From Planktothrix sp. PCC 11201 (lineage in GTDB: Bacteria > Cyanobacteriota > Cyanobacteriia > Cyanobacteriales > Microcoleaceae), in contig NZ_LT797701.1 in assembly GCF_900009135.1 (NCBI RefSeq), forward strand, positions 472,524 to 536,523: DNA of 64,000 nt, written 5' to 3'. The notes beneath the pieces were generated by a model, which ran no database searches, had not been told where the DNA came from, and saw only the letters and a program-made list of their open reading frames with translations. Both the position numbers and the translations under genes were made by a program. Shown one piece after another: positions 1 to 64,000 of this stretch. The first letter of the stretch is position 1, and each line of letters opens with the position of its first letter.

Positions 1-1303
<1,303 letters not shown>

Positions 1304-1645
1304 TGAAGAATCTGTTAGCTCTTATCTTGACTAATTTAATTAGTCATGTTATTTTTGATTCACCAACTTTACAGTTGACTCCTCTGTTAGTTTTTTTGAC
1401 TAGGAGTTTGTAAATTCGACTTTCAAACGTATTCTTTTTTCTAGGTTCGGTGCGCCCTCGTCGCTTTCGTTTCTCGAGCGCATTTACCAATATATCTAAC
1501 CTCCTAGGGTTTGTCAACCCTTTTTTCCATCTTTTTTTCCTTGTGTGGGAATCCCTTCTATAATCAGCCTTTTAGACGACTCACCCTTTAACAATGTAGA
1601 TGGCAGGGACGAATATTGTTCCAGGTAAGCCATTCAAAGTTGTGT
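1304..1645 (-). other. rRNA operon leader and upstream region, no protein gene
   Basis: This stretch lies between the 16S gene and the end of the GvpF/L gene. It holds the rRNA promoter (1489-1518), A-tracts upstream of it, and a transcribed leader of roughly 180 nt with short complementary segments such as GACTAATT/AATTAGTC near 1330-1345. I see no credible ORF; the short ORF at 1600-1827 is antisense to GvpF/L. Confidence 0.6.
1489..1518 (-). promoter_or_regulatory. rRNA operon sigma70-type promoter
   Basis: On the minus strand a consensus -35 TTGACA (1513-1518) is followed by an 18-bp spacer and a -10 TATATT (1489-1494). Directly upstream (1519-1541) are A-tracts resembling an UP element. 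The predicted start is near 1482, giving a leader of about 180 nt before the mature 16S 5' end. Strong core promoters with A-rich upstream elements are typical of rRNA operons. Confidence 0.7.
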
Positions 1646-2332
1646 TTATAGAAAATGATAGGGGGGTATGGCATCCCCAATGGTTAATTGCCAATGGGGG
1701 GATTGATTTTGCCATTGTTCGAGTTTCTCTTGAAGTTGGGGCGATTGGGTTCGGTGAGTCAATATATATATGCGTTCTCGGTTGGGTTGACTCTGGGCGA
1801 AATGGATTTCTGTGTAGGTTTGGCTAATGGTGTTAACTAGCTGTTGCCATTCCTGGGCTTGCTGCTGCTGATGGTCGATTTGAAGCTGATGGAGTTGTTT
1901 TTTGGCTAAAAAGTATTCTCGTCCTCCCTGGGAGAATGAGTTTATGGGGTTGGGGGGAGTACGAACTGGAGTGGGTTCGAGGGGAATGCCTTGTAAACAA
2001 TACTCGGTCTTCCCTTGGAATTGCTCTAGTTTTTGTAAATAGTCCTGTTGATGCCGGGCTAAATGCTCGGAAAGTGCGATGGTAGAACGAAAACAAATTC
2101 CGAAGCGTAGCGGTAAGAGGGTGATTTGTTCAAAAACAGAACGGATAATTTGATCATGAATTAAAACGGCTTGTATTAATTGTTCATCGGTATCTGGAAG
2201 GTCTTGAGCTTTTAATTCGGGTTCTACTAAGGCGGATAATCCTTGAAAACTGATAATTTCTAAACAACCCCTAATCCCAGAAGGTAGTTTAAGGGGTGAT
2301 GTGGGTGTTTTGAAAAAAGCATAGGTATACAT
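1646..2332 (-). CDS. Gas vesicle protein GvpF/GvpL family
   Basis: This 228-aa protein belongs to the GvpF/GvpL family, minor proteins needed for assembly of gas vesicles, the hollow protein organelles that give buoyancy. Family features visible are the N-terminal YTYAFF, the block AVLIHDQIIRSVFEQ followed by LPLRFG (residues about 55-78), and a C-terminal PPYHFL like the PPYSF ending of GvpF. The gene runs toward the rRNA promoter. No gvpA, gvpC or gvpN is in the window, so this copy sits apart from, or at the edge of, the main gvp cluster. F and L cannot be separated by eye. Confidence 0.85.
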   Translation of the reverse strand: MYTYAFFKTPTSPLKLPSGIRGCLEIISFQGLSALVEPELKAQDLPDTDEQLIQAVLIHDQIIRSVFEQITLLPLRFGICFRSTIALSEHLARHQQDYLQKLEQFQGKTEYCLQGIPLEPTPVRTPPNPINSFSQGGREYFLAKKQLHQLQIDHQQQQAQEWQQLVNTISQTYTEIHFAQSQPNRERIYILTHRTQSPQLQEKLEQWQNQSPHWQLTIGDAIPPYHFL

Positions 2333-2424
2333 TTAGGTTATCAGTGTGTAAGAGTTTAATTTGAAAGTTAATGATTATAAATTAAGTCTTAATTGTTTCA
2401 GAATCATTGTTGATCAGAAACGAA

Positions 2425-4143
2425 TTAAAACTGATTTTTTACTGATAACTGATCGGGAATCCATTCAAAATCAAAGCTAAGTTGAGCAAATCCAGATTTC
2501 CAAGGAATAGATAGTTTTAAATTTTCAGGGGAATTATCCCAATCTATTTTGACTCCTTTGATCCAACTTTTAAGTTCAGGGGTAGTTTCTAATAAATTAA
2601 TGATTTGCAGTTTTAAAAATTCTATTAATTGAGGAAATCGACACCATTCATGGCTATCTGACTGGATAATCGAGTTAGGGATAAGGAGATTTACGTCAAA
2701 TTTGAGCGGTTGGCTACTGGCAATATCTACTTCCCAAGAATCGTTGGGAAATTCTGCATTTAAAACTGCTAATAATCTCAGGTGTCCGGTTTGCCAAACT
2801 AATCCAGGTTGTAGGACTTTGACTTTAATTCCACTAATAAGTTGCATAATATTATAATTGCTTTTAACCATCTGCCATAGTAATCTTAGGGATAATTCTA
2901 TTAGTGGCATTTCAGGTTGAAGACGCATCAAACTGGAAGGAGATTGGGGGCTATAAATAATATCAACTAATTCATCTGCAATTTGAATTAAGTCGATTAA
3001 AGAGGACTGTTTGGCTTGAAGATCGAGGGTTGAGATGGTTTCGGCGGAAAGGTTCAGATTATGGGATTGTTTTTGTTGTTTAAGCCAGTGTAAACCATAA
3101 TTTTGAATTTGGTTCTGAATATAAGGTTGAATGATGCCTGGGTCAGTGAGTCGAATTTGTGTTTTTAATAAAGACGCTTGAGAAACGGAAGCTAAGATCG
3201 AATATTCAACATCTTGAATCGGTGTAGGGATAAAAAATTCTTCGTCTTTTTGGTCATTTTCTAACGAATAACAAAAGGGACTAACTTCTGATGTTTCAGG
3301 ATCAGAAATGAATTGAAATCCCATTTTTATATGGATTTGACTTGGTTCCCATTGACTTTTAGGATAAATAATTTCAGTATTTACGGGATCAGTCAAAAAA
3401 TCAATCTGATTAAAATTATCTTGAATATGATGGGTAATTTGTGTTAACAAAGATTGAACTTCTAAAGGATGCTGACATAGGGAACATTCATTAGATTGAA
3501 CATAGGCTTCAGTCGGAATAAAAGGAGGAGGGAAAAAACTGGTTGCCAGATCGATTGAATTCTGTAGATCCTCTGTTTTAATGATTAAACTGGCAACTAA
3601 TCTTAATTTTCCGGGTGTCCAATCTTGATTAGGTAATAAAATTTCAGCATTAATTCCAGTCAATAGTCGCATAAATTGATAGGAAGTCTGTGATAAATTC
3701 CATAATAATTGAGGAACTAATGTACTAAGAAATAAAATAACTGGGGGTTGAATATTTGAGTCTTTCTGATCTGATGAATTAGGAAAAATCTCCGATGTAG
3801 AAACAGAGTGAGCTTGATAAGCTGTTAAAACTTCAGAAACTTCTTCTATAACATAAGGAATTAGGTTTTCAGGGGTTTGGGGTAAATTGCTTGGCCAGGC
3901 TCCATTAGGCGATCGCAAATGGGCAATAATTTGAATCAATTCTTGCATGGCTTGGACTAAATTAGCGGGAATTTCAGGAGAGTGAGAGATAGAATTAAAG
4001 GAAACTGAATCAATAAATTTAATTAGGGTTTGATCGAGAAAATCATCTAATTTTTGAGGTTGAGTTGTCGATGATTTTTCGATAGTATTTATTGTCGTAA
4101 CTTCTATGGAATCAATTGATCCTATTAATGGATTGTTATTCAT
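2425..4143 (-). CDS. Hypothetical protein with MazG-like motif and duplicated domain, coupled to kinase
   Basis: This 572-aa protein has no function I can assign with confidence. Residues about 64-112 resemble the N-terminal part of MazG nucleotide pyrophosphohydrolases: LRSPNGAWP, then QTPENLIPYVIEEVSEVL, keeping an EExxE metal-site pattern. A segment at 147-192 (LLWNLSQTSY...GKLRLVASL) recurs at 421-466 (LLWQMVKSNY...GHLRLLAVL), so the protein contains an internal duplication. Its ATG overlaps the TGA of the upstream Ser/Thr kinase gene (ATGA at 4140-4143), implying translational coupling and a shared role. No signal peptide is seen. It could be a kinase substrate or regulator; that is inference. 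Confidence 0.75.
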   Translation of the reverse strand: MNNNPLIGSIDSIEVTTINTIEKSSTTQPQKLDDFLDQTLIKFIDSVSFNSISHSPEIPANLVQAMQELIQIIAHLRSPNGAWPSNLPQTPENLIPYVIEEVSEVLTAYQAHSVSTSEIFPNSSDQKDSNIQPPVILFLSTLVPQLLWNLSQTSYQFMRLLTGINAEILLPNQDWTPGKLRLVASLIIKTEDLQNSIDLATSFFPPPFIPTEAYVQSNECSLCQHPLEVQSLLTQITHHIQDNFNQIDFLTDPVNTEIIYPKSQWEPSQIHIKMGFQFISDPETSEVSPFCYSLENDQKDEEFFIPTPIQDVEYSILASVSQASLLKTQIRLTDPGIIQPYIQNQIQNYGLHWLKQQKQSHNLNLSAETISTLDLQAKQSSLIDLIQIADELVDIIYSPQSPSSLMRLQPEMPLIELSLRLLWQMVKSNYNIMQLISGIKVKVLQPGLVWQTGHLRLLAVLNAEFPNDSWEVDIASSQPLKFDVNLLIPNSIIQSDSHEWCRFPQLIEFLKLQIINLLETTPELKSWIKGVKIDWDNSPENLKLSIPWKSGFAQLSFDFEWIPDQLSVKNQF

Positions 4144-6077
4144 AGGTCTTGCTCAAGATTAATAGATTTTACAAAATGTAGGTAACTCTGGGGTTCGGAA
4201 GCGGTAAGAATTGCTAAACCTGTTTTTCCCCAGGAAGTTATGGCTTGAGAATTAACTGGGCCAAGGTAATCTCCTAAAAATTTTCCTTCTAAATTCAAGA
4301 AGGTGTATTTTCCCTGTTGATCCGCTATAACATATCCCCAAGAGGTAGCGCAAGCGATTATGGGTGGAGAGCTTAAAGAGATGCGAATAATACTTAAGGG
4401 CTTTAAGTGTAAAAGAATAAGCTGAGGTTGATCATCGCATCCAATACCCAATACAGTATAGGGTTGAGGAGTGGGAATAATTTGTTTTAAAGGAATGAAT
4501 AATTTAAGGTTGCCAATAGGGGTTCCGCGGCGGGTATAAACCCTGAGCATATTGCAGTTTTTTTGTTTGAAGTTTAGCCAAACTCCGAGTAAATATCTCC
4601 GGTCTAAAAATATAAGTTCTGGAATTTGAGGAACAGAAAGAGATAATTTTTTAATCAGTTTTAAAGCGGGAGAACCCTGTTTATCGGTGAGGGAATAAAA
4701 TCGCAATTGTCCCGAAAAGGCTAAAGCCATATAACCACCCTTTGGTTCAATGGCAACTCTGTATAACAAATCTTTATATGAGGCTAGATTTAAAGGAGTT
4801 AAAGGATTGTTTTTTTCCGCTTTAACTTGATCAGAGTTTTGTGATTCCTGATGATTAGATGTACGAGATTGAATCCCACTTAAATTCAATAAAGATTGAG
4901 GATTGTCTTGAAAATTAGTTGCATAATAAATTTTATTTTTGGTCATTACACAACACCCATTTCCCATCATTTGCATGGCTAAAATCGGTTCGGGAAAATG
5001 AATTGGAGCTTGAGCAATAACCTGAGTTTCTTCAAGCGACGGAGAAGAATTATTGGGGGGAGACCAAATTTTTAATGTTTGACCAAACCCTGTGTAAAGA
5101 TAGGGAAAATTAGTAATACAATTTAAGGGGAATTTGGAATTTCCCACCGCAGGTAACGGAATAGAATGATCAACTGATAGAGTCAAATTAGAAACCCGAA
5201 CTTTGGAGAATTGTTCGTCTTCGGGGACATCGGGAAGTTTTCCCAAAATAATAGAGTCAGCCAGACTTTGAATTTGAGGATTAACTATGGCTTTTCGCAA
5301 TGCTTCTACCATCTCTGCTGCGGTTTTGTAGCGACGGGCTGGGAGTTTTTCTAGGGCTTTTTGAATGATTGTTTTTAGGGCTTCAGGAATTTCTGTCGGG
5401 ATCTGCAACCGTTGATTTAAGTGGGCTGACATCAACTCACCGGGTAAGCCATGAAAGGGGCGATCCCCTACTAATAGTTCAAATAAGACAACCCCCACCG
5501 CATAAATATCTGATCTAGGGGAATAAATGCCATAAAATCGTTCTGGAGCCATGTAAGCAGGAGATCCTCCGGTAAAAGTGGAGGGCCTTTCTGAAGGGGA
5601 CAGTTTTCCAGCCAGGGGAAGACGGCGAGCAATGCCAAAGTCTGATAATTTTGGCTGCCACCCTTGGGATTTGAGGGTGAGTAGGATATTTTCAGGTTTA
5701 ATATCACAGTGAATAATACCCCGTTGATGGGCGTAGTCTAAACCCTCTAAAACGCCGATGATCAGGTCTAATGCTTCTTGTAGACGTAGGGAGTTTTGTT
5801 GTTCGACAAGATGACGTAGTGTTCCTCCTTCACAATACTCCATGACTAAATAGCGTCCGGTCTGGATATGTTCAAGACCTAAACAAGCAGCGATATTAGG
5901 ATGTTGTAAACTGATAATAAACCATAGTTCTTGCAAAAATTGGTGAGTAGGGGCGTTTTGATGACTAAGTTCTTTGAGCGCGACCAGTTGTCCCGTACGG
6001 CGATCGCTAGCACAGTAAACTTTACCAAACTGGCCTTGTCCTACTAACCCTAAAATTCGGTATCGAGAAGCCTGCAT
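4140..6077 (-). CDS. Serine/threonine protein kinase, SpkG-like
   Basis: This 645-aa protein has an N-terminal Hanks-type kinase domain (about 6-270): glycine loop GQGQFG at 13-18, ATP lysine K35, catalytic loop HCDIKPEN at 123-130, DFG at 146-148 and APE at 177-179. The usual HRD arginine is Cys124, making this a non-RD kinase. The C-terminal half (about 300-640) looks like repeated beta-strand segments, possibly a propeller-like sensor, with no transmembrane helix. The neighbourhood (ferredoxin, V4R and phycobilisome-like genes) resembles the Synechocystis cluster that ends with spkG (slr0152). A hypothetical gene overlaps its 3' end by 4 nt. Confidence 0.9.
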   Translation of the reverse strand: MQASRYRILGLVGQGQFGKVYCASDRRTGQLVALKELSHQNAPTHQFLQELWFIISLQHPNIAACLGLEHIQTGRYLVMEYCEGGTLRHLVEQQNSLRLQEALDLIIGVLEGLDYAHQRGIIHCDIKPENILLTLKSQGWQPKLSDFGIARRLPLAGKLSPSERPSTFTGGSPAYMAPERFYGIYSPRSDIYAVGVVLFELLVGDRPFHGLPGELMSAHLNQRLQIPTEIPEALKTIIQKALEKLPARRYKTAAEMVEALRKAIVNPQIQSLADSIILGKLPDVPEDEQFSKVRVSNLTLSVDHSIPLPAVGNSKFPLNCITNFPYLYTGFGQTLKIWSPPNNSSPSLEETQVIAQAPIHFPEPILAMQMMGNGCCVMTKNKIYYATNFQDNPQSLLNLSGIQSRTSNHQESQNSDQVKAEKNNPLTPLNLASYKDLLYRVAIEPKGGYMALAFSGQLRFYSLTDKQGSPALKLIKKLSLSVPQIPELIFLDRRYLLGVWLNFKQKNCNMLRVYTRRGTPIGNLKLFIPLKQIIPTPQPYTVLGIGCDDQPQLILLHLKPLSIIRISLSSPPIIACATSWGYVIADQQGKYTFLNLEGKFLGDYLGPVNSQAITSWGKTGLAILTASEPQSYLHFVKSINLEQDL

Positions 6078-6178
6078 GGTGTATTTTAGACCACCTCGTT
6101 AATGCTATTGCCGATAGTATTGAAGTATACCTAAAATATGGGCATTACTGACAAATTAACCTTATCCAGCGACCAGGG

Positions 6179-6490
6179 GTGTTTATGTTTTCGACCGTTG
6201 AATCAGACTCTACAACACCAGTTACAGGGCCAGCCCCAACTAAAATCATTCAATCTCAAAACCAATATCGCACTTGTCGGATCAAGGTGCCGGATTTGGA
6301 TCAACCTATTGCTGCGGTTTGTGTTGATCAGGAATACTACAGTTTTTTTAAGGCGGTAGAGGATGCTGAGAAAACGTTAGAAATCGTTGCTAAACTGGGA
6401 AAGGTCGGAGACAGCACCGTCATTACCAAAACTCCAAAAGGTTATGCAATTTGGGTGCAAGAGCCTAATGCTCAACTTCATCGTTCTTGA
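6179..6490 (+). CDS. Conserved hypothetical protein
   Basis: This is a 103-aa (GTG start) or 101-aa (ATG at 6185) protein with no recognised domain. The sequence is acidic in the middle, with a segment YYSFFKAVEDAEKTLEIVAKLGKVGDST and a C-terminal KGYAIWVQEP that looks like a compact alpha/beta fold. It is divergent from the kinase gene and 183 nt upstream of the ferredoxin gene. A small hypothetical gene also lies beside the ferredoxin in the Synechocystis slr0144-slr0152 cluster, which may be its counterpart. An AGGGG at 6175-6179 is compatible with the ATG start. Confidence 0.75.
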   Translation: MFMFSTVESDSTTPVTGPAPTKIIQSQNQYRTCRIKVPDLDQPIAAVCVDQEYYSFFKAVEDAEKTLEIVAKLGKVGDSTVITKTPKGYAIWVQEPNAQLHRS

Positions 6491-6673
6491 GGCCTAAATT
6501 TGTTATGAAAATAACAGGGGAGATAGAAAATAGGCGTGTCTAAGGATACTGAAAGTGTCAATGTGCCGCAATAATGGGATGTTAATGTCCCTGAAATCTT
6601 GAATCTAACTGCTAACTTGTGCAATCTACATTGTTTGCGATCTATTGATTATCTAATCTAATTTTTACTACAA

Positions 6674-7165
6674 ATGGCTAAAATACTTCGACTAGAACCG
6701 ATTGCGGAAGAAATGGCAGTTAAGACTAATTCTAACTTGCTTTCGGCATTAATGACTAAGGAACTTCACGTCCTAAAAGAATGCGGGGGGCGGGGAATGT
6801 GTGCCACCTGCCATGTTTTTATTAAGGATGGCATGGATGGTTTATCTAAAGTCAGCCGTCGTGAACAAAGAACTTTGGAAGTGATCACAACGGCTAAACC
6901 CAATTCCCGTTTGGCGTGTCAAGCTCATGTTCTTGGGGAGGGTATTGTTGTCGAATTACCCTCTGGGATGTATATTGATGCCATCGAAGATATAGAATCA
7001 TTAGTCGGGCGACGAGCCGAACAAGAACTTCTGCATCCGATTACTGGGCAAGTTGTGGTTGAAACTGGAAAACTGATTACCCGATCAATTCTGAATCAAT
7101 TGAAAGAAACTCGTTTACAAGTGGGCGAATATTTAGCTCGAACTCGGAATGCTAAAGATGAATAA
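6674..7165 (+). CDS. 2Fe-2S ferredoxin-domain protein
   Basis: This 163-aa protein has a plant/adrenodoxin-type 2Fe-2S domain. The cluster ligands are visible as CGGRGMCATC (residues about 37-46) and a later Cys in LACQAHV. The N-terminal ~105 residues form the ferredoxin fold; the remaining ~60 residues are an extra helical tail. It is probably a cytoplasmic electron carrier. It resembles the ferredoxin (slr0148-like) in the photosystem II assembly cluster of Synechocystis, and the nearby V4R, phycobilisome-like and kinase genes support that. A phycobilisome-like gene follows on the same strand after 154 nt. Confidence 0.88.
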   Translation: MAKILRLEPIAEEMAVKTNSNLLSALMTKELHVLKECGGRGMCATCHVFIKDGMDGLSKVSRREQRTLEVITTAKPNSRLACQAHVLGEGIVVELPSGMYIDAIEDIESLVGRRAEQELLHPITGQVVVETGKLITRSILNQLKETRLQVGEYLARTRNAKDE

Positions 7166-7215
7166 TAAACAGTTATCAGTTATCAGTTATCAGTCAACCG
7201 TTATCAGTATAAGAG
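7166..7215. repeat. Short tandem repeats of the TTATCAG type
   Basis: Several copies of a heptamer-like unit (GTTATCA/GTTATCAGT) follow the ferredoxin stop codon. The same family recurs at 10398-10527. This looks like the short tandemly repeated repetitive sequences common in filamentous cyanobacteria. No gene is present. Confidence 0.6.
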
Positions 7216-7319
7216 TTGAAAGTTAATAGCTTGTTTCAATCCTTAGCTGTTCACTGACATAGACAGTGATGTCTTTTTCTCCCTGTTGCCTATTGCTTAT
7301 TCCCTACTATAACTGATTT

Positions 7320-7802
7320 ATGTTTACTAATTTAGAACGTTTGAGTGTGGAAGTTGATGGTCGTTATGCAACATCAGAAGAACTGGATTTTTTAAAATCC
7401 TATTTTGGCACGTTTAAATATCGGATCAGTGCCTATCAAAAAATTAAAAATAATGAATCAGCGATTATGAATCAAATTCAAGAGAATTTGGAAAAAATGA
7501 ACCCGGATATCTTTATACAAGGTTCAGTTAATTTAAAATCAAAATGGCATTTAGATACACTCAGAGTTTTAAGATATTCAGCCATGGCGTTATTAATCGA
7601 TGATCCCGAATATTTGCAACAACGCCTATTAATTTGGTTTTCAACAATTTTACAAGCCTTTAAAGTTCAAGCTCTAACTCAATTAACTTATAAAACCATG
7701 ACCGATGTGATTATAAGCTATTTAACCCCAGAAGAAAACCATCTATTTTTACCTCTGATTGAACTGACTTCCAATACTTTATGTAAAAAAAGACCTTTAT
7801 AA
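7320..7802 (+). CDS. Phycobilisome-like protein without bilin cysteine
   Basis: This 160-aa protein has the globin-like phycobilisome fold of allophycocyanin subunits, seen in LRVLRYSAMALLIDDPEYLQQRLL (residues about 88-111), which matches the helix E/F region of ApcA/ApcD. The cysteine that normally binds phycocyanobilin is absent; the only Cys lies at the extreme C-terminus. It is probably a non-pigmented relative with a regulatory or assembly role. A related 153-aa protein is encoded at 9935-10396, so this neighbourhood carries two such paralogues. It converges on the pentapeptide gene. Confidence 0.82.
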   Translation: MFTNLERLSVEVDGRYATSEELDFLKSYFGTFKYRISAYQKIKNNESAIMNQIQENLEKMNPDIFIQGSVNLKSKWHLDTLRVLRYSAMALLIDDPEYLQQRLLIWFSTILQAFKVQALTQLTYKTMTDVIISYLTPEENHLFLPLIELTSNTLCKKRPL

Positions 7803-7817
7803 AATCCCTTTTTTTAA

Positions 7818-8978
7818 TTAATTATAAATTTTTCCATTCGGTAATGTAGCTCCATGTAACTTTGCACCCTTAATTTCGGCATTGGCTAGAATTGCCCCTT
7901 TTAAAGTTGCCCCTCTTAAATCAGCCCCACTCAAATTAGCCCCCATTAAATTTGCATCGGCTAAGTTAGCATTGCCCAGATGAGTATTTCTTAAATCGGC
8001 ATTAATTAAACAAGATTTACTCAAGTTAGCAGAACTTAAATTACTGGCATTTAAGTTAGCATCCATTAATAAAGCTCCCTCCAAGTTGGCTTCACTTAAA
8101 TATGCCCCTGCTAAATTAATTCCCGTTAATAATTTTTGTCTTAAATCAATGCCACCCAAATCAGCCCCACTTAAATTAATTCCACTTAAATGGGCACCAT
8201 TTAAACAGACATTTCTCAGATAGGTTTTGCTCAAATTGGCTTTACTCAGATTAGCACGAGTTAAGTTAGCTTCATTCAGATCGGCTTCTAATAAAGTTGC
8301 AGAATTAAGAAAAGCATCGGTTAAATCAGCGTGTCTTAAATTAGTTTTTAACATTTGGGCTTTGGTTAAATCAGCCCCGGTGCAATTAGCTCCACTTAAA
8401 TTAGCTCGGACAATAGTAGCTTGAGTTAAATTTGCACCGGATAGGTCTACATCTTTCAAATTAGCCTGGGTTAAATCCGTATTTTTCAAGATAGCTTGGC
8501 GAAGATTTGCCTTAATTAAATAGGCCTTAACTAAGGAAGCTTGAGTCAAAATCGCCTCTATGAGAATTGCAGAACTAAAATCAGCACTTTTGAGATTGCA
8601 ATGATTCAGATCCGCCTCTTGCAAATTTGCCCAATTCAGGTGGGCGCCTTCGAGGTTAACCCGACTCAGGTTAGCTCCAGTCAGAATCGTACCACTGAGA
8701 CTAGCTCCACTGAGATTAGCCCCGGTTAAATTGGCTCCAGTCAAATTAGCCTTACTGAGATTAACTAAACTGAGATGGGCCTCGCTTAAGTCAGCATGAC
8801 TTAAATCGACACCAATTAAATGTGGTCGATTTTGGGGTTCTCGAATATTAGCTAAACCCATAGTTGTTATGGTATTGGGTCGATAAGAGTTGGTACTCAG
8901 AATCATACCTCGCAGACTCACGCCCTTAAAATCCCGTTCTCCATCTCCATATCGACTCAGTAGTTCAATCGCATCCAT
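7818..8978 (-). CDS. Pentapeptide-repeat protein
   Basis: This 386-aa protein is almost entirely made of A(N/D)LXX repeats, from about residue 50 to 380, predicting a long right-handed quadrilateral beta-helix. There is no signal peptide or transmembrane segment, and the N-terminal ~45 residues are non-repetitive. Such proteins are numerous in cyanobacteria and most have no known function. It sits between the phycobilisome-like gene (convergent) and the V4R gene (same strand, 183 nt upstream). The repetitive DNA creates spurious antisense ORFs. Confidence 0.93.
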   Translation of the reverse strand: MDAIELLSRYGDGERDFKGVSLRGMILSTNSYRPNTITTMGLANIREPQNRPHLIGVDLSHADLSEAHLSLVNLSKANLTGANLTGANLSGASLSGTILTGANLSRVNLEGAHLNWANLQEADLNHCNLKSADFSSAILIEAILTQASLVKAYLIKANLRQAILKNTDLTQANLKDVDLSGANLTQATIVRANLSGANCTGADLTKAQMLKTNLRHADLTDAFLNSATLLEADLNEANLTRANLSKANLSKTYLRNVCLNGAHLSGINLSGADLGGIDLRQKLLTGINLAGAYLSEANLEGALLMDANLNASNLSSANLSKSCLINADLRNTHLGNANLADANLMGANLSGADLRGATLKGAILANAEIKGAKLHGATLPNGKIYN

Positions 8979-9161
8979 GGGTTAAACCTAAGTTGAGAGT
9001 CTCCAATGAACCCAAACAATCTCCTTTGAATATTTTTATAACTGGCTTTAATCAGCAATCAGTAATCAGTGTGGAGACTTACCAAAGGCGCAAGGGATAT
9101 TATGATCAGGCGATTGGTGAGTCTATGTGAGTTATTAGTTTACCGATAACTAATTAACATT

Positions 9162-9815
9162 TCATACCAGTGCTTTCAGAATAGTGTCATGATCTTTCCC
9201 TTGATCTACTAAAGCTTCGACTGATTGTAAACGATTACTCAAACCTAGAATAAATTGGTTAGAATCTGCACCCATTGACTCACAGGTTGTTTGAATACAA
9301 TGGAGATCTCGTCCGGTTAATTGACTAAAAAAGGAGCTAAAAATTCCAGCTTCCAAAAAACAAACGGGTCGGTTCCAGTCTTTAGCAATACTAGCAAAAG
9401 GTGAATTTTTGGTAATCAGGATCAAAAATCCCGTGTTAGTATATTGAGCATCTAAATCAAATGTTCCCCAACCATGGGTTTTCCAACATTGTTGTAAACA
9501 TTGAATGAATTCGATCATTTCCATTTGCGCCACAGTTTTGTCATAATATTCGCTGATTTCTTCACAAAAACGGACATAAAAATTTTTTCCCCACCAGCGA
9601 CCACAATTGAATAAGACTAAGCGGGCAGCTTGACCTGTTTCTTGTTCCAATCCGGTATAAATTGCTTCAAGGAAGGTTAAGGGAAGACCCAGTAGACGAC
9701 CTCCGAGGCGATTTTCTAGTAACCCTAATTCCAGATCCCCTTTCACATAGGCATCATAAGCAAAATAGTTGCCTGGAAGTTGAGGTTTAATGAGTAAATT
9801 GTTGATTTCAATCAT
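9162..9815 (-). CDS. V4R-domain protein (slr0147-like)
   Basis: This 217-aa protein has a V4R (4-vinyl reductase) domain, a small-molecule or tetrapyrrole-linked fold, in its C-terminal half. Visible family marks are CFLEAGIFSSFFSQLTGR (about 148-165) and CIQTTCESMGADSNQFILG. It is the second V4R gene here; the other is at 10793-11494 and lies in the same direction with the small repeat protein and the phycobilisome-like gene between them. The order V4R, small protein, phycobilisome-like, V4R matches Synechocystis slr0144-slr0147, which is linked to photosystem II assembly. It follows the phycobilisome-like gene by 119 nt. Confidence 0.88.
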   Translation of the reverse strand: MIEINNLLIKPQLPGNYFAYDAYVKGDLELGLLENRLGGRLLGLPLTFLEAIYTGLEQETGQAARLVLFNCGRWWGKNFYVRFCEEISEYYDKTVAQMEMIEFIQCLQQCWKTHGWGTFDLDAQYTNTGFLILITKNSPFASIAKDWNRPVCFLEAGIFSSFFSQLTGRDLHCIQTTCESMGADSNQFILGLSNRLQSVEALVDQGKDHDTILKALV

Positions 9816-9934
9816 GATTTAAACAGGTGATATTGACGGTTGATGGTTAACCGAATCGCGGTTGTGATGAACAGATATTTTTTTACAAGGGTTTCTATAA
9901 AAGTGCTAATCAGAATTGATTAACTCTTTTTGAT

Positions 9935-10396
9935 TCAAGGTTTTAGCAAGTAACTTTTAACTTGTTCCAGGAAGGGTTGGATAAAAACCATTGCCTTTGC
10001 TGAGAGTAATTCATTTAAACGGGTATTAAGCAACTGGTAGACTTGAGTATCAATAGCTTGACTATTATGGGCTTCAACTATACCTGATAACCAATCAATC
10101 ACTCGTCGCTGAAGGTATTCTGAATCATTTAATAACATCGCCATCGCACTATGGCGCAAAATCAGAATCCATTGTTGTAAAATCTGTTCTAAACGTTCTT
10201 GTTTTTCCTGGGGAAATATAACTGAAATTTGATCGGCAATGGGCTGAAAAATAACCACTTCTCGATCGCGAAGAAATTCGTAAATTTTTAATCGTTGGGC
10301 TAAAGTTTCTGAATAGCTCTTAAAACCCAACAATTCTTCGGTTTGAAGATAGCGATTTTCCGCTTTGACTAATAATTCATTTAATTCAGCTTGCAT
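9935..10396 (-). CDS. Phycobilisome-like protein without cysteines (slr0146-like)
   Basis: This 153-aa protein has the phycobiliprotein-like helical fold; the diagnostic stretch is LILRHSAMAMLLNDSEYLQRR (about 85-105), closely matching the paralogue at 7320-7802. It contains no cysteine at all, so it cannot bind a bilin covalently. It lies between the two V4R genes, as slr0146 does in Synechocystis. It is probably soluble and may act as a scaffold or sensor in assembly of photosynthetic complexes. Confidence 0.85.
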   Translation of the reverse strand: MQAELNELLVKAENRYLQTEELLGFKSYSETLAQRLKIYEFLRDREVVIFQPIADQISVIFPQEKQERLEQILQQWILILRHSAMAMLLNDSEYLQRRVIDWLSGIVEAHNSQAIDTQVYQLLNTRLNELLSAKAMVFIQPFLEQVKSYLLKP

Positions 10397-10397
10397 G

Positions 10398-10527
10398 GTA
10401 ATTAGTAATCAGTAATCAGTTATTAGTCATCAGTCATCAGTTACTAGTCATCAGTCATCAGTTGAGGAGTTAATAAATTAACTGTAAACTTCTTAACTGA
10501 TAACTGTTGACTGTTAACTGATGACTG
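10398..10527. repeat. Short tandem repeats (TCATCAGT/TAATCAGT type)
   Basis: The gap between the phycobilisome-like gene and the small repeat protein gene is filled by degenerate 7-8-bp units such as AGTAATC and AGTCATC, with an inverted set (AACTGATAACTG) near 10495-10527 that could fold back. It belongs to the same family as the array at 7166-7215. Confidence 0.6.
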
Positions 10528-10529
10528 AT

Positions 10530-10796
10530 TTAAAATAAACCCATTAAATCGTCGATGGTGACATCAAGTTGATCCGGGGTATTAGAAGCCGAAGCAGGTA
10601 CAATCGGCATAACTCCGACCTGGGGAACTCCTTCCCAATCAATCCGTTGAAAAAAATCAGCGACGGATAGGGTTAAATTGGACTGTGATGAAGCAGTTGC
10701 ATGACTCTTTTCCTCCCTGATGGGTGTGCCTAACCAGTTTAAGTTACTGAAAAAGTCTTGAACAGAATTACTGAGCCAACCCGGGGGATTGTTCAT
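10530..10796 (-). CDS. Small protein with two DFFxxxxWxG motifs (slr0145-like)
   Basis: This 88-aa protein carries an internal repeat: SVQDFFSNLNWLGTP (about 11-25) and SVADFFQRIDWEGVP (about 44-58), that is, DFFxxxxWxGxP twice. The rest is low-complexity Ser/Thr/Ala linker, and the C-terminus ends in an acidic helix DDLMGLF. Its ATG overlaps the stop codon of the upstream V4R gene (ATGA at 10793-10796), so the two are translationally coupled. Position matches slr0145 of Synechocystis. The repeated aromatic motif looks like a docking peptide; that is inference. Confidence 0.8.
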   Translation of the reverse strand: MNNPPGWLSNSVQDFFSNLNWLGTPIREEKSHATASSQSNLTLSVADFFQRIDWEGVPQVGVMPIVPASASNTPDQLDVTIDDLMGLF

Positions 10797-11494
10797 CGCA
10801 ACACCACTCCATCCTGTAATTTTCGCTGAATATCCCGGGCGGTGGCTCCTTCATTCAGCCAAAAACCCGCAGCATCGATCCGGTCTGGGTTTCCCAAAAG
10901 AAACTTACAATAGGTTTCTCCCATGGAATAACATTGCAGTTCGATACAACTTAGGCTTTTCTTAACCAAATTGCTAAAAAATCCGGCAAATAATCCGGCG
11001 TAAATATGACAAACGGGTTTTCCCACATCCCCTAACGTCCGGGCAACAGCTGAGTCAAATAGGTTAATAAAGATACAGCCATGTTTGCGATCGCTCATAT
11101 CTACTTCCCAGCGTCCCCAACCTTGGGCAGTGAAAGGCCACCACCAAGTTTCCAGGAGAAACATCAGGTTAGACTGTCGAATACTTTGACCAAATTCGGC
11201 TTCATACCACTGCTGGAAAAAGGCAGCATCCTTAACGCCCCATTCCTTGCCAATGGTATACATGATCACCGAGGAGGCACTACCGACTTCTTCCTCTAAT
11301 CCTTCGACCAAACCGATGATAAAATCTTCACTGGTAAAGATATTTCGCATTTGATTCCAGTCCGTGACCGTACCCATAGACGGATCAAAGCTGAAGAAAT
11401 CTTGAAATCGATAATGATTATGGGCTTTAGGATTACTTATTTTGAGTTTGGACTGATGCTCAACAGGATGTTGAGGGGCGGCGCTTGAAGCCAT
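10793..11494 (-). CDS. V4R-domain protein (slr0144-like)
   Basis: This 233-aa protein has a V4R domain with CHIYAGLFAGFFSNLVKK and CIELQCYSMGETYCKFLLG in its C-terminal half. I chose the ATG at 11494, three codons inside the longest frame, because AAGGAG at about 11504-11509 is 10 nt from it but only 1 nt from the ATG at 11503. It heads the set V4R, small repeat protein, phycobilisome-like, V4R. The N-terminal YRFQDFFSF recalls the DFF motif of the following small protein. The likely role is in photosystem II assembly or tetrapyrrole handling, by analogy with slr0144. Confidence 0.88.
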   Translation of the reverse strand: MASSAAPQHPVEHQSKLKISNPKAHNHYRFQDFFSFDPSMGTVTDWNQMRNIFTSEDFIIGLVEGLEEEVGSASSVIMYTIGKEWGVKDAAFFQQWYEAEFGQSIRQSNLMFLLETWWWPFTAQGWGRWEVDMSDRKHGCIFINLFDSAVARTLGDVGKPVCHIYAGLFAGFFSNLVKKSLSCIELQCYSMGETYCKFLLGNPDRIDAAGFWLNEGATARDIQRKLQDGVVLR

Positions 11495-11885
11495 TAGCTG
11501 CATACTCCTTTTTAATCTACAGGGTTCAAAATTGGGGTCAAATTTCTCAACCTAGGACTGACAAACAGTAGGGAACACCGGAATAGGGAACAGGGGTATA
11601 CCTCTTGCCTCTTGCCCCTTTCTTTGGTGGATTCAAGTTATAGGGGATTAATTCTCCTGGCGGATGTTCTGAGTCAGTTTGATTAATGCACCTGTTGTAT
11701 CTAATTTAACTCGATTCTTTGCCATGAAGCACTACATTTTTTAGGAGTCACTGACAGATGGGGAAATCAACACCGCTGTTGAGGGGAGTGGGTATCAGAT
11801 TTTGGAATTAATTTTTGTTTAAGTCGCCATAGGTTCAAAAATTAAATCAAGAGGAAGTTGGCGATCGCTCACCCACTTCCTCTGA
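11495..11885. other. Intergenic region, promoter side of the V4R set
   Basis: This gap holds the upstream region of the V4R set and the region beyond the sulfatase remnant. There is a short dispersed repeat (AGGGAACACCGGAATAGGGAACAGGGG near 11570-11597) and a hairpin at 11850-11883. I see no coding sequence. Confidence 0.5.
11850..11883 (-). terminator. Hairpin after the sulfatase remnant
   Basis: AGAGGAAGT (11850-11858) pairs with ACTTCCTCT (11875-11883) around a loop that includes a HIP1 site GCGATCGC. It sits just past the stop codon of the sulfatase remnant and probably was its terminator. Confidence 0.5.
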
Positions 11886-12415
11886 TCAATTAAACAAGAA
11901 ATCGGGTTGACCTGTCACTTCAAACTCAAAGTGTAACTGGTGACGACCCTCTGGGACAGGCTCTACAGAATGGACATGATACAGCGATCGCCCGACATAG
12001 TTATGAACCCAGTGGAGTTTACCATCTTGGACATAGAAGGAATAGCCACTATCATTTCCCCCATGGGCGAGTAATATTCCTTCGGCTCCCCCCGTGGGAA
12101 TTTCCACATCAGCCGTGATACGGAGTGGTTATCATAAACCAATTCTGGATAATATTGGTGGGTTTCTCCGCCCAAAAAACCATAAAAACGTTCAAAACCA
12201 CGACCAATGGGCCAGCGATCATAGGGGCCAGCGGCAGAAAGTTGCTCTGAGGGGGTTAAATGCCATTTTCCCAGGGCGTAGGTGTTATAACCCTTCTGGA
12301 GTAAAATTTCTGAAAGAAAACCGTTTTCAAACGGAATATTCCCATTTCCCCCAGGATAGCCCGTTGAGCCTTCGGTAATGCAGGCCAGGGCGTTAGAATT
12401 TCGCCGGAATTTTCG
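11886..12415 (-). pseudogene. Arylsulfatase remnant (truncated, internally deleted)
   Basis: Two pieces of an arylsulfatase survive. From about 12412 to 12130 one frame reads ALACITEGSTGYPGG..., LGKWHLTPSEQ and GRGFERFYGFLGGETHQYYP, the region just after the active site in sulfatases. After DNHSV the match jumps to another frame, ITADVEIPTGGAEGILLAHGG... to the stop at 11886, which is the C-terminal domain. The N-terminus with the CxPxR formylglycine motif and several hundred central residues are missing, and an in-frame stop lies upstream at about 12416. The gene cannot make a sulfatase. Confidence 0.85.
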
Positions 12416-12476
12416 TTAATTATCATTAACAAAAATCAACCCGCCCTCTTGCACTACAACAAATAATATTGATATC

Positions 12477-13727
12477 CTACTGAACTAAACGGATAAATTT
12501 CTTTTTGCCAACTTGCAGAACTTTACCCTTTAATTCATCACTAGAATTAAATATTAAATCAATTTCAGAAATGCGATCGCCATCTAATTTAACCGCCCCG
12601 CCTTGAATTTCTCGCCGCGCTTCACTGCTGGTTTTACACAACTTACTCGCACTAAGAATATAGAATAACTTAGCGGGAAATTGAATCTCAGCCAGGGAAA
12701 ACTCCGGGACTGCTTCTGCGGTTTTAGCATCCCCTTGAACTAAGGTTAAAGACGCTTTTTGAGCCTCTAATGCGGCTTCTTTTCCATGAAATTGAGACGC
12801 GATTTCCAACCCTAATAACTTTTGTTTTTCCCGAGGATTCTCCGGTAATTCATCCAAAGGAAGATTAGTGAGCAGTTCAAAATATTGGTTTAATAGATTA
12901 TCCTGAACCTTCTCTAATTTAGAATACATGGCTAAGGGATCTTCCGATAACGCCACATAATTTCCTAGGGACTTCGACATTTTTTGTACCCCATCTGTCC
13001 CAATCAAAATTGGCATTAATAAACCAAATTGAGGTTTTTGTCCGAAATGCCTTTGTAAATCTCGTCCCACGGCTAAATTAAACTTTTGATCCGTGCCGCC
13101 GATTTCAATATCCGCCTCCACCGCCACGGAATCATAACCCTGCATTAACGGATAGAGAAATTCATGCAAATAGATCGGATTTTCCTGTTCAAACCGCAAG
13201 GAAAAACCCTCTTTTGCTAACATTTGTCCGACGGTCATGGTTGCCAATAATTCTAATATTTTAGGCAAATTTAATTTTGATAACCATTCCGAATTGTAGC
13301 GAATTTCCAAGCGTCCAGGGGTATCAAAATCTAAAATCGGACGCAGTTGTTCTAAATAAGTTTGAGCATTTTTCTGTACATCTTCCGAGGTTAATTGGCG
13401 GCGGACTTCGGATTTTCCCGTGGGGTCACCAATTCTAGCGGTAAAATCCCCAATAATCAATACAGCGATATGACCCGCATCTTGAAAAGCGCGTAACTTG
13501 CGAATCGGAATGCTATGTCCCAAATGAATATCCGATGCCGTGGGGTCAATGCCAAATTTAACTCTGAGGGGTCGATTGGTGGTTAATAATCGTTGACCTA
13601 AATTTTCATCTGGGTTCCCAGAGTTGATAATTTCAGGGAAAATTTCAGTCACGCCGCGGCGAAGGGAGGGAGAATCCTGTAGAGATAGCGCCGATTCCAG
13701 GGGTACAGAAGGTTGACTCAATGCCAT
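12477..13727 (-). CDS. tyrS: Tyrosyl-tRNA synthetase
   Basis: This 416-aa class I enzyme charges tRNA-Tyr. The HIGH-like motif appears as HLGH in [17 protein letters not shown] (about 60-76), followed by [14 protein letters not shown], and the KMSKS loop is intact in QKMSKSLGN. The C-terminal ~65 residues form an S4-type RNA-binding domain ending in GKKKFIRLV. Length and motifs fit the TyrZ/TyrRS-2-like branch used by cyanobacteria. It is a single gene, divergent from the PBP gene. No T-box is evident upstream. Confidence 0.96.
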
Positions 13728-13998
13728 GATCTTAAAAATTTTTTGCCAATTAGGGTAAAATCCGTTAACCTTGATCCCGGACTAGAAATTTTGATCTTCC
13801 GGCTAGGATTCTTATGATTTCCTACGGTCGTAGAGACCAAATCCGATCCATCCACAACTTGCACAAAATGTGCATTTAGGGTTTAACCGCATAATGTTAA
13901 TGTTATATGCTATCACTGTCAGCTAAAAAAAGTTATATTTCTGTCTGCAAGCCCTAAATGTTGTGTAGCCCTGTTTTCATTGAGGGAGTAAATTAAAC

Positions 13999-15927
13999 GT
14001 GTCATCAACTAATGCAATCCCACGCGATGTTAGGGTCAACAACCCTTCAACGTTGTTTGACTTTGTGCAGTCGGTCAGCAAAGTAACGGCCGGAACCTTG
14101 CTCGGCGTTACGATGTTAACCAGTTCGGTCGTGGCTGGAGGGTTAGTCGGTTTAGCGGTCAGTTTCCGTAACCTTCCCGATGTGCGGGTATTACAGAACT
14201 ATGTGCCCACGGAAACCACCCATATCTACGATATTAAGGGGGTTCCTTTGGCCAGCCTCCATGATGAGGCCAATCGTGAAGTAGTCTCCCTCAACGAGAT
14301 ATCTCCCCATCTGAAACGGGCTGTAATCGCGATTGAAGATAGCAATTTCTTCTATCACAAGGGAATTAACCCGACGGGGATTGTACGGGCGTTTATCGCT
14401 AACTTTGAACGGGGTTCCACCGTGGAGGGGGGTTCTACCCTGACCATGCAGTTGGTGAAAAACCTATTTTTATCCCCGAATCGTACCATGAGCCGGAAAG
14501 CCGCGGAAGCGGTGATGGCGATTCGTTTAGAGCAGATTTTATCAAAAGACGAAATTTTAGAACTGTATCTAAATCAGGTCTATTGGGGTCATAACCTTTA
14601 TGGGGTGGAAACCGCAGCCCGTAGTTATTTTAATAAATCGGCGAAGGACTTAACCCTGGCGGAATCAGCAATGATGGCGGGTCTGATTCCAGCACCGGAG
14701 GATTATAGTCCCTTTGTGGATTACAAGAAAGCCAAACAGAGACAGTTAACGGTTTTGAAGCGGATGCGAGAACTTCAATGGATTACCCCCCAAGAAGAAG
14801 CCGAAGCCAAAAAACAAACCCTACTGGTGGGCAAAATTACCTCCTTTAGCAGCAGCCGTCTTCCCTATGTGACGGAGGCAGTTGTCCAGGAGCTTTCCGA
14901 ACGCTTTGGTCGGGAGGCCGTTCTCAAGGGCGGAATGCGGATTCAAACCACCATTGATATGAATTTTCAACGGATGGCAGAGAAAACCGTCAGTGAGTGG
15001 CATGAGAACTTGTACTATCAAGGGGTTTATAACAGTTTACAAAATGGTCAAATTGCCCTGGTAGCCATTGACCCCCGCACCCATTTTGTCAAGGCAATGG
15101 TGGGGGGGGCCGATTATAAAACCAGTCAGTATAATCGGGCGATTCAAGCCCTCCGTCAACCCGGCTCTGCCTTCAAACCCTTTGTTTATTATGCAGCCTT
15201 TGCCACTGGCAAATATGGGCCAGATTCCACGGTTTATGATAGCCCGGTGAGTTATCCCGATGGCTATGGCTATTATTCTCCGCAAAACTACGGAGGCGGT
15301 TTCTCCGGGGCGGTGAGTATTCGCACGGCTTTGGAACATTCCTTAAATGTTCCGGCGGTCAAACTGGGTCAGGAGGTGGGACTAAATCAGGTGATTGAGG
15401 TTTGTCGAGTCCTGGGGATTAAGAGTCCAATTGAACCGGTTATCTCCCTACCTTTGGGGTCGGTGGATTTAACCCCGATGGAAATGGCCGGAGCCTATGC
15501 CACCTTTGCCAATGATGGCTGGCACTCTGAACCCACGTTTATTGTCCAGGTTACCGATAGTCAGGGCAACATTCTACTGGATAATACCCCGAAACCTCGA
15601 TTAGTCTTGGATCAATGGGCTGTGGCATCCCTAAATAGTGTGTTACAAGGAGTGATTAGTCGGGGGACAGCAACCCGAGCCCAAATTGGACGTCCGGCGG
15701 CGGGAAAAACTGGAACCACTTCTTCTGAACGGGATATCTGGTTTGCCGGATATACTCCCGATTTAGCCACGGCCGTTTGGGTGGGAAATGATGATTATAC
15801 TCCCCTAACCTATGGAGCAACCGGAGGAACCATTGTGGCTCCCATCTGGCGTGACTTTATGTCACAAGCCTTAGATGGAAAACCGGTAACTTCTTTTAAA
15901 CCGCCTTCGGCCTATACCAAACCTTAA
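13999..15927 (+). CDS. Class A penicillin-binding protein (PBP1A family)
   Basis: This 642-aa bifunctional peptidoglycan synthase has an N-terminal membrane anchor (about 30-58), a GT51 transglycosylase domain (about 75-250: EDSNFFYHKGI, GGSTLTMQLVKNLFL) and a transpeptidase domain with SxxK as SAFK in RQPGSAFKPF, SxN as SLN in EHSLNVPAVK, and KTGT in AGKTGTTSSERD. The start is GTG, chosen because GAGGGAG lies about 10 nt upstream. It acts on the periplasmic side. It appears to be monocistronic, with a possible 26-codon ORF downstream. Confidence 0.95.
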   Translation: MSSTNAIPRDVRVNNPSTLFDFVQSVSKVTAGTLLGVTMLTSSVVAGGLVGLAVSFRNLPDVRVLQNYVPTETTHIYDIKGVPLASLHDEANREVVSLNEISPHLKRAVIAIEDSNFFYHKGINPTGIVRAFIANFERGSTVEGGSTLTMQLVKNLFLSPNRTMSRKAAEAVMAIRLEQILSKDEILELYLNQVYWGHNLYGVETAARSYFNKSAKDLTLAESAMMAGLIPAPEDYSPFVDYKKAKQRQLTVLKRMRELQWITPQEEAEAKKQTLLVGKITSFSSSRLPYVTEAVVQELSERFGREAVLKGGMRIQTTIDMNFQRMAEKTVSEWHENLYYQGVYNSLQNGQIALVAIDPRTHFVKAMVGGADYKTSQYNRAIQALRQPGSAFKPFVYYAAFATGKYGPDSTVYDSPVSYPDGYGYYSPQNYGGGFSGAVSIRTALEHSLNVPAVKLGQEVGLNQVIEVCRVLGIKSPIEPVISLPLGSVDLTPMEMAGAYATFANDGWHSEPTFIVQVTDSQGNILLDNTPKPRLVLDQWAVASLNSVLQGVISRGTATRAQIGRPAAGKTGTTSSERDIWFAGYTPDLATAVWVGNDDYTPLTYGATGGTIVAPIWRDFMSQALDGKPVTSFKPPSAYTKP

Positions 15928-16271
15928 TTCTGAATGGGGTTTTGACCCAGGTCAATAATTTTTCCCTGGAGGAGAGTAGAATGAAGGCAGCACTACTCGC
16001 TAAGTATGCCTGTGTCTGGCTCTGTGGGAATGGGCTGAAAAGTTATTCCTTTAATTTTTGATATAGCAGTCGCGCCCAACGGTTAGGACAAAGATTGACC
16101 CAGCAAATCTGACGGCGAAGTCTTTCCCCCCTGTTGTCGTTCGACTAACGCTCACGGCGCTGCCTGTTGCGGTGTTCCCTATTGCCTGCTATATAAGTGT
16201 CTGGGAATTGGCTTTAGTCACTATTCCCTACTTGTTGGAAATTTTTTTTATACGTTAGGATCTAATTTGTT
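15928..16271. other. Intergenic region with possible tiny ORF and dispersed repeats
   Basis: This gap contains the candidate small ORF at 15981-16061 and, after it, a dispersed element starting TATAGCAGTCGC (about 16062) and ending GCCTGCTATATA (about 16183-16194), which form an imperfect inverted repeat. Nothing else is recognisable. Confidence 0.45.
15981..16061 (+). CDS. Possible 26-aa small protein
   Basis: The frame ATGAAGGCAGCACTACTCGC to TGA encodes MKAALLAKYACVWLCGNGLK plus SYSFNF. It is preceded by a strong ribosome-binding sequence GGAGGAG (about 15968-15974), 6 nt from the ATG, and lies 53 nt after the PBP gene. The peptide is hydrophobic with two cysteines. There is no other support, so it may be chance. 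Confidence 0.25.
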   Translation: MKAALLAKYACVWLCGNGLKSYSFNF

Positions 16272-16499
16272 ATGGAAAAGAATACATTTTCTTCGCCAAA
16301 TGTGACTCAGAAAGTGGAAGTTTCAATTCACATTGATTCTGAGTTACTCGATCAAATCAAACATCTCACCAATGACCCTAGCAAGGTGATTGAAACAGCC
16401 CTGCGCCAATGGCTTAGAGGAGAGCGTCCAGAGGATGAACTAGCTTTGACACTCCAACGAAACCCTCCGGTTCCGCCTCGAGGGGAATGGAACGATTAA
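16272..16499 (+). CDS. Small ribbon-helix-helix/CcdA-like antitoxin-type protein
   Basis: This 75-aa protein has a central VEVSIHIDSELLDQIKHLTN followed by SKVIETALRQWL, a beta-strand plus two helices as in ribbon-helix-helix DNA-binding antitoxins. The C-terminus is Pro-rich (NPPVPPRGEW). No toxin gene is adjacent; a dispersed palindrome and the TnpB element lie immediately downstream and may have displaced a partner. The role as antitoxin is inferred from fold only. Confidence 0.6.
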   Translation: MEKNTFSSPNVTQKVEVSIHIDSELLDQIKHLTNDPSKVIETALRQWLRGERPEDELALTLQRNPPVPPRGEWND

Positions 16500-16514
16500 A
16501 TCAGTTATCAATGT

Positions 16515-16538
16515 AGAGACGTGCCATGGCGCGTCTCT
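16515..16538. repeat. Dispersed palindrome, AGAGACG...CGTCTCT family
   Basis: AGAGACG (16515-16521) pairs with CGTCTCT (16532-16538) around TGCCATGGCG. Related copies lie at 20600-20628, 21768-21795 and, inside a coding region, 22835-22862. Confidence 0.7.
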
Positions 16539-16605
16539 AGCAGTTATCAGTCAAGAAGTGAATAGTTGATTAACTATTTATCGGAAGCATCTGAGAGATT
16601 GAAAA

Positions 16606-17938
16606 CTCAGTGTCTTCAGACTTGAGAGGAAAAGCGATTCAAGGGGTTAAAACCCCCGTGAATATTTCATTAATTCATGTTAGTATATCAGTGGGTCGAA
16701 AAATAAACAGAAGGAAATCCGAATGATAGTTCTGGAATACAAAATTAAAGGTAAAATAGATCAATACAAAGCGATTGATCAAGCCATTTGCACCACCCAA
16801 TTTATTCGCAACAAAGCGATTAGATATTGGATGGATGCACCCAGAGAGGAAAAAATTGATAAATTTGCCTTAAATAAATATTCTACGACTCTCAGAAAAG
16901 AATTTCCCTTTGTTGCCGACCTAAATTCAATGGCAGTCCAATCCGCCGCCGAGCGAGGATGGTCTGCCATTAGTCGTTTTTACGATAACTGCAAGAAACA
17001 AATTTCTGGCAAAAAAGGATATCCCCGATTCCAGAAAGATTGTCGTTCCGTTGAATATAAAACATCGGGATGGAAACTACACTCAACTAAAAGACAGATT
17101 ACCTTTACCGACAAAAACGGAATTGGCAAACTCAAGTTATTGGGGAAGTGGGATATCCAAACTTATAATGTTAAAGACATAAAACGGCTGCGTTTAATTC
17201 GTCGTGCCGATGGATATTACGCACAGTTTTGTCTGAATATTAATGTCACTGATATTCAACCGAAAACTGGAAGGGAAATTGGTCTTGATGTTGGTATTGA
17301 GTCGTTTTACACAGACTCTAACGGCTATCAAGAACCCAATCCCAAGTTTTTGAGAAAAGCTGAACAATCAATTAAGCAATCTCAGAGACAAATTTACAAA
17401 AAGGTTAAGGGTTCATCGGGGCGACGGAAAACGAGAAAAGTTTATGCTAAAAAACACTTAAAAGTAAGTAGACAACGGAATGAACACGCAAAGAGAGTAG
17501 CGCGTAACGTATGCACATCTAACGATGTAGTCGTCTACGAAGATTTAAGTGTTAGGAATCTGGTTAAAAACCATTGTTTGGCTAAATCAATTAGCGACGC
17601 AAGTTGGTATTTATTTCGACAATGGATAGAATATTTTGCGACTAAATTTGATAAATTAGCAATTCCTGTTACACCTCATTACACTTCGCAAAAATGTAGT
17701 AATTGTGGGGTAATAGTAAAAAAATCTCTATCAACGCGCACCCATGTTTGTAGTTGTGGATGTGAGTTACATAGAGATACAAATGCCGCTATTAATATTC
17801 TGAATCTTGGTCAACAAGCTAGGAGAGGGCATCTCCGAAGTAACGCTAATGGACTAGAAACCTCTGCTCTGCTTGATGAAAGTCTGGTTGAGTAAGTATC
17901 TAGGTTGAAGTTAGAATCTCAGTGTCTTCAGACCTGAG
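16606..17938 (+). mobile_element. IS200/IS605-type element carrying only tnpB
   Basis: The TnpB gene is bracketed by two nearly identical 21-nt imperfect hairpins, CTCAGTGTCTTCAGACTTGAG at 16606-16626 and the same with one change (ACCTGAG) at 17918-17938. Subterminal hairpins and the absence of inverted termini or target duplications are characteristic of this transposon family. There is no tnpA, so movement would need a transposase in trans. Exact ends are not determined. The right end lies 34 bp before the histidine kinase start. Confidence 0.7.
16723..17895 (+). CDS. tnpB: TnpB RNA-guided nuclease
   Basis: This 390-aa protein is an intact TnpB of the IS200/IS605 family. The RuvC catalytic triad is present: D189 in GLDVG, E273 in VVYEDLS and D352 in HRDTNAA. 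A zinc finger with C325, C328, C343 and C345/C347 lies between them. The N-terminal helix-turn-helix and OrfB region spans 1-180. Family members cut DNA guided by an omegaRNA that overlaps the 3' end of tnpB and the right end of the element. No TnpA gene accompanies it. Confidence 0.93.
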   Translation: MIVLEYKIKGKIDQYKAIDQAICTTQFIRNKAIRYWMDAPREEKIDKFALNKYSTTLRKEFPFVADLNSMAVQSAAERGWSAISRFYDNCKKQISGKKGYPRFQKDCRSVEYKTSGWKLHSTKRQITFTDKNGIGKLKLLGKWDIQTYNVKDIKRLRLIRRADGYYAQFCLNINVTDIQPKTGREIGLDVGIESFYTDSNGYQEPNPKFLRKAEQSIKQSQRQIYKKVKGSSGRRKTRKVYAKKHLKVSRQRNEHAKRVARNVCTSNDVVVYEDLSVRNLVKNHCLAKSISDASWYLFRQWIEYFATKFDKLAIPVTPHYTSQKCSNCGVIVKKSLSTRTHVCSCGCELHRDTNAAINILNLGQQARRGHLRSNANGLETSALLDESLVE

Positions 17939-17971
17939 AGTGTCAAGTTCACTATGTAGTCGCTAATCCGA

Positions 17972-19735
17972 ATGAACTTAGACGAGAACTCTCATTTTGC
18001 AAGTTCGACTTCGGCTGACCCGATCTGGCAGAACTTGGGTGCTGATTTGGTTTTTATTCAAAATGCCACGGGTGATTATTTATCATTTCATTGGCAACGA
18101 GATGATCGCTATTCTTTACCTGTGGATACCATTGTCGGATCGTCTATGGGAGAATACTTTAAACCTGTTATCCTTTCTCCCTATCAGGAGCGAATCACCC
18201 GGGTGTTAACCAGTTTAATTCCTGAGAGATTTATTTATTCATTTGCTTATGAAGATCAATATATTCCATTAGAACTGACAATGACTCCCGTTTTAGTCTC
18301 TAATGGAAAACCAGATAGAGTATTGGTTATGGGCTGTGTTCTGGAACAACCCGAAGAAAATTTAGACCTGAGTATGTCGGAGATTGTTGCCTATCGTTCC
18401 CTTCCTTCCAATTTGGAAATCCCCCAAAAAATGCTGATCCAAATTGCTGGAACGATGTGTCGCGCAGTTTCTCCCAGTTCCCATATTTATCAAAGGTTAT
18501 TAAGTCAAATTGCCCAAAAAATTCGTCGAACCTTAGATTTAAAGCAAATTTGGCAACAAACGGTTAATAGTTTAGGGCAGGTTTTAGGGGTAAGTCGTTG
18601 TATTTTATGTCCCTATCGAGTTGAAAAAGAGGATAATTGGAGTTTAAAACAAACCCAGGTGGTGGCTGAATATCGCCGATCAGAATTTCCTATGATGTTG
18701 GGTTTGGATTTAGCCATTGCCAATGAGTTGGGTTGGACGCAGGCTTTAGCGACCTTAGAACCAGTGGTGGTCGAACGCACCTCCCCGGATCAAGACCCCT
18801 ATAAACGCTATTCTATTTTAGTCATCGCCACGTCCTATCAAGATCAGCCCAATGGGATTATTAGTTTGCAACAGTGCGATCGCTTTCGACAATGGATATC
18901 GGCTGAAGTGGAATTTATCCGAGAATTAGCCACCCATGTCGGAACTGCTATTGCCCATGCTACCCTCTATCAAGAACTAGAAGAAGCTCGCATGGAGGCG
19001 GTGGCTCTTTCTCGGTTAAAAAGTGAATTTCTGGCGAATACTTCCCATGAATTACGCACGCCTTTAAATGGAATTATTGGGTTTTTAAAGTTAGTTTTAG
19101 ATGGGATGGTGGATGATCCCGAAGAAGAAGAAGAATTTATTCAAGAAGCCCATCGAGCCGCTTTACACTTACTAAACTTGATTAATGATGTTTTAGATAT
19201 TGCTAAAATTGAAGCTGGGAGAATGGAGATTGACTTAGCTTTAATTAAGGTAAATGAACTTTTAGATGAAGTTGAACATTTTACCCGCGCGCAAATTCAA
19301 GAAAAAGGATTGACTTTTACCATCCAAAAAGCAGCTTATGACGATGAAGTCATTGTCTATGGAAATTATCAACGGTTACTACAGGTAATGTTGAATTTAG
19401 TTGGAAATGCAATTAAATTTACCCATGAAGGGGGAATTAATATTAGTTTGGGAATTCTTAAACAAACTTTTGTATTTCAAAATCAAGAGTTTCCAGGAGT
19501 GGTGGAATTTCGGGTGGCGGATACCGGAATTGGGGTTCCGATTGAAAAACAAGATCGACTATTTAAAGCCTTTTCTCAGGTGGACGGGGGCTATACTCGT
19601 CAATATGGGGGAACGGGTTTAGGATTAGTAATTTCCCAAAAATTAGTCCAAACCATGGGAGGAACGATTAAGTTTTATAGCCTTGGGGAAGGATTAGGAT
19701 CAACGGTTACATTTACAGTTCCTTTGTATCAATAA
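17972..19735 (+). CDS. Sensor histidine kinase (PAS-like, GAF, HisKA, HATPase)
   Basis: This 587-aa protein has a PAS-like N-terminus (about 15-130), a GAF domain (about 185-340), a HisKA domain with phosphoacceptor H in SEFLANTSHELRTPLNG, and an ATPase domain with N-box MLNLVGNAIKFT, G1 DTGIGVP, F-box LFKAFSQVD and G2 GGTGLGL. No transmembrane segment is seen, so it should be cytoplasmic. No response regulator is adjacent. The TnpB element ends about 34 bp upstream and no clear ribosome-binding site precedes the ATG, so the original promoter may have been displaced. Confidence 0.93.
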   Translation: MNLDENSHFASSTSADPIWQNLGADLVFIQNATGDYLSFHWQRDDRYSLPVDTIVGSSMGEYFKPVILSPYQERITRVLTSLIPERFIYSFAYEDQYIPLELTMTPVLVSNGKPDRVLVMGCVLEQPEENLDLSMSEIVAYRSLPSNLEIPQKMLIQIAGTMCRAVSPSSHIYQRLLSQIAQKIRRTLDLKQIWQQTVNSLGQVLGVSRCILCPYRVEKEDNWSLKQTQVVAEYRRSEFPMMLGLDLAIANELGWTQALATLEPVVVERTSPDQDPYKRYSILVIATSYQDQPNGIISLQQCDRFRQWISAEVEFIRELATHVGTAIAHATLYQELEEARMEAVALSRLKSEFLANTSHELRTPLNGIIGFLKLVLDGMVDDPEEEEEFIQEAHRAALHLLNLINDVLDIAKIEAGRMEIDLALIKVNELLDEVEHFTRAQIQEKGLTFTIQKAAYDDEVIVYGNYQRLLQVMLNLVGNAIKFTHEGGINISLGILKQTFVFQNQEFPGVVEFRVADTGIGVPIEKQDRLFKAFSQVDGGYTRQYGGTGLGLVISQKLVQTMGGTIKFYSLGEGLGSTVTFTVPLYQ

Positions 19736-20065
19736 CCCCCGTATCATAGCATTTAAACCACGATAATATGGACAAATATAGACATTTGCGCTATAATTAT
19801 CAAGCCCCATCTCCGTAGTTCCGGGCCATTCAGATCCAGAGATTCCCTTAAACGGGGGGATTTGTCCAAACAAAATCGATCAGGGTATGGGAGAATTCTG
19901 TGCCAGGGGTTGTAAACTGTTTCCCCCAGGTCGGTTGGGCGGTTGTTGCTCTCATAACAATCACAGTCAATCAAATTAGATAAAAACTTTAGTTGCACCC
20001 CGAATAATTGTCGCCGAATTTGCTAGAATCTACAGGATTGTCCTGATTATATTTTGTAATTATCC
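19736..20065. other. Intergenic region, no recognised gene
   Basis: This 330-bp gap lies between the histidine kinase and the DprA-like gene. It contains GC-rich stretches (CCCCGTATCATAG, GTTCCGGGCC, TTTCCCCCAGGTCGG) that are unlike a plain spacer. An 81-codon minus-strand frame exists but has no convincing features. A non-coding RNA is possible but not shown. Confidence 0.35.
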
Positions 20066-20569
20066 TTGAACCAATCTATCAATCTGCCGAAAGTAGATGA
20101 CTTTTTAGAAGAATTGGCAGCCATTCAACAAACTGGCTCCAAGCGTGTTGCCTTGTTGGGTTCCCGCCATATTCCCCTAACCCATCAAAACTTGATTGAG
20201 ATGATGAGTTATGCCTTGGTTTTAGAAGGGAATCATTTGATTACATCGGGTTCAACGGGAACGAACGCGGCGGCCATTCGAGGTGCAATGCGGGCTAACC
20301 CCAACTTGTTGACGGTGATTTTGCCCCAAAGCATGAAACGTCAGCCCAGGGAATCTCGCCAGCAGTTGGAACAGGTGATTCATGTTGTAGAAAATGCCAA
20401 GGGCGATGATTTATCCCTAGCCGAAGCCAGTGGGTTGTGCAACCAAGAGATTATTTCTCGGTGCCAACAGTTAATCTGTTTTGCCTACCATGATAGTGTC
20501 ACCCTCCTAAGTACCTGCGAGGAAGCTGAAAATCAGCGCAAAATTGTGACTCTATTCTATTTGGATTAG
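20066..20569 (+). CDS. DprA/LOG-type Rossmann protein
   Basis: This 167-aa protein resembles the Rossmann core of DprA (DNA recombination-mediator protein A) and LOG-type proteins: KRVALLGSRHIPLTHQN near the N-terminus and LITSGSTGTNAAAIRGA in the middle, matching the family SGxAxGxD-like loop region. It is shorter than full DprA and lacks the SAM and winged-helix ends. The start is TTG. It may bind single-stranded DNA or a nucleotide; the precise role is unknown. The yajQ gene follows on the same strand. Confidence 0.75.
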   Translation: MNQSINLPKVDDFLEELAAIQQTGSKRVALLGSRHIPLTHQNLIEMMSYALVLEGNHLITSGSTGTNAAAIRGAMRANPNLLTVILPQSMKRQPRESRQQLEQVIHVVENAKGDDLSLAEASGLCNQEIISRCQQLICFAYHDSVTLLSTCEEAENQRKIVTLFYLD

Positions 20570-20599
20570 CCGTTAATACCCATGTTGAATCGGTCACTC

Positions 20600-20628
20600 G
20601 TACAGACGCGCTCTTGGCACGTCTCTAC
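20600..20628. repeat. Dispersed palindrome, AGAGACG...CGTCTCT family (inverted)
   Basis: GTACAGACGCGCTCTTGGCACGTCTCTAC is an inverted, diverged copy of the palindrome at 16515-16538. It lies between the DprA-like gene and yajQ. Confidence 0.6.
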
Positions 20629-20664
20629 GCTGATAGATTTTTTATTAAATAATTGCAATTGACT

Positions 20665-21156
20665 ATGGCTTCTACTTATTCATTTGATATTGTTAGTGAT
20701 TTTGACCGACAGGAATTAGTCAATGCTGTTGATCAAACCGAACGGGAAATTAAAAGCCGTTATGATTTGAAAGATACTAAGACTACCTTGGAATTAGGGG
20801 AAACGGCGATTATTGTTAATACCGATAGCGAGTTTACCCTAGATGCTATTCATACGATTTTGCAAACTAAATCGGCTAAACGTAATCTTTCTTTAAAGAT
20901 TTTTGATTATGGAAAAGTGGAATCTGCGAGTGGGAATCGAGTTAGACAGGAAATTAAACTCAGAAAGGGTTTAACTCAAGAAGTATCAAAACAAATCACT
21001 AAATTGATTAAGGATGAATTTAAAAAATTACAAGCCTCTATTCAGGGAGATTCGGTTAGGATTTCAGCTAAATCTAAGGATGACTTACAATTAGTAATTC
21101 AACGTCTGAAAGAAGAAGATTATCCGGCTGCATTGCAGTTTACAAACTATAGGTAA
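20665..21156 (+). CDS. YajQ family nucleotide/c-di-GMP-binding protein
   Basis: This 163-aa protein matches Yaj[22 protein letters not shown] at the start, [12 protein letters not shown] and [13 protein letters not shown] typical of its two ferredoxin-like halves. Some YajQ homologues bind cyclic di-GMP; here only the fold is supported. I chose the ATG at 20665 rather than the TTG at 20653 because the family begins with M-(A/P)-S-x-(S/Y)-(S/F)-F-D-(V/I)-V-S. Confidence 0.92.
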
Positions 21157-21232
21157 CACAAAAGCCACTCTCCCTTAAATCAAAATCAACACTCATCCGC
21201 ATTTATCTGCGGATATTCGCCCCCATCATTGG

Positions 21233-21634
21233 TTACAATTCCAAAGTAATTAATTGGGCAATTTCTTCGGTTTGAAAACCTAAAGCCGTTGGTTTTTGTG
21301 CTTCGGGAATTATCTGCACATCATAGAGTTCTGTGACTATTCCTTCTAAACGCAACCAGTGAACAATTGCCCCAGTATTAAGATCAATTACCATCATACC
21401 ACAACGCGGTTCGGCATCTTTTTTGGTGAGTAATTCATCTAATTCTAAACCTCCAAATGTTTTGTCATTTCCTCTGGGTTTGGAAAGTCCGACTATGGCC
21501 CAATTTTGCCAAAATGCTAGTCCTCGTAAATAGCCTGGACAAAAGGCGATCGCTTCAAATTTCCCTGTGTCTAAATCCACATATCCTAATTCTCCCCGCC
21601 CCGAATAGATAATGACACTCTCTATGGCGGTCAA
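21233..21634 (-). pseudogene. C-terminal remnant of a TIGR03032-type protein
   Basis: The 133-aa frame matches the C-terminal third of TIGR03032 proteins: GELGYVDLDTGKFEAIAFCPGYLRG, NWAIVGLSKPR, RCGMMVIDLNTGAIVHWLR and ELYDVQIIP. Family members are usually over 300 aa, so about 200 N-terminal residues are missing. The frame opens at MTAIESVIIYSG with no ribosome-binding site, and upstream DNA (21635-21800) shows no continuation. A palindromic repeat lies at 21768-21795. It is probably a decaying fragment, though a short expressed protein is not excluded. Confidence 0.7.
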
Positions 21635-21767
21635 GCCAATGACCTTGTAGATGGAAATGAGGGCAATGATAAGCTGTCACGCACTTAATTTTTTTGCCCA
21701 CAAGCCTTGCTAGAAGGACTCTAGGCTACAAAATATTCAATTTTGTTTTCGGATAACAGTCATTAAT

Positions 21768-21795
21768 GTAGAGACGTGCCACGGCGCGTCTCTCT
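21768..21795. repeat. Dispersed palindrome, AGAGACG...CGTCTCT family
   Basis: GTAGAGACGTGCCACGGCGCGTCTCTCT differs by few bases from the copy at 16513-16540. It lies between the TIGR03032 remnant and the nuclease-like gene. Confidence 0.7.
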
Positions 21796-21833
21796 AACTC
21801 TCGATAATTTTTGGCCTTGGTGGGTTTACTCCT

Positions 21834-23000
21834 TCAGGCTTTAATAATCGAAATCACCCAATCAAAGGTTTTTAGGACTTGTTGTAATACGGTTTGATCT
21901 TCTAAATTAGATAACTGTAATGTTGGCTCTCGATATTCCGTAGGTTCTAAAGGGAGAGATAAACCAATCGCACTCAATTTATTTCGGAGTTCTAACCATT
22001 TTTCCCGTTGGTCAAAAGGAGGTTGAGAACCATATTTATTAGAAGAAATTTCTAAACGTCCTGAAATATCAACGGTAAATAACTTTAACTGTTTTCGACC
22101 TTTTTCTTTCTGTTGTAATAAAGCCGTAAACCCACCATAAACATCTCCCGTTCCCCACTGTATAATAACCTCTGGTTCCTGAAGTTTTACCCAGTTATGG
22201 ATTTCTTGAGCTATTTGTGTTTCATCCTCTCCCCGACGCAGTTGGAGTTCTTCAAAAAAGGAAACTTCATCCCAACGACGGCGTTCTCCCGTCGCACTAG
22301 ATTTTTTTTGTTGGGCTTCCGCCGTCTGACCAATTAACCGAGGAACTAAGGTTTTTAAGCCATCTTGACTGACATATTGTTTAATTTCTAAAGCCAAAAC
22401 CTCGACTAAATCCGTTTGTTTATTCAGAAATTCTACCACCCGTCTTAAGGAACTATTAATATCATCTGCAACAAAGACTAAACGCAGTTTTCCCGCTTGC
22501 AGATTAGTTTTAACTTTTTGCCAAAATCCATCTTCACTCAGATCCGAGCCCAGAAATTCTTCAAACACTTGTTCAGGATCTCGACCTTGATCTCGACAAT
22601 TGGCTTCAAATTGAGAAATAATTGATTCCATCGGCCAATATAATCCTAAATTTGCCGCATTATCTAACATCTGACCAATCATTTTTTGTCGAGTTTCCAC
22701 ATTGCGGCTGCGTTTAACTGTGACCAGTGTAGGAATAGAATTTTGATCCAAAAATAAATGATCGATTGACCAGCGACTCCCATTATCTTCCTCAGCTGGA
22801 AGGGTTACGTCCCGGGAAATTAATAACCACCGTCGTGCAGACGTACCATGGCGCGTATGTACTTGCTCCATTCCATCCCCGGCTAAAAGATTGGGATAAG
22901 TCTCTAATAATTCCTGTATTTGGTCTTCAGAATCGTAGGGCTGTTCCATCATTTCAACTAGCCGATCATCATCCTGAATGAGATAAATCCCTCCACCCAT
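21834..23000 (-). CDS. PD-(D/E)XK nuclease-like protein with in-frame repeat insertion
   Basis: This 388-aa protein looks like a restriction-endonuclease-fold protein: WSIDHLFLDQ (D80) then PTLVTVKRS (K96). In related proteins I recall the second motif as LVEVKRS; here the acidic residue is Thr94, which would weaken or abolish catalysis. Residues 47-55 (VHTRHGTSA) are encoded by a copy of the dispersed palindrome at 22835-22862 inserted in frame, just before RRWLLISRD. The C-terminal half is helical with no known domain. No signal peptide. Function unknown. Confidence 0.75.
   Translation of the reverse strand: MGGGIYLIQDDDRLVEMMEQPYDSEDQIQELLETYPNLLAGDGMEQVHTRHGTSARRWLLISRDVTLPAEEDNGSRWSIDHLFLDQNSIPTLVTVKRSRNVETRQKMIGQMLDNAANLGLYWPMESIISQFEANCRDQGRDPEQVFEEFLGSDLSEDGFWQKVKTNLQAGKLRLVFVADDINSSLRRVVEFLNKQTDLVEVLALEIKQYVSQDGLKTLVPRLIGQTAEAQQKKSSATGERRRWDEVSFFEELQLRRGEDETQIAQEIHNWVKLQEPEVIIQWGTGDVYGGFTALLQQKEKGRKQLKLFTVDISGRLEISSNKYGSQPPFDQREKWLELRNKLSAIGLSLPLEPTEYREPTLQLSNLEDQTVLQQVLKTFDWVISIIKA
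22835..22862. repeat. Dispersed palindrome inside a coding region
   Basis: GTGCAGACGTACCATGGCGCGTATGTAC is a diverged member of the AGAGACG...CGTCTCT palindrome family (16515, 20600, 21768). It encodes residues 47-55 of the nuclease-like protein without breaking its frame. Confidence 0.65.
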
Positions 23001-23043
23001 ATTATTTACCTGTTTAATTCCTAGATTCGGTGATTTCTAATGG

Positions 23044-23892
23044 TTATTGATAATTTCCCGTAAACACCCGTTCTGCTGGCCCGGTCATATACAAATGTTG
23101 ATCTTGATTCGACCATTCAATCTCCAGACAACCTCCGGGTAGTTCCACTGTAACAACAAAATCGCAATTTCCCGTTAAAATTCCGGCAACAACAGAAGCA
23201 CAAGCTCCAGTTCCACAGGCTAGAGTTGCACCAGCACCCCGTTCCCATACCCGCATTTTGAGATAATTGCGGTTAATCACTTGAATAAATTCCGTATTGG
23301 TGCGTTCAGGGAAAACGGCATGATGCTCAAATAAGGGGCCGATTTCTGCGAGTTTAATTTCCTCAACATCCTCTACAAAGGTAATACAATGGGGGTTTCC
23401 CATACTCACACAGGTGACATTCCAAGATTGTCCGGCCACCAATAGGGGAACATCAACCACTTTCTCATCGGTGGCGGCGAGGGTGGTAGGAATTTCCTGG
23501 GCTAAAAGTCGCGGAACTCCCATATCCACTTTAACTTGGCCGTTGGCTTGTAATACCGGAGTAATCACACCCGCTAAGGTATGGATTTTGTAGCTTACGG
23601 GGGATGTAATTTGATCGCGGTTTTCCAGTTCAGCGATAAATTTAGCCAGACAGCGAATTCCGTTTCCACACATCTGAGGTTCCGAACCATCGGAGTTGAA
23701 AATTCGCATGGTATAGTCAGTGTTGGAGGTTCCTCCGTTCGCGAATATCACGCCGTCAGCACCAATGCCAAAATTGCGATCGCACATTTCTATGGCCTGT
23801 TCTGGGGTGATTAGGGGTTCTGACTGATGACGATTATCAATCAGAATGAAATCATTCCCTAAACCGTGATATTTCGTAAATGCAATGGTCAT
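23044..23892 (-). CDS. dapF: Diaminopimelate epimerase
   Basis: This 282-aa enzyme interconverts LL- and meso-diaminopimelate for lysine and peptidoglycan synthesis. Both catalytic cysteines are visible: C in [10 protein letters not shown] and C in TLACGTGAC. The start at 23892 ([15 protein letters not shown]) is chosen over the longer frame to 23949 because GGAGGAATTC precedes that ATG and the family starts at FTKxxGxGNDF. It is divergent from hfq, an arrangement common in cyanobacteria. Confidence 0.96.
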
Positions 23893-24014
23893 GAATTCCT
23901 CCACTTTTATCGTTAGGGTGATTTGGGCGTTTGGGCGAGAGTGAATCAAAAAGTTGAAAATCCCTCACACCTTATCTATTATCGTTTTAATGTTGAATTA
24001 AAAACAACTCTATT

Positions 24015-24224
24015 ATGTCTGAATTTAATACCGATTTACCCAGTATTCGCAAAGTTCAAGGGTATACCAAGGATAAAAACTTAGTGGAAGTTAAACTGCT
24101 AACGAATGATCTTCTCGTAGGAACGATTATCTGGCAAGATCCCAACTGTATTTGTTTACAAGACCCAAACAACCTACAAATATTGGTTTGGCGACATTCG
24201 ATTGCTTTTATCCGTCCCAAATAG
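24015..24224 (+). CDS. hfq: RNA-binding protein Hfq, cyanobacterial type
   Basis: This 69-aa protein is the cyanobacterial form of Hfq, an Sm-fold hexamer: PSIRKVQGYTKDKNLVEVKLLTNDLLVGTI contains the Sm1 motif and NLQILVWRHSIAFIRP the Sm2 motif. The cyanobacterial protein lacks the classical KH motif (YKHA) and in Synechocystis is linked to motility through pilus components. It lies divergently from dapF with a 122-bp intergenic region. Confidence 0.92.
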   Translation: MSEFNTDLPSIRKVQGYTKDKNLVEVKLLTNDLLVGTIIWQDPNCICLQDPNNLQILVWRHSIAFIRPK

Positions 24225-24667
24225 GAGACCTGTTCAGCATAACCGTTATACAACGACGGTTTTAGCCAATCCTCCTTCCTGATTGGAGATGCCCCGGTGC
24301 TAAATTGTGGCGTAATTTTCAAAACCCCGTGATCTTACGGAGATTCAAACTCGATAATATTAACAACATCATTCCCCAACTCTGCCCAGATTTCCTATAA
24401 TTTATATATAGGTTTATCCCTCTCTCTATAGGGAATTGGGTCAATGCTTTAAATAAAGACTGATCTCTATAAAGGTTCTGTAAAACTTCCAGGATTTTTT
24501 ATAAAGAGGCGTGACAAACCAATAAAGTTTGCTATTGTAGTTATTAACAGCTTGTATGTAATCACTCTGGTTGCTGAGATGTCCCACTCTAAGGAGACAG
24601 ACAGGGAAACAGAGTTACGAGTTCAGGGTCACAGTAACCAGTAGGATATTCACACACAGGAGTTCCA
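24225..24667. other. Intergenic region and leader of the first PEP-CTERM gene
   Basis: After hfq there are two small hairpins: AACCGT/ACGGTT (24241-24263, followed by TTT) as a weak hfq terminator, and CCAATC/GATTGG (24266-24286). The right half (about 24380-24667) is the promoter and leader of the PEP-CTERM gene and is similar to the leaders of the two later copies. No other gene is seen. Confidence 0.5.
24565..24638 (+). promoter_or_regulatory. Putative structured 5' leader of the PEP-CTERM genes, copy 1
   Basis: CTCTG (24565-24569) can pair with CAGAG (24610-24614) and GTTAC (24614-24618) with GTAAC (24634-24638). In copies 2 and 3 the latter stem is GTCAC/GTGAC, a compensatory double change. 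The AGGAG ribosome-binding site lies downstream at about 24657-24662. Confidence 0.45.
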
Positions 24668-25441
24668 ATGAAAACTACATTCTTCACAACCTTAATCTCA
24701 ACCCTAGCTTTAACCGGGATTTGCGCGACCTCGGCCCAAGCGTTTACCTTCACAACCAACTACACCACATCGGATACAACTCAGTGGAAAAGCGACATCT
24801 GGTTAAATTCAGTTAAAATTGAGAATAAAACCTACAGCAATTTCTCCCTGGTCAAAGGTGTTAATATTGTCCAAAACGATACCTGGACAGGTGGCAATAC
24901 AGGCGCAGCCAGTAGCGATAGAGGAGATAATGCTTCAGGGGTTAAGGCAGAAAATCCAACGGCAAGTAATTTAGCAGCCTCTCTGGGCAATTTAAACCTC
25001 AGTAATATTATTGATACCGAAGACAGTGGCAAGTTTACCCTAGACTTGTTCTTTGGTAAACCTGTGGATAATTTCCTGTTTTTTGAACGGGGCAAGAACA
25101 GTCAACTCAGAGTTCAGGCCTTTGATAAAAGTGGTGCTTTGATTGGTGGAGACTCCATTAAACTATATTCATCAGAATGGCAGGGAGCGGGTTATAGCCT
25201 CGATACCACAGAAATCGATGAAGCTCAAATAGTAGGTTCTTTAGGAGTCAGTTTGTTTGATTTAGGAGTGACCGATGCCAAATCTTTTGGTGGTCTACGG
25301 TTAATCAGCAAATCTAGTTATGTGGGCCCTGATTTTAAAGTGGTGGGTCTAAATGTGGCCGTTCCTGAACCCACGACGGTTTTGGGATTAGGTTTAGTCG
25401 GTGCTGCTTTAGCTATGTCTCGTCGCAAAAAAGCTCAATAA
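24668..25441 (+). CDS. PEP-CTERM exosortase-dependent protein, copy 1
   Basis: This 257-aa secreted protein has a signal peptide (1-25, cleavage after SAQA) and a C-terminal sorting signal VPEPTTVLGLGLVGAALAMS followed by RRKK, recognised by exosortase. The mature part is Ser/Thr/Asn-rich beta-type sequence with no cysteines. AGGAG lies 6 nt before the ATG. It is the first of three tandem copies with a 1262-bp period; relative to copy 2 it differs at F6/L, A/K in SGALIGG, and YSLDTTEIDEAQ versus YRLDTTEIDGSQ. A surface or matrix role is likely. Confidence 0.9.
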   Translation: MKTTFFTTLISTLALTGICATSAQAFTFTTNYTTSDTTQWKSDIWLNSVKIENKTYSNFSLVKGVNIVQNDTWTGGNTGAASSDRGDNASGVKAENPTASNLAASLGNLNLSNIIDTEDSGKFTLDLFFGKPVDNFLFFERGKNSQLRVQAFDKSGALIGGDSIKLYSSEWQGAGYSLDTTEIDEAQIVGSLGVSLFDLGVTDAKSFGGLRLISKSSYVGPDFKVVGLNVAVPEPTTVLGLGLVGAALAMSRRKKAQ

Positions 25442-25929
25442 GGCATATCCATTGAAGAAAACCAACATTAGACATCTTTAATTAACTACCGCCCCAGGAA
25501 ACAAAAGTAGGATGGGGCGGGTTAGATTTTATAAAATTTGCCGAGAAAACCCTATCTCCTTGTGGATGGGGCGGTCGGTAGATTATGGGAAGGAATATCA
25601 GAACAGGACTATTTAGCTATTCACTCCAACTCCCCTAAATCAACCCGAATTCCATATAATATACATATAAGAGACCAACCCTATTTTTTTATAGGGATTT
25701 CATCAATTCTTTAAATAAAAGCTGATCTGTATAAAAGTTCTGTAAAACTTTTAGAAATTTTGATCAATACCGATGACGTATCCTACCCATATTGTTATTG
25801 TGTTATCAACGACTTGTATGTAATAACTCTGGTTGCTAAGATGTCCCTTGCTAAAGAGACACTCAGGAAAACAGAGTCACGAGTTCGGGGTCAAAGTGAC
25901 CAGTAGGATATTCACACACAGGAGTTCCA
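25442..25929. repeat. Spacer of the tandem unit, copy between genes 1 and 2
   Basis: This 488-bp spacer contains the terminator of gene 1 (25489-25520) and the promoter/leader of gene 2. As far as I can compare by eye it is identical to the spacer at 26704-27191, which marks a very recent duplication. The leader stem GTCAC/GTGAC is at 25876-25880/25896-25900. Confidence 0.8.
25489..25520 (+). terminator. Terminator of PEP-CTERM gene 1
   Basis: CCGCCCCA (25489-25496) pairs with TGGGGCGG (25513-25520), followed by a T-rich stretch GTTAGATTTT. It lies 48 nt after the stop codon and recurs after each copy. Confidence 0.7.
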
Positions 25930-26703
25930 ATGAAAACCACATTCCTCACAACCTTAATCTCAACCCTAGCTTTAACCGGGATTTGCGCGACCTCGGCCCA
26001 AGCGTTTACCTTCACAACCAACTACACCACATCGGATACAACTCAGTGGAAAAGCGACATCTGGTTAAATTCAGTTAAAATTGAGAATAAAACCTACAGC
26101 AATTTCTCCCTGGTCAAAGGTGTTAATATTGTCCAAAACGATACCTGGACAGGTGGCAATACAGGCGCAGCCAGTAGCGATAGAGGAGATAATGCTTCAG
26201 GGGTTAAGGCAGAAAATCCAACGGCAAGTAATTTAGCAGCCTCTCTGGGCAATTTAAACCTCAGTAATATTATTGATACCGAAGACAGTGGCAAGTTTAC
26301 CCTAGACTTGTTCTTTGGTAAACCTGTGGATAATTTCCTGTTTTTTGAACGGGGCAAGAACAGTCAACTCAGAGTTCAGGCCTTTGATAAAAGTGGTAAG
26401 TTGATTGGTGGAGACTCCATTAAACTATATTCATCAGAATGGCAGGGAGCGGGTTATCGCCTTGATACCACAGAAATCGATGGATCTCAAATAGTAGGTT
26501 CTTTAGGAGTCAGTTTGTTTGATTTAGGAGTGACCGATGCCAAATCTTTTGGTGGTCTACGGTTAATCAGCAAATCTAGTTATGTGGGCCCTGATTTTAA
26601 AGTGGTGGGTCTAAATGTGGCCGTTCCTGAACCCACGACGGTTTTGGGATTAGGTTTAGTCGGTGCTGCTTTAGCTATGTCTCGTCGCAAAAAAGCTCAA
26701 TAA
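25930..26703 (+). CDS. PEP-CTERM exosortase-dependent protein, copy 2
   Basis: This is a 257-aa near-duplicate of the copy at 24668, with the same signal peptide, beta-rich middle part and PEP-CTERM tail. It has SGKLIGG and YRLDTTEIDGSQ where copies 1 and 3 have SGALIGG and YSLDTTEIDEAQ. Otherwise it is nearly the same as copy 1 along the body, while its leader matches copy 3, indicating exchange or successive duplication. The ribosome-binding site AGGAG is conserved. Confidence 0.9.
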   Translation: MKTTFLTTLISTLALTGICATSAQAFTFTTNYTTSDTTQWKSDIWLNSVKIENKTYSNFSLVKGVNIVQNDTWTGGNTGAASSDRGDNASGVKAENPTASNLAASLGNLNLSNIIDTEDSGKFTLDLFFGKPVDNFLFFERGKNSQLRVQAFDKSGKLIGGDSIKLYSSEWQGAGYRLDTTEIDGSQIVGSLGVSLFDLGVTDAKSFGGLRLISKSSYVGPDFKVVGLNVAVPEPTTVLGLGLVGAALAMSRRKKAQ

Positions 26704-27191
26704 GGCATATCCATTGAAGAAAACCAACATTAGACATCTTTAATTAACTACCGCCCCAGGAAACAAAAGTAGGATGGGGCGGGTTAGATTTTATAAAATT
26801 TGCCGAGAAAACCCTATCTCCTTGTGGATGGGGCGGTCGGTAGATTATGGGAAGGAATATCAGAACAGGACTATTTAGCTATTCACTCCAACTCCCCTAA
26901 ATCAACCCGAATTCCATATAATATACATATAAGAGACCAACCCTATTTTTTTATAGGGATTTCATCAATTCTTTAAATAAAAGCTGATCTGTATAAAAGT
27001 TCTGTAAAACTTTTAGAAATTTTGATCAATACCGATGACGTATCCTACCCATATTGTTATTGTGTTATCAACGACTTGTATGTAATAACTCTGGTTGCTA
27101 AGATGTCCCTTGCTAAAGAGACACTCAGGAAAACAGAGTCACGAGTTCGGGGTCAAAGTGACCAGTAGGATATTCACACACAGGAGTTCCA
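26704..27191. repeat. Spacer of the tandem unit, copy between genes 2 and 3
   Basis: This 488-bp spacer repeats 25442-25929 at an offset of 1262 bp, apparently without change, including terminator, leader hairpins and ribosome-binding site. Confidence 0.8.
26751..26782 (+). terminator. Terminator of PEP-CTERM gene 2
   Basis: The CCGCCCCA/TGGGGCGG hairpin recurs 1262 bp after the first copy, followed by the same T-rich stretch. Confidence 0.7.
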
Positions 27192-27965
27192 ATGAAAACC
27201 ACATTCCTCACAACCTTAATCTCAACCCTAGCTTTAACCGGGATTTGCGCGACCTCGGCCCAAGCGTTTACCTTCACAACCAACTACACCACATCGGATA
27301 CAAGTCAGTGGAAAAGTGACATCTGGTTAAATTCAGTTAAAATTGAGAATAAAACCTACAGCAATTTCTCCCTGGTCAAAGATGTTAACATCATCCAAAA
27401 CGATCTCTGGACAGGTGACAATACAGGCGCAGCCAGTAGCGATAGAGGGGATAATGCTTCTGGGGTTAAGGCAGAAAATCCAACGGCAAGTAATTTAGCA
27501 GCCTCTCTGGGCAATTTAAACCTCAGCAATATTATTGATACCGAAGACAGTGGCGAGTTTACCCTAGACTTGTTCTTTGGTAAACCTGTGGATAATTTCC
27601 TGTTTTTTGAACGGGGCAAGAACAGTCAACTCAGAGTTCAGGCCTTTGATAAAAGTGGTGCTTTGATTGGTGGAGACTCCATTAAACTATATTCATCAGA
27701 ATGGCAGGGAGCGGGTTATAGCCTCGATACCACAGAAATCGATGAAGCTCAAATAGTAGGTTCTTTAGGAGTCAGTTTGTTTGATTTAGGAGTGACCGAT
27801 GCCAAATCTTTTGGTGGTCTACGGTTAATCAGCAAATCTAGTTATGTTGGCCCTGATTTTAAAGTGGTGGGTCTAAATACGGCCGTTCCTGAACCCACGA
27901 CTGTTTTGGGATTAGGTTTAGTGGGTGCTGCTTTAGCTATGTCTCGTCGCAAAAAAGCTCAATAA
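27192..27965 (+). CDS. PEP-CTERM exosortase-dependent protein, copy 3
   Basis: This third 257-aa copy is the most diverged in the N-terminal half: DTSQWK, KDVNIIQNDLWTGDN and SGEFT replace DTTQWK, KGVNIVQNDTWTGGN and SGKFT, and NTAVPEP replaces NVAVPEP. Its C-terminal half matches copy 1 (SGALIGG, YSLDTTEIDEAQ). The mosaic pattern of shared changes suggests gene conversion among the copies. Signal peptide and sorting tail are intact, so all three should be exported. Confidence 0.9.
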   Translation: MKTTFLTTLISTLALTGICATSAQAFTFTTNYTTSDTSQWKSDIWLNSVKIENKTYSNFSLVKDVNIIQNDLWTGDNTGAASSDRGDNASGVKAENPTASNLAASLGNLNLSNIIDTEDSGEFTLDLFFGKPVDNFLFFERGKNSQLRVQAFDKSGALIGGDSIKLYSSEWQGAGYSLDTTEIDEAQIVGSLGVSLFDLGVTDAKSFGGLRLISKSSYVGPDFKVVGLNTAVPEPTTVLGLGLVGAALAMSRRKKAQ

Positions 27966-28012
27966 GACCTATCTTTTGAATTAGTTAATATTAGACATCT
28001 CTAAATCAACCG

Positions 28013-28044
28013 CCGCCCCAGGAAATGAAAACATGATGGGGCGG
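28013..28044 (+). terminator. Terminator of PEP-CTERM gene 3
   Basis: CCGCCCCA (28013-28020) pairs with TGGGGCGG (28037-28044), followed by TTTAATTTTA. The loop differs from the first two copies while the stem is kept. Confidence 0.7.
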
Positions 28045-28236
28045 TTTAATTTTATGGGTATAGCGGTCGCACGACTCATGGTATTTGACTCATACTCATC
28101 CAGAAAACCCGACGGTGAAGTCTTTGCGACGGTGAGTTAAAATGAAGGCTGATAAATTAGTATCAAAAGTTACAGTTAACCGTTCTCTAAAAATCTTATA
28201 TCTCAATTACCTTAAAAAAAATAGGGGCAAAAGGCT

Positions 28237-29670
28237 GTGCGATTTCAATCTTACGATCCAGGTGAATTCTACGATGAACTGTTTGTGGCGAAAGGACAAC
28301 CTCGTCCCTACGCAGCCCAATTAATTGATCGAATTAATTCTTTATCCCCAGGAGATTTAGAAATTCGACAGGAAGCGGCTAAAACAGCAATGATGAAATT
28401 GGGAGCAACTTTTAACGTTTATAATGATAGTCAAGGCACGGAAAGAATATTACCTTTTGACTTAATTCCTAGAATTGTTTCTGCTTCAGAATGGGCTCAT
28501 TTAGAACGAGGATTAAAGCAACGTATTCATGTATTAAATCTATTTATTGATGATATTTATGGGGAGCAAAAAATTGTTAAAGATGGAATTATTCCCGAAG
28601 AATTAATTTTATCTTCTAAAGGATTTCTTAAACCTTGTATGGGGTTAAAGCCACCTCAAGGAATTTGGTGTCATATTACAGGGACAGATTTAGTTAGAGA
28701 TCAAGGGGGAAAATGGTACGTTCTCGAAGATAATTTGCGCTGTCCATCGGGGGTTTCCTATGTTTTGGAAAATCGCCGGGTGATGAAAAGCACATTTCCC
28801 CAACTTTTTGCAAAATTAGGGATTCAACCCGTTGATGAATACCCCAGTCATTTATTAGATACCTTGCTTAATTTAGTCGGGGATCATATTAGTAATCCGA
28901 CGGTAGTGGTTTTAACTCCGGGGATGTACAATTCTGCTTACTTTGAACATTCCTTTTTAGCCCAACAAATGGGGGTAGAATTGGTCGAAGGACGGGATTT
29001 AGTGGTGAGTGATGGCTATGTGCAAATGCGCACCACTAAGGGATTAAAACGGGTGGATGTGATTTATCGCAGAATTGATGATACTTTTATTGATCCATTA
29101 GTTTTCAATCCCGAATCAATGTTAGGAGTTCCTGGGTTAACGGAAGTCTATCGCAATGGTCGAGTTGCTCTGGCGAATGCCTTGGGAACTGGAATTGCAG
29201 ATGATAAAGTGATTTATGCTTATGTTCCCCAAATGACTCAATATTATTTAGGAGAAGAACAAATTTTATCCAATGTTCCCACCTATTTATGTTGGGAACC
29301 TAAACAACTGGAATATGTGCTAAATAATCTCGATAAATTAGTCGTTAAAGCCGCCAATGAAGCGGGGGGATATGGGATGTTAGTCGGAACCCAATCTACC
29401 GAAATAGAACGTCAAGAATTTGCTGAAAAAATTAAGGCGAATCCCCGAAATTATATTGCACAACCGACATTATCTTTATCCCGAGTTCCCACCTTACTCG
29501 GAGATACTTTTGAGGGGTGTCACGTTGATTTAAGACCCTATATTTTATATGGTGAAGATATCTATGTTCATCCGGGGGGATTAACCCGAGTGGCGATGAA
29601 AAAAGGGTCATTAGTGGTTAATTCTTCACAAGGAGGCGGGAGTAAGGATACTTGGGTTTTATGTGAATAA
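28237..29670 (+). CDS. Circularly permuted ATP-grasp type 2 protein
   Basis: This 477-aa protein is a circularly permuted ATP-grasp enzyme (DUF404/DUF407 type): YDPGEFYDELFVAKGQPRPY at the N-terminus, LEDNLRCPSGVSYVLENR in the middle, and VVKAANEAGGYGMLVG plus DLRPYILYGEDIYVHPGGLTR toward the end. The family is thought to form a peptide bond using ATP and is almost always followed by an alpha-E gene, as here. The start is GTG, giving MRFQSYDPGEF as in relatives. Confidence 0.92.
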   Translation: MRFQSYDPGEFYDELFVAKGQPRPYAAQLIDRINSLSPGDLEIRQEAAKTAMMKLGATFNVYNDSQGTERILPFDLIPRIVSASEWAHLERGLKQRIHVLNLFIDDIYGEQKIVKDGIIPEELILSSKGFLKPCMGLKPPQGIWCHITGTDLVRDQGGKWYVLEDNLRCPSGVSYVLENRRVMKSTFPQLFAKLGIQPVDEYPSHLLDTLLNLVGDHISNPTVVVLTPGMYNSAYFEHSFLAQQMGVELVEGRDLVVSDGYVQMRTTKGLKRVDVIYRRIDDTFIDPLVFNPESMLGVPGLTEVYRNGRVALANALGTGIADDKVIYAYVPQMTQYYLGEEQILSNVPTYLCWEPKQLEYVLNNLDKLVVKAANEAGGYGMLVGTQSTEIERQEFAEKIKANPRNYIAQPTLSLSRVPTLLGDTFEGCHVDLRPYILYGEDIYVHPGGLTRVAMKKGSLVVNSSQGGGSKDTWVLCE

Positions 29671-29675
29671 ATCTG

Positions 29676-29853
29676 GATCACGGATTTAAGAGGATTTCAC
29701 GGATTTTAATCTGTGTTATAGCAGGGAACAGGGAACACCGCAGGAAAAGATGGGTGTACGGCGCACGGTTTTAGCATCAGTCTATGTCCTAACACCCCAG
29801 GCGCGACTGATATAATCTGTGTTAATCTGCGTAATCCTCTTAAATCTGTGATC
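29676..29853. repeat. Inverted-repeat element between the ATP-grasp and alpha-E genes
   Basis: GATCACGGATTTAAGAGGATT (29676-29696) is complementary at 20 of 21 positions to AATCCTCTTAAATCTGTGATC (29833-29853). Internal direct repeats (CGGATTT, AATCTGTGTTA) and an AGGGAACACCG-type motif fill the interior. It separates two genes that are usually close together. Confidence 0.65.
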
Positions 29854-29928
29854 GGATTTCACGGATTTCACGGATTTTTTTGGGGCGGGTTCATCATATT
29901 CAACGGTAAACCGTTAACAATTTTTAAT

Positions 29929-30936
29929 ATGTTAAGTCGTGTTGCAGATTCTATTTATTGGTTAAATCGTTATGTAGAACGGGCGGAAAATATTGCGCGT
30001 TTTATTGACGTTAATCAAAATTTATTATTAGATTCTCCCTCCGGTGTTCAACAACAGTGGAAACCAATTGTTGTTACGACAGGAGACTTAGAAATCTTTA
30101 AAGAACGCTATGGAGAAGCGACGGCAGAAAATGTGATTCGATTTTTGACCTTTGATAGTAATTATCCCAGTTCTATTTTATCTTGTCTGCGAGCCGCCCG
30201 GGAAAATGCTCGTTCAGTTCGAGAAATTATTTCCTCGGAAATGTGGGAACAGGTGAATGAATTTTATATGATGGTGAGAGATGCGGCTTTAGGAGATAGT
30301 TCCTATCAACTCGCGGATTTCTTCTATCAAGTGAAAATGCGCGGACACCTGTTTGCGGGGGTGATGGATGCTACGATGTCCCATAATGAAGGGTGGCATT
30401 TTGGCAATATGGGGAGATTATTAGAACGGGCGGATAAAACCTCTCGAATTTTAGACGTCAAGTATTATATTCTGTTACCTTCAGTACAGGATGTGGGAAC
30501 AACAATTGATGAAATTCAGTGGATTGCCTTGTTAAAATCTGCCAGTGCTTATGAAATGTATCGGAAACGCAAACAACACCGAATTACCCCCTCTCGGGTG
30601 GTGGAATTTTTAATCTTAGATCGGGAGTTTCCCCGTTCAATTGAATATTGTTTATTACAGGCGGAGCGATCGCTTCAATGTATTACCGGAACCAGCCCCG
30701 GAACCTGGCAAAACCCTGCCGAACGGGAGTTAGGACGGCTACGTTCTGAACTCGATTATCTGACTATTGAAGAAATTATGCAAAGGGGAATTCATGAATT
30801 TTTAGATGATTTACAAAATCGGATGAATCATGTTGGTGAGCAAATTTATGAAGATTTTTTTGCCCTGAAACCGGTGGTTAGTCCCTTTGTCCAGACTCAG
30901 ACTCAAGGGAGTTCGGTGATCCATCCCCTTCGGTGA
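29929..30936 (+). CDS. Alpha-E domain protein
   Basis: This 335-aa protein is a DUF403/alpha-E domain protein: MLSRVADSIYWLNRYVERAENIARF at the start is highly characteristic, followed by an all-helical body. It partners the ATP-grasp protein encoded upstream; related pairs are often associated with transglutaminase-like proteins. The longer frame starting at 29848 is only translated repeat DNA (HGFHGFFWGG), so I place the start at 29929. Confidence 0.93.
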   Translation: MLSRVADSIYWLNRYVERAENIARFIDVNQNLLLDSPSGVQQQWKPIVVTTGDLEIFKERYGEATAENVIRFLTFDSNYPSSILSCLRAARENARSVREIISSEMWEQVNEFYMMVRDAALGDSSYQLADFFYQVKMRGHLFAGVMDATMSHNEGWHFGNMGRLLERADKTSRILDVKYYILLPSVQDVGTTIDEIQWIALLKSASAYEMYRKRKQHRITPSRVVEFLILDREFPRSIEYCLLQAERSLQCITGTSPGTWQNPAERELGRLRSELDYLTIEEIMQRGIHEFLDDLQNRMNHVGEQIYEDFFALKPVVSPFVQTQTQGSSVIHPLR

Positions 30937-31144
30937 TTTGGCTCGGGTGCAACCCTCAAGACTTTCAAACCCTCGGTTTCAATAGCCACCGCCATTCCGG
31001 GCCGATCCGATCTGAAATTGACCGTGGCGATCGCCAAAATTAGGCCTGAGCGACAACTTTTAAAATTCGTGAGTTGCCATGACCGGGCGTGGTAAAATGT
31101 GTAAAAATTCGCCCACATAATTTTTCCCCGAGGTATATTAATTC

Positions 31145-31282
31145 ATGGAAGCAATACTGCTGTTAGCAAAGTTACCCGAAGCTTACTCTATTTTTAGCCC
31201 GGTTGTTGACATTCTGCCCGTGATCCCCGTATTTTTCCTGCTGTTGGCTTTCGTTTGGCAAGCCTCCGTGGGATTCAAATAA
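31145..31282 (+). CDS. psbK: Photosystem II reaction centre protein K
   Basis: This 45-aa precursor is PsbK, a single-pass thylakoid protein of the photosystem II core. The mature protein starts at [20 protein letters not shown] and has the transmembrane segment [18 protein letters not shown]. It is a single gene with a TAAAAT -10-like sequence at about 31092-31097 and a GAGG ribosome-binding sequence. It is too short for many gene finders. Confidence 0.96.
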
Positions 31283-31296
31283 GAAAACAAGTTTAA

Positions 31297-31385
31297 GCTA
31301 TCAGCGTCCAGTTAGAAACCTGTGGGGTTTTCTCAACCCGATCTAGGGTTTAACCTCCCCATGTTTTTAACTTCACGCTGATAGC
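31297..31385. other. Nested inverted repeats downstream of psbK
   Basis: GCTATCAGCGT (31297-31307) pairs perfectly with ACGCTGATAGC (31375-31385); inside, AACCC (about 31335-31339) pairs with GGGTT and a GGGG with CCCC. The whole 89 nt can fold as a long branched hairpin. It may be the psbK terminator, a small RNA or a dispersed repeat. Confidence 0.5.
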
Positions 31386-31400
31386 CTGTTCCCGTTAATA

Positions 31401-31958
31401 TTATTTTTTTCCCCCAATTGTTTTTTGGAAAGCGGGTCTTTCGTTTAAGCGTTGAATATAGTCTAAAACCGCCGGATAGGGGCTCAAATCCAACTGCAAC
31501 ATCAGGGGAATATAAGCCAAAATCGAACCTACAGCAATATCAGCCACGTTCAATTCATCACCCATTAAAAAGGGTTGTTGACTCAAAATTTTATTTAAAG
31601 GATTGAGTAAACGAGGGGTTTCTTTTTCCCGATTCGCTTCTATAAAAATCCCCGTTCCCAAGGTAGCATTTCCAAATAATACCCATTGTGTAACTGTGGC
31701 TCTTTCTTCAACAGAATTGGGCAATTTACCATGTTTTTCGGCTAAATATAATAAAATTGCGCCCGACTCCCACAGTTGAAAATCATCTTCCACAATAGCC
31801 GGAACTTTACCAATCGGATTAATCGATAAAAATTCAGGTTGTAGGTGTTCTCCCGCCGCCATATCTAATAAAATAAACTCGTAGGGAACCCCAATTTCTT
31901 CTAAATACCATTGAACAATTGAAGCCCGACTGCGAGCACCACCATACAGTTTTAACAT
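31401..31958 (-). CDS. Glutathione S-transferase family protein
   Basis: This 185-aa protein has a thioredoxin-like N-terminal domain (MLKLYGGARSRASIVQWYLEE; INPIGKVPAIVEDD with the cis-Pro; WESGAILLYLAEK) and an all-helical C-terminal domain (GDELNVADIAVGSILAYI). The Ser/Arg-containing N-terminal loop GARSRAS would hold the active residue. It probably works in detoxification in the cytoplasm. Substrate unknown. No operon partner. Confidence 0.9.
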   Translation of the reverse strand: MLKLYGGARSRASIVQWYLEEIGVPYEFILLDMAAGEHLQPEFLSINPIGKVPAIVEDDFQLWESGAILLYLAEKHGKLPNSVEERATVTQWVLFGNATLGTGIFIEANREKETPRLLNPLNKILSQQPFLMGDELNVADIAVGSILAYIPLMLQLDLSPYPAVLDYIQRLNERPAFQKTIGGKK

Positions 31959-32058
31959 GAATCTTTATCCTTTTTTAAGATGAGAACTTTCTAAAAAAGT
32001 TTATCATAAAAGTAGAAAGATAAAACAGAATTAATATCCAGACCCAGTAAAAAGAAAC

Positions 32059-32856
32059 GTGTTCGATAATATCTGCAAATTTCTAGCGGAGAATTTTTCC
32101 GAGGATTTAGCCAGTTGGTTATTAGGTTTTCCGATTCAGTTAGCACAACTGAGCCCAACGGAGTTATCCTTAGAACCGATTCGCGCAGATTCCTTAATTT
32201 TACTCCAATCTGATGAGTTGGTATTGCATACGGAATTCCAAACTCAACCGGATGTAATGATGCCCTTTCGGATGTTAGATTATCGAGTGAGGGTATATCG
32301 ACGGTTTCCGCAAAAGTCAATGCGTCAGGTGGTGATTTATTTACAGCCAACAAAATCCCCTTTAGTTCAACAAAATACCTTTAGATTAGAAAAAACCTCC
32401 CATGAATTTGAGGTCATTCGTCTTTGGGAACAACCCACAGAGGAGTTTTTGAGAATCCCTGGGTTATTACCTTTTGCGGTATTAAGCCAGACTAATGATC
32501 CCGCCCTGGTCTTAACTCAAATCTCCCAAATAACTCAACAAATTGCAGATCGGCGAGTTCAAAGTAATTTAATGGCTGCATCTGCAATTCTCGCCGGATT
32601 AGTGTTAGAACCAGAAGTCATTCAACGGATTATCAGGAGTGATATTATGCAAGAATCTACCATGTATCAAGAAATTTTACGACAAGGGAAAGAACAGGGT
32701 CGTGTTGAGGGTCGCGCGGACGCCTTAAAACAAGTGGCAATTCTATTACTCAAAATGGGCATGGGTTTAGAACAAATTGCTGAAACAACACAATTAACTG
32801 TTCCTCAAATTCAAGAGTTACAACAAACCCAAGAACAGGACAATCAAAATAATTAA
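32059..32856 (+). CDS. Rpn/YhgA-like PD-(D/E)XK family protein
   Basis: This 265-aa protein belongs to the Rpn/YhgA-like transposase-related family common in cyanobacteria. The N-terminal part has the nuclease-type pattern RADSLILLQSDELVLHTEFQTQPD (D...EFQ) and MLDYRVRVYRRF. The C-terminus is a charged helix (EQGRVEGRADALKQVA) typical of this family. The start is GTG. Related E. coli proteins promote recombination; the role here is unknown. Confidence 0.85.
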   Translation: MFDNICKFLAENFSEDLASWLLGFPIQLAQLSPTELSLEPIRADSLILLQSDELVLHTEFQTQPDVMMPFRMLDYRVRVYRRFPQKSMRQVVIYLQPTKSPLVQQNTFRLEKTSHEFEVIRLWEQPTEEFLRIPGLLPFAVLSQTNDPALVLTQISQITQQIADRRVQSNLMAASAILAGLVLEPEVIQRIIRSDIMQESTMYQEILRQGKEQGRVEGRADALKQVAILLLKMGMGLEQIAETTQLTVPQIQELQQTQEQDNQNN

Positions 32857-32895
32857 ACAAAAATGGGAGGCAATTTCTTGAAAATCAAGCTAACA

Positions 32896-32928
32896 TTAAG
32901 GGATTTTGCCCCCATGAAAATCCCTTAA
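32896..32928. terminator. Bidirectional terminator between convergent genes
   Basis: TTAAGGGATTTT (32896-32907) pairs perfectly with AAAATCCCTTAA (32917-32928), a 12-bp stem with a 9-nt loop, between the convergent Rpn-like gene and the gene ending at 32935. Confidence 0.75.
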
Positions 32929-32934
32929 ATAGAA

Positions 32935-33399
32935 TTACAGAACTTGGTGGGTATAAGCGTGTTGTTTGACATTATCTTCCGTCCGAATCATGCGCTCGGA
33001 ATTTAAAACCCGTTTTCGTTCTAAGGAGTAATTAAATTCTTTAAAACTGGTTCCTAAAGGAATATGAAGTTTAGCTTGGGGTCGATTCTTGTAAGTGCGA
33101 GTAGCGGCGATCGCGCGATCGCTAAAATTCTCACAAAAATGGGCATCTGTTGTTAATTCTGCGGGAATTTTAGCCTCTGCGTTCATCAAAATAGAACCTA
33201 ATGTCACCGCTAAAGCCACTTCATAGGAAGTCGGAACTCCTTTAAGAATTGCTTCTAAAGCCGCTGAGGGAATGGGTTCAACCACTTTTACTTGATGAAC
33301 TTCCCCATCTTCTTTCACAAAACAGGTCGCTAAACCAATGACGACATAATCATCAGTCGAGAGATCAGGGGCGTTAGGATAAGCTGTTGCAGTTGTCAT
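32935..33399 (-). CDS. Conserved cyanobacterial hypothetical protein
   Basis: This 154-aa protein starts at MTTATAYPNAPDLSTDDYVV; I prefer the ATG at 33399 to the longer frame starting 33474, whose N-terminus is unrelated. It has YVVIGLATCFVKEDGEV and a repeat-free alpha/beta middle with EVALAVTLGSILMNAEAKIP, and an Arg/Lys-rich end. I recognise it as a widespread cyanobacterial protein but know no function. No signal peptide. Confidence 0.75.
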   Translation of the reverse strand: MTTATAYPNAPDLSTDDYVVIGLATCFVKEDGEVHQVKVVEPIPSAALEAILKGVPTSYEVALAVTLGSILMNAEAKIPAELTTDAHFCENFSDRAIAATRTYKNRPQAKLHIPLGTSFKEFNYSLERKRVLNSERMIRTEDNVKQHAYTHQVL

Positions 33400-33582
33400 A
33401 AAAATTAAAAGGTTCAGAATTCCAAGAATCATTCGCTGGTTGCATTGTACCAAGTTCCGATCTTCCCCACCCAAACCGAATTAAACCCTGAAAGGGTCTA
33501 AACCCTTACCTGACTTTAACAATAGGGATATTGTGAAACTCGTTAAGCTTCACATTTTGCTAAAATATTTAACCAAACTTTA

Positions 33583-34038
33583 TCAAAATACCCCTGGGGT
33601 TTTCGGTTGGGCTTGAGCAATAGCCACTGTTGACCCTCGATAAATTTGCTTAGAAACCAGTAAGGTTTTGACTCCAGCAGCTTGTAAGGCGGCGGCTTCA
33701 GCTACACTCGGTGTTCCGACTGCTGTTCCCACCCGAGCAGAAGGGTTAGGAACCTGCACAGACCGCAATAACTCCGACGAGAAGGTGCGTAAGGGCCAAT
33801 TTTTGGCTTCGCACAATTCTACTAACCCGGGTTCATTCCCTTTGCTATCTAAAGTGGCAATGCCGGCGATCGCATTTTCCTCTAAATTATACTGTTGTAA
33901 AACCTGCTGAATGGCGGTTTCAATTAGACTTCTAGGGGTTAACCGTCCACAACCGACACCGACCCACAATAGCTTGGGAAACCACGGAGTTTTAGGAGTA
34001 TCAAATCTTACCATCTTCTGCCATGGGGAAAAACTCAT
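33583..34038 (-). CDS. CobE/CbiG C-terminal domain protein
   Basis: This 151-aa protein matches the C-terminal domain of CbiG, also found alone as CobE, in cobalamin biosynthesis: LLWVGVGCGRLTPRSLIETAIQQVL, AIAGIATLDSKGNEPGL and SVAEAAALQAAG. The GxGCxRxT start and the SVAEAAAL motif are family hallmarks. CbiG opens the lactone ring of cobalt-precorrin-5A; the stand-alone domain's exact role is less clear. No other cobalamin gene is nearby. Confidence 0.88.
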   Translation of the reverse strand: MSFSPWQKMVRFDTPKTPWFPKLLWVGVGCGRLTPRSLIETAIQQVLQQYNLEENAIAGIATLDSKGNEPGLVELCEAKNWPLRTFSSELLRSVQVPNPSARVGTAVGTPSVAEAAALQAAGVKTLLVSKQIYRGSTVAIAQAQPKTPGVF

Positions 34039-34204
34039 TAGGTAACAGTAATCGATTAAGATAGAGAAATTGTTTCTTTGATGATCATTAATGGAAAAAA
34101 CTCCTATTTATACAATTATCGGGTATGGGGGCATCCTTAAACAGACCCAAAATTTTGAGCCAGTTGTCAATTTTTATTTTAGGTAAAAAGGCGGAGCATC
34201 TATA

Positions 34205-34993
34205 ATGGATCAGAGAACAGAACTATTATTAAAACTCGATATTCTTAAAGAATTTTATACAGAAGAAATCGAAACCATTAGCGAATATTTTTCGATTCAT
34301 AAGTTCTTTGATTTACAGGTGATTATGCCCCAAACAGGTCAGGATTCCTCCTTTGGGATTATTTTATCTGGGGAAGTCAGCATCAGTGATGACAAAATAG
34401 AAAATTCCAGTCGGACTAAAGGGGATATCTTAGGGGAAATGGCATTTATTCATGGCTTTCGATCGGATTTTATTGCGGCGAGTGATGGGGCGATCGCGAT
34501 TATGACCTTTGATGATATTGAAAAGCTCAAACTCAAACACCCTTATTTAGCAGTTAAATTAGTTGATTTTGTTACCCATAATCTTGTTAATAATTTACGC
34601 AAAAATGACAAAAAAGACAATACAGAAATCCTAGTATTATTAGCCGATGATCATTTATTTTCAGACTTGATTAATTTAATCAAAGATCATCTTCATATTA
34701 TCAATAAATTTTCCATCTTCACCTCCGAAAAATTAAAAATAATCTTAGAAAAAAACACAAATTTAACCATTAGTCAAGTCATTGAACCCCAGAGTTTGAT
34801 TTTGGGTGAAACAGCTATTGGTCATCAAATTCTGTTAGATCAAGTTAAAGCCATTATGTACCTCCGAGATCCGGTAAAAGTCGAATCTAACCCCGCATCC
34901 GTTGAAGCCTTATCTCGATTATGTGACTTACAACAGGTTTTATTTGCAACTAATTTATTAACGGCAAATGCCATTTTTCAGTATTTAGAATAA
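34205..34993 (+). CDS. Cyclic-nucleotide-binding-like domain fused to degenerate methylglyoxal synthase domain
   Basis: This 262-aa protein joins two domains. Residues about 1-130 look like a cyclic nucleotide-binding fold (FGIILSGEVSISDD, GDILGEMAFIHGFRSDF), though the phosphate cassette RxA is not kept. Residues 141-262 align along their length with methylglyoxal synthase (ILVLLADDHLFSDL, AIMYLRDPVKVESNPASVEAL, FATNLLTANAIFQYL). The MGS catalytic Asp71 (GGDQQ) is IGHQI here, His19 and His98 are replaced and the TGTTGN phosphate loop is lost, while Asp91 remains. It is probably a sensor pseudoenzyme. Confidence 0.75.
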   Translation: MDQRTELLLKLDILKEFYTEEIETISEYFSIHKFFDLQVIMPQTGQDSSFGIILSGEVSISDDKIENSSRTKGDILGEMAFIHGFRSDFIAASDGAIAIMTFDDIEKLKLKHPYLAVKLVDFVTHNLVNNLRKNDKKDNTEILVLLADDHLFSDLINLIKDHLHIINKFSIFTSEKLKIILEKNTNLTISQVIEPQSLILGETAIGHQILLDQVKAIMYLRDPVKVESNPASVEALSRLCDLQQVLFATNLLTANAIFQYLE

Positions 34994-35020
34994 AATTGAT
35001 TAAGCACAGGAGATCATCCC

Positions 35021-36112
35021 ATGAGTCAACGAGTTTTAATCCTAGGAGGCCGAGGAAGAATTGGCAATAGTGTTGCCGAAGATCTAGCCCAACATACCGC
35101 CGCCGAGATTACCATTACCGGACGGAATCTGACGGAAAATATAGGAATTAATCCCCGATTTCAGCAGTTAGAATTAGATCTCAATGATCAAGCTAAATTA
35201 GAAACTGCGATCGCTAATTCCGATTTAGTCATCCACTGTGCCGGGCCATTTCAATCTCGAGATTTAGGAGTTTTAAAAACCTGTATTCAACATCAGGTTA
35301 ACTATATTGATGTCAGTGATAATCGAGACTTTACCCGCCGGATTTTAGACCATTCTGAAGCCGCTAAAAAAGCCGGAGTTACCGCTATTATTAATACGGG
35401 TATTTTCCCCGGTATTTCTAATAGCATGGTGCGTCAAGGTGCAGAACAATTTGATCAGGTGGAAAAAATCCACTTAAGTTATGTAGTTGGCGGGTCTGGA
35501 GGGGCGGGAATCACCGTCATGAGAACCACCTTTCTCGGGTTACAATCTCCGTTTCCAGTGTGGATAAACGGACAATGGCAAACGATTAAACCCTATAGCG
35601 AACGAGAAACCATTGAATTTCCTCCTCCCTACGGAAAAACCGGGGTTTATTGGTTTGATATGCCAGAATGTTTCACCTTAGTAGACTCTTTTCCCGTTAA
35701 AACTGTGATTACCAAATTTGGCACTATTCCCGATTTTTATAATTATTTAACTTGGAGTGTCGCCCATTGGTGGCCAGAAAGTTGGCTAAAAAATCCCGCC
35801 GTGATTGAGTTCTTATCCCAGGTCAGTTATCGGATGACCAATGTAACCGATATTTGGAGTGGTATCGGAGTAGCAGTGCGTTCCTGTGTGACCGGAATTA
35901 AACAGGGAAAAACCGTTGATTTTTGTTCTACCATTGTTCATGAAAATACCGCTAAAATTGCCGGAATTGGCACCGGAACAATTGCGAAACTTTGCTTAAA
36001 GGGTGAACTACAAAAGCCCGGAGTTTGGCCAGTAGAACAGGTACTTTCGACTCCCTTATTTGAAGCTGGCTTGAATCAACGGGGCGTTAATATTCAAACC
36101 CATTTTAATTAG
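35021..36112 (+). CDS. Saccharopine dehydrogenase-like NADP-binding protein
   Basis: This 363-aa protein has an N-terminal Rossmann domain with RVLILGGRGRIGNSVAEDLAQ and the segment LVIHCAGPFQSRDLGVLKTCI typical of saccharopine dehydrogenase-like oxidoreductases. The C-terminal half contains the substrate domain with GGAGITVMRTTFLGL. GGAG lies 8-9 nt before the ATG. It follows the CNB-MGS gene by 27 nt and may be co-transcribed with it. The substrate is not evident; lysine synthesis is not implied. Confidence 0.87.
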   Translation: MSQRVLILGGRGRIGNSVAEDLAQHTAAEITITGRNLTENIGINPRFQQLELDLNDQAKLETAIANSDLVIHCAGPFQSRDLGVLKTCIQHQVNYIDVSDNRDFTRRILDHSEAAKKAGVTAIINTGIFPGISNSMVRQGAEQFDQVEKIHLSYVVGGSGGAGITVMRTTFLGLQSPFPVWINGQWQTIKPYSERETIEFPPPYGKTGVYWFDMPECFTLVDSFPVKTVITKFGTIPDFYNYLTWSVAHWWPESWLKNPAVIEFLSQVSYRMTNVTDIWSGIGVAVRSCVTGIKQGKTVDFCSTIVHENTAKIAGIGTGTIAKLCLKGELQKPGVWPVEQVLSTPLFEAGLNQRGVNIQTHFN

Positions 36113-36124
36113 AAATTAAACAGA

Positions 36125-36391
36125 CTAACGCAAAAACGGAGGGCGTTTAGTATCCGTGTCGGTTTTATTTTTAGCCGACTCAGCTAGGAAACGTTTTAAG
36201 GCTTTTTCACGGTTTTTCATAAACGCCCCCCAAAACCCGGGTTGAAACTCATCCATCGTTTTCGCTAAAGCCCAAACATCAATGGCTAGGATGTTGTACA
36301 TTCGTTCATCTTCGCACTTGAGAGTATTAATCTGTTCTAGGAGCTTGCGTTTTATACTAGAAATCGATTGATCTTCATCGTTGGTGGTCAT
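36125..36391 (-). CDS. Conserved hypothetical protein
   Basis: This 88-aa protein is soluble and mainly helical (SSIKRKLLEQINTLKCEDERMYNILAIDVWALAKTMDEFQPGFWGAFMKNREKALKRF split around one Cys), with a charged disordered tail. No known domain. It is convergent with the preceding gene and divergent from the DUF2854 gene, whose start is 44-74 nt away. Confidence 0.7.
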   Translation of the reverse strand: MTTNDEDQSISSIKRKLLEQINTLKCEDERMYNILAIDVWALAKTMDEFQPGFWGAFMKNREKALKRFLAESAKNKTDTDTKRPPFLR

Positions 36392-36465
36392 ATTGAACGT
36401 TTAATAAAATGGCGTAGCAGTTTAGAATCAACAGAGTGAGTTCTAGCAGAATACTTTTGATTAAT

Positions 36466-37014
36466 ATGTTACGTCAAACTTCTTTGGGCGCCCTAGGTTT
36501 AGTGGTGGGTGGAATCTTAACTGTAGTGGGTTTTGCTGCCTATTTTGCGGATAATGCCACCTTAAACTTAGCTGGATTTTTCTATGGAATTCCCGTATTA
36601 TTAGGAGGGTTAGCCCTAAAAGCGGCAGAACTCAAACCCATCCCATTTACTCAAGCGACATCCTCTGAGGTCTTGGCCCGCCGAGAACAACAGGCTACAG
36701 ACACCCAAAATCAAGTCCGCAAGGATGTCACCCGGTATCGCTATGGCCAAGAAGCCCATTTATCCGATGTCCTAGAACGTCTGGGACTTAGCCCCAATCG
36801 TGAAGAACGTCCCCTCCTCCAGGGTATTCGAGAAACCCTGATTAATGATTCCTATTCTTTGATTTTAGAGTTTGATTCTCCCTTTATGTCTTTGGAAAAT
36901 TGGCAAAAAAAACAAGATAAAATAGCTAAGTTTTTTGGCCCTAATTTACAGGTTCAAATTACCCAACCCCGAGAAGAACAGATTGATGTTGCTTTAATTT
37001 CAGATCAAACTTAG
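36466..37014 (+). CDS. DUF2854 membrane protein
   Basis: This 182-aa protein matches DUF2854, a conserved protein of cyanobacteria and plastids. It has two hydrophobic segments (about 6-28 and 35-52; GALGLVVGGILTVVGFAAYF, FYGIPVLLGGLALKAAELKP) and a soluble C-terminal domain (DVLERLGLSPNREERPLLQGIRE). I take the ATG at 36466 (MLRQTSLGALG) as start because relatives begin there; a GTG at 36436 would add ten residues. Function unknown. Confidence 0.85.
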   Translation: MLRQTSLGALGLVVGGILTVVGFAAYFADNATLNLAGFFYGIPVLLGGLALKAAELKPIPFTQATSSEVLARREQQATDTQNQVRKDVTRYRYGQEAHLSDVLERLGLSPNREERPLLQGIRETLINDSYSLILEFDSPFMSLENWQKKQDKIAKFFGPNLQVQITQPREEQIDVALISDQT

Positions 37015-37331
37015 TTTGGTTCTTTAGTAGATAGTATGCTGAAGTAATGCAAAACCCCATAACCCTAGTTTTCAAGGTACGCTGTCCCTCGATGACTGGG
37101 TTTTATGGTGTAGCACTGCGCGCTAGGGAACAGGGAATACCGGAACAGGCCGCGTCATGAACCCCCATTCTACAAACTCATGACAGGCTTCGACTCCGCT
37201 CAGGAGAACCCTGTCGAACGGGAATGGGCAACAGAGCAGGTTACAAGGTTTAGTATTGTCAAACACCTTAGTTGGTAGTGCTATAGTTCACCTCCTCCTA
37301 TCTAATTGCAAATATTTCAATTTATACTAAA
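37015..37331. other. Intergenic region with dispersed repeats
   Basis: This 317-bp gap contains an AGGGAACAGGGAATACCGGAACAGG motif (about 37132-37156) and an imperfect hairpin GACAGGCTTCGACTCCGCTC...ACCCTGTC (about 37182-37218). Both are of types seen elsewhere as dispersed repeats. No gene is seen. Confidence 0.5.
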
Positions 37332-38240
37332 ATGAACAAAGGTTTTAGACACATCAAAAAGTTCAATATTTGGGGAAAAAGAAACTTTTATAAAACCAGA
37401 CTCCTTTCCATCGGAATTTTGGCTGTTAACCTTCCCCTAATCTTTTATATACTTTATCTAATTTTTTATGCTCATTCCTTTTTAAGTGGGGATATTTTTA
37501 CTATTATTTTTATCGGTACAATCGCAGGTGTTTTTTTATTATACCGACATATTGACTCGGTTAAACAGTCTATATTGTTAGTAACAAAATCCTTGAATGT
37601 GTATTTTAATCAAGGAGAAATTCCAGAATTTACTCCGAGCCATTATCAGGAAATTAATCAACTCTACAAAGCGATTAAATTTGCCATTCAAAGTAATGAA
37701 CAAAAGATTTTAGATCTCGAAAATATTATTCTATCCCATCGAGAAGAATCCCTGCAAATTGTTCTGGAACGAGAAACCGCAGAAATTCATCTTCGCCAAT
37801 GTTTAAGTATAGCCAACCGTCATCATTTACCCCTATGCGTTGCTCTAATTAGTGTCGAAGACAGCACGTTAACTGAAAACTCAGATTTTTTAGCAACTCC
37901 ATCCTCCCAAATTATTCATCTAATGCAGGAATTAAAACAAATTTTGCGAGAAAGTGATTGGGTCGCCCATTGGAAAAAGGATGAATTTCTATTAGCTATT
38001 TTCTCGGAATTGCCCGGAACAAAAATAGCACTCAACCGAATTTTAGATCGTTTGGTTAATCAAGAAGAATCCCTTGAAAATAACTGTTCTACTCAGTGTT
38101 CTATCTATATTGGATATACAAAAGCTCAACCCAATGAACACTATCGCGCCTGCATTGACCGAATAAATCAAGCCCTACAACAAGCTAAAATTACAGGAGA
38201 ACGTTGTGTTTTTTTTGAGGGAATAGGGAATAGGCAATAG
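37332..38240 (+). CDS. Membrane protein with degenerate GGDEF domain
   Basis: This 302-aa protein has two transmembrane segments (about 25-48 and 54-72), a coiled-coil linker (about 115-160) and a C-terminal domain aligning with diguanylate cyclases: RETAEIHLRQCLSIANRHHLPLCVALISVED and SDWVAHWKKDEFLLAIF, where the GGDEF signature is WKKDEF. The catalytic Gly-Gly is lost, so it should not make cyclic di-GMP. The last six residues (GIGNRQ) are encoded by the start of a tandem repeat array. Confidence 0.8.
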   Translation: MNKGFRHIKKFNIWGKRNFYKTRLLSIGILAVNLPLIFYILYLIFYAHSFLSGDIFTIIFIGTIAGVFLLYRHIDSVKQSILLVTKSLNVYFNQGEIPEFTPSHYQEINQLYKAIKFAIQSNEQKILDLENIILSHREESLQIVLERETAEIHLRQCLSIANRHHLPLCVALISVEDSTLTENSDFLATPSSQIIHLMQELKQILRESDWVAHWKKDEFLLAIFSELPGTKIALNRILDRLVNQEESLENNCSTQCSIYIGYTKAQPNEHYRACIDRINQALQQAKITGERCVFFEGIGNRQ

Positions 38241-38330
38241 GGAATAGGCAATAGGTAATAGGTTATGGGTAATAGAAAGACTTTACCTCCCCTGCTCCCC
38301 TGCTCCCCCTGCTCCCCTGCTCCCCCCTGT
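38221..38330. repeat. Two adjacent short tandem repeat arrays
   Basis: The left part repeats GGAATAGGCAATA-type units (38221-38275); the right part repeats CCCCTGCTC (about 38287-38327). The first array contains the stop codon of the GGDEF-like gene. Confidence 0.75.
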
Positions 38331-38965
38331 TAACTCTTAACTTCCGTCATTTCAATAACACGGTCATCTAAATCTTTAACTAAAAAATTTAACGGTCTTT
38401 CGCTGCGAATTTTATGTTTTACCCCACGCAATTGTACCCGCATTAAAATTTGTTCTAAACAGTCTTTATCAAAACAAACATGACGTTCTTGATCTTTTGA
38501 ACCATAACTAGCCCCGCTAATAATATGTAACTGAGTGTTTTTCATCAGTTGATACCATAATCCCTCCGTGCCTTGCATTTTAGACGTTACAGCATTCCCC
38601 GCAGGAGCAGAAAGATAAAGGGGATCAATTCCAGCCCCTAATGTTTGTTCATAGTTATAGTAATAATGTAAAGGCACATCTGCCACGGACAGTCCTAATA
38701 AACCTTCATAAAAATCCCGGGCTACATTCAAATCAGAAACCATAATCGTGTGAACCTTCGGTGCGCTGGTGAGAAACATCCACATAGCCACGGCATAGGC
38801 TGCCAGTAGCATCACCATCACCCCCTGAGTGGAAAAAATCCCGTCAAAAATCGGAAATTCAGGGAAAAACGCACTTAACGGTAAAAAATGAAATGGAAAA
38901 TTCATAAAATTAACGGCTATCAGCATGAATAGATTCAGGACTAGGGAACCAATAATCGCTGCCAT
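38330..38965 (-). CDS. Membrane-anchored VOC/glyoxalase-like protein
   Basis: This 211-aa protein has two N-terminal hydrophobic segments (about 3-22 and 46-66) followed by a vicinal-oxygen-chelate (glyoxalase-type) domain: PKVHTIMVSDLNVARDFYEGLLGLSVAD, HVCFDKDCLEQIL and the end FLVKDLDDRVIEMTEV. The conserved H...E ligands of the fold are present as His73, His163 and Glu206-like positions. Substrate unknown. It converges on the GGDEF-like gene across the tandem repeats. Confidence 0.8.
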   Translation of the reverse strand: MAAIIGSLVLNLFMLIAVNFMNFPFHFLPLSAFFPEFPIFDGIFSTQGVMVMLLAAYAVAMWMFLTSAPKVHTIMVSDLNVARDFYEGLLGLSVADVPLHYYYNYEQTLGAGIDPLYLSAPAGNAVTSKMQGTEGLWYQLMKNTQLHIISGASYGSKDQERHVCFDKDCLEQILMRVQLRGVKHKIRSERPLNFLVKDLDDRVIEMTEVKS

Positions 38966-39064
38966 CCCAAAGACTGAGACGATCTGCTAGTGATTATGTT
39001 AACAAAAAGTTTTGACAACTCCTGTACAATCATGTCTTTTTAGACTAGACATTGCTATCGAACT

Positions 39065-39472
39065 ATGAATAATCAGATTGATGTGTTTGTCTATGGTACG
39101 CTCAAGCCAGGGGGATATAACTATCAACGCTATTGTCAGGGGCAAGTCATAGCCCAGCGTCGGGCCCTTGCCTTGGGAAAACTCTATGCTCTATCTTTAG
39201 GTTATCCGGGGATGGTAGCTGGGGATGGTATCGTACAGGGGGTGATTTTATCCTTTGCAAACCCTAATATTTTTTGGGATTTAGATCAATTAGAAGATTA
39301 CCAACCCCATCGCCCGGCTGAAGAAAACGAATATCAGCGACAACAGATTCCGGTTTTTGATCTTAAGCATCAACCTTTAGGCTTAGTTTGGGTTTATTTG
39401 ATGGATATTAAAACCGTTGAGTTTTATTCCGGGGTTTTAATTCCTGATGGCTGTTGGAAAAATCAATATTGA
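39065..39472 (+). CDS. Gamma-glutamylcyclotransferase-like (AIG2/YtfP) protein
   Basis: This 135-aa protein has the cyclotransferase start VFVYGTLKPGGYNYQRYC (YGTLK), the GxxYxLxxGYPGMV segment, and the catalytic glutamate in DLDQLEDYQP. The C-terminus VWVYLMDIKT is typical. The family acts on gamma-glutamyl-amine or -peptide substrates, but the substrate here is not evident. It is separated from the SigG/anti-sigma pair by a shared terminator. Confidence 0.9.
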   Translation: MNNQIDVFVYGTLKPGGYNYQRYCQGQVIAQRRALALGKLYALSLGYPGMVAGDGIVQGVILSFANPNIFWDLDQLEDYQPHRPAEENEYQRQQIPVFDLKHQPLGLVWVYLMDIKTVEFYSGVLIPDGCWKNQY

Positions 39473-39482
39473 GCTTAAAATA

Positions 39483-39519
39483 AACCCCAAGGATATTGTA
39501 TTTCAGTTTCCCTGGGGTT
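39483..39519. terminator. Bidirectional terminator hairpin
   Basis: AACCCCAAGG pairs with CCTGGGGTT (one A bulged), followed by ATCTTATTTT on the plus strand, between the convergent cyclotransferase and anti-sigma genes. Confidence 0.65.
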
Positions 39520-39527
39520 ATCTTATT

Positions 39528-40079
39528 TTAATTTATCGGTCTTGAAACCGCAGCTTTCGGAATCGGAATAATCGGTTGATCCACGCTAATACTAACCGCA
39601 TTCGGAGTAATAATCGGGATCAAGGGTTCATTTAAGGCAATTTCTAAGGGTTCCGAATTGTTCATTGTTTCAGACTGGGCAAACATCGGAAAACGCCCAG
39701 AATTGCCTGGGATAGCACTAGAAAAGGTCATGACTAATAAAGCCGCGATCGCAGTTCCTCCCCAAGTCACCATCCTACGGGTTCTCTGATTTAACCTTTG
39801 GAAAACCAGGGTGGTCAGTTGCTGCACCGAAGTACCAGAAGCAGGAACAGGAGCGTTTTGTAAGCCCGAACGCAGGTGCAGGAGTTGTAGATAAGTTGCT
39901 TTAATCTTAGGATCAGTATCCAGCCAAAGCTGAACCTGACGGCGTTCTGTCACCGTCGCTTCATTGTCCAGGTAGGCACTGAGTAATTGGATTTTAGGGT
40001 CAAGATCCGAGTATTCCTCAGATAGATGTCCCCCGATGGTTAAGTGAGTTTGTGGTTCTGGCTCAAAATTATGCTTCAT
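39528..40079 (-). CDS. Membrane-bound anti-sigma factor (partner of SigG)
   Basis: This 183-aa protein has an N-terminal anti-sigma region (PKIQLLSAYLDNEATVTERRQVQLWLDTDPK), one transmembrane helix (about 102-120, TWGGTAIAALLVMTFSSAI) and an extracytoplasmic tail rich in Pro/Ile. The ATG at 40079 has GGGGGTG upstream, so I prefer it to the ATG at 40100. It lies 112 nt after the ECF sigma factor gene and very probably holds that sigma factor inactive at the membrane until a signal arrives. Confidence 0.85.
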   Translation of the reverse strand: MKHNFEPEPQTHLTIGGHLSEEYSDLDPKIQLLSAYLDNEATVTERRQVQLWLDTDPKIKATYLQLLHLRSGLQNAPVPASGTSVQQLTTLVFQRLNQRTRRMVTWGGTAIAALLVMTFSSAIPGNSGRFPMFAQSETMNNSEPLEIALNEPLIPIITPNAVSISVDQPIIPIPKAAVSRPIN

Positions 40080-40191
40080 CGGAACACCCCCGTTGACCAA
40101 ATATCAAATCAGACATGAGAAATTGGGGTTTAACCTATAGAACTATTATATCCCTATTAAGGGGAATTTCACCCGCTCGTCTACCCAGAGT

Positions 40192-40848
40192 TTAGGGATT
40201 GAGATACACTTGCAGATCGGTTTGTAAGCGTTGACGCGCTCTGGCGATTCTTGACTTTACGGTTCCCAGGGAAACCCCGGTAATTTCGGCAATTTCTTCA
40301 TAAGCTAATCCTTCAATTTCCCGCAGAACAATTGTGGTGCGGAAGGCTTCGGGTAAATCGGCGATCGCTTCATGAAGATGACTATAAAATTCACGGGTTG
40401 CCATATCCTCATCCGGGCCTGGGCCATCGGCGGCGATTTCCCAATCCATTTCCCCATCTTCTATATTGCGAGGGGCATCTAAAGACAGGGGGGGTTTGAC
40501 CCGTTTGCGCTTGCGGAGTTCATCGTAAAATAAATTAGTGGCAATTCGACTTAACCAGCCCCGAAATTTGACGGGTTCCTGTAGGCGTTTAATATTACGA
40601 TAGACCCGAATCCAGATTTCTTGGGCGAGGTCGGCCCGATCCTGCCAGTCTGGGGCGAGGTGGTAGAGAATCTTATCAACATGGGACTGATACCGACGAA
40701 GCAGTTCTGTAAAGGCTGCTTTATCTGGACAGACTCCCTCTTGACACCGCAGAACTAAATCGGTATTGGGGAGTTGTTCAAGGGGAAGTTGCTCTAGGGG
40801 GATAGAGACTTCAGCATTAGACCAGGAGATGGGGATAGATTGGCTCAT
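40192..40848 (-). CDS. sigG: ECF RNA polymerase sigma factor, SigG type
   Basis: This 218-aa protein has sigma region 2 (DLAQEIWIRVYRNIKRLQEPVKFRGWLSRIATNLFYDELRKRKR) and region 4 (LPEAFRTTIVLREIEGLAYEEIAEITGVSLGTVKSRIARARQRL), without regions 1 and 3, so it is a group 3/ECF factor. The sequence closely fits cyanobacterial SigG. The N-terminus carries a duplicated PLEQL (PLEQLPLEQLPN). The anti-sigma gene follows. It directs transcription of an extracytoplasmic stress regulon that cannot be seen here. Confidence 0.93.
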   Translation of the reverse strand: MSQSIPISWSNAEVSIPLEQLPLEQLPNTDLVLRCQEGVCPDKAAFTELLRRYQSHVDKILYHLAPDWQDRADLAQEIWIRVYRNIKRLQEPVKFRGWLSRIATNLFYDELRKRKRVKPPLSLDAPRNIEDGEMDWEIAADGPGPDEDMATREFYSHLHEAIADLPEAFRTTIVLREIEGLAYEEIAEITGVSLGTVKSRIARARQRLQTDLQVYLNP

Positions 40849-41309
40849 GGGTGGAACTTGGTTGATGAAAGATTCCGTTAAGGGTTGACGCGACCCGGAT
40901 TGATAGTGTTCCTGGGTTCAAACTTGTTAGTTAGGATACCAGGGCTAGAGATGAGCTTTTTCACCTAACGGGTGTTTTTCCCTTATATTAGTGGAAGTTT
41001 TGCCCTTTGTCATGAAAAATTTCTCATCAAATTCGGGTCATCATTGTATTAAAGGATACGTTTGCTCGGATTGAATTTCGGGAAAATTGGCGGGTTAATA
41101 AAATTTATCTCTGGGAAACAGAAGTTATCAGGACTTACGCAAAACAACCATATCCAGTAGGGGCGAACGGCCGTTCGCCCCTACTGATGGTGTATAATTA
41201 GTTATTCTGCGTAAGTCCTAGTTATTTTAAAATTCGCCCCAAGATGAATCTTGTCTGATTAATCCTAGGGGATATTTAAACCTGGGTATTTTTCTAATTT
41301 TCATCTTTT
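40849..41309. other. Intergenic region holding a MITE
   Basis: This 461-bp gap contains the promoter region of the sigma factor gene and the 92-bp MITE at 41129-41220. The remainder has no recognisable gene. Confidence 0.5.
41129..41220. mobile_element. 92-bp MITE with target duplication
   Basis: Terminal inverted repeats AGGACTTACGCA (41130-41141) and TGCGTAAGTCCT (41208-41219) enclose a perfect 30-bp palindrome, AGTAGGGGCGAACGG and its complement (41157-41186). GTTAT flanks both sides (41124-41128 and 41221-41225), fitting a 5-bp target duplication. It has no coding capacity. Confidence 0.8.
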
Positions 41310-42674
41310 TTATAGGAGTAAATACTGCTTAATTAGAGGTGATAACCAGAAACTATTCTCGATTTTTTCTACTAAACAACGCCGTTGTAAAGATTGTAAG
41401 ACATTAACTAATTCTAAGTCTAAATTGGGTTGTTTGTCTATTAATTTTGCCAGTTTTAGGGGTTGAGTTTCCCTAGCCAGTATGGACAATATTTGTTTTT
41501 CTCTATCGGACAGGCGATCGCACTGTTGCCGTAAAATATCTTTAACATCTTCGGGTAATAAGATGGTATCATTTTGTAATAAATCAGTAACATTGACTCC
41601 TAATTCTTGAATCAGAGTTGCAACACTTTTTAACCATAAAGGGTTGCCTTGGTAACGGTGAATAAGTATTGAGTAGTCGATTTCTGCTAACCCGTAATCC
41701 CTGAGTATTTCCTGTGCGGCTACAATATCTAAACCTGTGATTTGTAAGGTACGAATAGGATTATTTTGGCTTTCAATTTGAGAGATTTCTCTGGGTTGTT
41801 CCCAACCGATTAAAACAAAGCAACTTTGATGGGATAATTTTTCTATCTGTTTAAAAAATAAGCGATATTCTTCATATTCTGGTTTATACTTTCCTGCCAA
41901 TTCGCCACTACTGAAAAGATTGTGAACATCATCTAATATGATTAAACAGCGATGCTTTTGTAAATACTTAATTAGGGATAAGGGTTTCGGTTTAGTTGTA
42001 GGGGAGTCTAGTTTTTCTGACTGGGAGAAAAGCTGAATTAGTTCCTGTTGAAATTCGTCTAGGGTGTGGGATACGTTTATAGTGCGCCAAATTATGTAAT
42101 CAAATTGATTTTTTATTTGTTGTACGAGTTGTACTGCTAGGGATGTTTTCCCAATACCGCTAATACCCGTAATAGCAATCAGGCGACATTGTGCTTGTAA
42201 AATCCAGGTGGTCAGGGTTTCTAGTTCAGGAGTGCGATCGTAAAAAGCACCCAAATCAGGCATCTCGCTTAAATCTTGATGTGGAGTTTCAGGTTGTTTT
42301 GTGTTGGATGTTTCTTGATTTGGTGGGGGTGAGTTTGGTGTATTTGGGGGGTGTCTAGGTTGTTCACAAGTGTTAAAACTACTAATTGCAACGTTTTCAA
42401 AATTAGAAACATTTTCAAATATAAACCTTCCCATTACCGATCTAACATTCGATTTACTTACTTCTTCCCCTAATTCTTCTGAAAGTATTTCCCATAATGC
42501 CGATCCCACTTTCCTGGCACTACTTTCTGAACAGTCAAAATCCTTAGCTATTTCTTTGTATGTCTCGCGTTGTATAGTTCCTTGCAGTATTGCTTCTTGT
42601 AAGTCGTCAAGGTGCTGACCCGTTTTCTCGAAGACTATCTTATCAGCAAGTTTTAAGGCTTCTTTTAAGTTCAT
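41310..42674 (-). CDS. STAND NTPase: HTH N-terminus and NB-ARC ATPase
   Basis: This 454-aa protein starts at MNLKEALKLADKIVFEKTGQHL, the helix-turn-helix found at the N-terminus of many cyanobacterial STAND and vWA-MoxR-associated proteins. A Pro/Thr/Asn-rich linker (about 95-150) leads to an NB-ARC ATPase with Walker A GISGIGKTS and Walker B LIILDDVH, and a winged-helix end. Relatives usually continue into WD40 or TPR sensor repeats; this protein stops directly after the winged helix. A longer frame from 42821 exists but lacks support. A role in stress or phage response is possible. Confidence 0.8.
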   Translation of the reverse strand: MNLKEALKLADKIVFEKTGQHLDDLQEAILQGTIQRETYKEIAKDFDCSESSARKVGSALWEILSEELGEEVSKSNVRSVMGRFIFENVSNFENVAISSFNTCEQPRHPPNTPNSPPPNQETSNTKQPETPHQDLSEMPDLGAFYDRTPELETLTTWILQAQCRLIAITGISGIGKTSLAVQLVQQIKNQFDYIIWRTINVSHTLDEFQQELIQLFSQSEKLDSPTTKPKPLSLIKYLQKHRCLIILDDVHNLFSSGELAGKYKPEYEEYRLFFKQIEKLSHQSCFVLIGWEQPREISQIESQNNPIRTLQITGLDIVAAQEILRDYGLAEIDYSILIHRYQGNPLWLKSVATLIQELGVNVTDLLQNDTILLPEDVKDILRQQCDRLSDREKQILSILARETQPLKLAKLIDKQPNLDLELVNVLQSLQRRCLVEKIENSFWLSPLIKQYLLL

Positions 42675-42891
42675 TGGGGTCAGGACAGGTTTTTTTGTAT
42701 TATAGTTCACATTTAGGAACAGTTTAGTACATTTTCCCACCTTTTTGTACAAAATGTAGATAAAATCGGGTAGGTGGGGGACTGCGATGGGAACAAAATT
42801 GAACATTTTTGGGGTGGGCAATGCTGTAAATTTTAAATACTATAGAAGAAGTATAAAAAGTAACTTGTAGATATTTAAAAGGAAGGTCAAA

Positions 42892-43239
42892 ATGTTACGA
42901 GCTTTGATGGCTGTTTTTCTTGCATTTGCTATTACTATAGCAGGAACCGCCAAGCCTGCCTATGCTTACTCAGGTGATTCAAATATAGTATCGGTTTCTC
43001 CAATCGAGGTTCCTGTAAATTCTGATTCCTTCATAGAAGGAATAAAGAATGGAGCTGGAGTAATGATAGGAGGAATTTTGGTTTGCTACTCCCTTACATT
43101 GGCTACACCAATTTTTGCTCCGGCTGCGACTTTAGCAGCTTTTTGCCCATCTTTGACGACTACTGCTACAGTTGCGGAAGGTACGGGAGTAACCCAAATA
43201 ATTCTTAAAGGATTCAGGGAAGTTGTACACGCACACTAA
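42892..43239 (+). CDS. Small secreted or membrane protein
   Basis: This 115-aa protein has a signal peptide (MLRALMAVFLAFAITIAGTA, predicted cleavage after AYA near residue 25) and a hydrophobic stretch (about 60-92: GGILVCYSLTLATPIFAPAATL) with two cysteines. No domain is recognised. GGAAGG lies about 8 nt before the ATG. It is divergent from the NB-ARC ATPase gene, 217 bp away. It may be an envelope protein; function unknown. Confidence 0.65.
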   Translation: MLRALMAVFLAFAITIAGTAKPAYAYSGDSNIVSVSPIEVPVNSDSFIEGIKNGAGVMIGGILVCYSLTLATPIFAPAATLAAFCPSLTTTATVAEGTGVTQIILKGFREVVHAH

Positions 43240-43299
43240 GCTTGTGGAAAAAGATGTTAATTGGCTCAGAGTCTTTTTAAAGGACTTTAGGCGGTAGAG

Positions 43300-43436
43300 T
43301 GTGACTTTCGTAAAGCATTGTCTTTCTTAAAAAACCGGGTTTCTGAGATCACTAAACCGTCTGTGCCGAGATTTTATTCAGAAACCCAGTTTCTCACCCC
43401 CACGCGATCGCACCACCAAAAGAAAGCGCGATCGCA
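43300..43436. repeat. Direct repeat, left copy, flanking the toxin-antitoxin pair
   Basis: The order GTGACTTT-GTAAA, AAACCGGGTTTCT, TCACCCCCACGCGATCGC and CCAAAAGAAAGCGCGATCGC is shared with 44185-44270. The left copy has about 45 extra bases with a second AGAAACCC. The gap 43240-43548 holds no other gene. Confidence 0.65.
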
Positions 43437-43548
43437 CCTCTCCCATAGCTTAGATTTCCTCCTTCACTAGCTAACAACCTCGTCAAAACAGTTGAGATTG
43501 AGGCAAATAAGACCTATTGTTGATTTAAGCAATACTCTCAAAAACATT

Positions 43549-43773
43549 ATGGAATACCATAACATCATCACGATTGAACCTGGAAAACGCAGTGGCAAGC
43601 CGTGTATTCGGGGAATGCGAATCACTGTGTACGATATCCTAGAGTATCTCGCAGGTGGTATGACAGAGGCAGAAATTTTAGAAGATTTTTCGGAACTAAC
43701 TTCAGAAGACATCAAAGCTTGCCTTACCTTTGCAGCTGAGCGAGAGAAAAAATTATTTGTGGTATCGTTGTGA
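43549..43773 (+). CDS. DUF433 antitoxin (VapB45-like)
   Basis: This 74-aa protein is a DUF433 antitoxin: HNIITIEPGKRSGKPCIRGMRITVYDILEYLAGGMTEAEIL is typical, with the PxIRGTRI-like motif. The start is taken at MEYHNI (43549) rather than the upstream ATG. Its stop overlaps the GTG start of the toxin gene by 4 nt. The protein should bind DNA as a repressor and neutralise the DUF5615 toxin. Confidence 0.9.
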   Translation: MEYHNIITIEPGKRSGKPCIRGMRITVYDILEYLAGGMTEAEILEDFSELTSEDIKACLTFAAEREKKLFVVSL

Positions 43774-44102
43774 AACTACTACTGGATGAAAACCTATCAG
43801 ACCGGATTATTCACAGGATTATCGACTTGTATCCCGATTCTGCTCATGTCAAAATTTTAGCACTTACCAATACTGATGATTCAATTATTTGGGAATATGC
43901 TAATACAAATGATTTCGTAATTGTTTCTAAGGATTCTGATTTTCATCAACGTAGTTTGCTCTATGGTCATCCACCCAAATTTATTTACCTTCGTATTGGT
44001 AACAGTCCAACATCCAAGATTGTTCAGATATTGAGAGATAATTTTGACACTATAATTCTATTTGGGAATAGCGAAGTAGAAAGCATATTGGTATTGATTT
44101 AG
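43770..44102 (+). CDS. DUF5615 PIN-like toxin (VapC45-like)
   Basis: This 110-aa protein matches the DUF5615/Mut7-C-like PIN nuclease family: MKLLLDENLSDRI with the metal-binding D6/E7 and IVSKDSDFHQRSLLYG with further acidic residues. It starts at a GTG overlapping the antitoxin stop (GTGA at 43770-43773). Such pairs are toxin-antitoxin modules in which the toxin is an RNase; catalytic acids are intact. Confidence 0.9.
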   Translation: MKLLLDENLSDRIIHRIIDLYPDSAHVKILALTNTDDSIIWEYANTNDFVIVSKDSDFHQRSLLYGHPPKFIYLRIGNSPTSKIVQILRDNFDTIILFGNSEVESILVLI

Positions 44103-44184
44103 TGCGTAGGCGAACCCAGGGTAAGGCATCAATACTCTCCCGCATTTAGATTTCCTCCGTCAACCCAACATTCATCGGCATTTA

Positions 44185-44270
44185 ATGTGACTTTAGTAAA
44201 ACGCGATTTTCTTAAGAAACCGGGTTTCTCACCCCCACGCGATCGCCCCTCCAAAAGAAAGCGCGATCGC
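44185..44270. repeat. Direct repeat, right copy, flanking the toxin-antitoxin pair
   Basis: This repeats segments of 43300-43436 including TTTCTCACCCCCACGCGATCGC and CCAAAAGAAAGCGCGATCGC. Together the copies bracket the DUF433/DUF5615 module. Confidence 0.65.
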
Positions 44271-44326
44271 CGTTAAAACACAATTTTAAAGGTTAAAATA
44301 AATATATATACTCTTAAACAAGCGAT

Positions 44327-44587
44327 ATGCCTCTCAGCGAACTTTTACCCACTCTTAGTCAATTATCTCATCAAGATAAACTGCGACTTATTCACTTTCT
44401 CCTACTTGCAGTTGCCAAGGAACAAGGATGCAGCCTAGAACCGGCTGAAGATACTAATTCAGAAAATATACTTTTGAATCAACTAGCATCAACGAGTGCA
44501 GTTGTATGGTCTCCACAGGCAGATCCCGAATCAATTCAAGCATTATCAGAACTTCTTGCTACCGCTCAACAATCAGCCCATGCTTAA
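44327..44587 (+). CDS. Small protein paired with an aspartyl protease gene
   Basis: This 86-aa acidic protein begins MPLSELLPTLSQLSHQDKLR, with a helical N-terminus seen in several cyanobacterial small proteins, and ends AQQSAHA. It has no known domain. The next gene starts 8 nt before its stop, so the two are translationally coupled. It might be an antitoxin-like or chaperone-like partner; that is inference. Confidence 0.65.
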   Translation: MPLSELLPTLSQLSHQDKLRLIHFLLLAVAKEQGCSLEPAEDTNSENILLNQLASTSAVVWSPQADPESIQALSELLATAQQSAHA

Positions 44588-45008
44588 TAGTCAGCGATTT
44601 CCATTTATAGAGCGAATTGATACCCTTGGGCGATCAAGTATCATGCCATATTTGCCAATCACTCTCTCCAACGGCAGCAACTCCGTAGAAGTGATGGCAT
44701 TGTTGGATACGGGTGCAAGTGTCAACGTTTTGCCTTATCAGATTGGTCTACAACTAGAGGCAACATGGGAACAGCAAACCGTTCCTATTCAATTGAGTGG
44801 GAATTTAGCTCATAGTGAGGCGCGGGGATTGGTGCTTTCGGGTACAGTTGCTCAGTTTTCGTCGCTCTTGCTGGCATTCGCTTGGACTCGTTCGACAGAT
44901 GCACCTGTAATCCTTGGACACCTCAACTTTTTCTCGGAGTTTAATGTCTGTTTTTTTCGTCACGAATTAGCTTTTGAGCTTTACCCAAGGGAAAAAGGAA
45001 TTGTTTAA
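44580..45008 (+). CDS. Retropepsin-like aspartyl protease domain protein
   Basis: This 142-aa protein has a retropepsin-like fold with the active-site loop VMALLDTGASVNVLPY (DTGA) and a later hydrophobic-glycine VILGHLNFFSEF similar to the ILGxDFL end of the fold. One DTG motif means it must dimerise to act. The start at 44580 overlaps the preceding gene. Substrates are unknown. It belongs to the accessory island with the toxin-antitoxin genes. Confidence 0.82.
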   Translation: MLNSQRFPFIERIDTLGRSSIMPYLPITLSNGSNSVEVMALLDTGASVNVLPYQIGLQLEATWEQQTVPIQLSGNLAHSEARGLVLSGTVAQFSSLLLAFAWTRSTDAPVILGHLNFFSEFNVCFFRHELAFELYPREKGIV

Positions 45009-45077
45009 GCAATATGCGATCGCGCTTTCTTGTTTCTGATGAGCGATCACCTAAAATGAAAGAGCGATCGCCCTTAT

Positions 45078-45431
45078 CTAATTCACAGCCAACAAACCAG
45101 ACATATTCAGCACTTTTTCAGACCAAATCTTTGCTACTTCCGCCATTCTCATTCGTTGTTCTGCATCATCCCAAATCCTTACCCAAGAATACTGCCAGCA
45201 AGCTAACTGAACTTGTAGCTCAACTAACTCAGCAGCTATTTCTACCTCTGCATCTTTAGCCGTCCACTCAATAAATAGCTTACTTTCTTGCAGCAGACTT
45301 TCAACCAGTTCGCCATTAGCTGAATTTTGACAGCGAGATTTAATCCGTGCTAAATTTGATGCCAAATTTCCTAAACGAATGGGTAGTTCGTCTTGCAAAT
45401 AACGTGACTTTAAAACATTCCAATTTCTCAT
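45078..45431 (-). CDS. Hypothetical protein partnered with DUF5674
   Basis: This 117-aa helical protein (NWNVLKSRYLQDELPIRLGNL..., IEWTAKDAEVEIAAELVELQVQLACWQ) has no recognised domain. Its start overlaps the stop of the DUF5674 gene (ATGA at 45428-45431), so the genes form a two-gene unit. The tight overlap and the surroundings suggest a toxin-antitoxin-like pair, but nothing in the sequence proves it. Confidence 0.7.
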   Translation of the reverse strand: MRNWNVLKSRYLQDELPIRLGNLASNLARIKSRCQNSANGELVESLLQESKLFIEWTAKDAEVEIAAELVELQVQLACWQYSWVRIWDDAEQRMRMAEVAKIWSEKVLNMSGLLAVN

Positions 45432-45763
45432 AATCCTCCTAATGACCGTTGAACGATTTGAGCAACCCTTTCTCTGATAACCGGGTCTTGAATTTCCATT
45501 GAGCGATTGTTCTGACGCGGACGGATATTGATTAAAGATTCATAACCTATCTCTTGTGTAAGCGGATACCAGTCTGCTCCCCAGATATCGACCTGCTTGC
45601 TCCCGTATTCCAACAGAACAGCTTCGCAATCGGCGTGAAGTTCTCCACCACCTGTCAGAATTTGCCGTTCAATATCCACTGCCAGTTTAATATAACTGCC
45701 AAGAGTTTCTAGCATTTCTTCTATTTGCTCTTTAGTCCCACGCTCTTCAATCAGATAAATCAT
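45428..45763 (-). CDS. DUF5674 family protein
   Basis: This 111-aa protein resembles DUF5674: TKEQIEEMLETLGSYIKLAVDIERQILTGGGELHADCE and EYGSKQVDIWGADWYPLTQEIGYESLINIRPRQNNRS. Function unknown. The conserved aromatic-rich WGADW and the INIRP stretch suggest a beta-rich core. It is followed by the overlapping 117-aa gene. Confidence 0.8.
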   Translation of the reverse strand: MIYLIEERGTKEQIEEMLETLGSYIKLAVDIERQILTGGGELHADCEAVLLEYGSKQVDIWGADWYPLTQEIGYESLINIRPRQNNRSMEIQDPVIRERVAQIVQRSLGGL

Positions 45764-45901
45764 TATTGAACTTCCAGATAATTATTTCCCCAGATAAGCT
45801 AAAGCTTTAGAGCGATTTAGCAAAGAAAGCGCGATCGCAAATGCGTTATTGGACGATGACTAATCGCCTAAAATATAGTGGTTTTCAATTGGAGAGACAT
45901 T

Positions 45902-45935
45902 AAAAACCCGATAACTTTCACGAAATCGGGTTTTT
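45902..45935 (-). terminator. Rho-independent terminator of gyrB
   Basis: On the minus strand AAAAACCCGAT pairs with ATCGGGTTTTT around a 12-nt loop, with the T-run at the end of the stem, about 30 nt after the gyrB stop codon. Confidence 0.85.
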
Positions 45936-45964
45936 AGGGCATACCTCAAGTAATCCCAAACCCC

Positions 45965-48900
45965 TTAGATATCTAAATCCGTCAAATTTAAGCGGGGAGC
46001 GTGGGTTTCGATGAACTCCCGACGGGGGGCCACCCGATCGCCCATTAATATAGTGAAAATCCGATCAGCTTCGGCAGCATCTTCCACTTCCACCCGTTTA
46101 ATCATCCGAGTTTCTGGGTTCATAGTAGTTGTCCAAAGTTGTTCGGGCATCATTTCCCCTAACCCTTTAAACCGTTGAATATTGTAGTTAGCATTGGCGG
46201 GTAGACTTCTCAAATGCTCCTGCAATTCTTGTTCATTGTAACAGTATTGATGGTTCCGTCCCCGTTCCACTTTGTACAGGGGAGGACAGGCAATATAAAT
46301 ATAGCCTTGATCCACTAATTCCCGTTGATAACGATAGAAAAAAGTGAGCAATAAAGTCCGAATATGGGCTCCATCAACGTCCGCGTCGGTATTATGACAG
46401 CAGAGTCCTCCGGTTCCACAAACAAAGTTTTCATCCCCATCAACGGAGAAGTCATAAACATACTCTCCGACTAATTCAATTTCCTCTGCCTTGACAACTT
46501 TTAATCCCATTAAATCTTCACTAATGGGTAAATAATCCATCGGTTTTTGAGTGGGAAGTTGTAGATAGGTGTTAAGTTTTTCTGCCCCTAAATGACGTTG
46601 CCAAATTAAACGACAACTTTCGAGTTGTTGTTTGCCACAAAGGGTCAGGGTATAGTAGGGATAACGGGTTTGAATTGGGGCTGTGTGATTCAATTGAGGT
46701 TGATGTTCACTGGTACTAGCAATTAATCCCAATTGTCCGAATAAATAGAGTAATCCATTCTTAATTGAATTGGAGTTAGTTGTCCAAGAAATATTCGCCT
46801 CACTGGTTGTTCCATCCCCTAAGAAATACCCCTCTAAAAAGGCAAGTTGTAAAGGTTCAGTCACCGAGAAAACCAGATCGGGAATTTGTTTTTCATGGGA
46901 TTTTTTTCCTAATCCCCAAGCCTGTAACAGTCGGGCAGCGACTACACTATTAAAGTAGAGTTTAATCCCCTGACTTTCGGGATCATTATAGCTGCGTGGT
47001 GTTTCCCCAAATACCTCTTGAATGGCTGCAATTAACTCAGGAATAAATCGCTCATCTTTTGTGCCTAAATTCAGGCTGACTTGATGTTTTGATAGGCTTC
47101 CTTCCGCCACATACCAACCCAAAAACCACATCAATTCTGAAGTAATGGGTAAATAGCGATCAAAGGCTTTATTCTGGTGGGCTTGAGGAACAATTTTTAG
47201 GTTATCCCCCAACTGAATTAACTCGCTGGGTGTGAAATATTCAATGGGTTTATAATTACTAACTTCTCGCCAACGGGCGTTTTTACTGCTGTCATCTTGA
47301 GTCAGGAGTTGATCAATTTTAGAGGGAAGGGTTTGGTAAACAATATTTTCGTTACCTCCAATTGTCTCTAAATAATCTAAGAAATTAGACAAAATGGGTC
47401 GATTAATTCCCCGTTCCCAGTGACTAATCGTAATCGGTTGTTTGACTCCAATAGCAGTGGCTAATTGTTTTTGAGTCATGCCTAATGCTTGACGTTGGGC
47501 AATTAATTCTTGCCATCCTTCGGCATCTAATTCAACCCGGGTTTCACTGAATAATTCCGGTTTGTCAACTTTGGCTAAAATTCGCCGACTGGCAATTTTA
47601 CGAACATCTTCTCCTTGTAAATATAAGGATTGAGTCACACCCGCTTCATAGAAGGTTCGGAGTAAATCAATCCGGGTTTGGGGTTCAGTTGAACGGGGTA
47701 AACGACGACTGGCAACTAACCAATCTCCGGGTTTAATTTCATTGCCTTTTTTGAGTTTAACTTCCCCATTTTCATACACAAAAACACTATGGGAAGATGT
47801 GACCTTAATTTGACGATTATAGCGAGTCGTCAGTTGATACATGGGTTCTTCATGCCCGTGACGAATTACGGCTTTAATCGGACGAAAACGGGTGGCATGG
47901 GTTACGGGATCAAAAGCAATCACTTGATAGCGTTCCGGGGTGCGTTTCCCTTCGATACACTCATCAATAAACTTGCCAATTTCTACAAATTCGGTTTTTC
48001 CGGTATCTTCCATTACTAGCGTGGGTTCATCACCCGCAACGCTCATAATTATGACTTTATGATAGCGCAACCCGGCGGCATCGAATTCTTCTCCCTTAAT
48101 TCCTAATCCTAATGCCGTAATTAAGGATTGAATTTCATTATTTTTGTAGATTTTGGCGTCATCGGTTTTCTCGATATTCAGGATTTTTCCGCGTAAAGGA
48201 AGAATGGCTTGGGTACGGCGATCGCGTCCTTGTTTGGCGCTATTATGCACAAATATACCCGCCGATAATGCGAAGTTATGACTATGGGGAACTTCAATAT
48301 CATAAACATCATGTCGTTCTTCTAACCATTCGATAGAAACGACCCGATGATTGTAGTTCCGAATAGCAGTTCTGGTGGCGACTTCATCTCCTTGAAAATA
48401 GCAATCGCAAAAGGTTTTAAAGGTCGGATCTTTTTGCGGTTTAAGAGAGTTTGAAGGGTTATATATTTGATAAAGTGAGGCTAGGGTTCGAGCATAATCG
48501 CTTTGATTTGATGCTTGATACTGAGATTCTAAACGCTCTTGATCTTCCCGTTGTTTTAATTGATAGGTATTAGCTAATACATGGGTATCAATCCATTGAT
48601 CAGAACCTGGATTCCAAACCTTTTGATTTCCCTTTAATTCCCCATTATTTTCTAAGTAATGAAACGGCATTAAGGAATCTTCTGGGGTTAATTCTGCGGC
48701 TGCTTTATAAGTACGATCACGCAACATAAACGGGTGATCGGGAGTACAAATCAGGGTTTCTCCATTATCTAAAGTTAATTTCACGACTTGGGCATTTTTC
48801 TTCGTGAGTCGTGCATTGGTGATGTGTTCAATGGCGATATTGCCACTTTGATTAATGGTGTAGCAAAAATGCTCTTTCCCCTCAGCCTGCTCATCAACAA

Positions 48901-50275
48901 TTTCTTTGATAGTTTTTTCTGATCCATCAGCAAGAGATATATAAGTAAAACTAAACAAACAACCGCCGGCGCTGTCCCCTTCGACTAAGAAAATCTCCGA
49001 TTCATGGGGATCTCGGGTACTACAATCGGCTAATTTACCTGGCAATGGAGAGGATTCTAAGACCGATTTCCGACGGACTAAATCCCGTGCTCGTCGAGCG
49101 GCTTCTGCGGCTTTAAAGGCTTGAATGGCTTTCTCAATGATCGCATCGGCAACCCCGGGATTAAATTCTAAATATTCGGTTAAGGCTTCCCCCACCAAGG
49201 AGTCAACAATTCCCCGAACTTCTGGATTTCCTAATCGGGTTTTGGTTTGTCCTTCAAATTCAGGGTCGGGAACTTTCGCAGAAATAACGGCGGTTAGACC
49301 TTCTCTAATATTTTCCCCGCCTAAATTTGCCTCGCCTTCTTTGAGTTTATTCCGTTTACGGGCGATCGCATTTAAAGTTCGAGTCAAAACGGTTTTTAAC
49401 CCTTCTAAATGGGTTCCCCCATCGATGGTTCTAATATTATTCGCAAAACCTAAAACCGTATCACTATAGGCATCGGTACACCACTGCAAAGCCACTTCTA
49501 TTTGAACATTACTCCGTTCTCCACAAGTATAAATAATATCTTCATGGAGGGGTTGTTTATCGTTGTTCATGTAGGCGATATACTCCCGAATTCCGCCTTC
49601 ATAACGGTAGGTTTCTATCCGGGGATTTTCGCGATTTAAGAGTTCTAAACGACTATCTGTCAGAGTAATTTTAACTCCCGCATTCAAATAGGCGAGTTCG
49701 CGTAAACGGGAGGCAATCGTATCACAATCAAACTCAATTCCGGTGGTAAAAATTGAAGTATCGGGTAAAAAGGAAACGGAAGTTCCGGTGCGGGCTTCTT
49801 TAATCGGTTTTGAGGTGAGTTCCGTGGCGGGAGTCCCCCGTTCAAAGCGTTGGGAATATTCTTTTTTATCCCGAAAAACCGTAACTTCTAACCATTCTGA
49901 TAAAGCGTTAACAACAGAAACCCCGACCCCATGTAAACCCCCCGAAACTTTATAACCGCCACCCCCAAATTTACCCCCGGCGTGGAGAACGGTTAAAACC
50001 GTTTCTAAAGCGGACTTTCCGGTTTTAGAATGGGTATCGACGGGGATACCGCGACCATCATCGGTGACGGTGACGGAACCATTGGCGTTGAAATCGATTT
50101 CGATGTGGGTGCAATAGCCAGCCAGCGCCTCATCGATCGCGTTATCTACAACCTCGTATACTAAATGGTGGAGTCCTCTTGGCCCTGTGGAACCAATGTA
50201 CATTCCGGGGCGTTTGCGAACGGCTTCCAAACCTTCAAGGACTTGAATTTGGTCGGCGCTGTAATTGCTGGTCAT
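45965..50275 (-). CDS. gyrB: DNA gyrase subunit B containing two inteins
   Basis: The 1436-aa frame encodes GyrB (ATPase subunit of gyrase, which supercoils DNA) interrupted by two inteins at residues 439-678 and 745-1295. Removal leaves 645 aa, the normal length. The extein carries the GHKL ATPase motifs ([27 protein letters not shown]) and the TOPRIM motifs EGDSAGG, cut by intein 1 before SAKQG, and TDADVDG, cut by intein 2. Both inteins sit in the catalytic TOPRIM region, so active gyrase needs both to splice. The start is typical ([10 protein letters not shown]). Confidence 0.95.
46391..48043 (-). mobile_element. GyrB intein 2, with HTH and LAGLIDADG endonuclease
   Basis: Residues 745-1295 (551 aa) form an intein between KVIIM and TDADVDG. 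It starts with Ser ([12 protein letters not shown]), has block [12 protein letters not shown] (about 823-833), LAGLIDADG motifs [10 protein letters not shown] (1051-1060) and [10 protein letters not shown] (1147-1156), block [15 protein letters not shown], and ends in CCHN with Thr as +1 residue. A 50-residue XRE-type helix-turn-helix (about 917-970) is embedded between the N-splicing block and the endonuclease. It is a full-length, apparently active homing intein. Confidence 0.92.
48242..48961 (-). mobile_element. GyrB intein 1, mini-intein
   Basis: Residues 439-678 (240 aa) form an intein between EGDSAGG and SAKQGRD, the insertion site of the Synechocystis GyrB intein, to which it is similar ([29 protein letters not shown]). 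Cys1, the block B His, terminal HN and Ser+1 are intact. No homing endonuclease is present; instead a linker of about 90 residues (about 540-640) lacks known motifs. Block A reads [13 protein letters not shown] where the usual form has CxxGDT. Confidence 0.92.
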
Positions 50276-50458
50276 TTGATCACGACTCCAGTATTGGTTG
50301 AGTAAAAACGTCCCTTATGACGTTCTTACAGTAAAATGATAAAACTTTCAAAAATTGTAGCACAAATAGGTTAGAGAGGATCGTAGGGCATTCTCAAATC
50401 AAATTTGGACAGGGTTGATATATCCGGTTATTGGTGATGGGCACAAGGAGAAGGAAAG

Positions 50459-51376
50459 TTGACTATTTGTACAATACCACAGTCACCCCAGTTAATCGTC
50501 ATCTGTGGTGCGACGGCTACGGGGAAATCGGGTTTGGCGATTCAGTTAGCGGAGCGTTTGGGGTCGGTGGTTTTGAGTGCGGACTCCCGTTTGGTCTATC
50601 GAGGGTTTGATATTGGGACGGCTAAACCTACCCTGGAAGAACGTCGGGGGGTTCCCCATTATTTGATTGATATTTGTGAACCAACGGAGACTTTAACCGT
50701 AGCAGATTATCAGGATCAAGCGCGAGAATTGATTAATCATACTTCTAATTCTGCTCCTATATTATTAGTTGGGGGGACGGGATTATATATTAAATCCATT
50801 GTGCGGGGAATGAAAATTCCTCGGGTTGCTCCTAATCCAGAATTGCGATCGCAACTTGAAGGTTTAGGGCAAGTACAATGTTATCAGATGTTGAAACAAA
50901 TCGATGCGATCGCGGCACAGAAAATTCATGCCAATGATCAGTTTAGAACTCTACGAGCCTTAGAGGTTTATTATATCACCGGTCGTCCGATTTCTGAACA
51001 GCAAGGAGAAAATCCTCCCGATTATCCGATTTTACAAATTGGTTTAAATTGTGAACCAGAAGCATTAATTCATCGGATTAAAAAGCGGACAGAAAACATG
51101 ATGGAAAGGGGATTTGTGCAGGAAGTTGAACAGTTATGTCAGAAATATGGCACTGATTTATCGTTATTAGAAACTTTAGGATATCAGGAAATTAAACAAT
51201 ATTTAGCGGGAGATATTTCTTTAGAAACAGCCCAGGAATTAATCGTATTACATACCCGACAATTTGCCAAACGCCAAAGAACTTGGTTTCGGGCTGTTTC
51301 TGAAATTCAATGGTTTGATGCTGATAGTTCTAATTTATTAGATCAGGTTTGGCAAGCTATTCTTGAGGATGGGTGA
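50459..51376 (+). CDS. miaA: tRNA dimethylallyltransferase
   Basis: This 305-aa enzyme adds dimethylallyl to A37 of tRNAs reading UNN codons. The P-loop GATATGKSGLA, the DSRLVYRGFDIGTAKP motif, the VGGTGLYIKSIVRG segment and TRQFAKRQRTWFR near the end are all present. The start is TTG at 50459 with AAGGAGAAGG immediately upstream. It is divergent from gyrB. Confidence 0.95.
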   Translation: MTICTIPQSPQLIVICGATATGKSGLAIQLAERLGSVVLSADSRLVYRGFDIGTAKPTLEERRGVPHYLIDICEPTETLTVADYQDQARELINHTSNSAPILLVGGTGLYIKSIVRGMKIPRVAPNPELRSQLEGLGQVQCYQMLKQIDAIAAQKIHANDQFRTLRALEVYYITGRPISEQQGENPPDYPILQIGLNCEPEALIHRIKKRTENMMERGFVQEVEQLCQKYGTDLSLLETLGYQEIKQYLAGDISLETAQELIVLHTRQFAKRQRTWFRAVSEIQWFDADSSNLLDQVWQAILEDG

Positions 51377-51459
51377 AATAATCTTGAAAATTTGCTTTAT
51401 TTTCCCAAGGTGACAGAAAAATGCTATGATTGAACTAAAAAATATTCAATAAAAATGCT

Positions 51460-51909
51460 ATGAATCTTAATCTTTCCTCTCTGAAATTATCTCCGTCGCT
51501 TCCTGTGAAATTTCATATTTTGCTTGATCGTTCAAATGCAACGCAAATACGCGCATCTTTTATAGAACTTCCTAACTAGCAGGTTGAAGCTTCAACACAG
51601 GAAGAAGCCCTAGAAAATTTAAAAACGTTGTTGTATACTTATTCTGATAAACTAGAAATTATTCCTTTTGAAATTGAAGAAGTATCTACTCAACAATTGG
51701 AAAACCCTTGGTTGAAATTTGCGGGTGTTTTTCAGGATGATTCTGACTTTGCTGAAATTGCTAAAAGTCTTATAATTGAACGATATGATGATGATGTTGA
51801 GATTAAAGAAAGTTTAGATTTTGACTTATACGAGATTAAGGTGGGTAAAACCCACCTTATATTAACATTAACTACCCGGAATTGTCACATCAATTGTAGT
51901 GACTTTTGA
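51460..51909 (+). pseudogene. Interrupted hypothetical gene (in-frame TAG)
   Basis: The frame starting at ATG 51460 reads MNLNLSSLKLSPSLPVKFH... to ...RASFIELPN, then a TAG at 51577-51579, then continues QVEASTQEEALENLKTLLYTYSDKLEIIPFEIEE and QLENPWLKFAGVFQDDSDFAEIAKSL. The two halves look like one protein of a cyanobacterial family with a PWLKFAGxFxDDxDF motif, here broken by one nonsense codon. A hairpin at 51837-51859 overlaps the end. A shorter product from 51628 is possible. Confidence 0.65.
51837..51859. terminator. Hairpin between convergent genes
   Basis: TAAGGTGGGT (51837-51846) pairs perfectly with ACCCACCTTA (51850-51859) around a 3-nt loop. It sits between the interrupted gene and the end of the M16 peptidase gene and may act in both directions. 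There is no long T-run, so it could also be a dispersed palindrome. Confidence 0.5.
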
Positions 51910-53349
51910 TTGATTATCTAAACTACTTAAATCTGGACTAATCAACGCTTTATTTCCGACAACTAAAATCACCAACTTGTCGAAATTAAGATATTGTTGA
52001 GCGACTCGTTGAACATCTTCGATGGTTGTTGCTTGGACTTGACGTTGATAATCAAAGATAAAATCTTTGGGATAGCCATAATATTCATACTGCATTAAAC
52101 GGGATAAAGTTTGAGCCGGATCTTCAAACTTGAAAATAAAAGAATTCAAGGTAGATTCTTTTGCATAGGTTAATTCTTCCAACTTAATTGGTTCTTTTTT
52201 TAACCGTTCAATTTCAGTTTTAACCCCTTGAATGAATGGAACTGTTGCTTCAGAACGGGTTTGTCCTCCGGCATTAAAAACCCCGGGATAATCATAACTT
52301 GCACCCCAATATCCATAAACAGAATAGGCTAACCCTTGGCGCGATCGCAGATTATTAAATAACCGTCCACCGAACCCGTTTAACACCCCATTCATAACCG
52401 CCAATTTGGGATAATCGGGATCATTTAATAACCCGCCTAAATGACCCATTTCCACATAACTTTGATTAAGTTGCGGTTGATCAACAAAGAAAATACCGCC
52501 CAAATTAGCTTGAGAAACCGCAGGAAGGGGAGGGATAACGGCTTTTTGACTCGGTTTCCAAGTTCCTAATTTTTCATCAATTAACGCCTTCATTTTTGCT
52601 CGATCAAAATCCCCTACAATTCCCAAAATCATAGTTTCAGGATGAAAATATTTTTCATAAAAATCAACTAAACTCTCACGCTTAATATTATTCAAGGTGG
52701 CATATTCTGCGATGCGGGCGTAGGGACTATCTGCACCATAAATCACCTTAACAAACTCCCGTGAAGCAATGTCTCCTGGGTTATCATTCCGACGGGCAAT
52801 TCCGCCTTTAGCTTGAGTTTTTGCTAAGTCTAATTGATCCTGCGGAAACAGGGGATTGCGAATAACATCCGTAAACAATCCAAACACCAAGTCTAAATCT
52901 TCTGTTAATCCTGAAAATCCAACACTACCAGAAGTTGTAGAAATTCCGGCTTCAACGGAGGCGGCTTTTTGTTCTAATAATTGATTCAATTGATCGCCGG
53001 AATGTTGACGAGTTCCTCCATTTCGCATCACCTCGGCGGTAATACTTGCTAAACCCACCTTATCCGCAGGTTCAAATCGATCTCCGGTGTGAAATAACGC
53101 ACTTCCTCCTACTAAGGGAAGTTCATGATCTTCGACTAAATAAACTGTAATTCCATTGTCTAATTGATAGCGTTCATAATCAGGAAGTTTAAGGGTTGGT
53201 AAGGGAGAAAAAGTTAAATCGGTGTAATGTTTGGGCGTAGAAGCAATTGCCGGAATATGGCTAAACGCGGTAAAAAAGAAGGTCGTTAGCAATAATCCAG
53301 CCAAAAAAAGTGTGGATTTTTTCAAGTTTAGGGTTTTCAAAGTCAACAT
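51868..53349 (-). CDS. M16 family peptidase, non-catalytic subunit
   Basis: This 493-aa protein has a signal peptide (LFLAGLLLTTFFFTAFSHI, about 14-32) and two M16 pitrilysin-type domains. The zinc motif HxxEH is absent: the equivalent segment reads VGLASITAEVMRNGG. The C-terminal RSRQGLAYSVYGYWG motif of the family is kept. It lies 61 bp downstream of the gene for the HxxEH-containing partner, so the two should form a heterodimer in the periplasm, the catalytic subunit supplied by the other gene. Confidence 0.9.
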   Translation of the reverse strand: MLTLKTLNLKKSTLFLAGLLLTTFFFTAFSHIPAIASTPKHYTDLTFSPLPTLKLPDYERYQLDNGITVYLVEDHELPLVGGSALFHTGDRFEPADKVGLASITAEVMRNGGTRQHSGDQLNQLLEQKAASVEAGISTTSGSVGFSGLTEDLDLVFGLFTDVIRNPLFPQDQLDLAKTQAKGGIARRNDNPGDIASREFVKVIYGADSPYARIAEYATLNNIKRESLVDFYEKYFHPETMILGIVGDFDRAKMKALIDEKLGTWKPSQKAVIPPLPAVSQANLGGIFFVDQPQLNQSYVEMGHLGGLLNDPDYPKLAVMNGVLNGFGGRLFNNLRSRQGLAYSVYGYWGASYDYPGVFNAGGQTRSEATVPFIQGVKTEIERLKKEPIKLEELTYAKESTLNSFIFKFEDPAQTLSRLMQYEYYGYPKDFIFDYQRQVQATTIEDVQRVAQQYLNFDKLVILVVGNKALISPDLSSLDNQSKVTTIDVTIPGS

Positions 53350-53410
53350 AGTGAATGGAAAGGTTAATCAAGATAGAATGAGTCAGGATAAAATTAGGTG
53401 ATGTTAAAGT

Positions 53411-54991
53411 TTATTCCTCGGATAATAGGCGGCCAATGGTGCGTTTTTGCGGAATAAATACGTCTTGAGCCACCCGTTGAATATCTTGGGGAGTAATGGC
53501 ATCAATTTTTTCTAATTCCTCAAATAAGTTGATCCAAGATCCAGTTTTGACTTCATATCCCACTAAAGCAAATGCCATTCCCATATTAGAATCTAAGGAT
53601 CTTAACAAACTGGCTTTAGCTTGAGTTTTAACCCTGTCTAATTCGGTTTCAGACACCAATTCTGTTTTCAGTCGTTCAATTTCTTTGCGGAGGGAAATTG
53701 CCACTTCATCAACGGTATGACCGGGTGCGGGCATGGCATAAAATAACATTAAATTGGTGTATTTATTACCCGGATATCCACTTGATCCTTGGGCGGTTAA
53801 AGCAATTTGTTGTTCTTCAACTAAGGATTTATACAAACGAGAAGTTCGACCATCACTCAGAAGACTGGAAATCATATCATAAATCACAGAATCAGGATGA
53901 TTAGCCGCCGGACTGGGATACCCTTCCAAATACCAAGGTTGAGTTTTTAAGGTTAAAGTCACTTCCCTAGTTTCGGTTTGAGGTGGCTCAATAATATTCA
54001 ATTCAGGGGGTTTCGGTCTGGCGGGATAACGACCAAAATAAATTTCTGCTAAACGTTTGACTTCCGTGGGGTTAACATCCCCAACAATTGCTACGGTTAA
54101 ATTATTAGGAACATAGTAGGTTTCAAAGAAATTTTTAACATTTTCACGAGTTAAATTTTCTAAGTCTTGTACATAGCCAATCACAGGACGACGGTAGGGA
54201 TGAGCTTTGAATGCTGTGGCGGAAAATGCCTCGATCATTTGACCAATGGGAGAATTTTCTGTTCGCAAGCGACGTTCTTCTAAAATGACCTGTTTTTCTT
54301 TGTAAAATTCCCGAAATACGGGTTCTAAAAATCGCTCAGATTCTAGGGACATCCACAGTTCTAATTTGTTAGCAGGAAGGCTATAAAAATAAGAGGTAGC
54401 ATCGGCGGAGGTTGTGGCATTGAGTCCTACACCTCCAGCTTGTTCTACAATTCTACCAAACTCATTTTGCTTGACATATTGATTGGCTTCGCGACTTACT
54501 GTTTCTAAATCAATGATTAATTGTTTTAATTTTTCCTGGTTTCCTTCGGCTTTAGCTTGTTTAATTTGTGCAAAAATCTGATCTTGCTTTTCTAAAAGAG
54601 GTTGTTCGGCTTGATAATTGGTTGTACCAATATGTTGAGTTCCTTTAAAAGCTAAATGTTCTAAATAATGGGCGACTCCCGTTTGTCCGTCGGGTTCATT
54701 GGCTCCTCCAACATCGGCATAAATTAAGAAAGAAATAACCGGTGCTCGATGTCTTTCTAAGACAATAAATCTCATGCCATTATCAAGAGTAAATTCGGTA
54801 ATTTCTCGCTGCACTCGTTTTAAATACGGTTGAATTGAAGAATTTGCAGGGGCAATTTCATCTCCCCAAACGGCTTGAAATCCCATTACCCAAAATAAAC
54901 ATAGACTTAACAGCACAACGGACAAACGTTTCCCCACAGGGGATAGTTTGTGAGTTCTTTGTTTCCCTCGGAAAAAATAATCCCAAAACAT
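53411..54991 (-). CDS. M16 family peptidase, catalytic subunit
   Basis: This 526-aa zinc peptidase has a signal peptide/membrane segment (about 24-42) and the inverted zinc motif HYLEH in GVAHYLEHLAFKGTQ (about 115-129), with a downstream Glu in LEERRLRTENSP as further ligand region. It heads a two-gene unit with the non-catalytic partner. An insertion rich in Gln/Lys/Glu (about 145-180) forms a likely coiled coil. It probably degrades peptides in the periplasm. Confidence 0.92.
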   Translation of the reverse strand: MFWDYFFRGKQRTHKLSPVGKRLSVVLLSLCLFWVMGFQAVWGDEIAPANSSIQPYLKRVQREITEFTLDNGMRFIVLERHRAPVISFLIYADVGGANEPDGQTGVAHYLEHLAFKGTQHIGTTNYQAEQPLLEKQDQIFAQIKQAKAEGNQEKLKQLIIDLETVSREANQYVKQNEFGRIVEQAGGVGLNATTSADATSYFYSLPANKLELWMSLESERFLEPVFREFYKEKQVILEERRLRTENSPIGQMIEAFSATAFKAHPYRRPVIGYVQDLENLTRENVKNFFETYYVPNNLTVAIVGDVNPTEVKRLAEIYFGRYPARPKPPELNIIEPPQTETREVTLTLKTQPWYLEGYPSPAANHPDSVIYDMISSLLSDGRTSRLYKSLVEEQQIALTAQGSSGYPGNKYTNLMLFYAMPAPGHTVDEVAISLRKEIERLKTELVSETELDRVKTQAKASLLRSLDSNMGMAFALVGYEVKTGSWINLFEELEKIDAITPQDIQRVAQDVFIPQKRTIGRLLSEE

Positions 54992-55176
54992 AGGTTTTTA
55001 GCGGTATAACTTGACAAAAATGCGAGAACAACTAAGGTCTAATCTATCTTAAAATATCACAAAATCAGAATTTTAACCGTAAAAAATATCAAAGCATTAA
55101 GAGTTATATCGTTTCCGATCAGTCTTCCCAGATGAATGATAGGCTCAAATTAGAGCCACATAAGATAAATAAAGTT

Positions 55177-55785
55177 ATGTCGCATCTCCATTCCTCTACA
55201 GCATCGGAATTAGAAAACCAGATTCTACTGGCAGCCCGGGGGTTATTTGCCCAGAAAGGCTATGATAGTACCACTACTCGTGATTTAGCGACGGCCGCCG
55301 GGGTCGCCGAAGCTACTTTGTTTCGACATTTTGCTAATAAAAAAGCGATTTTGACTGCCATTGTGATTGAGGGATGGGTGGAAATTTTAACGGATTTACT
55401 AACAGAATTGAGTGAGATGAGTAACTATAAAGCCGTGGCACAATTGTTACATCGACGTCTAATTAATCTACAGAAAAATGCAGATATCATGCGAATTTGT
55501 TTTTTAGAAGCTCAGTTTCATCCAGAATTACGCGATCGCCTTCAATCAGAAATTATTAATAAAATGATCGATGTAACCGAGGCTTTTTTTGAAACGGCAA
55601 TCCAAAAAGGAGTTTATCGTCCGATGAATCCTAAAATTGTTGCCCAAGTTTTTTTAGGAATGTTTGCGATCGCCGGATTTAGTTATAATACTCTCCTTGA
55701 ACCCAATGCTTCCCCCCAAGAAATGAAAGAAATGGCTGAAGGATTAGCCGATATTTTCTTGAATGGAGTGTTAGCAAAAGAATAA
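55177..55785 (+). CDS. TetR family transcriptional regulator
   Basis: This 202-aa protein has a TetR N-terminal helix-turn-helix: ENQILLAARGLFAQKGYDSTTTRDLATAAGVAEATLFRHFANKKAIL. The rest is a helical ligand-binding domain. I take MSHLHSSTASELENQ at 55177 as start; an in-frame ATG at 55132 would add 15 residues. It is divergent from the M16 peptidase pair and may regulate it; the ligand is unknown. Confidence 0.9.
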   Translation: MSHLHSSTASELENQILLAARGLFAQKGYDSTTTRDLATAAGVAEATLFRHFANKKAILTAIVIEGWVEILTDLLTELSEMSNYKAVAQLLHRRLINLQKNADIMRICFLEAQFHPELRDRLQSEIINKMIDVTEAFFETAIQKGVYRPMNPKIVAQVFLGMFAIAGFSYNTLLEPNASPQEMKEMAEGLADIFLNGVLAKE

Positions 55786-55792
55786 AAACAGA

Positions 55793-56227
55793 TTACAAAA
55801 ATTTTGCTTGTTGTACCCATTCTTGAATTTTATTAACAGATGGACATAGATCTCGACGCTGTAAATTAACGACATAAAAGCGTAATATTTGTTGATGTAA
55901 ACGATGAATTGGTAATTTGGTTAAATGGTTGACTGAACTCACCCCCGCATGAAGCAAAAGTCCACAATATTGACAACCGACGCCAGGAATTCTAGCTAAG
56001 TCCGCCATTGCTATCCATTTGTTAATATCTCTAATATTAATCTGGAGCAAATTGGCTAAAATCATTTTTTCGGCTGGAGTTTTGCCTTGTTTTAACAGTT
56101 GACTGGTGGTTTTAATGCCATAATTGTTTAATTGGGTTTGATTGTCCGAATTCAAGCCCGGCAGTTGAGAAATCGGCCAATCAACCCCTTGAATAGAGTT
56201 ATGGGAGTTGGGTTTAAAAGATGTCAT
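55793..56227 (-). CDS. DUF4332 domain protein
   Basis: This 144-aa protein carries a DUF4332 helix-hairpin-helix-like domain: VDWPISQLPGLNSDNQTQLNNYGIKTTSQLLKQGKTP, then WIAMADLARIPGVGCQYCGLLLHAGVSSVNHL. The repeated LPGL/IPGVG plus hairpin pattern suggests nucleic-acid binding. The ATG at 56227 (MTSFKPN) is the probable start since the longer frame to 56275 has no relatives' N-terminus. It converges on the TetR gene. Confidence 0.85.
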   Translation of the reverse strand: MTSFKPNSHNSIQGVDWPISQLPGLNSDNQTQLNNYGIKTTSQLLKQGKTPAEKMILANLLQINIRDINKWIAMADLARIPGVGCQYCGLLLHAGVSSVNHLTKLPIHRLHQQILRFYVVNLQRRDLCPSVNKIQEWVQQAKFL

Positions 56228-56413
56228 CGTTTTGCTATTGTTAGTTTCAGGTTGAGGCGGTCTAATCCTCCTCAATTTGTGCTGTTTGATTCTAACCTAT
56301 TTTTTTCTAAAATTCAGGGTAGGCTGTTAAGGATTTAAACCCTATACTTGAGATAACGATGATACTAGCACTACCATCGCTTAAATTAAAATCACCCAAA
56401 TTTCGATTTAATC

Positions 56414-57793
56414 ATGTTATTTAATTATTCCCAATTTCTGATTGATACCCTTCGCCAACGACGCCAAAAACTCAGCTATTTAATTGATTTTCCGGCGATT
56501 TTGTGGTCGGGTTGTGCCAGTTCTCGCAATTTTCCCGCTAATATTTATCCCTTTCGTGCCAGTAGTCATTTTCTTTATTTTGCCGGATTTCCCTTAGAAA
56601 ATGCAGCGATTCGTTTGTATGAAGGTCGCTTAGAATTATTTATGGATGATGCCCCCCAAGGTAGTACCCTTTGGCATGTCGAAATCCCCCACAGAAATCA
56701 AATTGCAGAACTCATGGGTGCAGATATTTCCTATCCCTTATCAGAATTATCTAATCATCTTGAAGATGCGGCGACTATTGTGGTACAAAATCCCATTACT
56801 GCCAACGAACAACGTCAATTATTGAATTGTCCTTTGAGATCAGCACAAGAGCCCGAAGGAATTGATTTAGAATTAACACAGGCAATTATTTATTTGCGTC
56901 TAACCCATGATGATTTGGCGTTACAGGAGTTACGCCAAGCCACAAAAGTTAGTATTAAAGCCCATAAAAGGGGGATGCAAGTAACAAAAACAGCCCGGTT
57001 AGAAGCGGAGGTTCGCGGGGCGATGGAAGGGGTAATTATTAGTCATAATATGACCTGTTCCTATAATAGTATTGTGACAATACAGGGAGAAGTTTTACAT
57101 AATCAACATTATCATAATCCCTTACGACCAGGGGATTTACTATTAGCTGATGTGGGGGCAGAAACGGCGATGGGATGGGCGGCGGATATTACTCGAACTT
57201 GGCCAGTTTCGGGAATATTTTCCCCGACGCAACGAGATATTTATGAAGTGGTTTTAAAGGCTCATGATAGCTGTATTAATTCTATCAAACCAGGGATAGA
57301 ATATCAAGAGATTCATCGAATTGCCGCAACAATAATTGCCGAAGGATTAGTAGATTTAGGAATATTAAGAGGGAATCCCGAGGATTTAGTAGAACAGGAT
57401 GCCCATGCCTTATTTTTTCCTCACGGAATCGGGCATTTATTAGGGTTAGATGTGCATGACATGGAGGATTTGGGAGATTTAGCTGGATATGAACTGGGAC
57501 GGGTGAGAAGTCAACGGTTTGGCTGGTGTTTTCTGCGGTTAAATCGTCCCTTAAAACCCAGAATGTTAGTAACAATAGAACCAGGTTTTTATCAAGTTCC
57601 GGCTATTTTAAATGATCCTAAAAATCGAGAACAATATCAAAATATTGTTAATTGGGAACGTTTAGAACAGTTTGCTGATGTTCGAGGCATTAGAATAGAA
57701 GATGATGTCTTAGTCACGGAAACAGGAACAGAAATTTTAACCAAAAGTTTACCCACATCTATTCAGGAGATAGAAGATTTAGTTAAAAATTAA
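56414..57793 (+). CDS. pepP: Xaa-Pro aminopeptidase (aminopeptidase P family)
   Basis: This 459-aa M24 peptidase removes N-terminal residues before proline. The N-terminal domain spans about 1-170. The metal site is complete: LLADVGAETAMGWAADITRTWP gives two Asp, FPHGIGHLLGLDVHD gives His, LVTIEPGFY and IRIEDDVLV give the two Glu. The next gene follows after 12 nt, so they are likely an operon. Confidence 0.93.
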   Translation: MLFNYSQFLIDTLRQRRQKLSYLIDFPAILWSGCASSRNFPANIYPFRASSHFLYFAGFPLENAAIRLYEGRLELFMDDAPQGSTLWHVEIPHRNQIAELMGADISYPLSELSNHLEDAATIVVQNPITANEQRQLLNCPLRSAQEPEGIDLELTQAIIYLRLTHDDLALQELRQATKVSIKAHKRGMQVTKTARLEAEVRGAMEGVIISHNMTCSYNSIVTIQGEVLHNQHYHNPLRPGDLLLADVGAETAMGWAADITRTWPVSGIFSPTQRDIYEVVLKAHDSCINSIKPGIEYQEIHRIAATIIAEGLVDLGILRGNPEDLVEQDAHALFFPHGIGHLLGLDVHDMEDLGDLAGYELGRVRSQRFGWCFLRLNRPLKPRMLVTIEPGFYQVPAILNDPKNREQYQNIVNWERLEQFADVRGIRIEDDVLVTETGTEILTKSLPTSIQEIEDLVKN

Positions 57794-57805
57794 TGGAGTG
57801 AATTT

Positions 57806-59473
57806 ATGCTGAGTCAACAACGAATTAAACGGTTTATTATTTTTTTCCTGGGAACTCTAATTGTTATGGGATTAACCGTAGCTGGTTATGCCTTTACAAC
57901 CCTATTTTTATCTAATACTCTTACAACAGAATCCCCGATTGGTTTAGCTGACTGTGGGAGTCCCAAGGGAGGCGAAAAGGATAATGCGATTGCAACTTTT
58001 TATGGCAACAGTGGGCGAGGTTTCCTCGCCCCTACCTGGGTTAATAAAATCCAGTGGAATTGTGTTTATAATATTAAAGATTTCTCCGGTTCAAATTTAG
58101 TAGAACAGTTCAATGCTGCGCGAGATGCAGCCTTTAAGCATGGTGGAGGAATAGTTTATTTTCCATCAGGAACCTATGTTTTTAATGATAGCATAAAACT
58201 TAGGTCTGGTGTAGTCATTCGCGGAGAAACTCCTGCGGTTAAATCGGCAAAAGCCAGTAATTATAATCCCTCCTCAAAATTAGTTTTTCCTAAATATGAA
58301 CCCCAACTTTCAGGAGACGGAACCCCGAATGAAACCGCCTTCAAAAGTATTCAAACCTTGACCCCCGACCAAGATAGCAATATTGGAATTATTAACCTAG
58401 AGATTAATCGGGCTGCAATTAATATTGTGGGAAATATAGATACCCATAAAAATAGTAATATTATCATTTTTGGGGTTCGTAGTAATAACGTAGCAAAACC
58501 CGACCCACAAGTTCCAAAACTCGAATTTCAGAACCCTTGGCAACGCTATAGTCATCGCTTTGCTTCTAATATTGAACTTACTGGGTATGAAAATATTTTA
58601 GTTGCTAATAATCGAATTAATGATAATATTACTGATAATTATGAACAACCTGGATACAAGTTACAGTCCAAAGATAAAAAGACAATTTTAACCTATCAAG
58701 AGGGTAGTAAAGTTCCCTTTAATTATAGCAATCATTATGGAATTGTTGTTAATAGAGGTGGGAAACAAGGCGGGTTTAAATTAGCTGGGACTCCCACCAC
58801 TGAACCCGGACTTTTTAGAAAAGGCATTGTGATTCGAGATAATTGGGTTTACCATACCATGCGAGTGGGAATTCATGCGGCGGGAGATGGTTTAATTATC
58901 CAAAATAATGATATTCAAGACCAACCCAATAAAAAATGGTGGACAGACCCCACGGGTACTCGAGAAGCAACGGGGGCAGTTACCTTAGAAAATAGAGGAA
59001 TTGACTTTTCAGGATGGAATGTTTTAGTTGAGGGGAATAATTATCAAGTTTATCGACATCAAATTGGAGATACAAAATATTTAAGTGTGGATGGAGAAGG
59101 GATGTTAATGCAAGAATGTTGTGGGGGAACAACGGTTAAAAATGTTATGATTAAAAACAATCAGGGAAATGCTTATATTGGACTCTATAAAGTTCAAGAA
59201 ATTAATCATACAACTATTGAAAATAATCAAGTCCTGAATTCTGATATTTTTGTCATGGCAGATACAAATAATCAACCCTATGGAATGAATCAGGTTAAAA
59301 TTATTAATAATCAAGTTTCTGGGAATATTCTGGTGAAAGCCAGTTTAGGCGGTCAGGGGAATGAAATTTCAGGAAATAGAGGAAACCAAAGCGGAAAACT
59401 AGAGTATTCTTGTTCCATTGAAGTTAATAATAACTCGGGATTTAATACTCAACCCTGTTTTCCGTTACGCTAA
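57806..59473 (+). CDS. Membrane-anchored parallel beta-helix protein
   Basis: This 555-aa protein has an N-terminal hydrophobic anchor (about 10-36) and a right-handed beta-helix of the pectate-lyase type: FNAARDAAFKHGGGIVYFPSGTYVFNDSIKLRSGVVIRG is the classic start, followed by Asn-rich coils (NNRINDNITDNYE, NNDIQDQPNKKWW). Residues 70-76 (GRGFLAP) are encoded by a palindrome at 58013-58031. GGAG lies 7 nt before the ATG, 12 nt after pepP. It probably binds or cleaves a polysaccharide outside the cytoplasm. Confidence 0.85.
   Translation: MLSQQRIKRFIIFFLGTLIVMGLTVAGYAFTTLFLSNTLTTESPIGLADCGSPKGGEKDNAIATFYGNSGRGFLAPTWVNKIQWNCVYNIKDFSGSNLVEQFNAARDAAFKHGGGIVYFPSGTYVFNDSIKLRSGVVIRGETPAVKSAKASNYNPSSKLVFPKYEPQLSGDGTPNETAFKSIQTLTPDQDSNIGIINLEINRAAINIVGNIDTHKNSNIIIFGVRSNNVAKPDPQVPKLEFQNPWQRYSHRFASNIELTGYENILVANNRINDNITDNYEQPGYKLQSKDKKTILTYQEGSKVPFNYSNHYGIVVNRGGKQGGFKLAGTPTTEPGLFRKGIVIRDNWVYHTMRVGIHAAGDGLIIQNNDIQDQPNKKWWTDPTGTREATGAVTLENRGIDFSGWNVLVEGNNYQVYRHQIGDTKYLSVDGEGMLMQECCGGTTVKNVMIKNNQGNAYIGLYKVQEINHTTIENNQVLNSDIFVMADTNNQPYGMNQVKIINNQVSGNILVKASLGGQGNEISGNRGNQSGKLEYSCSIEVNNNSGFNTQPCFPLR
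58013..58031. repeat. Palindrome inside the beta-helix gene
   Basis: GGGCGAGG (58013-58020) pairs with CCTCGCCC (58024-58031) around TTT. It resembles dispersed GGGCGAGG...CCTCGCCC repeats and encodes residues 70-76 without breaking the frame. Confidence 0.6.
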
Positions 59474-59474
59474 T

Positions 59475-60332
59475 TTACCATAATGTTAATTGGGTGGGGA
59501 TGGGTTCCAACTGATTCCAGGGTAGGGGAGAAATGGGCAGATGATGGGATTCTAACAATTGTTGCACATATTTTGCCGTAGAAGGCGATCGCTCCTCCAA
59601 AGGACAATGCACAAAGAAATAAACATCTTTGCCCTGATTTAACCAATGATGAATCGGTGTAATCCAATCTTCTAAAAAGGGTTGGTTCCTCGATAATTGA
59701 GGATGGGAAATAAACCGAATTAAAGCCAAGGAAGCTGTGACACTAAATTCTACCGGAACTTGAGGTTTTTTTCGTTCTGAATGTAGTTGCGGGTCATCCT
59801 CACCGCTATAAATAGGACGGGAATCTAAAATCACTCGTCCAACATTAAAGGATTCTAAAAGCTGTTTTAACCGCTTAAAATTATCTGGCTGAAACCAATC
59901 GGGATGACGCACTTCTACTGCTAAAGGCACGATTTGATGCGGCCAAACTTGAAGAAAATCTTGCAAATCTTCTAATAAATGGGGAGAATAACTCGGCGGT
60001 AATTGAGCAAAAATAGGGCCGAAACGAGTTCCTAAACACTGCATTTGTTCAACAAACTTTAACGCCCCTGGAATAGCCAGGTTTAGTGACCCTTGATGGG
60101 TTAATTCCTGGGGTAATTTTAAACAAAATTTAAAATCCGATGGTGTTTGTTGTATCCAACGAGTTACCGTTTCTGCATTAGGAATGGCATAAAATGTAGT
60201 ATTTCCTTCTACTGCGGTAAAGCGACGACTATAGAGGGAGAGAAAATCCGCCGGACGACTTCCTAAAGGATATAATTCTCCCACCCAATTTTTATACGAC
60301 CAAACCGCACAGCCTAAATAAAAGTGACCCAT
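59475..60332 (-). CDS. DUF72 family protein
   Basis: This 285-aa protein is a DUF72 TIM-barrel protein: FYLGCAVWSYKNWVGELYP at the start, SLYSRRFTAVEGNTTFYAIP, FKFCLKLPQELTHQG and AVEVRHPDWF are family motifs, with conserved acidic and aromatic residues. Function is not settled. It is convergent with the beta-helix gene (1 bp apart) and 7 bp downstream of the substrate-binding protein gene. Confidence 0.92.
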   Translation of the reverse strand: MGHFYLGCAVWSYKNWVGELYPLGSRPADFLSLYSRRFTAVEGNTTFYAIPNAETVTRWIQQTPSDFKFCLKLPQELTHQGSLNLAIPGALKFVEQMQCLGTRFGPIFAQLPPSYSPHLLEDLQDFLQVWPHQIVPLAVEVRHPDWFQPDNFKRLKQLLESFNVGRVILDSRPIYSGEDDPQLHSERKKPQVPVEFSVTASLALIRFISHPQLSRNQPFLEDWITPIHHWLNQGKDVYFFVHCPLEERSPSTAKYVQQLLESHHLPISPLPWNQLEPIPTQLTLW

Positions 60333-60339
60333 TTTTTTT

Positions 60340-61575
60340 CTATTTTAAATAGGTGAACTTACCATTTTTTCCCGTTTCATCCATTTTAATTTGGGCAACA
60401 TAAAACTTTTCTTGCACCACTTCACCTTCGGGAGTAAAAGCAATATTACCTAAAACCGTTTCATATTTTCCCGATAAAATTGCTTGATTTAATTGTTCTC
60501 TTACCTGTTCTAAGGATAAACTATCGAGTTTATTTTTCTGGTCAACCGCTTTTAAAGCATCCACAAAGACTTGAACTCCGGCGAAGGCTTGGGCGGTAAA
60601 TTGCGGAGGTTCTTTTTTATTTTGGGCTGCGTAGGTTTCCCGAAAGGTTTTATTAATCGGATTATCAATTTCAGGACTATAGGCTTGGGCAATAATTACT
60701 CCATCACATTCTTTTTGACAGACGGAAAAAATATTAGAGGTATTTAAACCATTCCCTCCAATAATTAATCCTTGATAGCCCAATTGTCGTAACTGTTTGA
60801 TTAAATTTCCTCCATCCGCAGCCAGTCCCGAAATAATAATTAAATCTGGGTTTAAGTTAATCGTAGCGGTGGCTTGATTTTGAAAATCGGTGTCGGTGGT
60901 TTGGAACTTTTGAACTGTCACCAAATCCAGGTTTAAATCTTTAACTGTTTGTTGAAAAGTCTCGGTTTCTGATTTACTAAAGGCATCATTTTGAGCGTAG
61001 AAAACCGCTACTTTTTTAATATCAGGATTGATTTTTAATGCCGCTTTTACAGCATTCGGGGCGACAACTGCAACCGGGGCAGAAACCCGGGCAATATAAT
61101 CACCAATTTGAGGCACTCCCTTCGCGGTATTAGAAGGGCCCAAAACCGGAACTTTTGCCCGCTCTGCAATGGGGTCAGCGGCAAAGGCTTGTTGAGATAA
61201 AGAAGGGCCTAAAATGCCGACAACTTTCTGTTGAGTAATTAGGGTATTAAAGGCATTAATTGCACTTTGTTCATCGCCTCCCCCATCTTGAAGGGCTAAT
61301 TTAATTGGGGTTCCATTCACGCCTCCTTGTTGATTAAAATATTGTTCAGCCATTTTGGCGCCAATCACCTGTTCTTGTCCTAATAAGGCGGCGTTACTGG
61401 TTTGGGCGAGAACGACTCCAATCGGAATTCCTTTAGAATTTTCAACGGTATTTGTCGTGGAATTAGGATTGGAAGCGGTGTTATTTCCCGAAGGTTGAGA
61501 GGGACTACAGGCTAATACTAAAGCCCCGGTTATTCCTGATAACAATAGAGGGATAAATTGTTTTCTTTTAATCAT
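60340..61575 (-). CDS. ABC transporter substrate-binding lipoprotein (branched-chain amino acid type)
   Basis: This 411-aa lipoprotein has a signal peptide with lipobox ALVLAC (Cys23) and a Ser/Asn/Thr-rich linker, then a periplasmic binding domain of the Leu/Ile/Val family: IPIGVVLAQTSNAALLGQEQV, GGGDEQSAINAFNTLITQQKVVGILGPSLSQQAFA and KKVAVFYAQNDAFSKSE. No permease or ATPase genes are adjacent, so the transporter is encoded elsewhere. The substrate may be amino acids or amides. DUF72 follows by 7 bp. Confidence 0.92.
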   Translation of the reverse strand: MIKRKQFIPLLLSGITGALVLACSPSQPSGNNTASNPNSTTNTVENSKGIPIGVVLAQTSNAALLGQEQVIGAKMAEQYFNQQGGVNGTPIKLALQDGGGDEQSAINAFNTLITQQKVVGILGPSLSQQAFAADPIAERAKVPVLGPSNTAKGVPQIGDYIARVSAPVAVVAPNAVKAALKINPDIKKVAVFYAQNDAFSKSETETFQQTVKDLNLDLVTVQKFQTTDTDFQNQATATINLNPDLIIISGLAADGGNLIKQLRQLGYQGLIIGGNGLNTSNIFSVCQKECDGVIIAQAYSPEIDNPINKTFRETYAAQNKKEPPQFTAQAFAGVQVFVDALKAVDQKNKLDSLSLEQVREQLNQAILSGKYETVLGNIAFTPEGEVVQEKFYVAQIKMDETGKNGKFTYLK

Positions 61576-61714
61576 GGCAGTAAAATTATATAAAAATAGT
61601 GAGTTGTTTTTAACTCAAGAGATAATCTGAATTATACAACTATTTTTAATTGTAGACAAGTGGATATTTAGAGTAGGGTTGTAAAATCAGTAAGCGATGA
61701 CGCTCGCACTACAT

Positions 61715-62164
61715 TTAATTATAATCATCAAATAAAGTGTATTTTTCTTCAAATACTTCTTGCCAAGATAAAGATATTAATGAGATTTTTTTTCCCATTT
61801 CATCCTCAGCATCCTTGACAGCCCGTTGAAAACATTGTTCCCAAATTGAATCAATAAAATTTTGGTTTAAACTGGGAACTTCTTCTTGAATATCAGCAAT
61901 TTCTTGACGCGCTGAACGAATACTAATAGACCAACTACCACTCCGTTTTTTCGGTTGACATTTCCATTTAATAATGTGCATCATTAACCGGGTTAACTGA
62001 CTTTTTAAAGCTAATTTCTTGGATTTTCCCATAGATTCAATTAAAACCGCTAACCCAGATCCGGCTTCCATAAATTTTTGCTCCTCTAATAACTCTTGAA
62101 TTGCGATCGCGGCTAAATATTCAGAACTCGCCGCCAACCATTCCCAATCTTTTCCAGTTTCCAT
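61715..62164 (-). CDS. DUF29 family protein, copy 1
   Basis: This 149-aa protein is a DUF29 family member: MGKSKKLALKSQLTRLMMHIIKWKCQP is its conserved core. The start METGKDWEWLAASSEYLAA (62164) aligns with its neighbour's MRTSEDWEWLAASSEYLAA, which favours it over the in-frame ATG at 62188. It is a tandem paralogue of the next gene. Function unknown. Confidence 0.85.
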   Translation of the reverse strand: METGKDWEWLAASSEYLAAIAIQELLEEQKFMEAGSGLAVLIESMGKSKKLALKSQLTRLMMHIIKWKCQPKKRSGSWSISIRSARQEIADIQEEVPSLNQNFIDSIWEQCFQRAVKDAEDEMGKKISLISLSWQEVFEEKYTLFDDYN

Positions 62165-62235
62165 AATAACTTCTATAGCAGTCGCCACATCTATTAGGAC
62201 ATTCTTAAAAGCTAAAAGCTGCTCACAGTAAGTAT

Positions 62236-62276
62236 TTACCTATTGCCCATTGCCTATTCCCTATTGCCTCTTGCTA
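62236..62276. repeat. Short repeats of TTGCCTATTCCC type
   Basis: Units such as CTATTGCC and CCTATTCC recur between the two DUF29 genes. They are the complement of the array at 38221-38275. Confidence 0.6.
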
Positions 62277-62281
62277 TAAGT

Positions 62282-62728
62282 TTAATTATAATCAAATAAA
62301 GTATATTCTTCCTCAAATACCTCCTGCCAAGATAAGGCAGTTAATTGACATTTCTTTCCCATTTCACTTTCTGCTTGTCTGATGGCTTTTTTAAAAGAAG
62401 TTTCCCAAATTGATTCAAGGTAGTTTCGATTTAAACTGGGAACTTCCTCCTGAATATCAGCAATTTCATCTCTGGTGGAAATAATCGTAGTTTCCCAACT
62501 GGAAGTCCGTTTTTCCGGTTGACATTTCCATTTAATAATGTGCATCATTAACCGGGTTAATTGACTTTTTAAAGCTAATTTCTTTGATTTTCCCATGGAT
62601 TCAATTAAAACCGCTAACCCTTCTCCGGCTTCCATTAATTTTTGCTCCTCTAATAACTCTTGAACGGCCACCGCGGCTAAATATTCAGAACTCGCCGCCA
62701 ACCATTCCCAATCTTCTGATGTTCTCAT
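62282..62728 (-). CDS. DUF29 family protein, copy 2
   Basis: This 148-aa paralogue of the preceding protein shares the core LAVLIESMGKSKKLALKSQLTRLMMHIIKWKCQPEKR and the ends EEVPSLNRNYLESIWE and SWQEVFEEEYTLFDYN. The two differ mainly at the C-terminal half. The gene lies on the opposite strand from chlB, with a 274-bp divergent region between them. Function unknown. Confidence 0.85.
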   Translation of the reverse strand: MRTSEDWEWLAASSEYLAAVAVQELLEEQKLMEAGEGLAVLIESMGKSKKLALKSQLTRLMMHIIKWKCQPEKRTSSWETTIISTRDEIADIQEEVPSLNRNYLESIWETSFKKAIRQAESEMGKKCQLTALSWQEVFEEEYTLFDYN

Positions 62729-63002
62729 TTTTACCTCAACAAAAAATAACTGAGATCATACTTTTAATTTTATGTCAAGTTTTGGGAACTCAACTTAACA
62801 TTTCTATTTAATTTAACAAAATATTGCTTAAAATTTAAGAATCATTACAGTTAAACAATGTTATTATTGTTTTAGTGTCAAAATGAATTCTAAAATAGAG
62901 ATTAAATTGCGATCGCTATGTATAAATACTCCTAGCGATTGGCACAATTTCTGAGAACATAAAACAAGCTGTCCTCATCACCTATCAACGGAGAAACACG
63001 CT

Positions 63003-64000
63003 ATGAAATTAGCTTATTGGATGTATGCTGGCCCCGCCCATATTGGTACCCTGAGAATTGCCAGTTCCTTCAAAAACGTTCACGCCATCATGCACGCCCC
63101 TTTAGGAGATGACTACTTCAACGTCATGCGGTCTATGTTAGAAAGGGAACGAGACTATACACCTGTGACCGCTAGTGTCGTAGACCGGAACGTTTTAGCC
63201 CGGGGTTCCCAAGAAAAAGTGGTTGACAATATTGTTAGAAAAGATCGAGAAGAACATCCCGATTTAATTTTATTAACTCCTACCTGTACTTCCAGTATTT
63301 TACAAGAAGATTTACACAATTTTGTGGAACGCGCCCAACTCGATGCTAAAGGCGATGTCATGTTAGCGGACGTTAATCATTATCGCTTTAATGAATTGCA
63401 AGCGGCTGACCGGACATTACAACAAGTGGTTCAGTTTTATCTGGAAAAAGCCAAGAAAAAAGGCGATATTCCTGAAGGCAAAACCGCAAAACCTTCCGTT
63501 AATATTATTGGAATCTCTACCCTCGGTTTCCATCACCACCATGACTGCACCGAATTAAAACGGCTAATGGTAGATTTAGGAATTGAAGTTAATGAAGTGA
63601 TTCCCGAAGGGGCATCGGTTCACAACTTAAAAAACCTGCCTCGCGCTTGGTTTAACCTGGTTCCCTATCGAGAATTAGGGTTAATGGCAGCCAAGTATTT
63701 AGAAGAAGAATTTGGGACACCTATAGTTGATATTACGCCGATGGGAGTGGTGGAAACCGCCCGTTGTATTCGCAAAATTCAACAAGTAATTAATGCTCAA
63801 GGGGCGAATGTTGATTATAGTGAATATATTGATAATCAAACCCTGTATGTGTCTCAAGCCGCTTGGTTTTCCCGTTCCATTGACTGTCAGAATTTAACCG
63901 GAAAAAAAGCCGTTGTCTTTGGGGATAATACCCACGCCGCCGCGATGACAAAAATTCTGGCGCGAGAAATGGGAATTCATGTCGTTTGTGCCGGAACCTA
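63003..64000 (+). CDS. chlB: Light-independent protochlorophyllide reductase subunit B (partial)
   Basis: The first 332 codons of ChlB are present; the gene runs past the window. It forms the NB component of the dark-operative protochlorophyllide reductase, which is related to nitrogenase. The start [23 protein letters not shown], the segment [17 protein letters not shown] and the conserved [15 protein letters not shown] are present, including the Cys that ligates the 4Fe-4S cluster. CGGAG lies 11 nt before the ATG. Upstream neighbours are unrelated. Confidence 0.95.

Follow-up and report, generated by a model that had tools for sequence, protein, structure and literature searches.

A single minus-strand frame of 1436 aa, running from 50275 down to 45965 (45965..50275 (-)), was found in a 64,000-nucleotide stretch of the Planktothrix sp. 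PCC 11201 genome (hereafter, the window) and scored 1042 bits against the gyrB model TIGR01059 (cut-off 882). The first-pass annotation of this DNA had described the frame as a gyrB gene carrying two inteins, and this was borne out by the domain models: Pfam Intein_splicing (PF14890) matched each intein alone, with 94.5 bits for the first one, intein a, and 61.7 bits for the second one, intein b (cut-off 35.8), and the NCBIfam models of intein N- and C-termini matched both. The frame was also checked for disruption and is open over its whole length, with no internal stops. Cutting it at both sites confirmed the lengths previously given for the inteins (240 and 551 aa) and left exteins of 438, 66, and 141 aa, which sum to the expected GyrB of 645 aa. 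The N-extein (48962..50275 (-), GyrB residues 1-438) ends in EGDSAGG and is followed by intein a (48242..48961 (-), frame residues 439-678), by a middle extein reading SAKQG...KVIIM (48044..48241 (-)), by intein b (46391..48043 (-), frame residues 745-1295), and by a C-extein that starts with TDADVDG and is closed by the stop codon (45965..46390 (-)). The boundaries EGDSAGG/SAKQG and KVIIM/TDADVDG on the translated frame are those proposed earlier, and the span then reported for the pair, 46391-48961, is bounded exactly by the last position of intein b and the first position of intein a. The insertions are not a matter of chance, because each site is naturally uninterrupted in some relatives. 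At third codon positions, the GC content was 0.30 and 0.33 in the inteins vs. 0.41-0.45 in the exteins, as expected of foreign inserts and also of relaxed codon choice.

Class 1 inteins start with Cys or Ser and have a block-B TxxH motif, a C-terminal His-Asn, and a nucleophile at position +1. Intein a shows Cys1, CTPDHPF, VHN, and a +1 Ser, and intein b shows Ser1, TSSH, CHN, and a +1 Thr. In intein b, a helix-turn-helix domain (HTH_3, PF01381, 32.6 bits, cut-off 23) occupies intein residues 182-226 (47366..47500 (-)) and precedes a LAGLIDADG homing-endonuclease domain at residues of about 298-504 (46532..47152 (-)), where two motifs with acidic residues (E314 and D410) and a two-repeat fold were recognized. 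In the predicted structure of this intein, both ends (residues 1-3 and 542-551) are of low confidence (pLDDT < 50).

Both inserts were said to split the TOPRIM core of GyrB, and they are indeed placed around its acidic motifs. We take the metal ligands of this core to be the acidic residues of EGDSAGG and TDADVDG (E424, D498, D500, and D502 in E. coli). With both inserts in place, the metal site cannot plausibly form, and activity should therefore need both splicing reactions. The assembly containing the window (5.99 Mb) is 99.7% complete, and the whole of it gave a single match to PF00986 and a single one to PF00204; no second GyrB or ParE-type gene was found with these two profiles. The presence of a single GyrB-type gene in such an assembly strengthens the case, and it is thus very probable that gyrase activity needs both splicings. 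According to the mechanism that we propose, gyrB would be translated as a 1436-aa precursor in which each intein would fold as a Hint (splicing) domain. The peptide bonds would be broken at the inteins' own ends (Cys1 in a, Ser1 in b), the upstream extein would be handed to the +1 Ser (a) or the +1 Thr (b), and the terminal Asn would cyclise to release the intein. The product would be the 645-aa GyrB, whose TOPRIM metal site would be formed only after both splicings, the unspliced protein being presumably inactive.

Intein a belongs to the cyanobacterial GyrB-a allele, as indicated by its homology to the inteins of relatives and by an identical insertion site; at this site, it shares 89% identity with the copy of P. 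paucivesiculata and 77% with that of P. rubescens. Full-size related alleles measure 434-437 aa and most contain the HNH motif. The stretch that holds HRHHVDF...NNNP in the 434-aa Planktothrix alleles is missing from the window copy, and an alignment of nine Planktothrix alleles placed the point of the missing HNH domain after intein residue 136 (48553..48554 (-)). Of these nine copies, four are 434 aa long with the motif and five are HNH-less (240, 241, 237, 257, and 251 aa). In other lineages, copies that are endonuclease-less or shortened measure 153, 167, 174, 200, 256, 306, and 334 aa, of which those of 256 and 306 aa retain an HxHH pattern, and a Kamptonema copy (G008) has the full length of 435 aa without the HRHH pattern. 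The occurrence of such copies across lineages points to a repeated loss of HNH, and the endonuclease was thus probably lost from site-a inteins several times.

The window copy is in addition a recombinant. Diagnostic sites were those at which the two closest HNH-less copies (G045 and G047) differ from all four HNH-bearing ones, and three more sites agreeing with neither type were left out of the count. Before intein column 183, the window copy was of the HNH-bearing type at all 34 diagnostic sites (30 within the intein and four in the adjoining 13 nt of upstream extein) and never of the HNH-less one; after this column, the HNH-less type was found at 56 of 60 sites and the HNH-bearing type at four. 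None of 20,000 label shuffles, performed with equal freedom to place the switch, matched the observed pattern. It follows that the window allele recombined inside intein a, in the interval 48658..48781 (-): the first ~180 nt of the intein come from an HNH-bearing-type allele, and the remainder from an HNH-less-type allele.

Intein b is more uniform in size. Among 28 complete copies from named genomes (Cyanobacteriota and Chloroflexota), 26 are exactly 551 aa long, and the block-B residues T82 and H85 are invariant in 25 of 25 sequences. The penultimate His is replaced by Lys in 4 of 25 relatives, the L040 copy has an eroded endonuclease (E314R and D410E, 538 aa), and the L037 copy carries D410N; some copies may thus not be fully active. 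The dN/dS ratios were computed by the NG86 method within three groups (Planktothrix, Microcoleus, and Laspinema, given in this order), saturated pairs between genera being left out. They were 0.092, 0.114, and 0.091 for the LAGLIDADG part, 0.106, 0.108, and 0.093 for the linker with the HTH, 0.050, 0.066, and 0.036 for the Hint part, and 0.039, 0.028, and 0.041 for the flanking extein (196 codons). These low values show strong purifying selection on intein b and indicate that its endonuclease is constrained rather than decaying, except in L040 and perhaps in L037.

The distribution of both inteins was determined in two samples. In the family sample (60 genomes, 59 with a match and 58 classifiable), 18 genomes had neither intein, 27 had a only, two had b only, 11 had both, and one could not be classified. 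Within Planktothrix, a was present in all ten genomes, and b was present in six, empty in three, and not classifiable in one. The allele states of the genus are a alone, an HNH-bearing a with b, and a mini-intein a with b, to which the family adds b alone and the doubly empty gene; naturally empty b sites are thus found in close relatives. In the class sample (388 cyanobacterial genomes, 383 with a match and 378 classifiable), states were counted by hand: 36 genomes had a only, four had b only, seven had both, and 331 had neither. The genomes left out were five whose gyrB frames are broken (G275, G280, G286, G310, and G379) and five matchless ones (G141, G166, G193, G321, and G430). These states were derived from the number of matches and the best E-value, the matches being listed down to about E 4e-98, and 20 genomes were re-examined with coordinates; 10 of the 36 a-only assignments are backed by coordinates and 26 by E-value, and those of the 331 genomes without insertion that lie beyond about E 4e-98 were scored by match number and E-value alone. 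By this hand count, 11 of the 378 classifiable genomes have b and 43 have a, in agreement with the initial impression that the second site is the less usual one.

The history of intein b does not follow that of its host gene. The extein and b trees, built from 29 rows (28 named loci plus the window; the L032 extein is incomplete), reject each other. The mean b distance was 2.0 times the extein distance within cyanobacteria (325 pairs) and 0.61 times the extein distance between cyanobacteria and Chloroflexota (78 pairs). When 26 rows were compared with the window, identities in cyanobacteria outside Planktothrix were 65-75% for b and 78-88% for the extein, those of a Ktedonobacteria MAG were 63% and 55%, and those of Herpetosiphon 56% and 55%. 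From this pattern and the conflicting trees, b appears to be a mobile element, and its distribution is best explained by transfer between Cyanobacteriota and Chloroflexota, although differences in rate between the phyla could account for part of the distance ratio, and MAGs make up two of the three Chloroflexota rows. Among Planktothrix genomes, the ratio of b to extein distance was 1.86 (three pairs), so that the divergence of b is about as expected from the host gene and would suit recent homing in the genus but also a prolonged residence there. No phage or plasmid vehicle was found in the phage, plasmid, and IMG/VR collections. The sole tblastn match of b among 50,697 phage records was to Brochothrix phage A9 (22.6% identity over 38%), which is present in two records, one of them annotating the match as ribonucleotide reductase. 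There was none among 72,556 plasmid records, and a scan of IMG/VR with 60 pattern matches gave two distant relatives (25-26%), located elsewhere or in different proteins.

These data led us to consider it highly likely that both insertions are splicing inteins, b homing with its LAGLIDADG endonuclease and a being an endonuclease-less mosaic. At the DNA level, a and b would be homing elements that spread separately. The endonuclease of b, with its added HTH, would cut a b-less gyrB at the TDADVDG codons, and repair would copy the intein in; the empty sites and the incongruent trees lend indirect support to this predicted cutting of the intein-less allele. The HNH-less a would persist through splicing and through vertical or ordinary recombinational inheritance.

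Alternatively, the HNH-less a may hitch-hike on b, if the repair tract that follows a b cut of a doubly empty gyrB brings a along. The two sites are only 198 bp apart in coding DNA, and double alleles were in excess in the class sample (seven seen vs. about 1.25 expected, Fisher 3.6e-5). However, this excess was obtained from hand counts that ignore kinship, and the family sample, where kinship was likewise ignored, gave no significant excess (Fisher 0.18). In Chloroflexota, too, b can be accompanied by an HNH-less a (L039, 153 aa; L066, 174 aa), and among six Herpetosiphon-type genomes this combination was observed in one (L066), site a being empty in the other five; L066 is thus a hint of a riding on b, but suggestive only. 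The loss of HNH could not be attributed to the presence of b, as it was no commoner in double-allele (3/11) than in single-a (5/23) family genomes (Fisher p 1.0); loss was here judged by size, mostly open-frame length, with G008 counted as not lost, the single-a genomes G044, G055, G057, and G058 (cut or broken frames) and the unclassified G050 being excluded. Furthermore, when trees were built for 14 genes that hold both inteins (the window gene and 13 named loci, out of 14 that have an intein at a; L038, whose b is truncated by a contig end, was excluded), those of a and b rejected each other (AU 4.3e-7 and 4.4e-5), and the extein tree of the same rows conflicted with both. These results argue for a mostly separate movement of a and b and against their co-homing as a rule, and a study on Haloferax describes co-homing as inefficient (PMC10643990). 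Hitch-hiking of a on b is therefore unlikely.

One or both inteins might also be domesticated regulators whose conditional splicing (in response to redox, metal, or temperature) gates gyrase, and this would account for their position in the active site of an essential enzyme. Conditional splicing has reportedly been observed for some inteins (PMC5790916), the TOPRIM core contains both sites, and a, although endonuclease-less in several copies, is present in all ten Planktothrix genomes sampled; but the loss of a mini-intein demands an exact deletion, which would be enough alone to keep it in place. The strong purifying selection on the Hint part of b (dN/dS 0.04-0.07) is equally expected for any intein of an essential gene. 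Finally, b is missing from three of nine judged Planktothrix genomes and a from 20 of 58 family genomes, so that neither intein is required, and we regard a gating role as very doubtful. Group I or group II introns, that are generally known to favour highly conserved codons too, or an assembly artefact have a negligible probability: the frame is open throughout, both inserts contain intein domain families, no Rfam family reached its gathering threshold in the window segment 45500-50800, and gyrB alleles of the same kind occur in separately deposited Planktothrix genomes, among them those of P. paucivesiculata PCC 9631 and P. rubescens PCC7821. The sequence thus refutes the intron reading, and two splicing inteins, one of them homing, remain the preferred explanation.

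The long-known cyanobacterial GyrB inteins presumably occupy site a, with which the +1 Ser agrees, and we take the Ssp GyrB intein to be a 435-aa intein with an HNH domain inserted at EGDSAGG/SAKQ. PI-PkoII resides in an archaeal DNA polymerase; it (PDB 2cw7) and related LAGLIDADG inteins thus differ from b in host protein and insertion site, and b, unlike them, has a Pfam HTH_3 domain between its splicing and endonuclease parts. A cyanobacterial gyrB intein allele is listed for many species, including Synechocystis PCC 6803 (PMC4071816), and the Ssp GyrB C-intein, an intein also used elsewhere (PMC3620165), is followed by a serine (PMC2794532), as intein a is here. Both statements fit the match of the first site with the Synechocystis intein that the first-pass annotation proposed. 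In contrast to the full-size Ssp GyrB kind, the window copy of a has 240 aa, lacks HNH, and combines two allele types. A GyrB mini-intein of Desulfonema ishimotonii is described as a single intein of 123 aa (PMC6390638), unlike the double allele found here. Another parallel is the MCM-a/MCM-d pair of Haloferax, with two close, separately mobile sites in one replication gene, several allele states in relatives, and double alleles above expectation, these being over-represented in Haloferacales (PMC10643990). It differs from the present case, which involves a bacterial gyrB, a member of an HNH-type lineage that is here endonuclease-less, and a LAGLIDADG intein. The same study names as open the question of whether an endonuclease-less intein can ride on its neighbour.

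Literature searches were limited to open-licence sources, InBase and subscription journals being outside their scope. Among the papers listed, judged mostly by title and opening of the abstract, they gave no description of a GyrB intein at site b and nothing on Herpetosiphon inteins or a double-intein gyrase, and none of those retrieved for inteins and Planktothrix concerned GyrB; PMC2814812 does not mention GyrB or gyrase, and PMC3359363 does so in its reference list only. NCBIfam had no separate model for an intein-bearing GyrB among 25 of the 28 families listed for the frame. This absence is a weak sign of novelty, and some of the 61 archaeal intein-containing GyrB sequences put aside in one study could sit at site b (PMC9348778). 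The kind of intein and the cyanobacterial GyrB site a are known, and the b lineage and the double allele are new members of this kind. It is quite unlikely that b represents an undescribed site held by one still-homing, HTH-bearing LAGLIDADG lineage that crosses Cyanobacteriota and Chloroflexota and also mobilises the endonuclease-less a, forming a two-element homing unit in the gyrase active site. If so, Planktothrix, having a in both forms and b sites that are filled in some alleles and empty in others, would be a natural test bed for such a unit.

The Planktothrix gyrB gene provides a bacterial case in which an HNH-less a adjoins a LAGLIDADG-bearing b, with several allele states in the genus and the family, and the window holds a mini-intein recombined from endonuclease-bearing and endonuclease-less alleles. 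Intein b would clearly exemplify transfer between phyla within an essential gene, and, for gyrase biology, the active site of one cyanobacterial GyrB should depend on two splicings. Further inteins were observed in replication genes of the same genome, with two in DnaB, one in DnaE, and one in DnaX (proteins named from their frames).

The last 48 nt of the extein preceding site b (KVIIM/TDADVDG), at positions 48044–48091 of the window, showed 92% identity both to the gyrB allele of genome G049, which is empty at site b, and to that of G045, which carries the intein, and were nearer to these two than to P. rubescens (81%) or P. paucivesiculata (83%). This pattern of nucleotide identity is a sign of local recombination at site b.

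Variation was also seen at site a (EGDSAGG/SAKQG) in other lineages. A Herpetosiphon-type gyrB (L066, genome G708) contains a 174-aa intein a, lacking a homing endonuclease, next to intein b, and site a was empty in five close relatives of this genome. In two Oscillatoria MAGs (loci L023 and L025), site a is directly preceded by EGDSASG instead of EGDSAGG; in one of them the site holds an intein of 334 aa from which the HNH pattern is missing, and in the other it is empty. Furthermore, five assemblies of cyanobacteria (G275, G280, G286, G310, and G379) have a gyrB that appeared to be disrupted by stop codons or frame shifts, perhaps due to sequencing errors.

A distant relative of intein b, starting with Ser1, was found in a GyrB-like protein encoded by a 319,857-base IMG/VR viral contig (L047:3341-6607). 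Its boundaries, set by reading of the sequence, place it at a third GyrB position, the ATPase motif EICDN/SIDEAMAG, distinct from both a and b. Another distant relative of b lies in a protein of the family relative G008 (L017:1084-3363) resembling a UDP-sugar epimerase/decarboxylase, and an intein was observed on a viral contig (L048:2501-5326) in a protein resembling QueC-type 7-cyano-7-deazaguanine synthase, both proteins being assigned by reading.

Finally, the window's own genome carries further inteins on contigs C28, C6, and C11 (L081, L082, and L083), in proteins that were also identified by reading: DnaB has two, one of them short, and both DnaE and DnaX have a single intein. With gyrB included, at least six inteins are distributed across four replication proteins of this genome.
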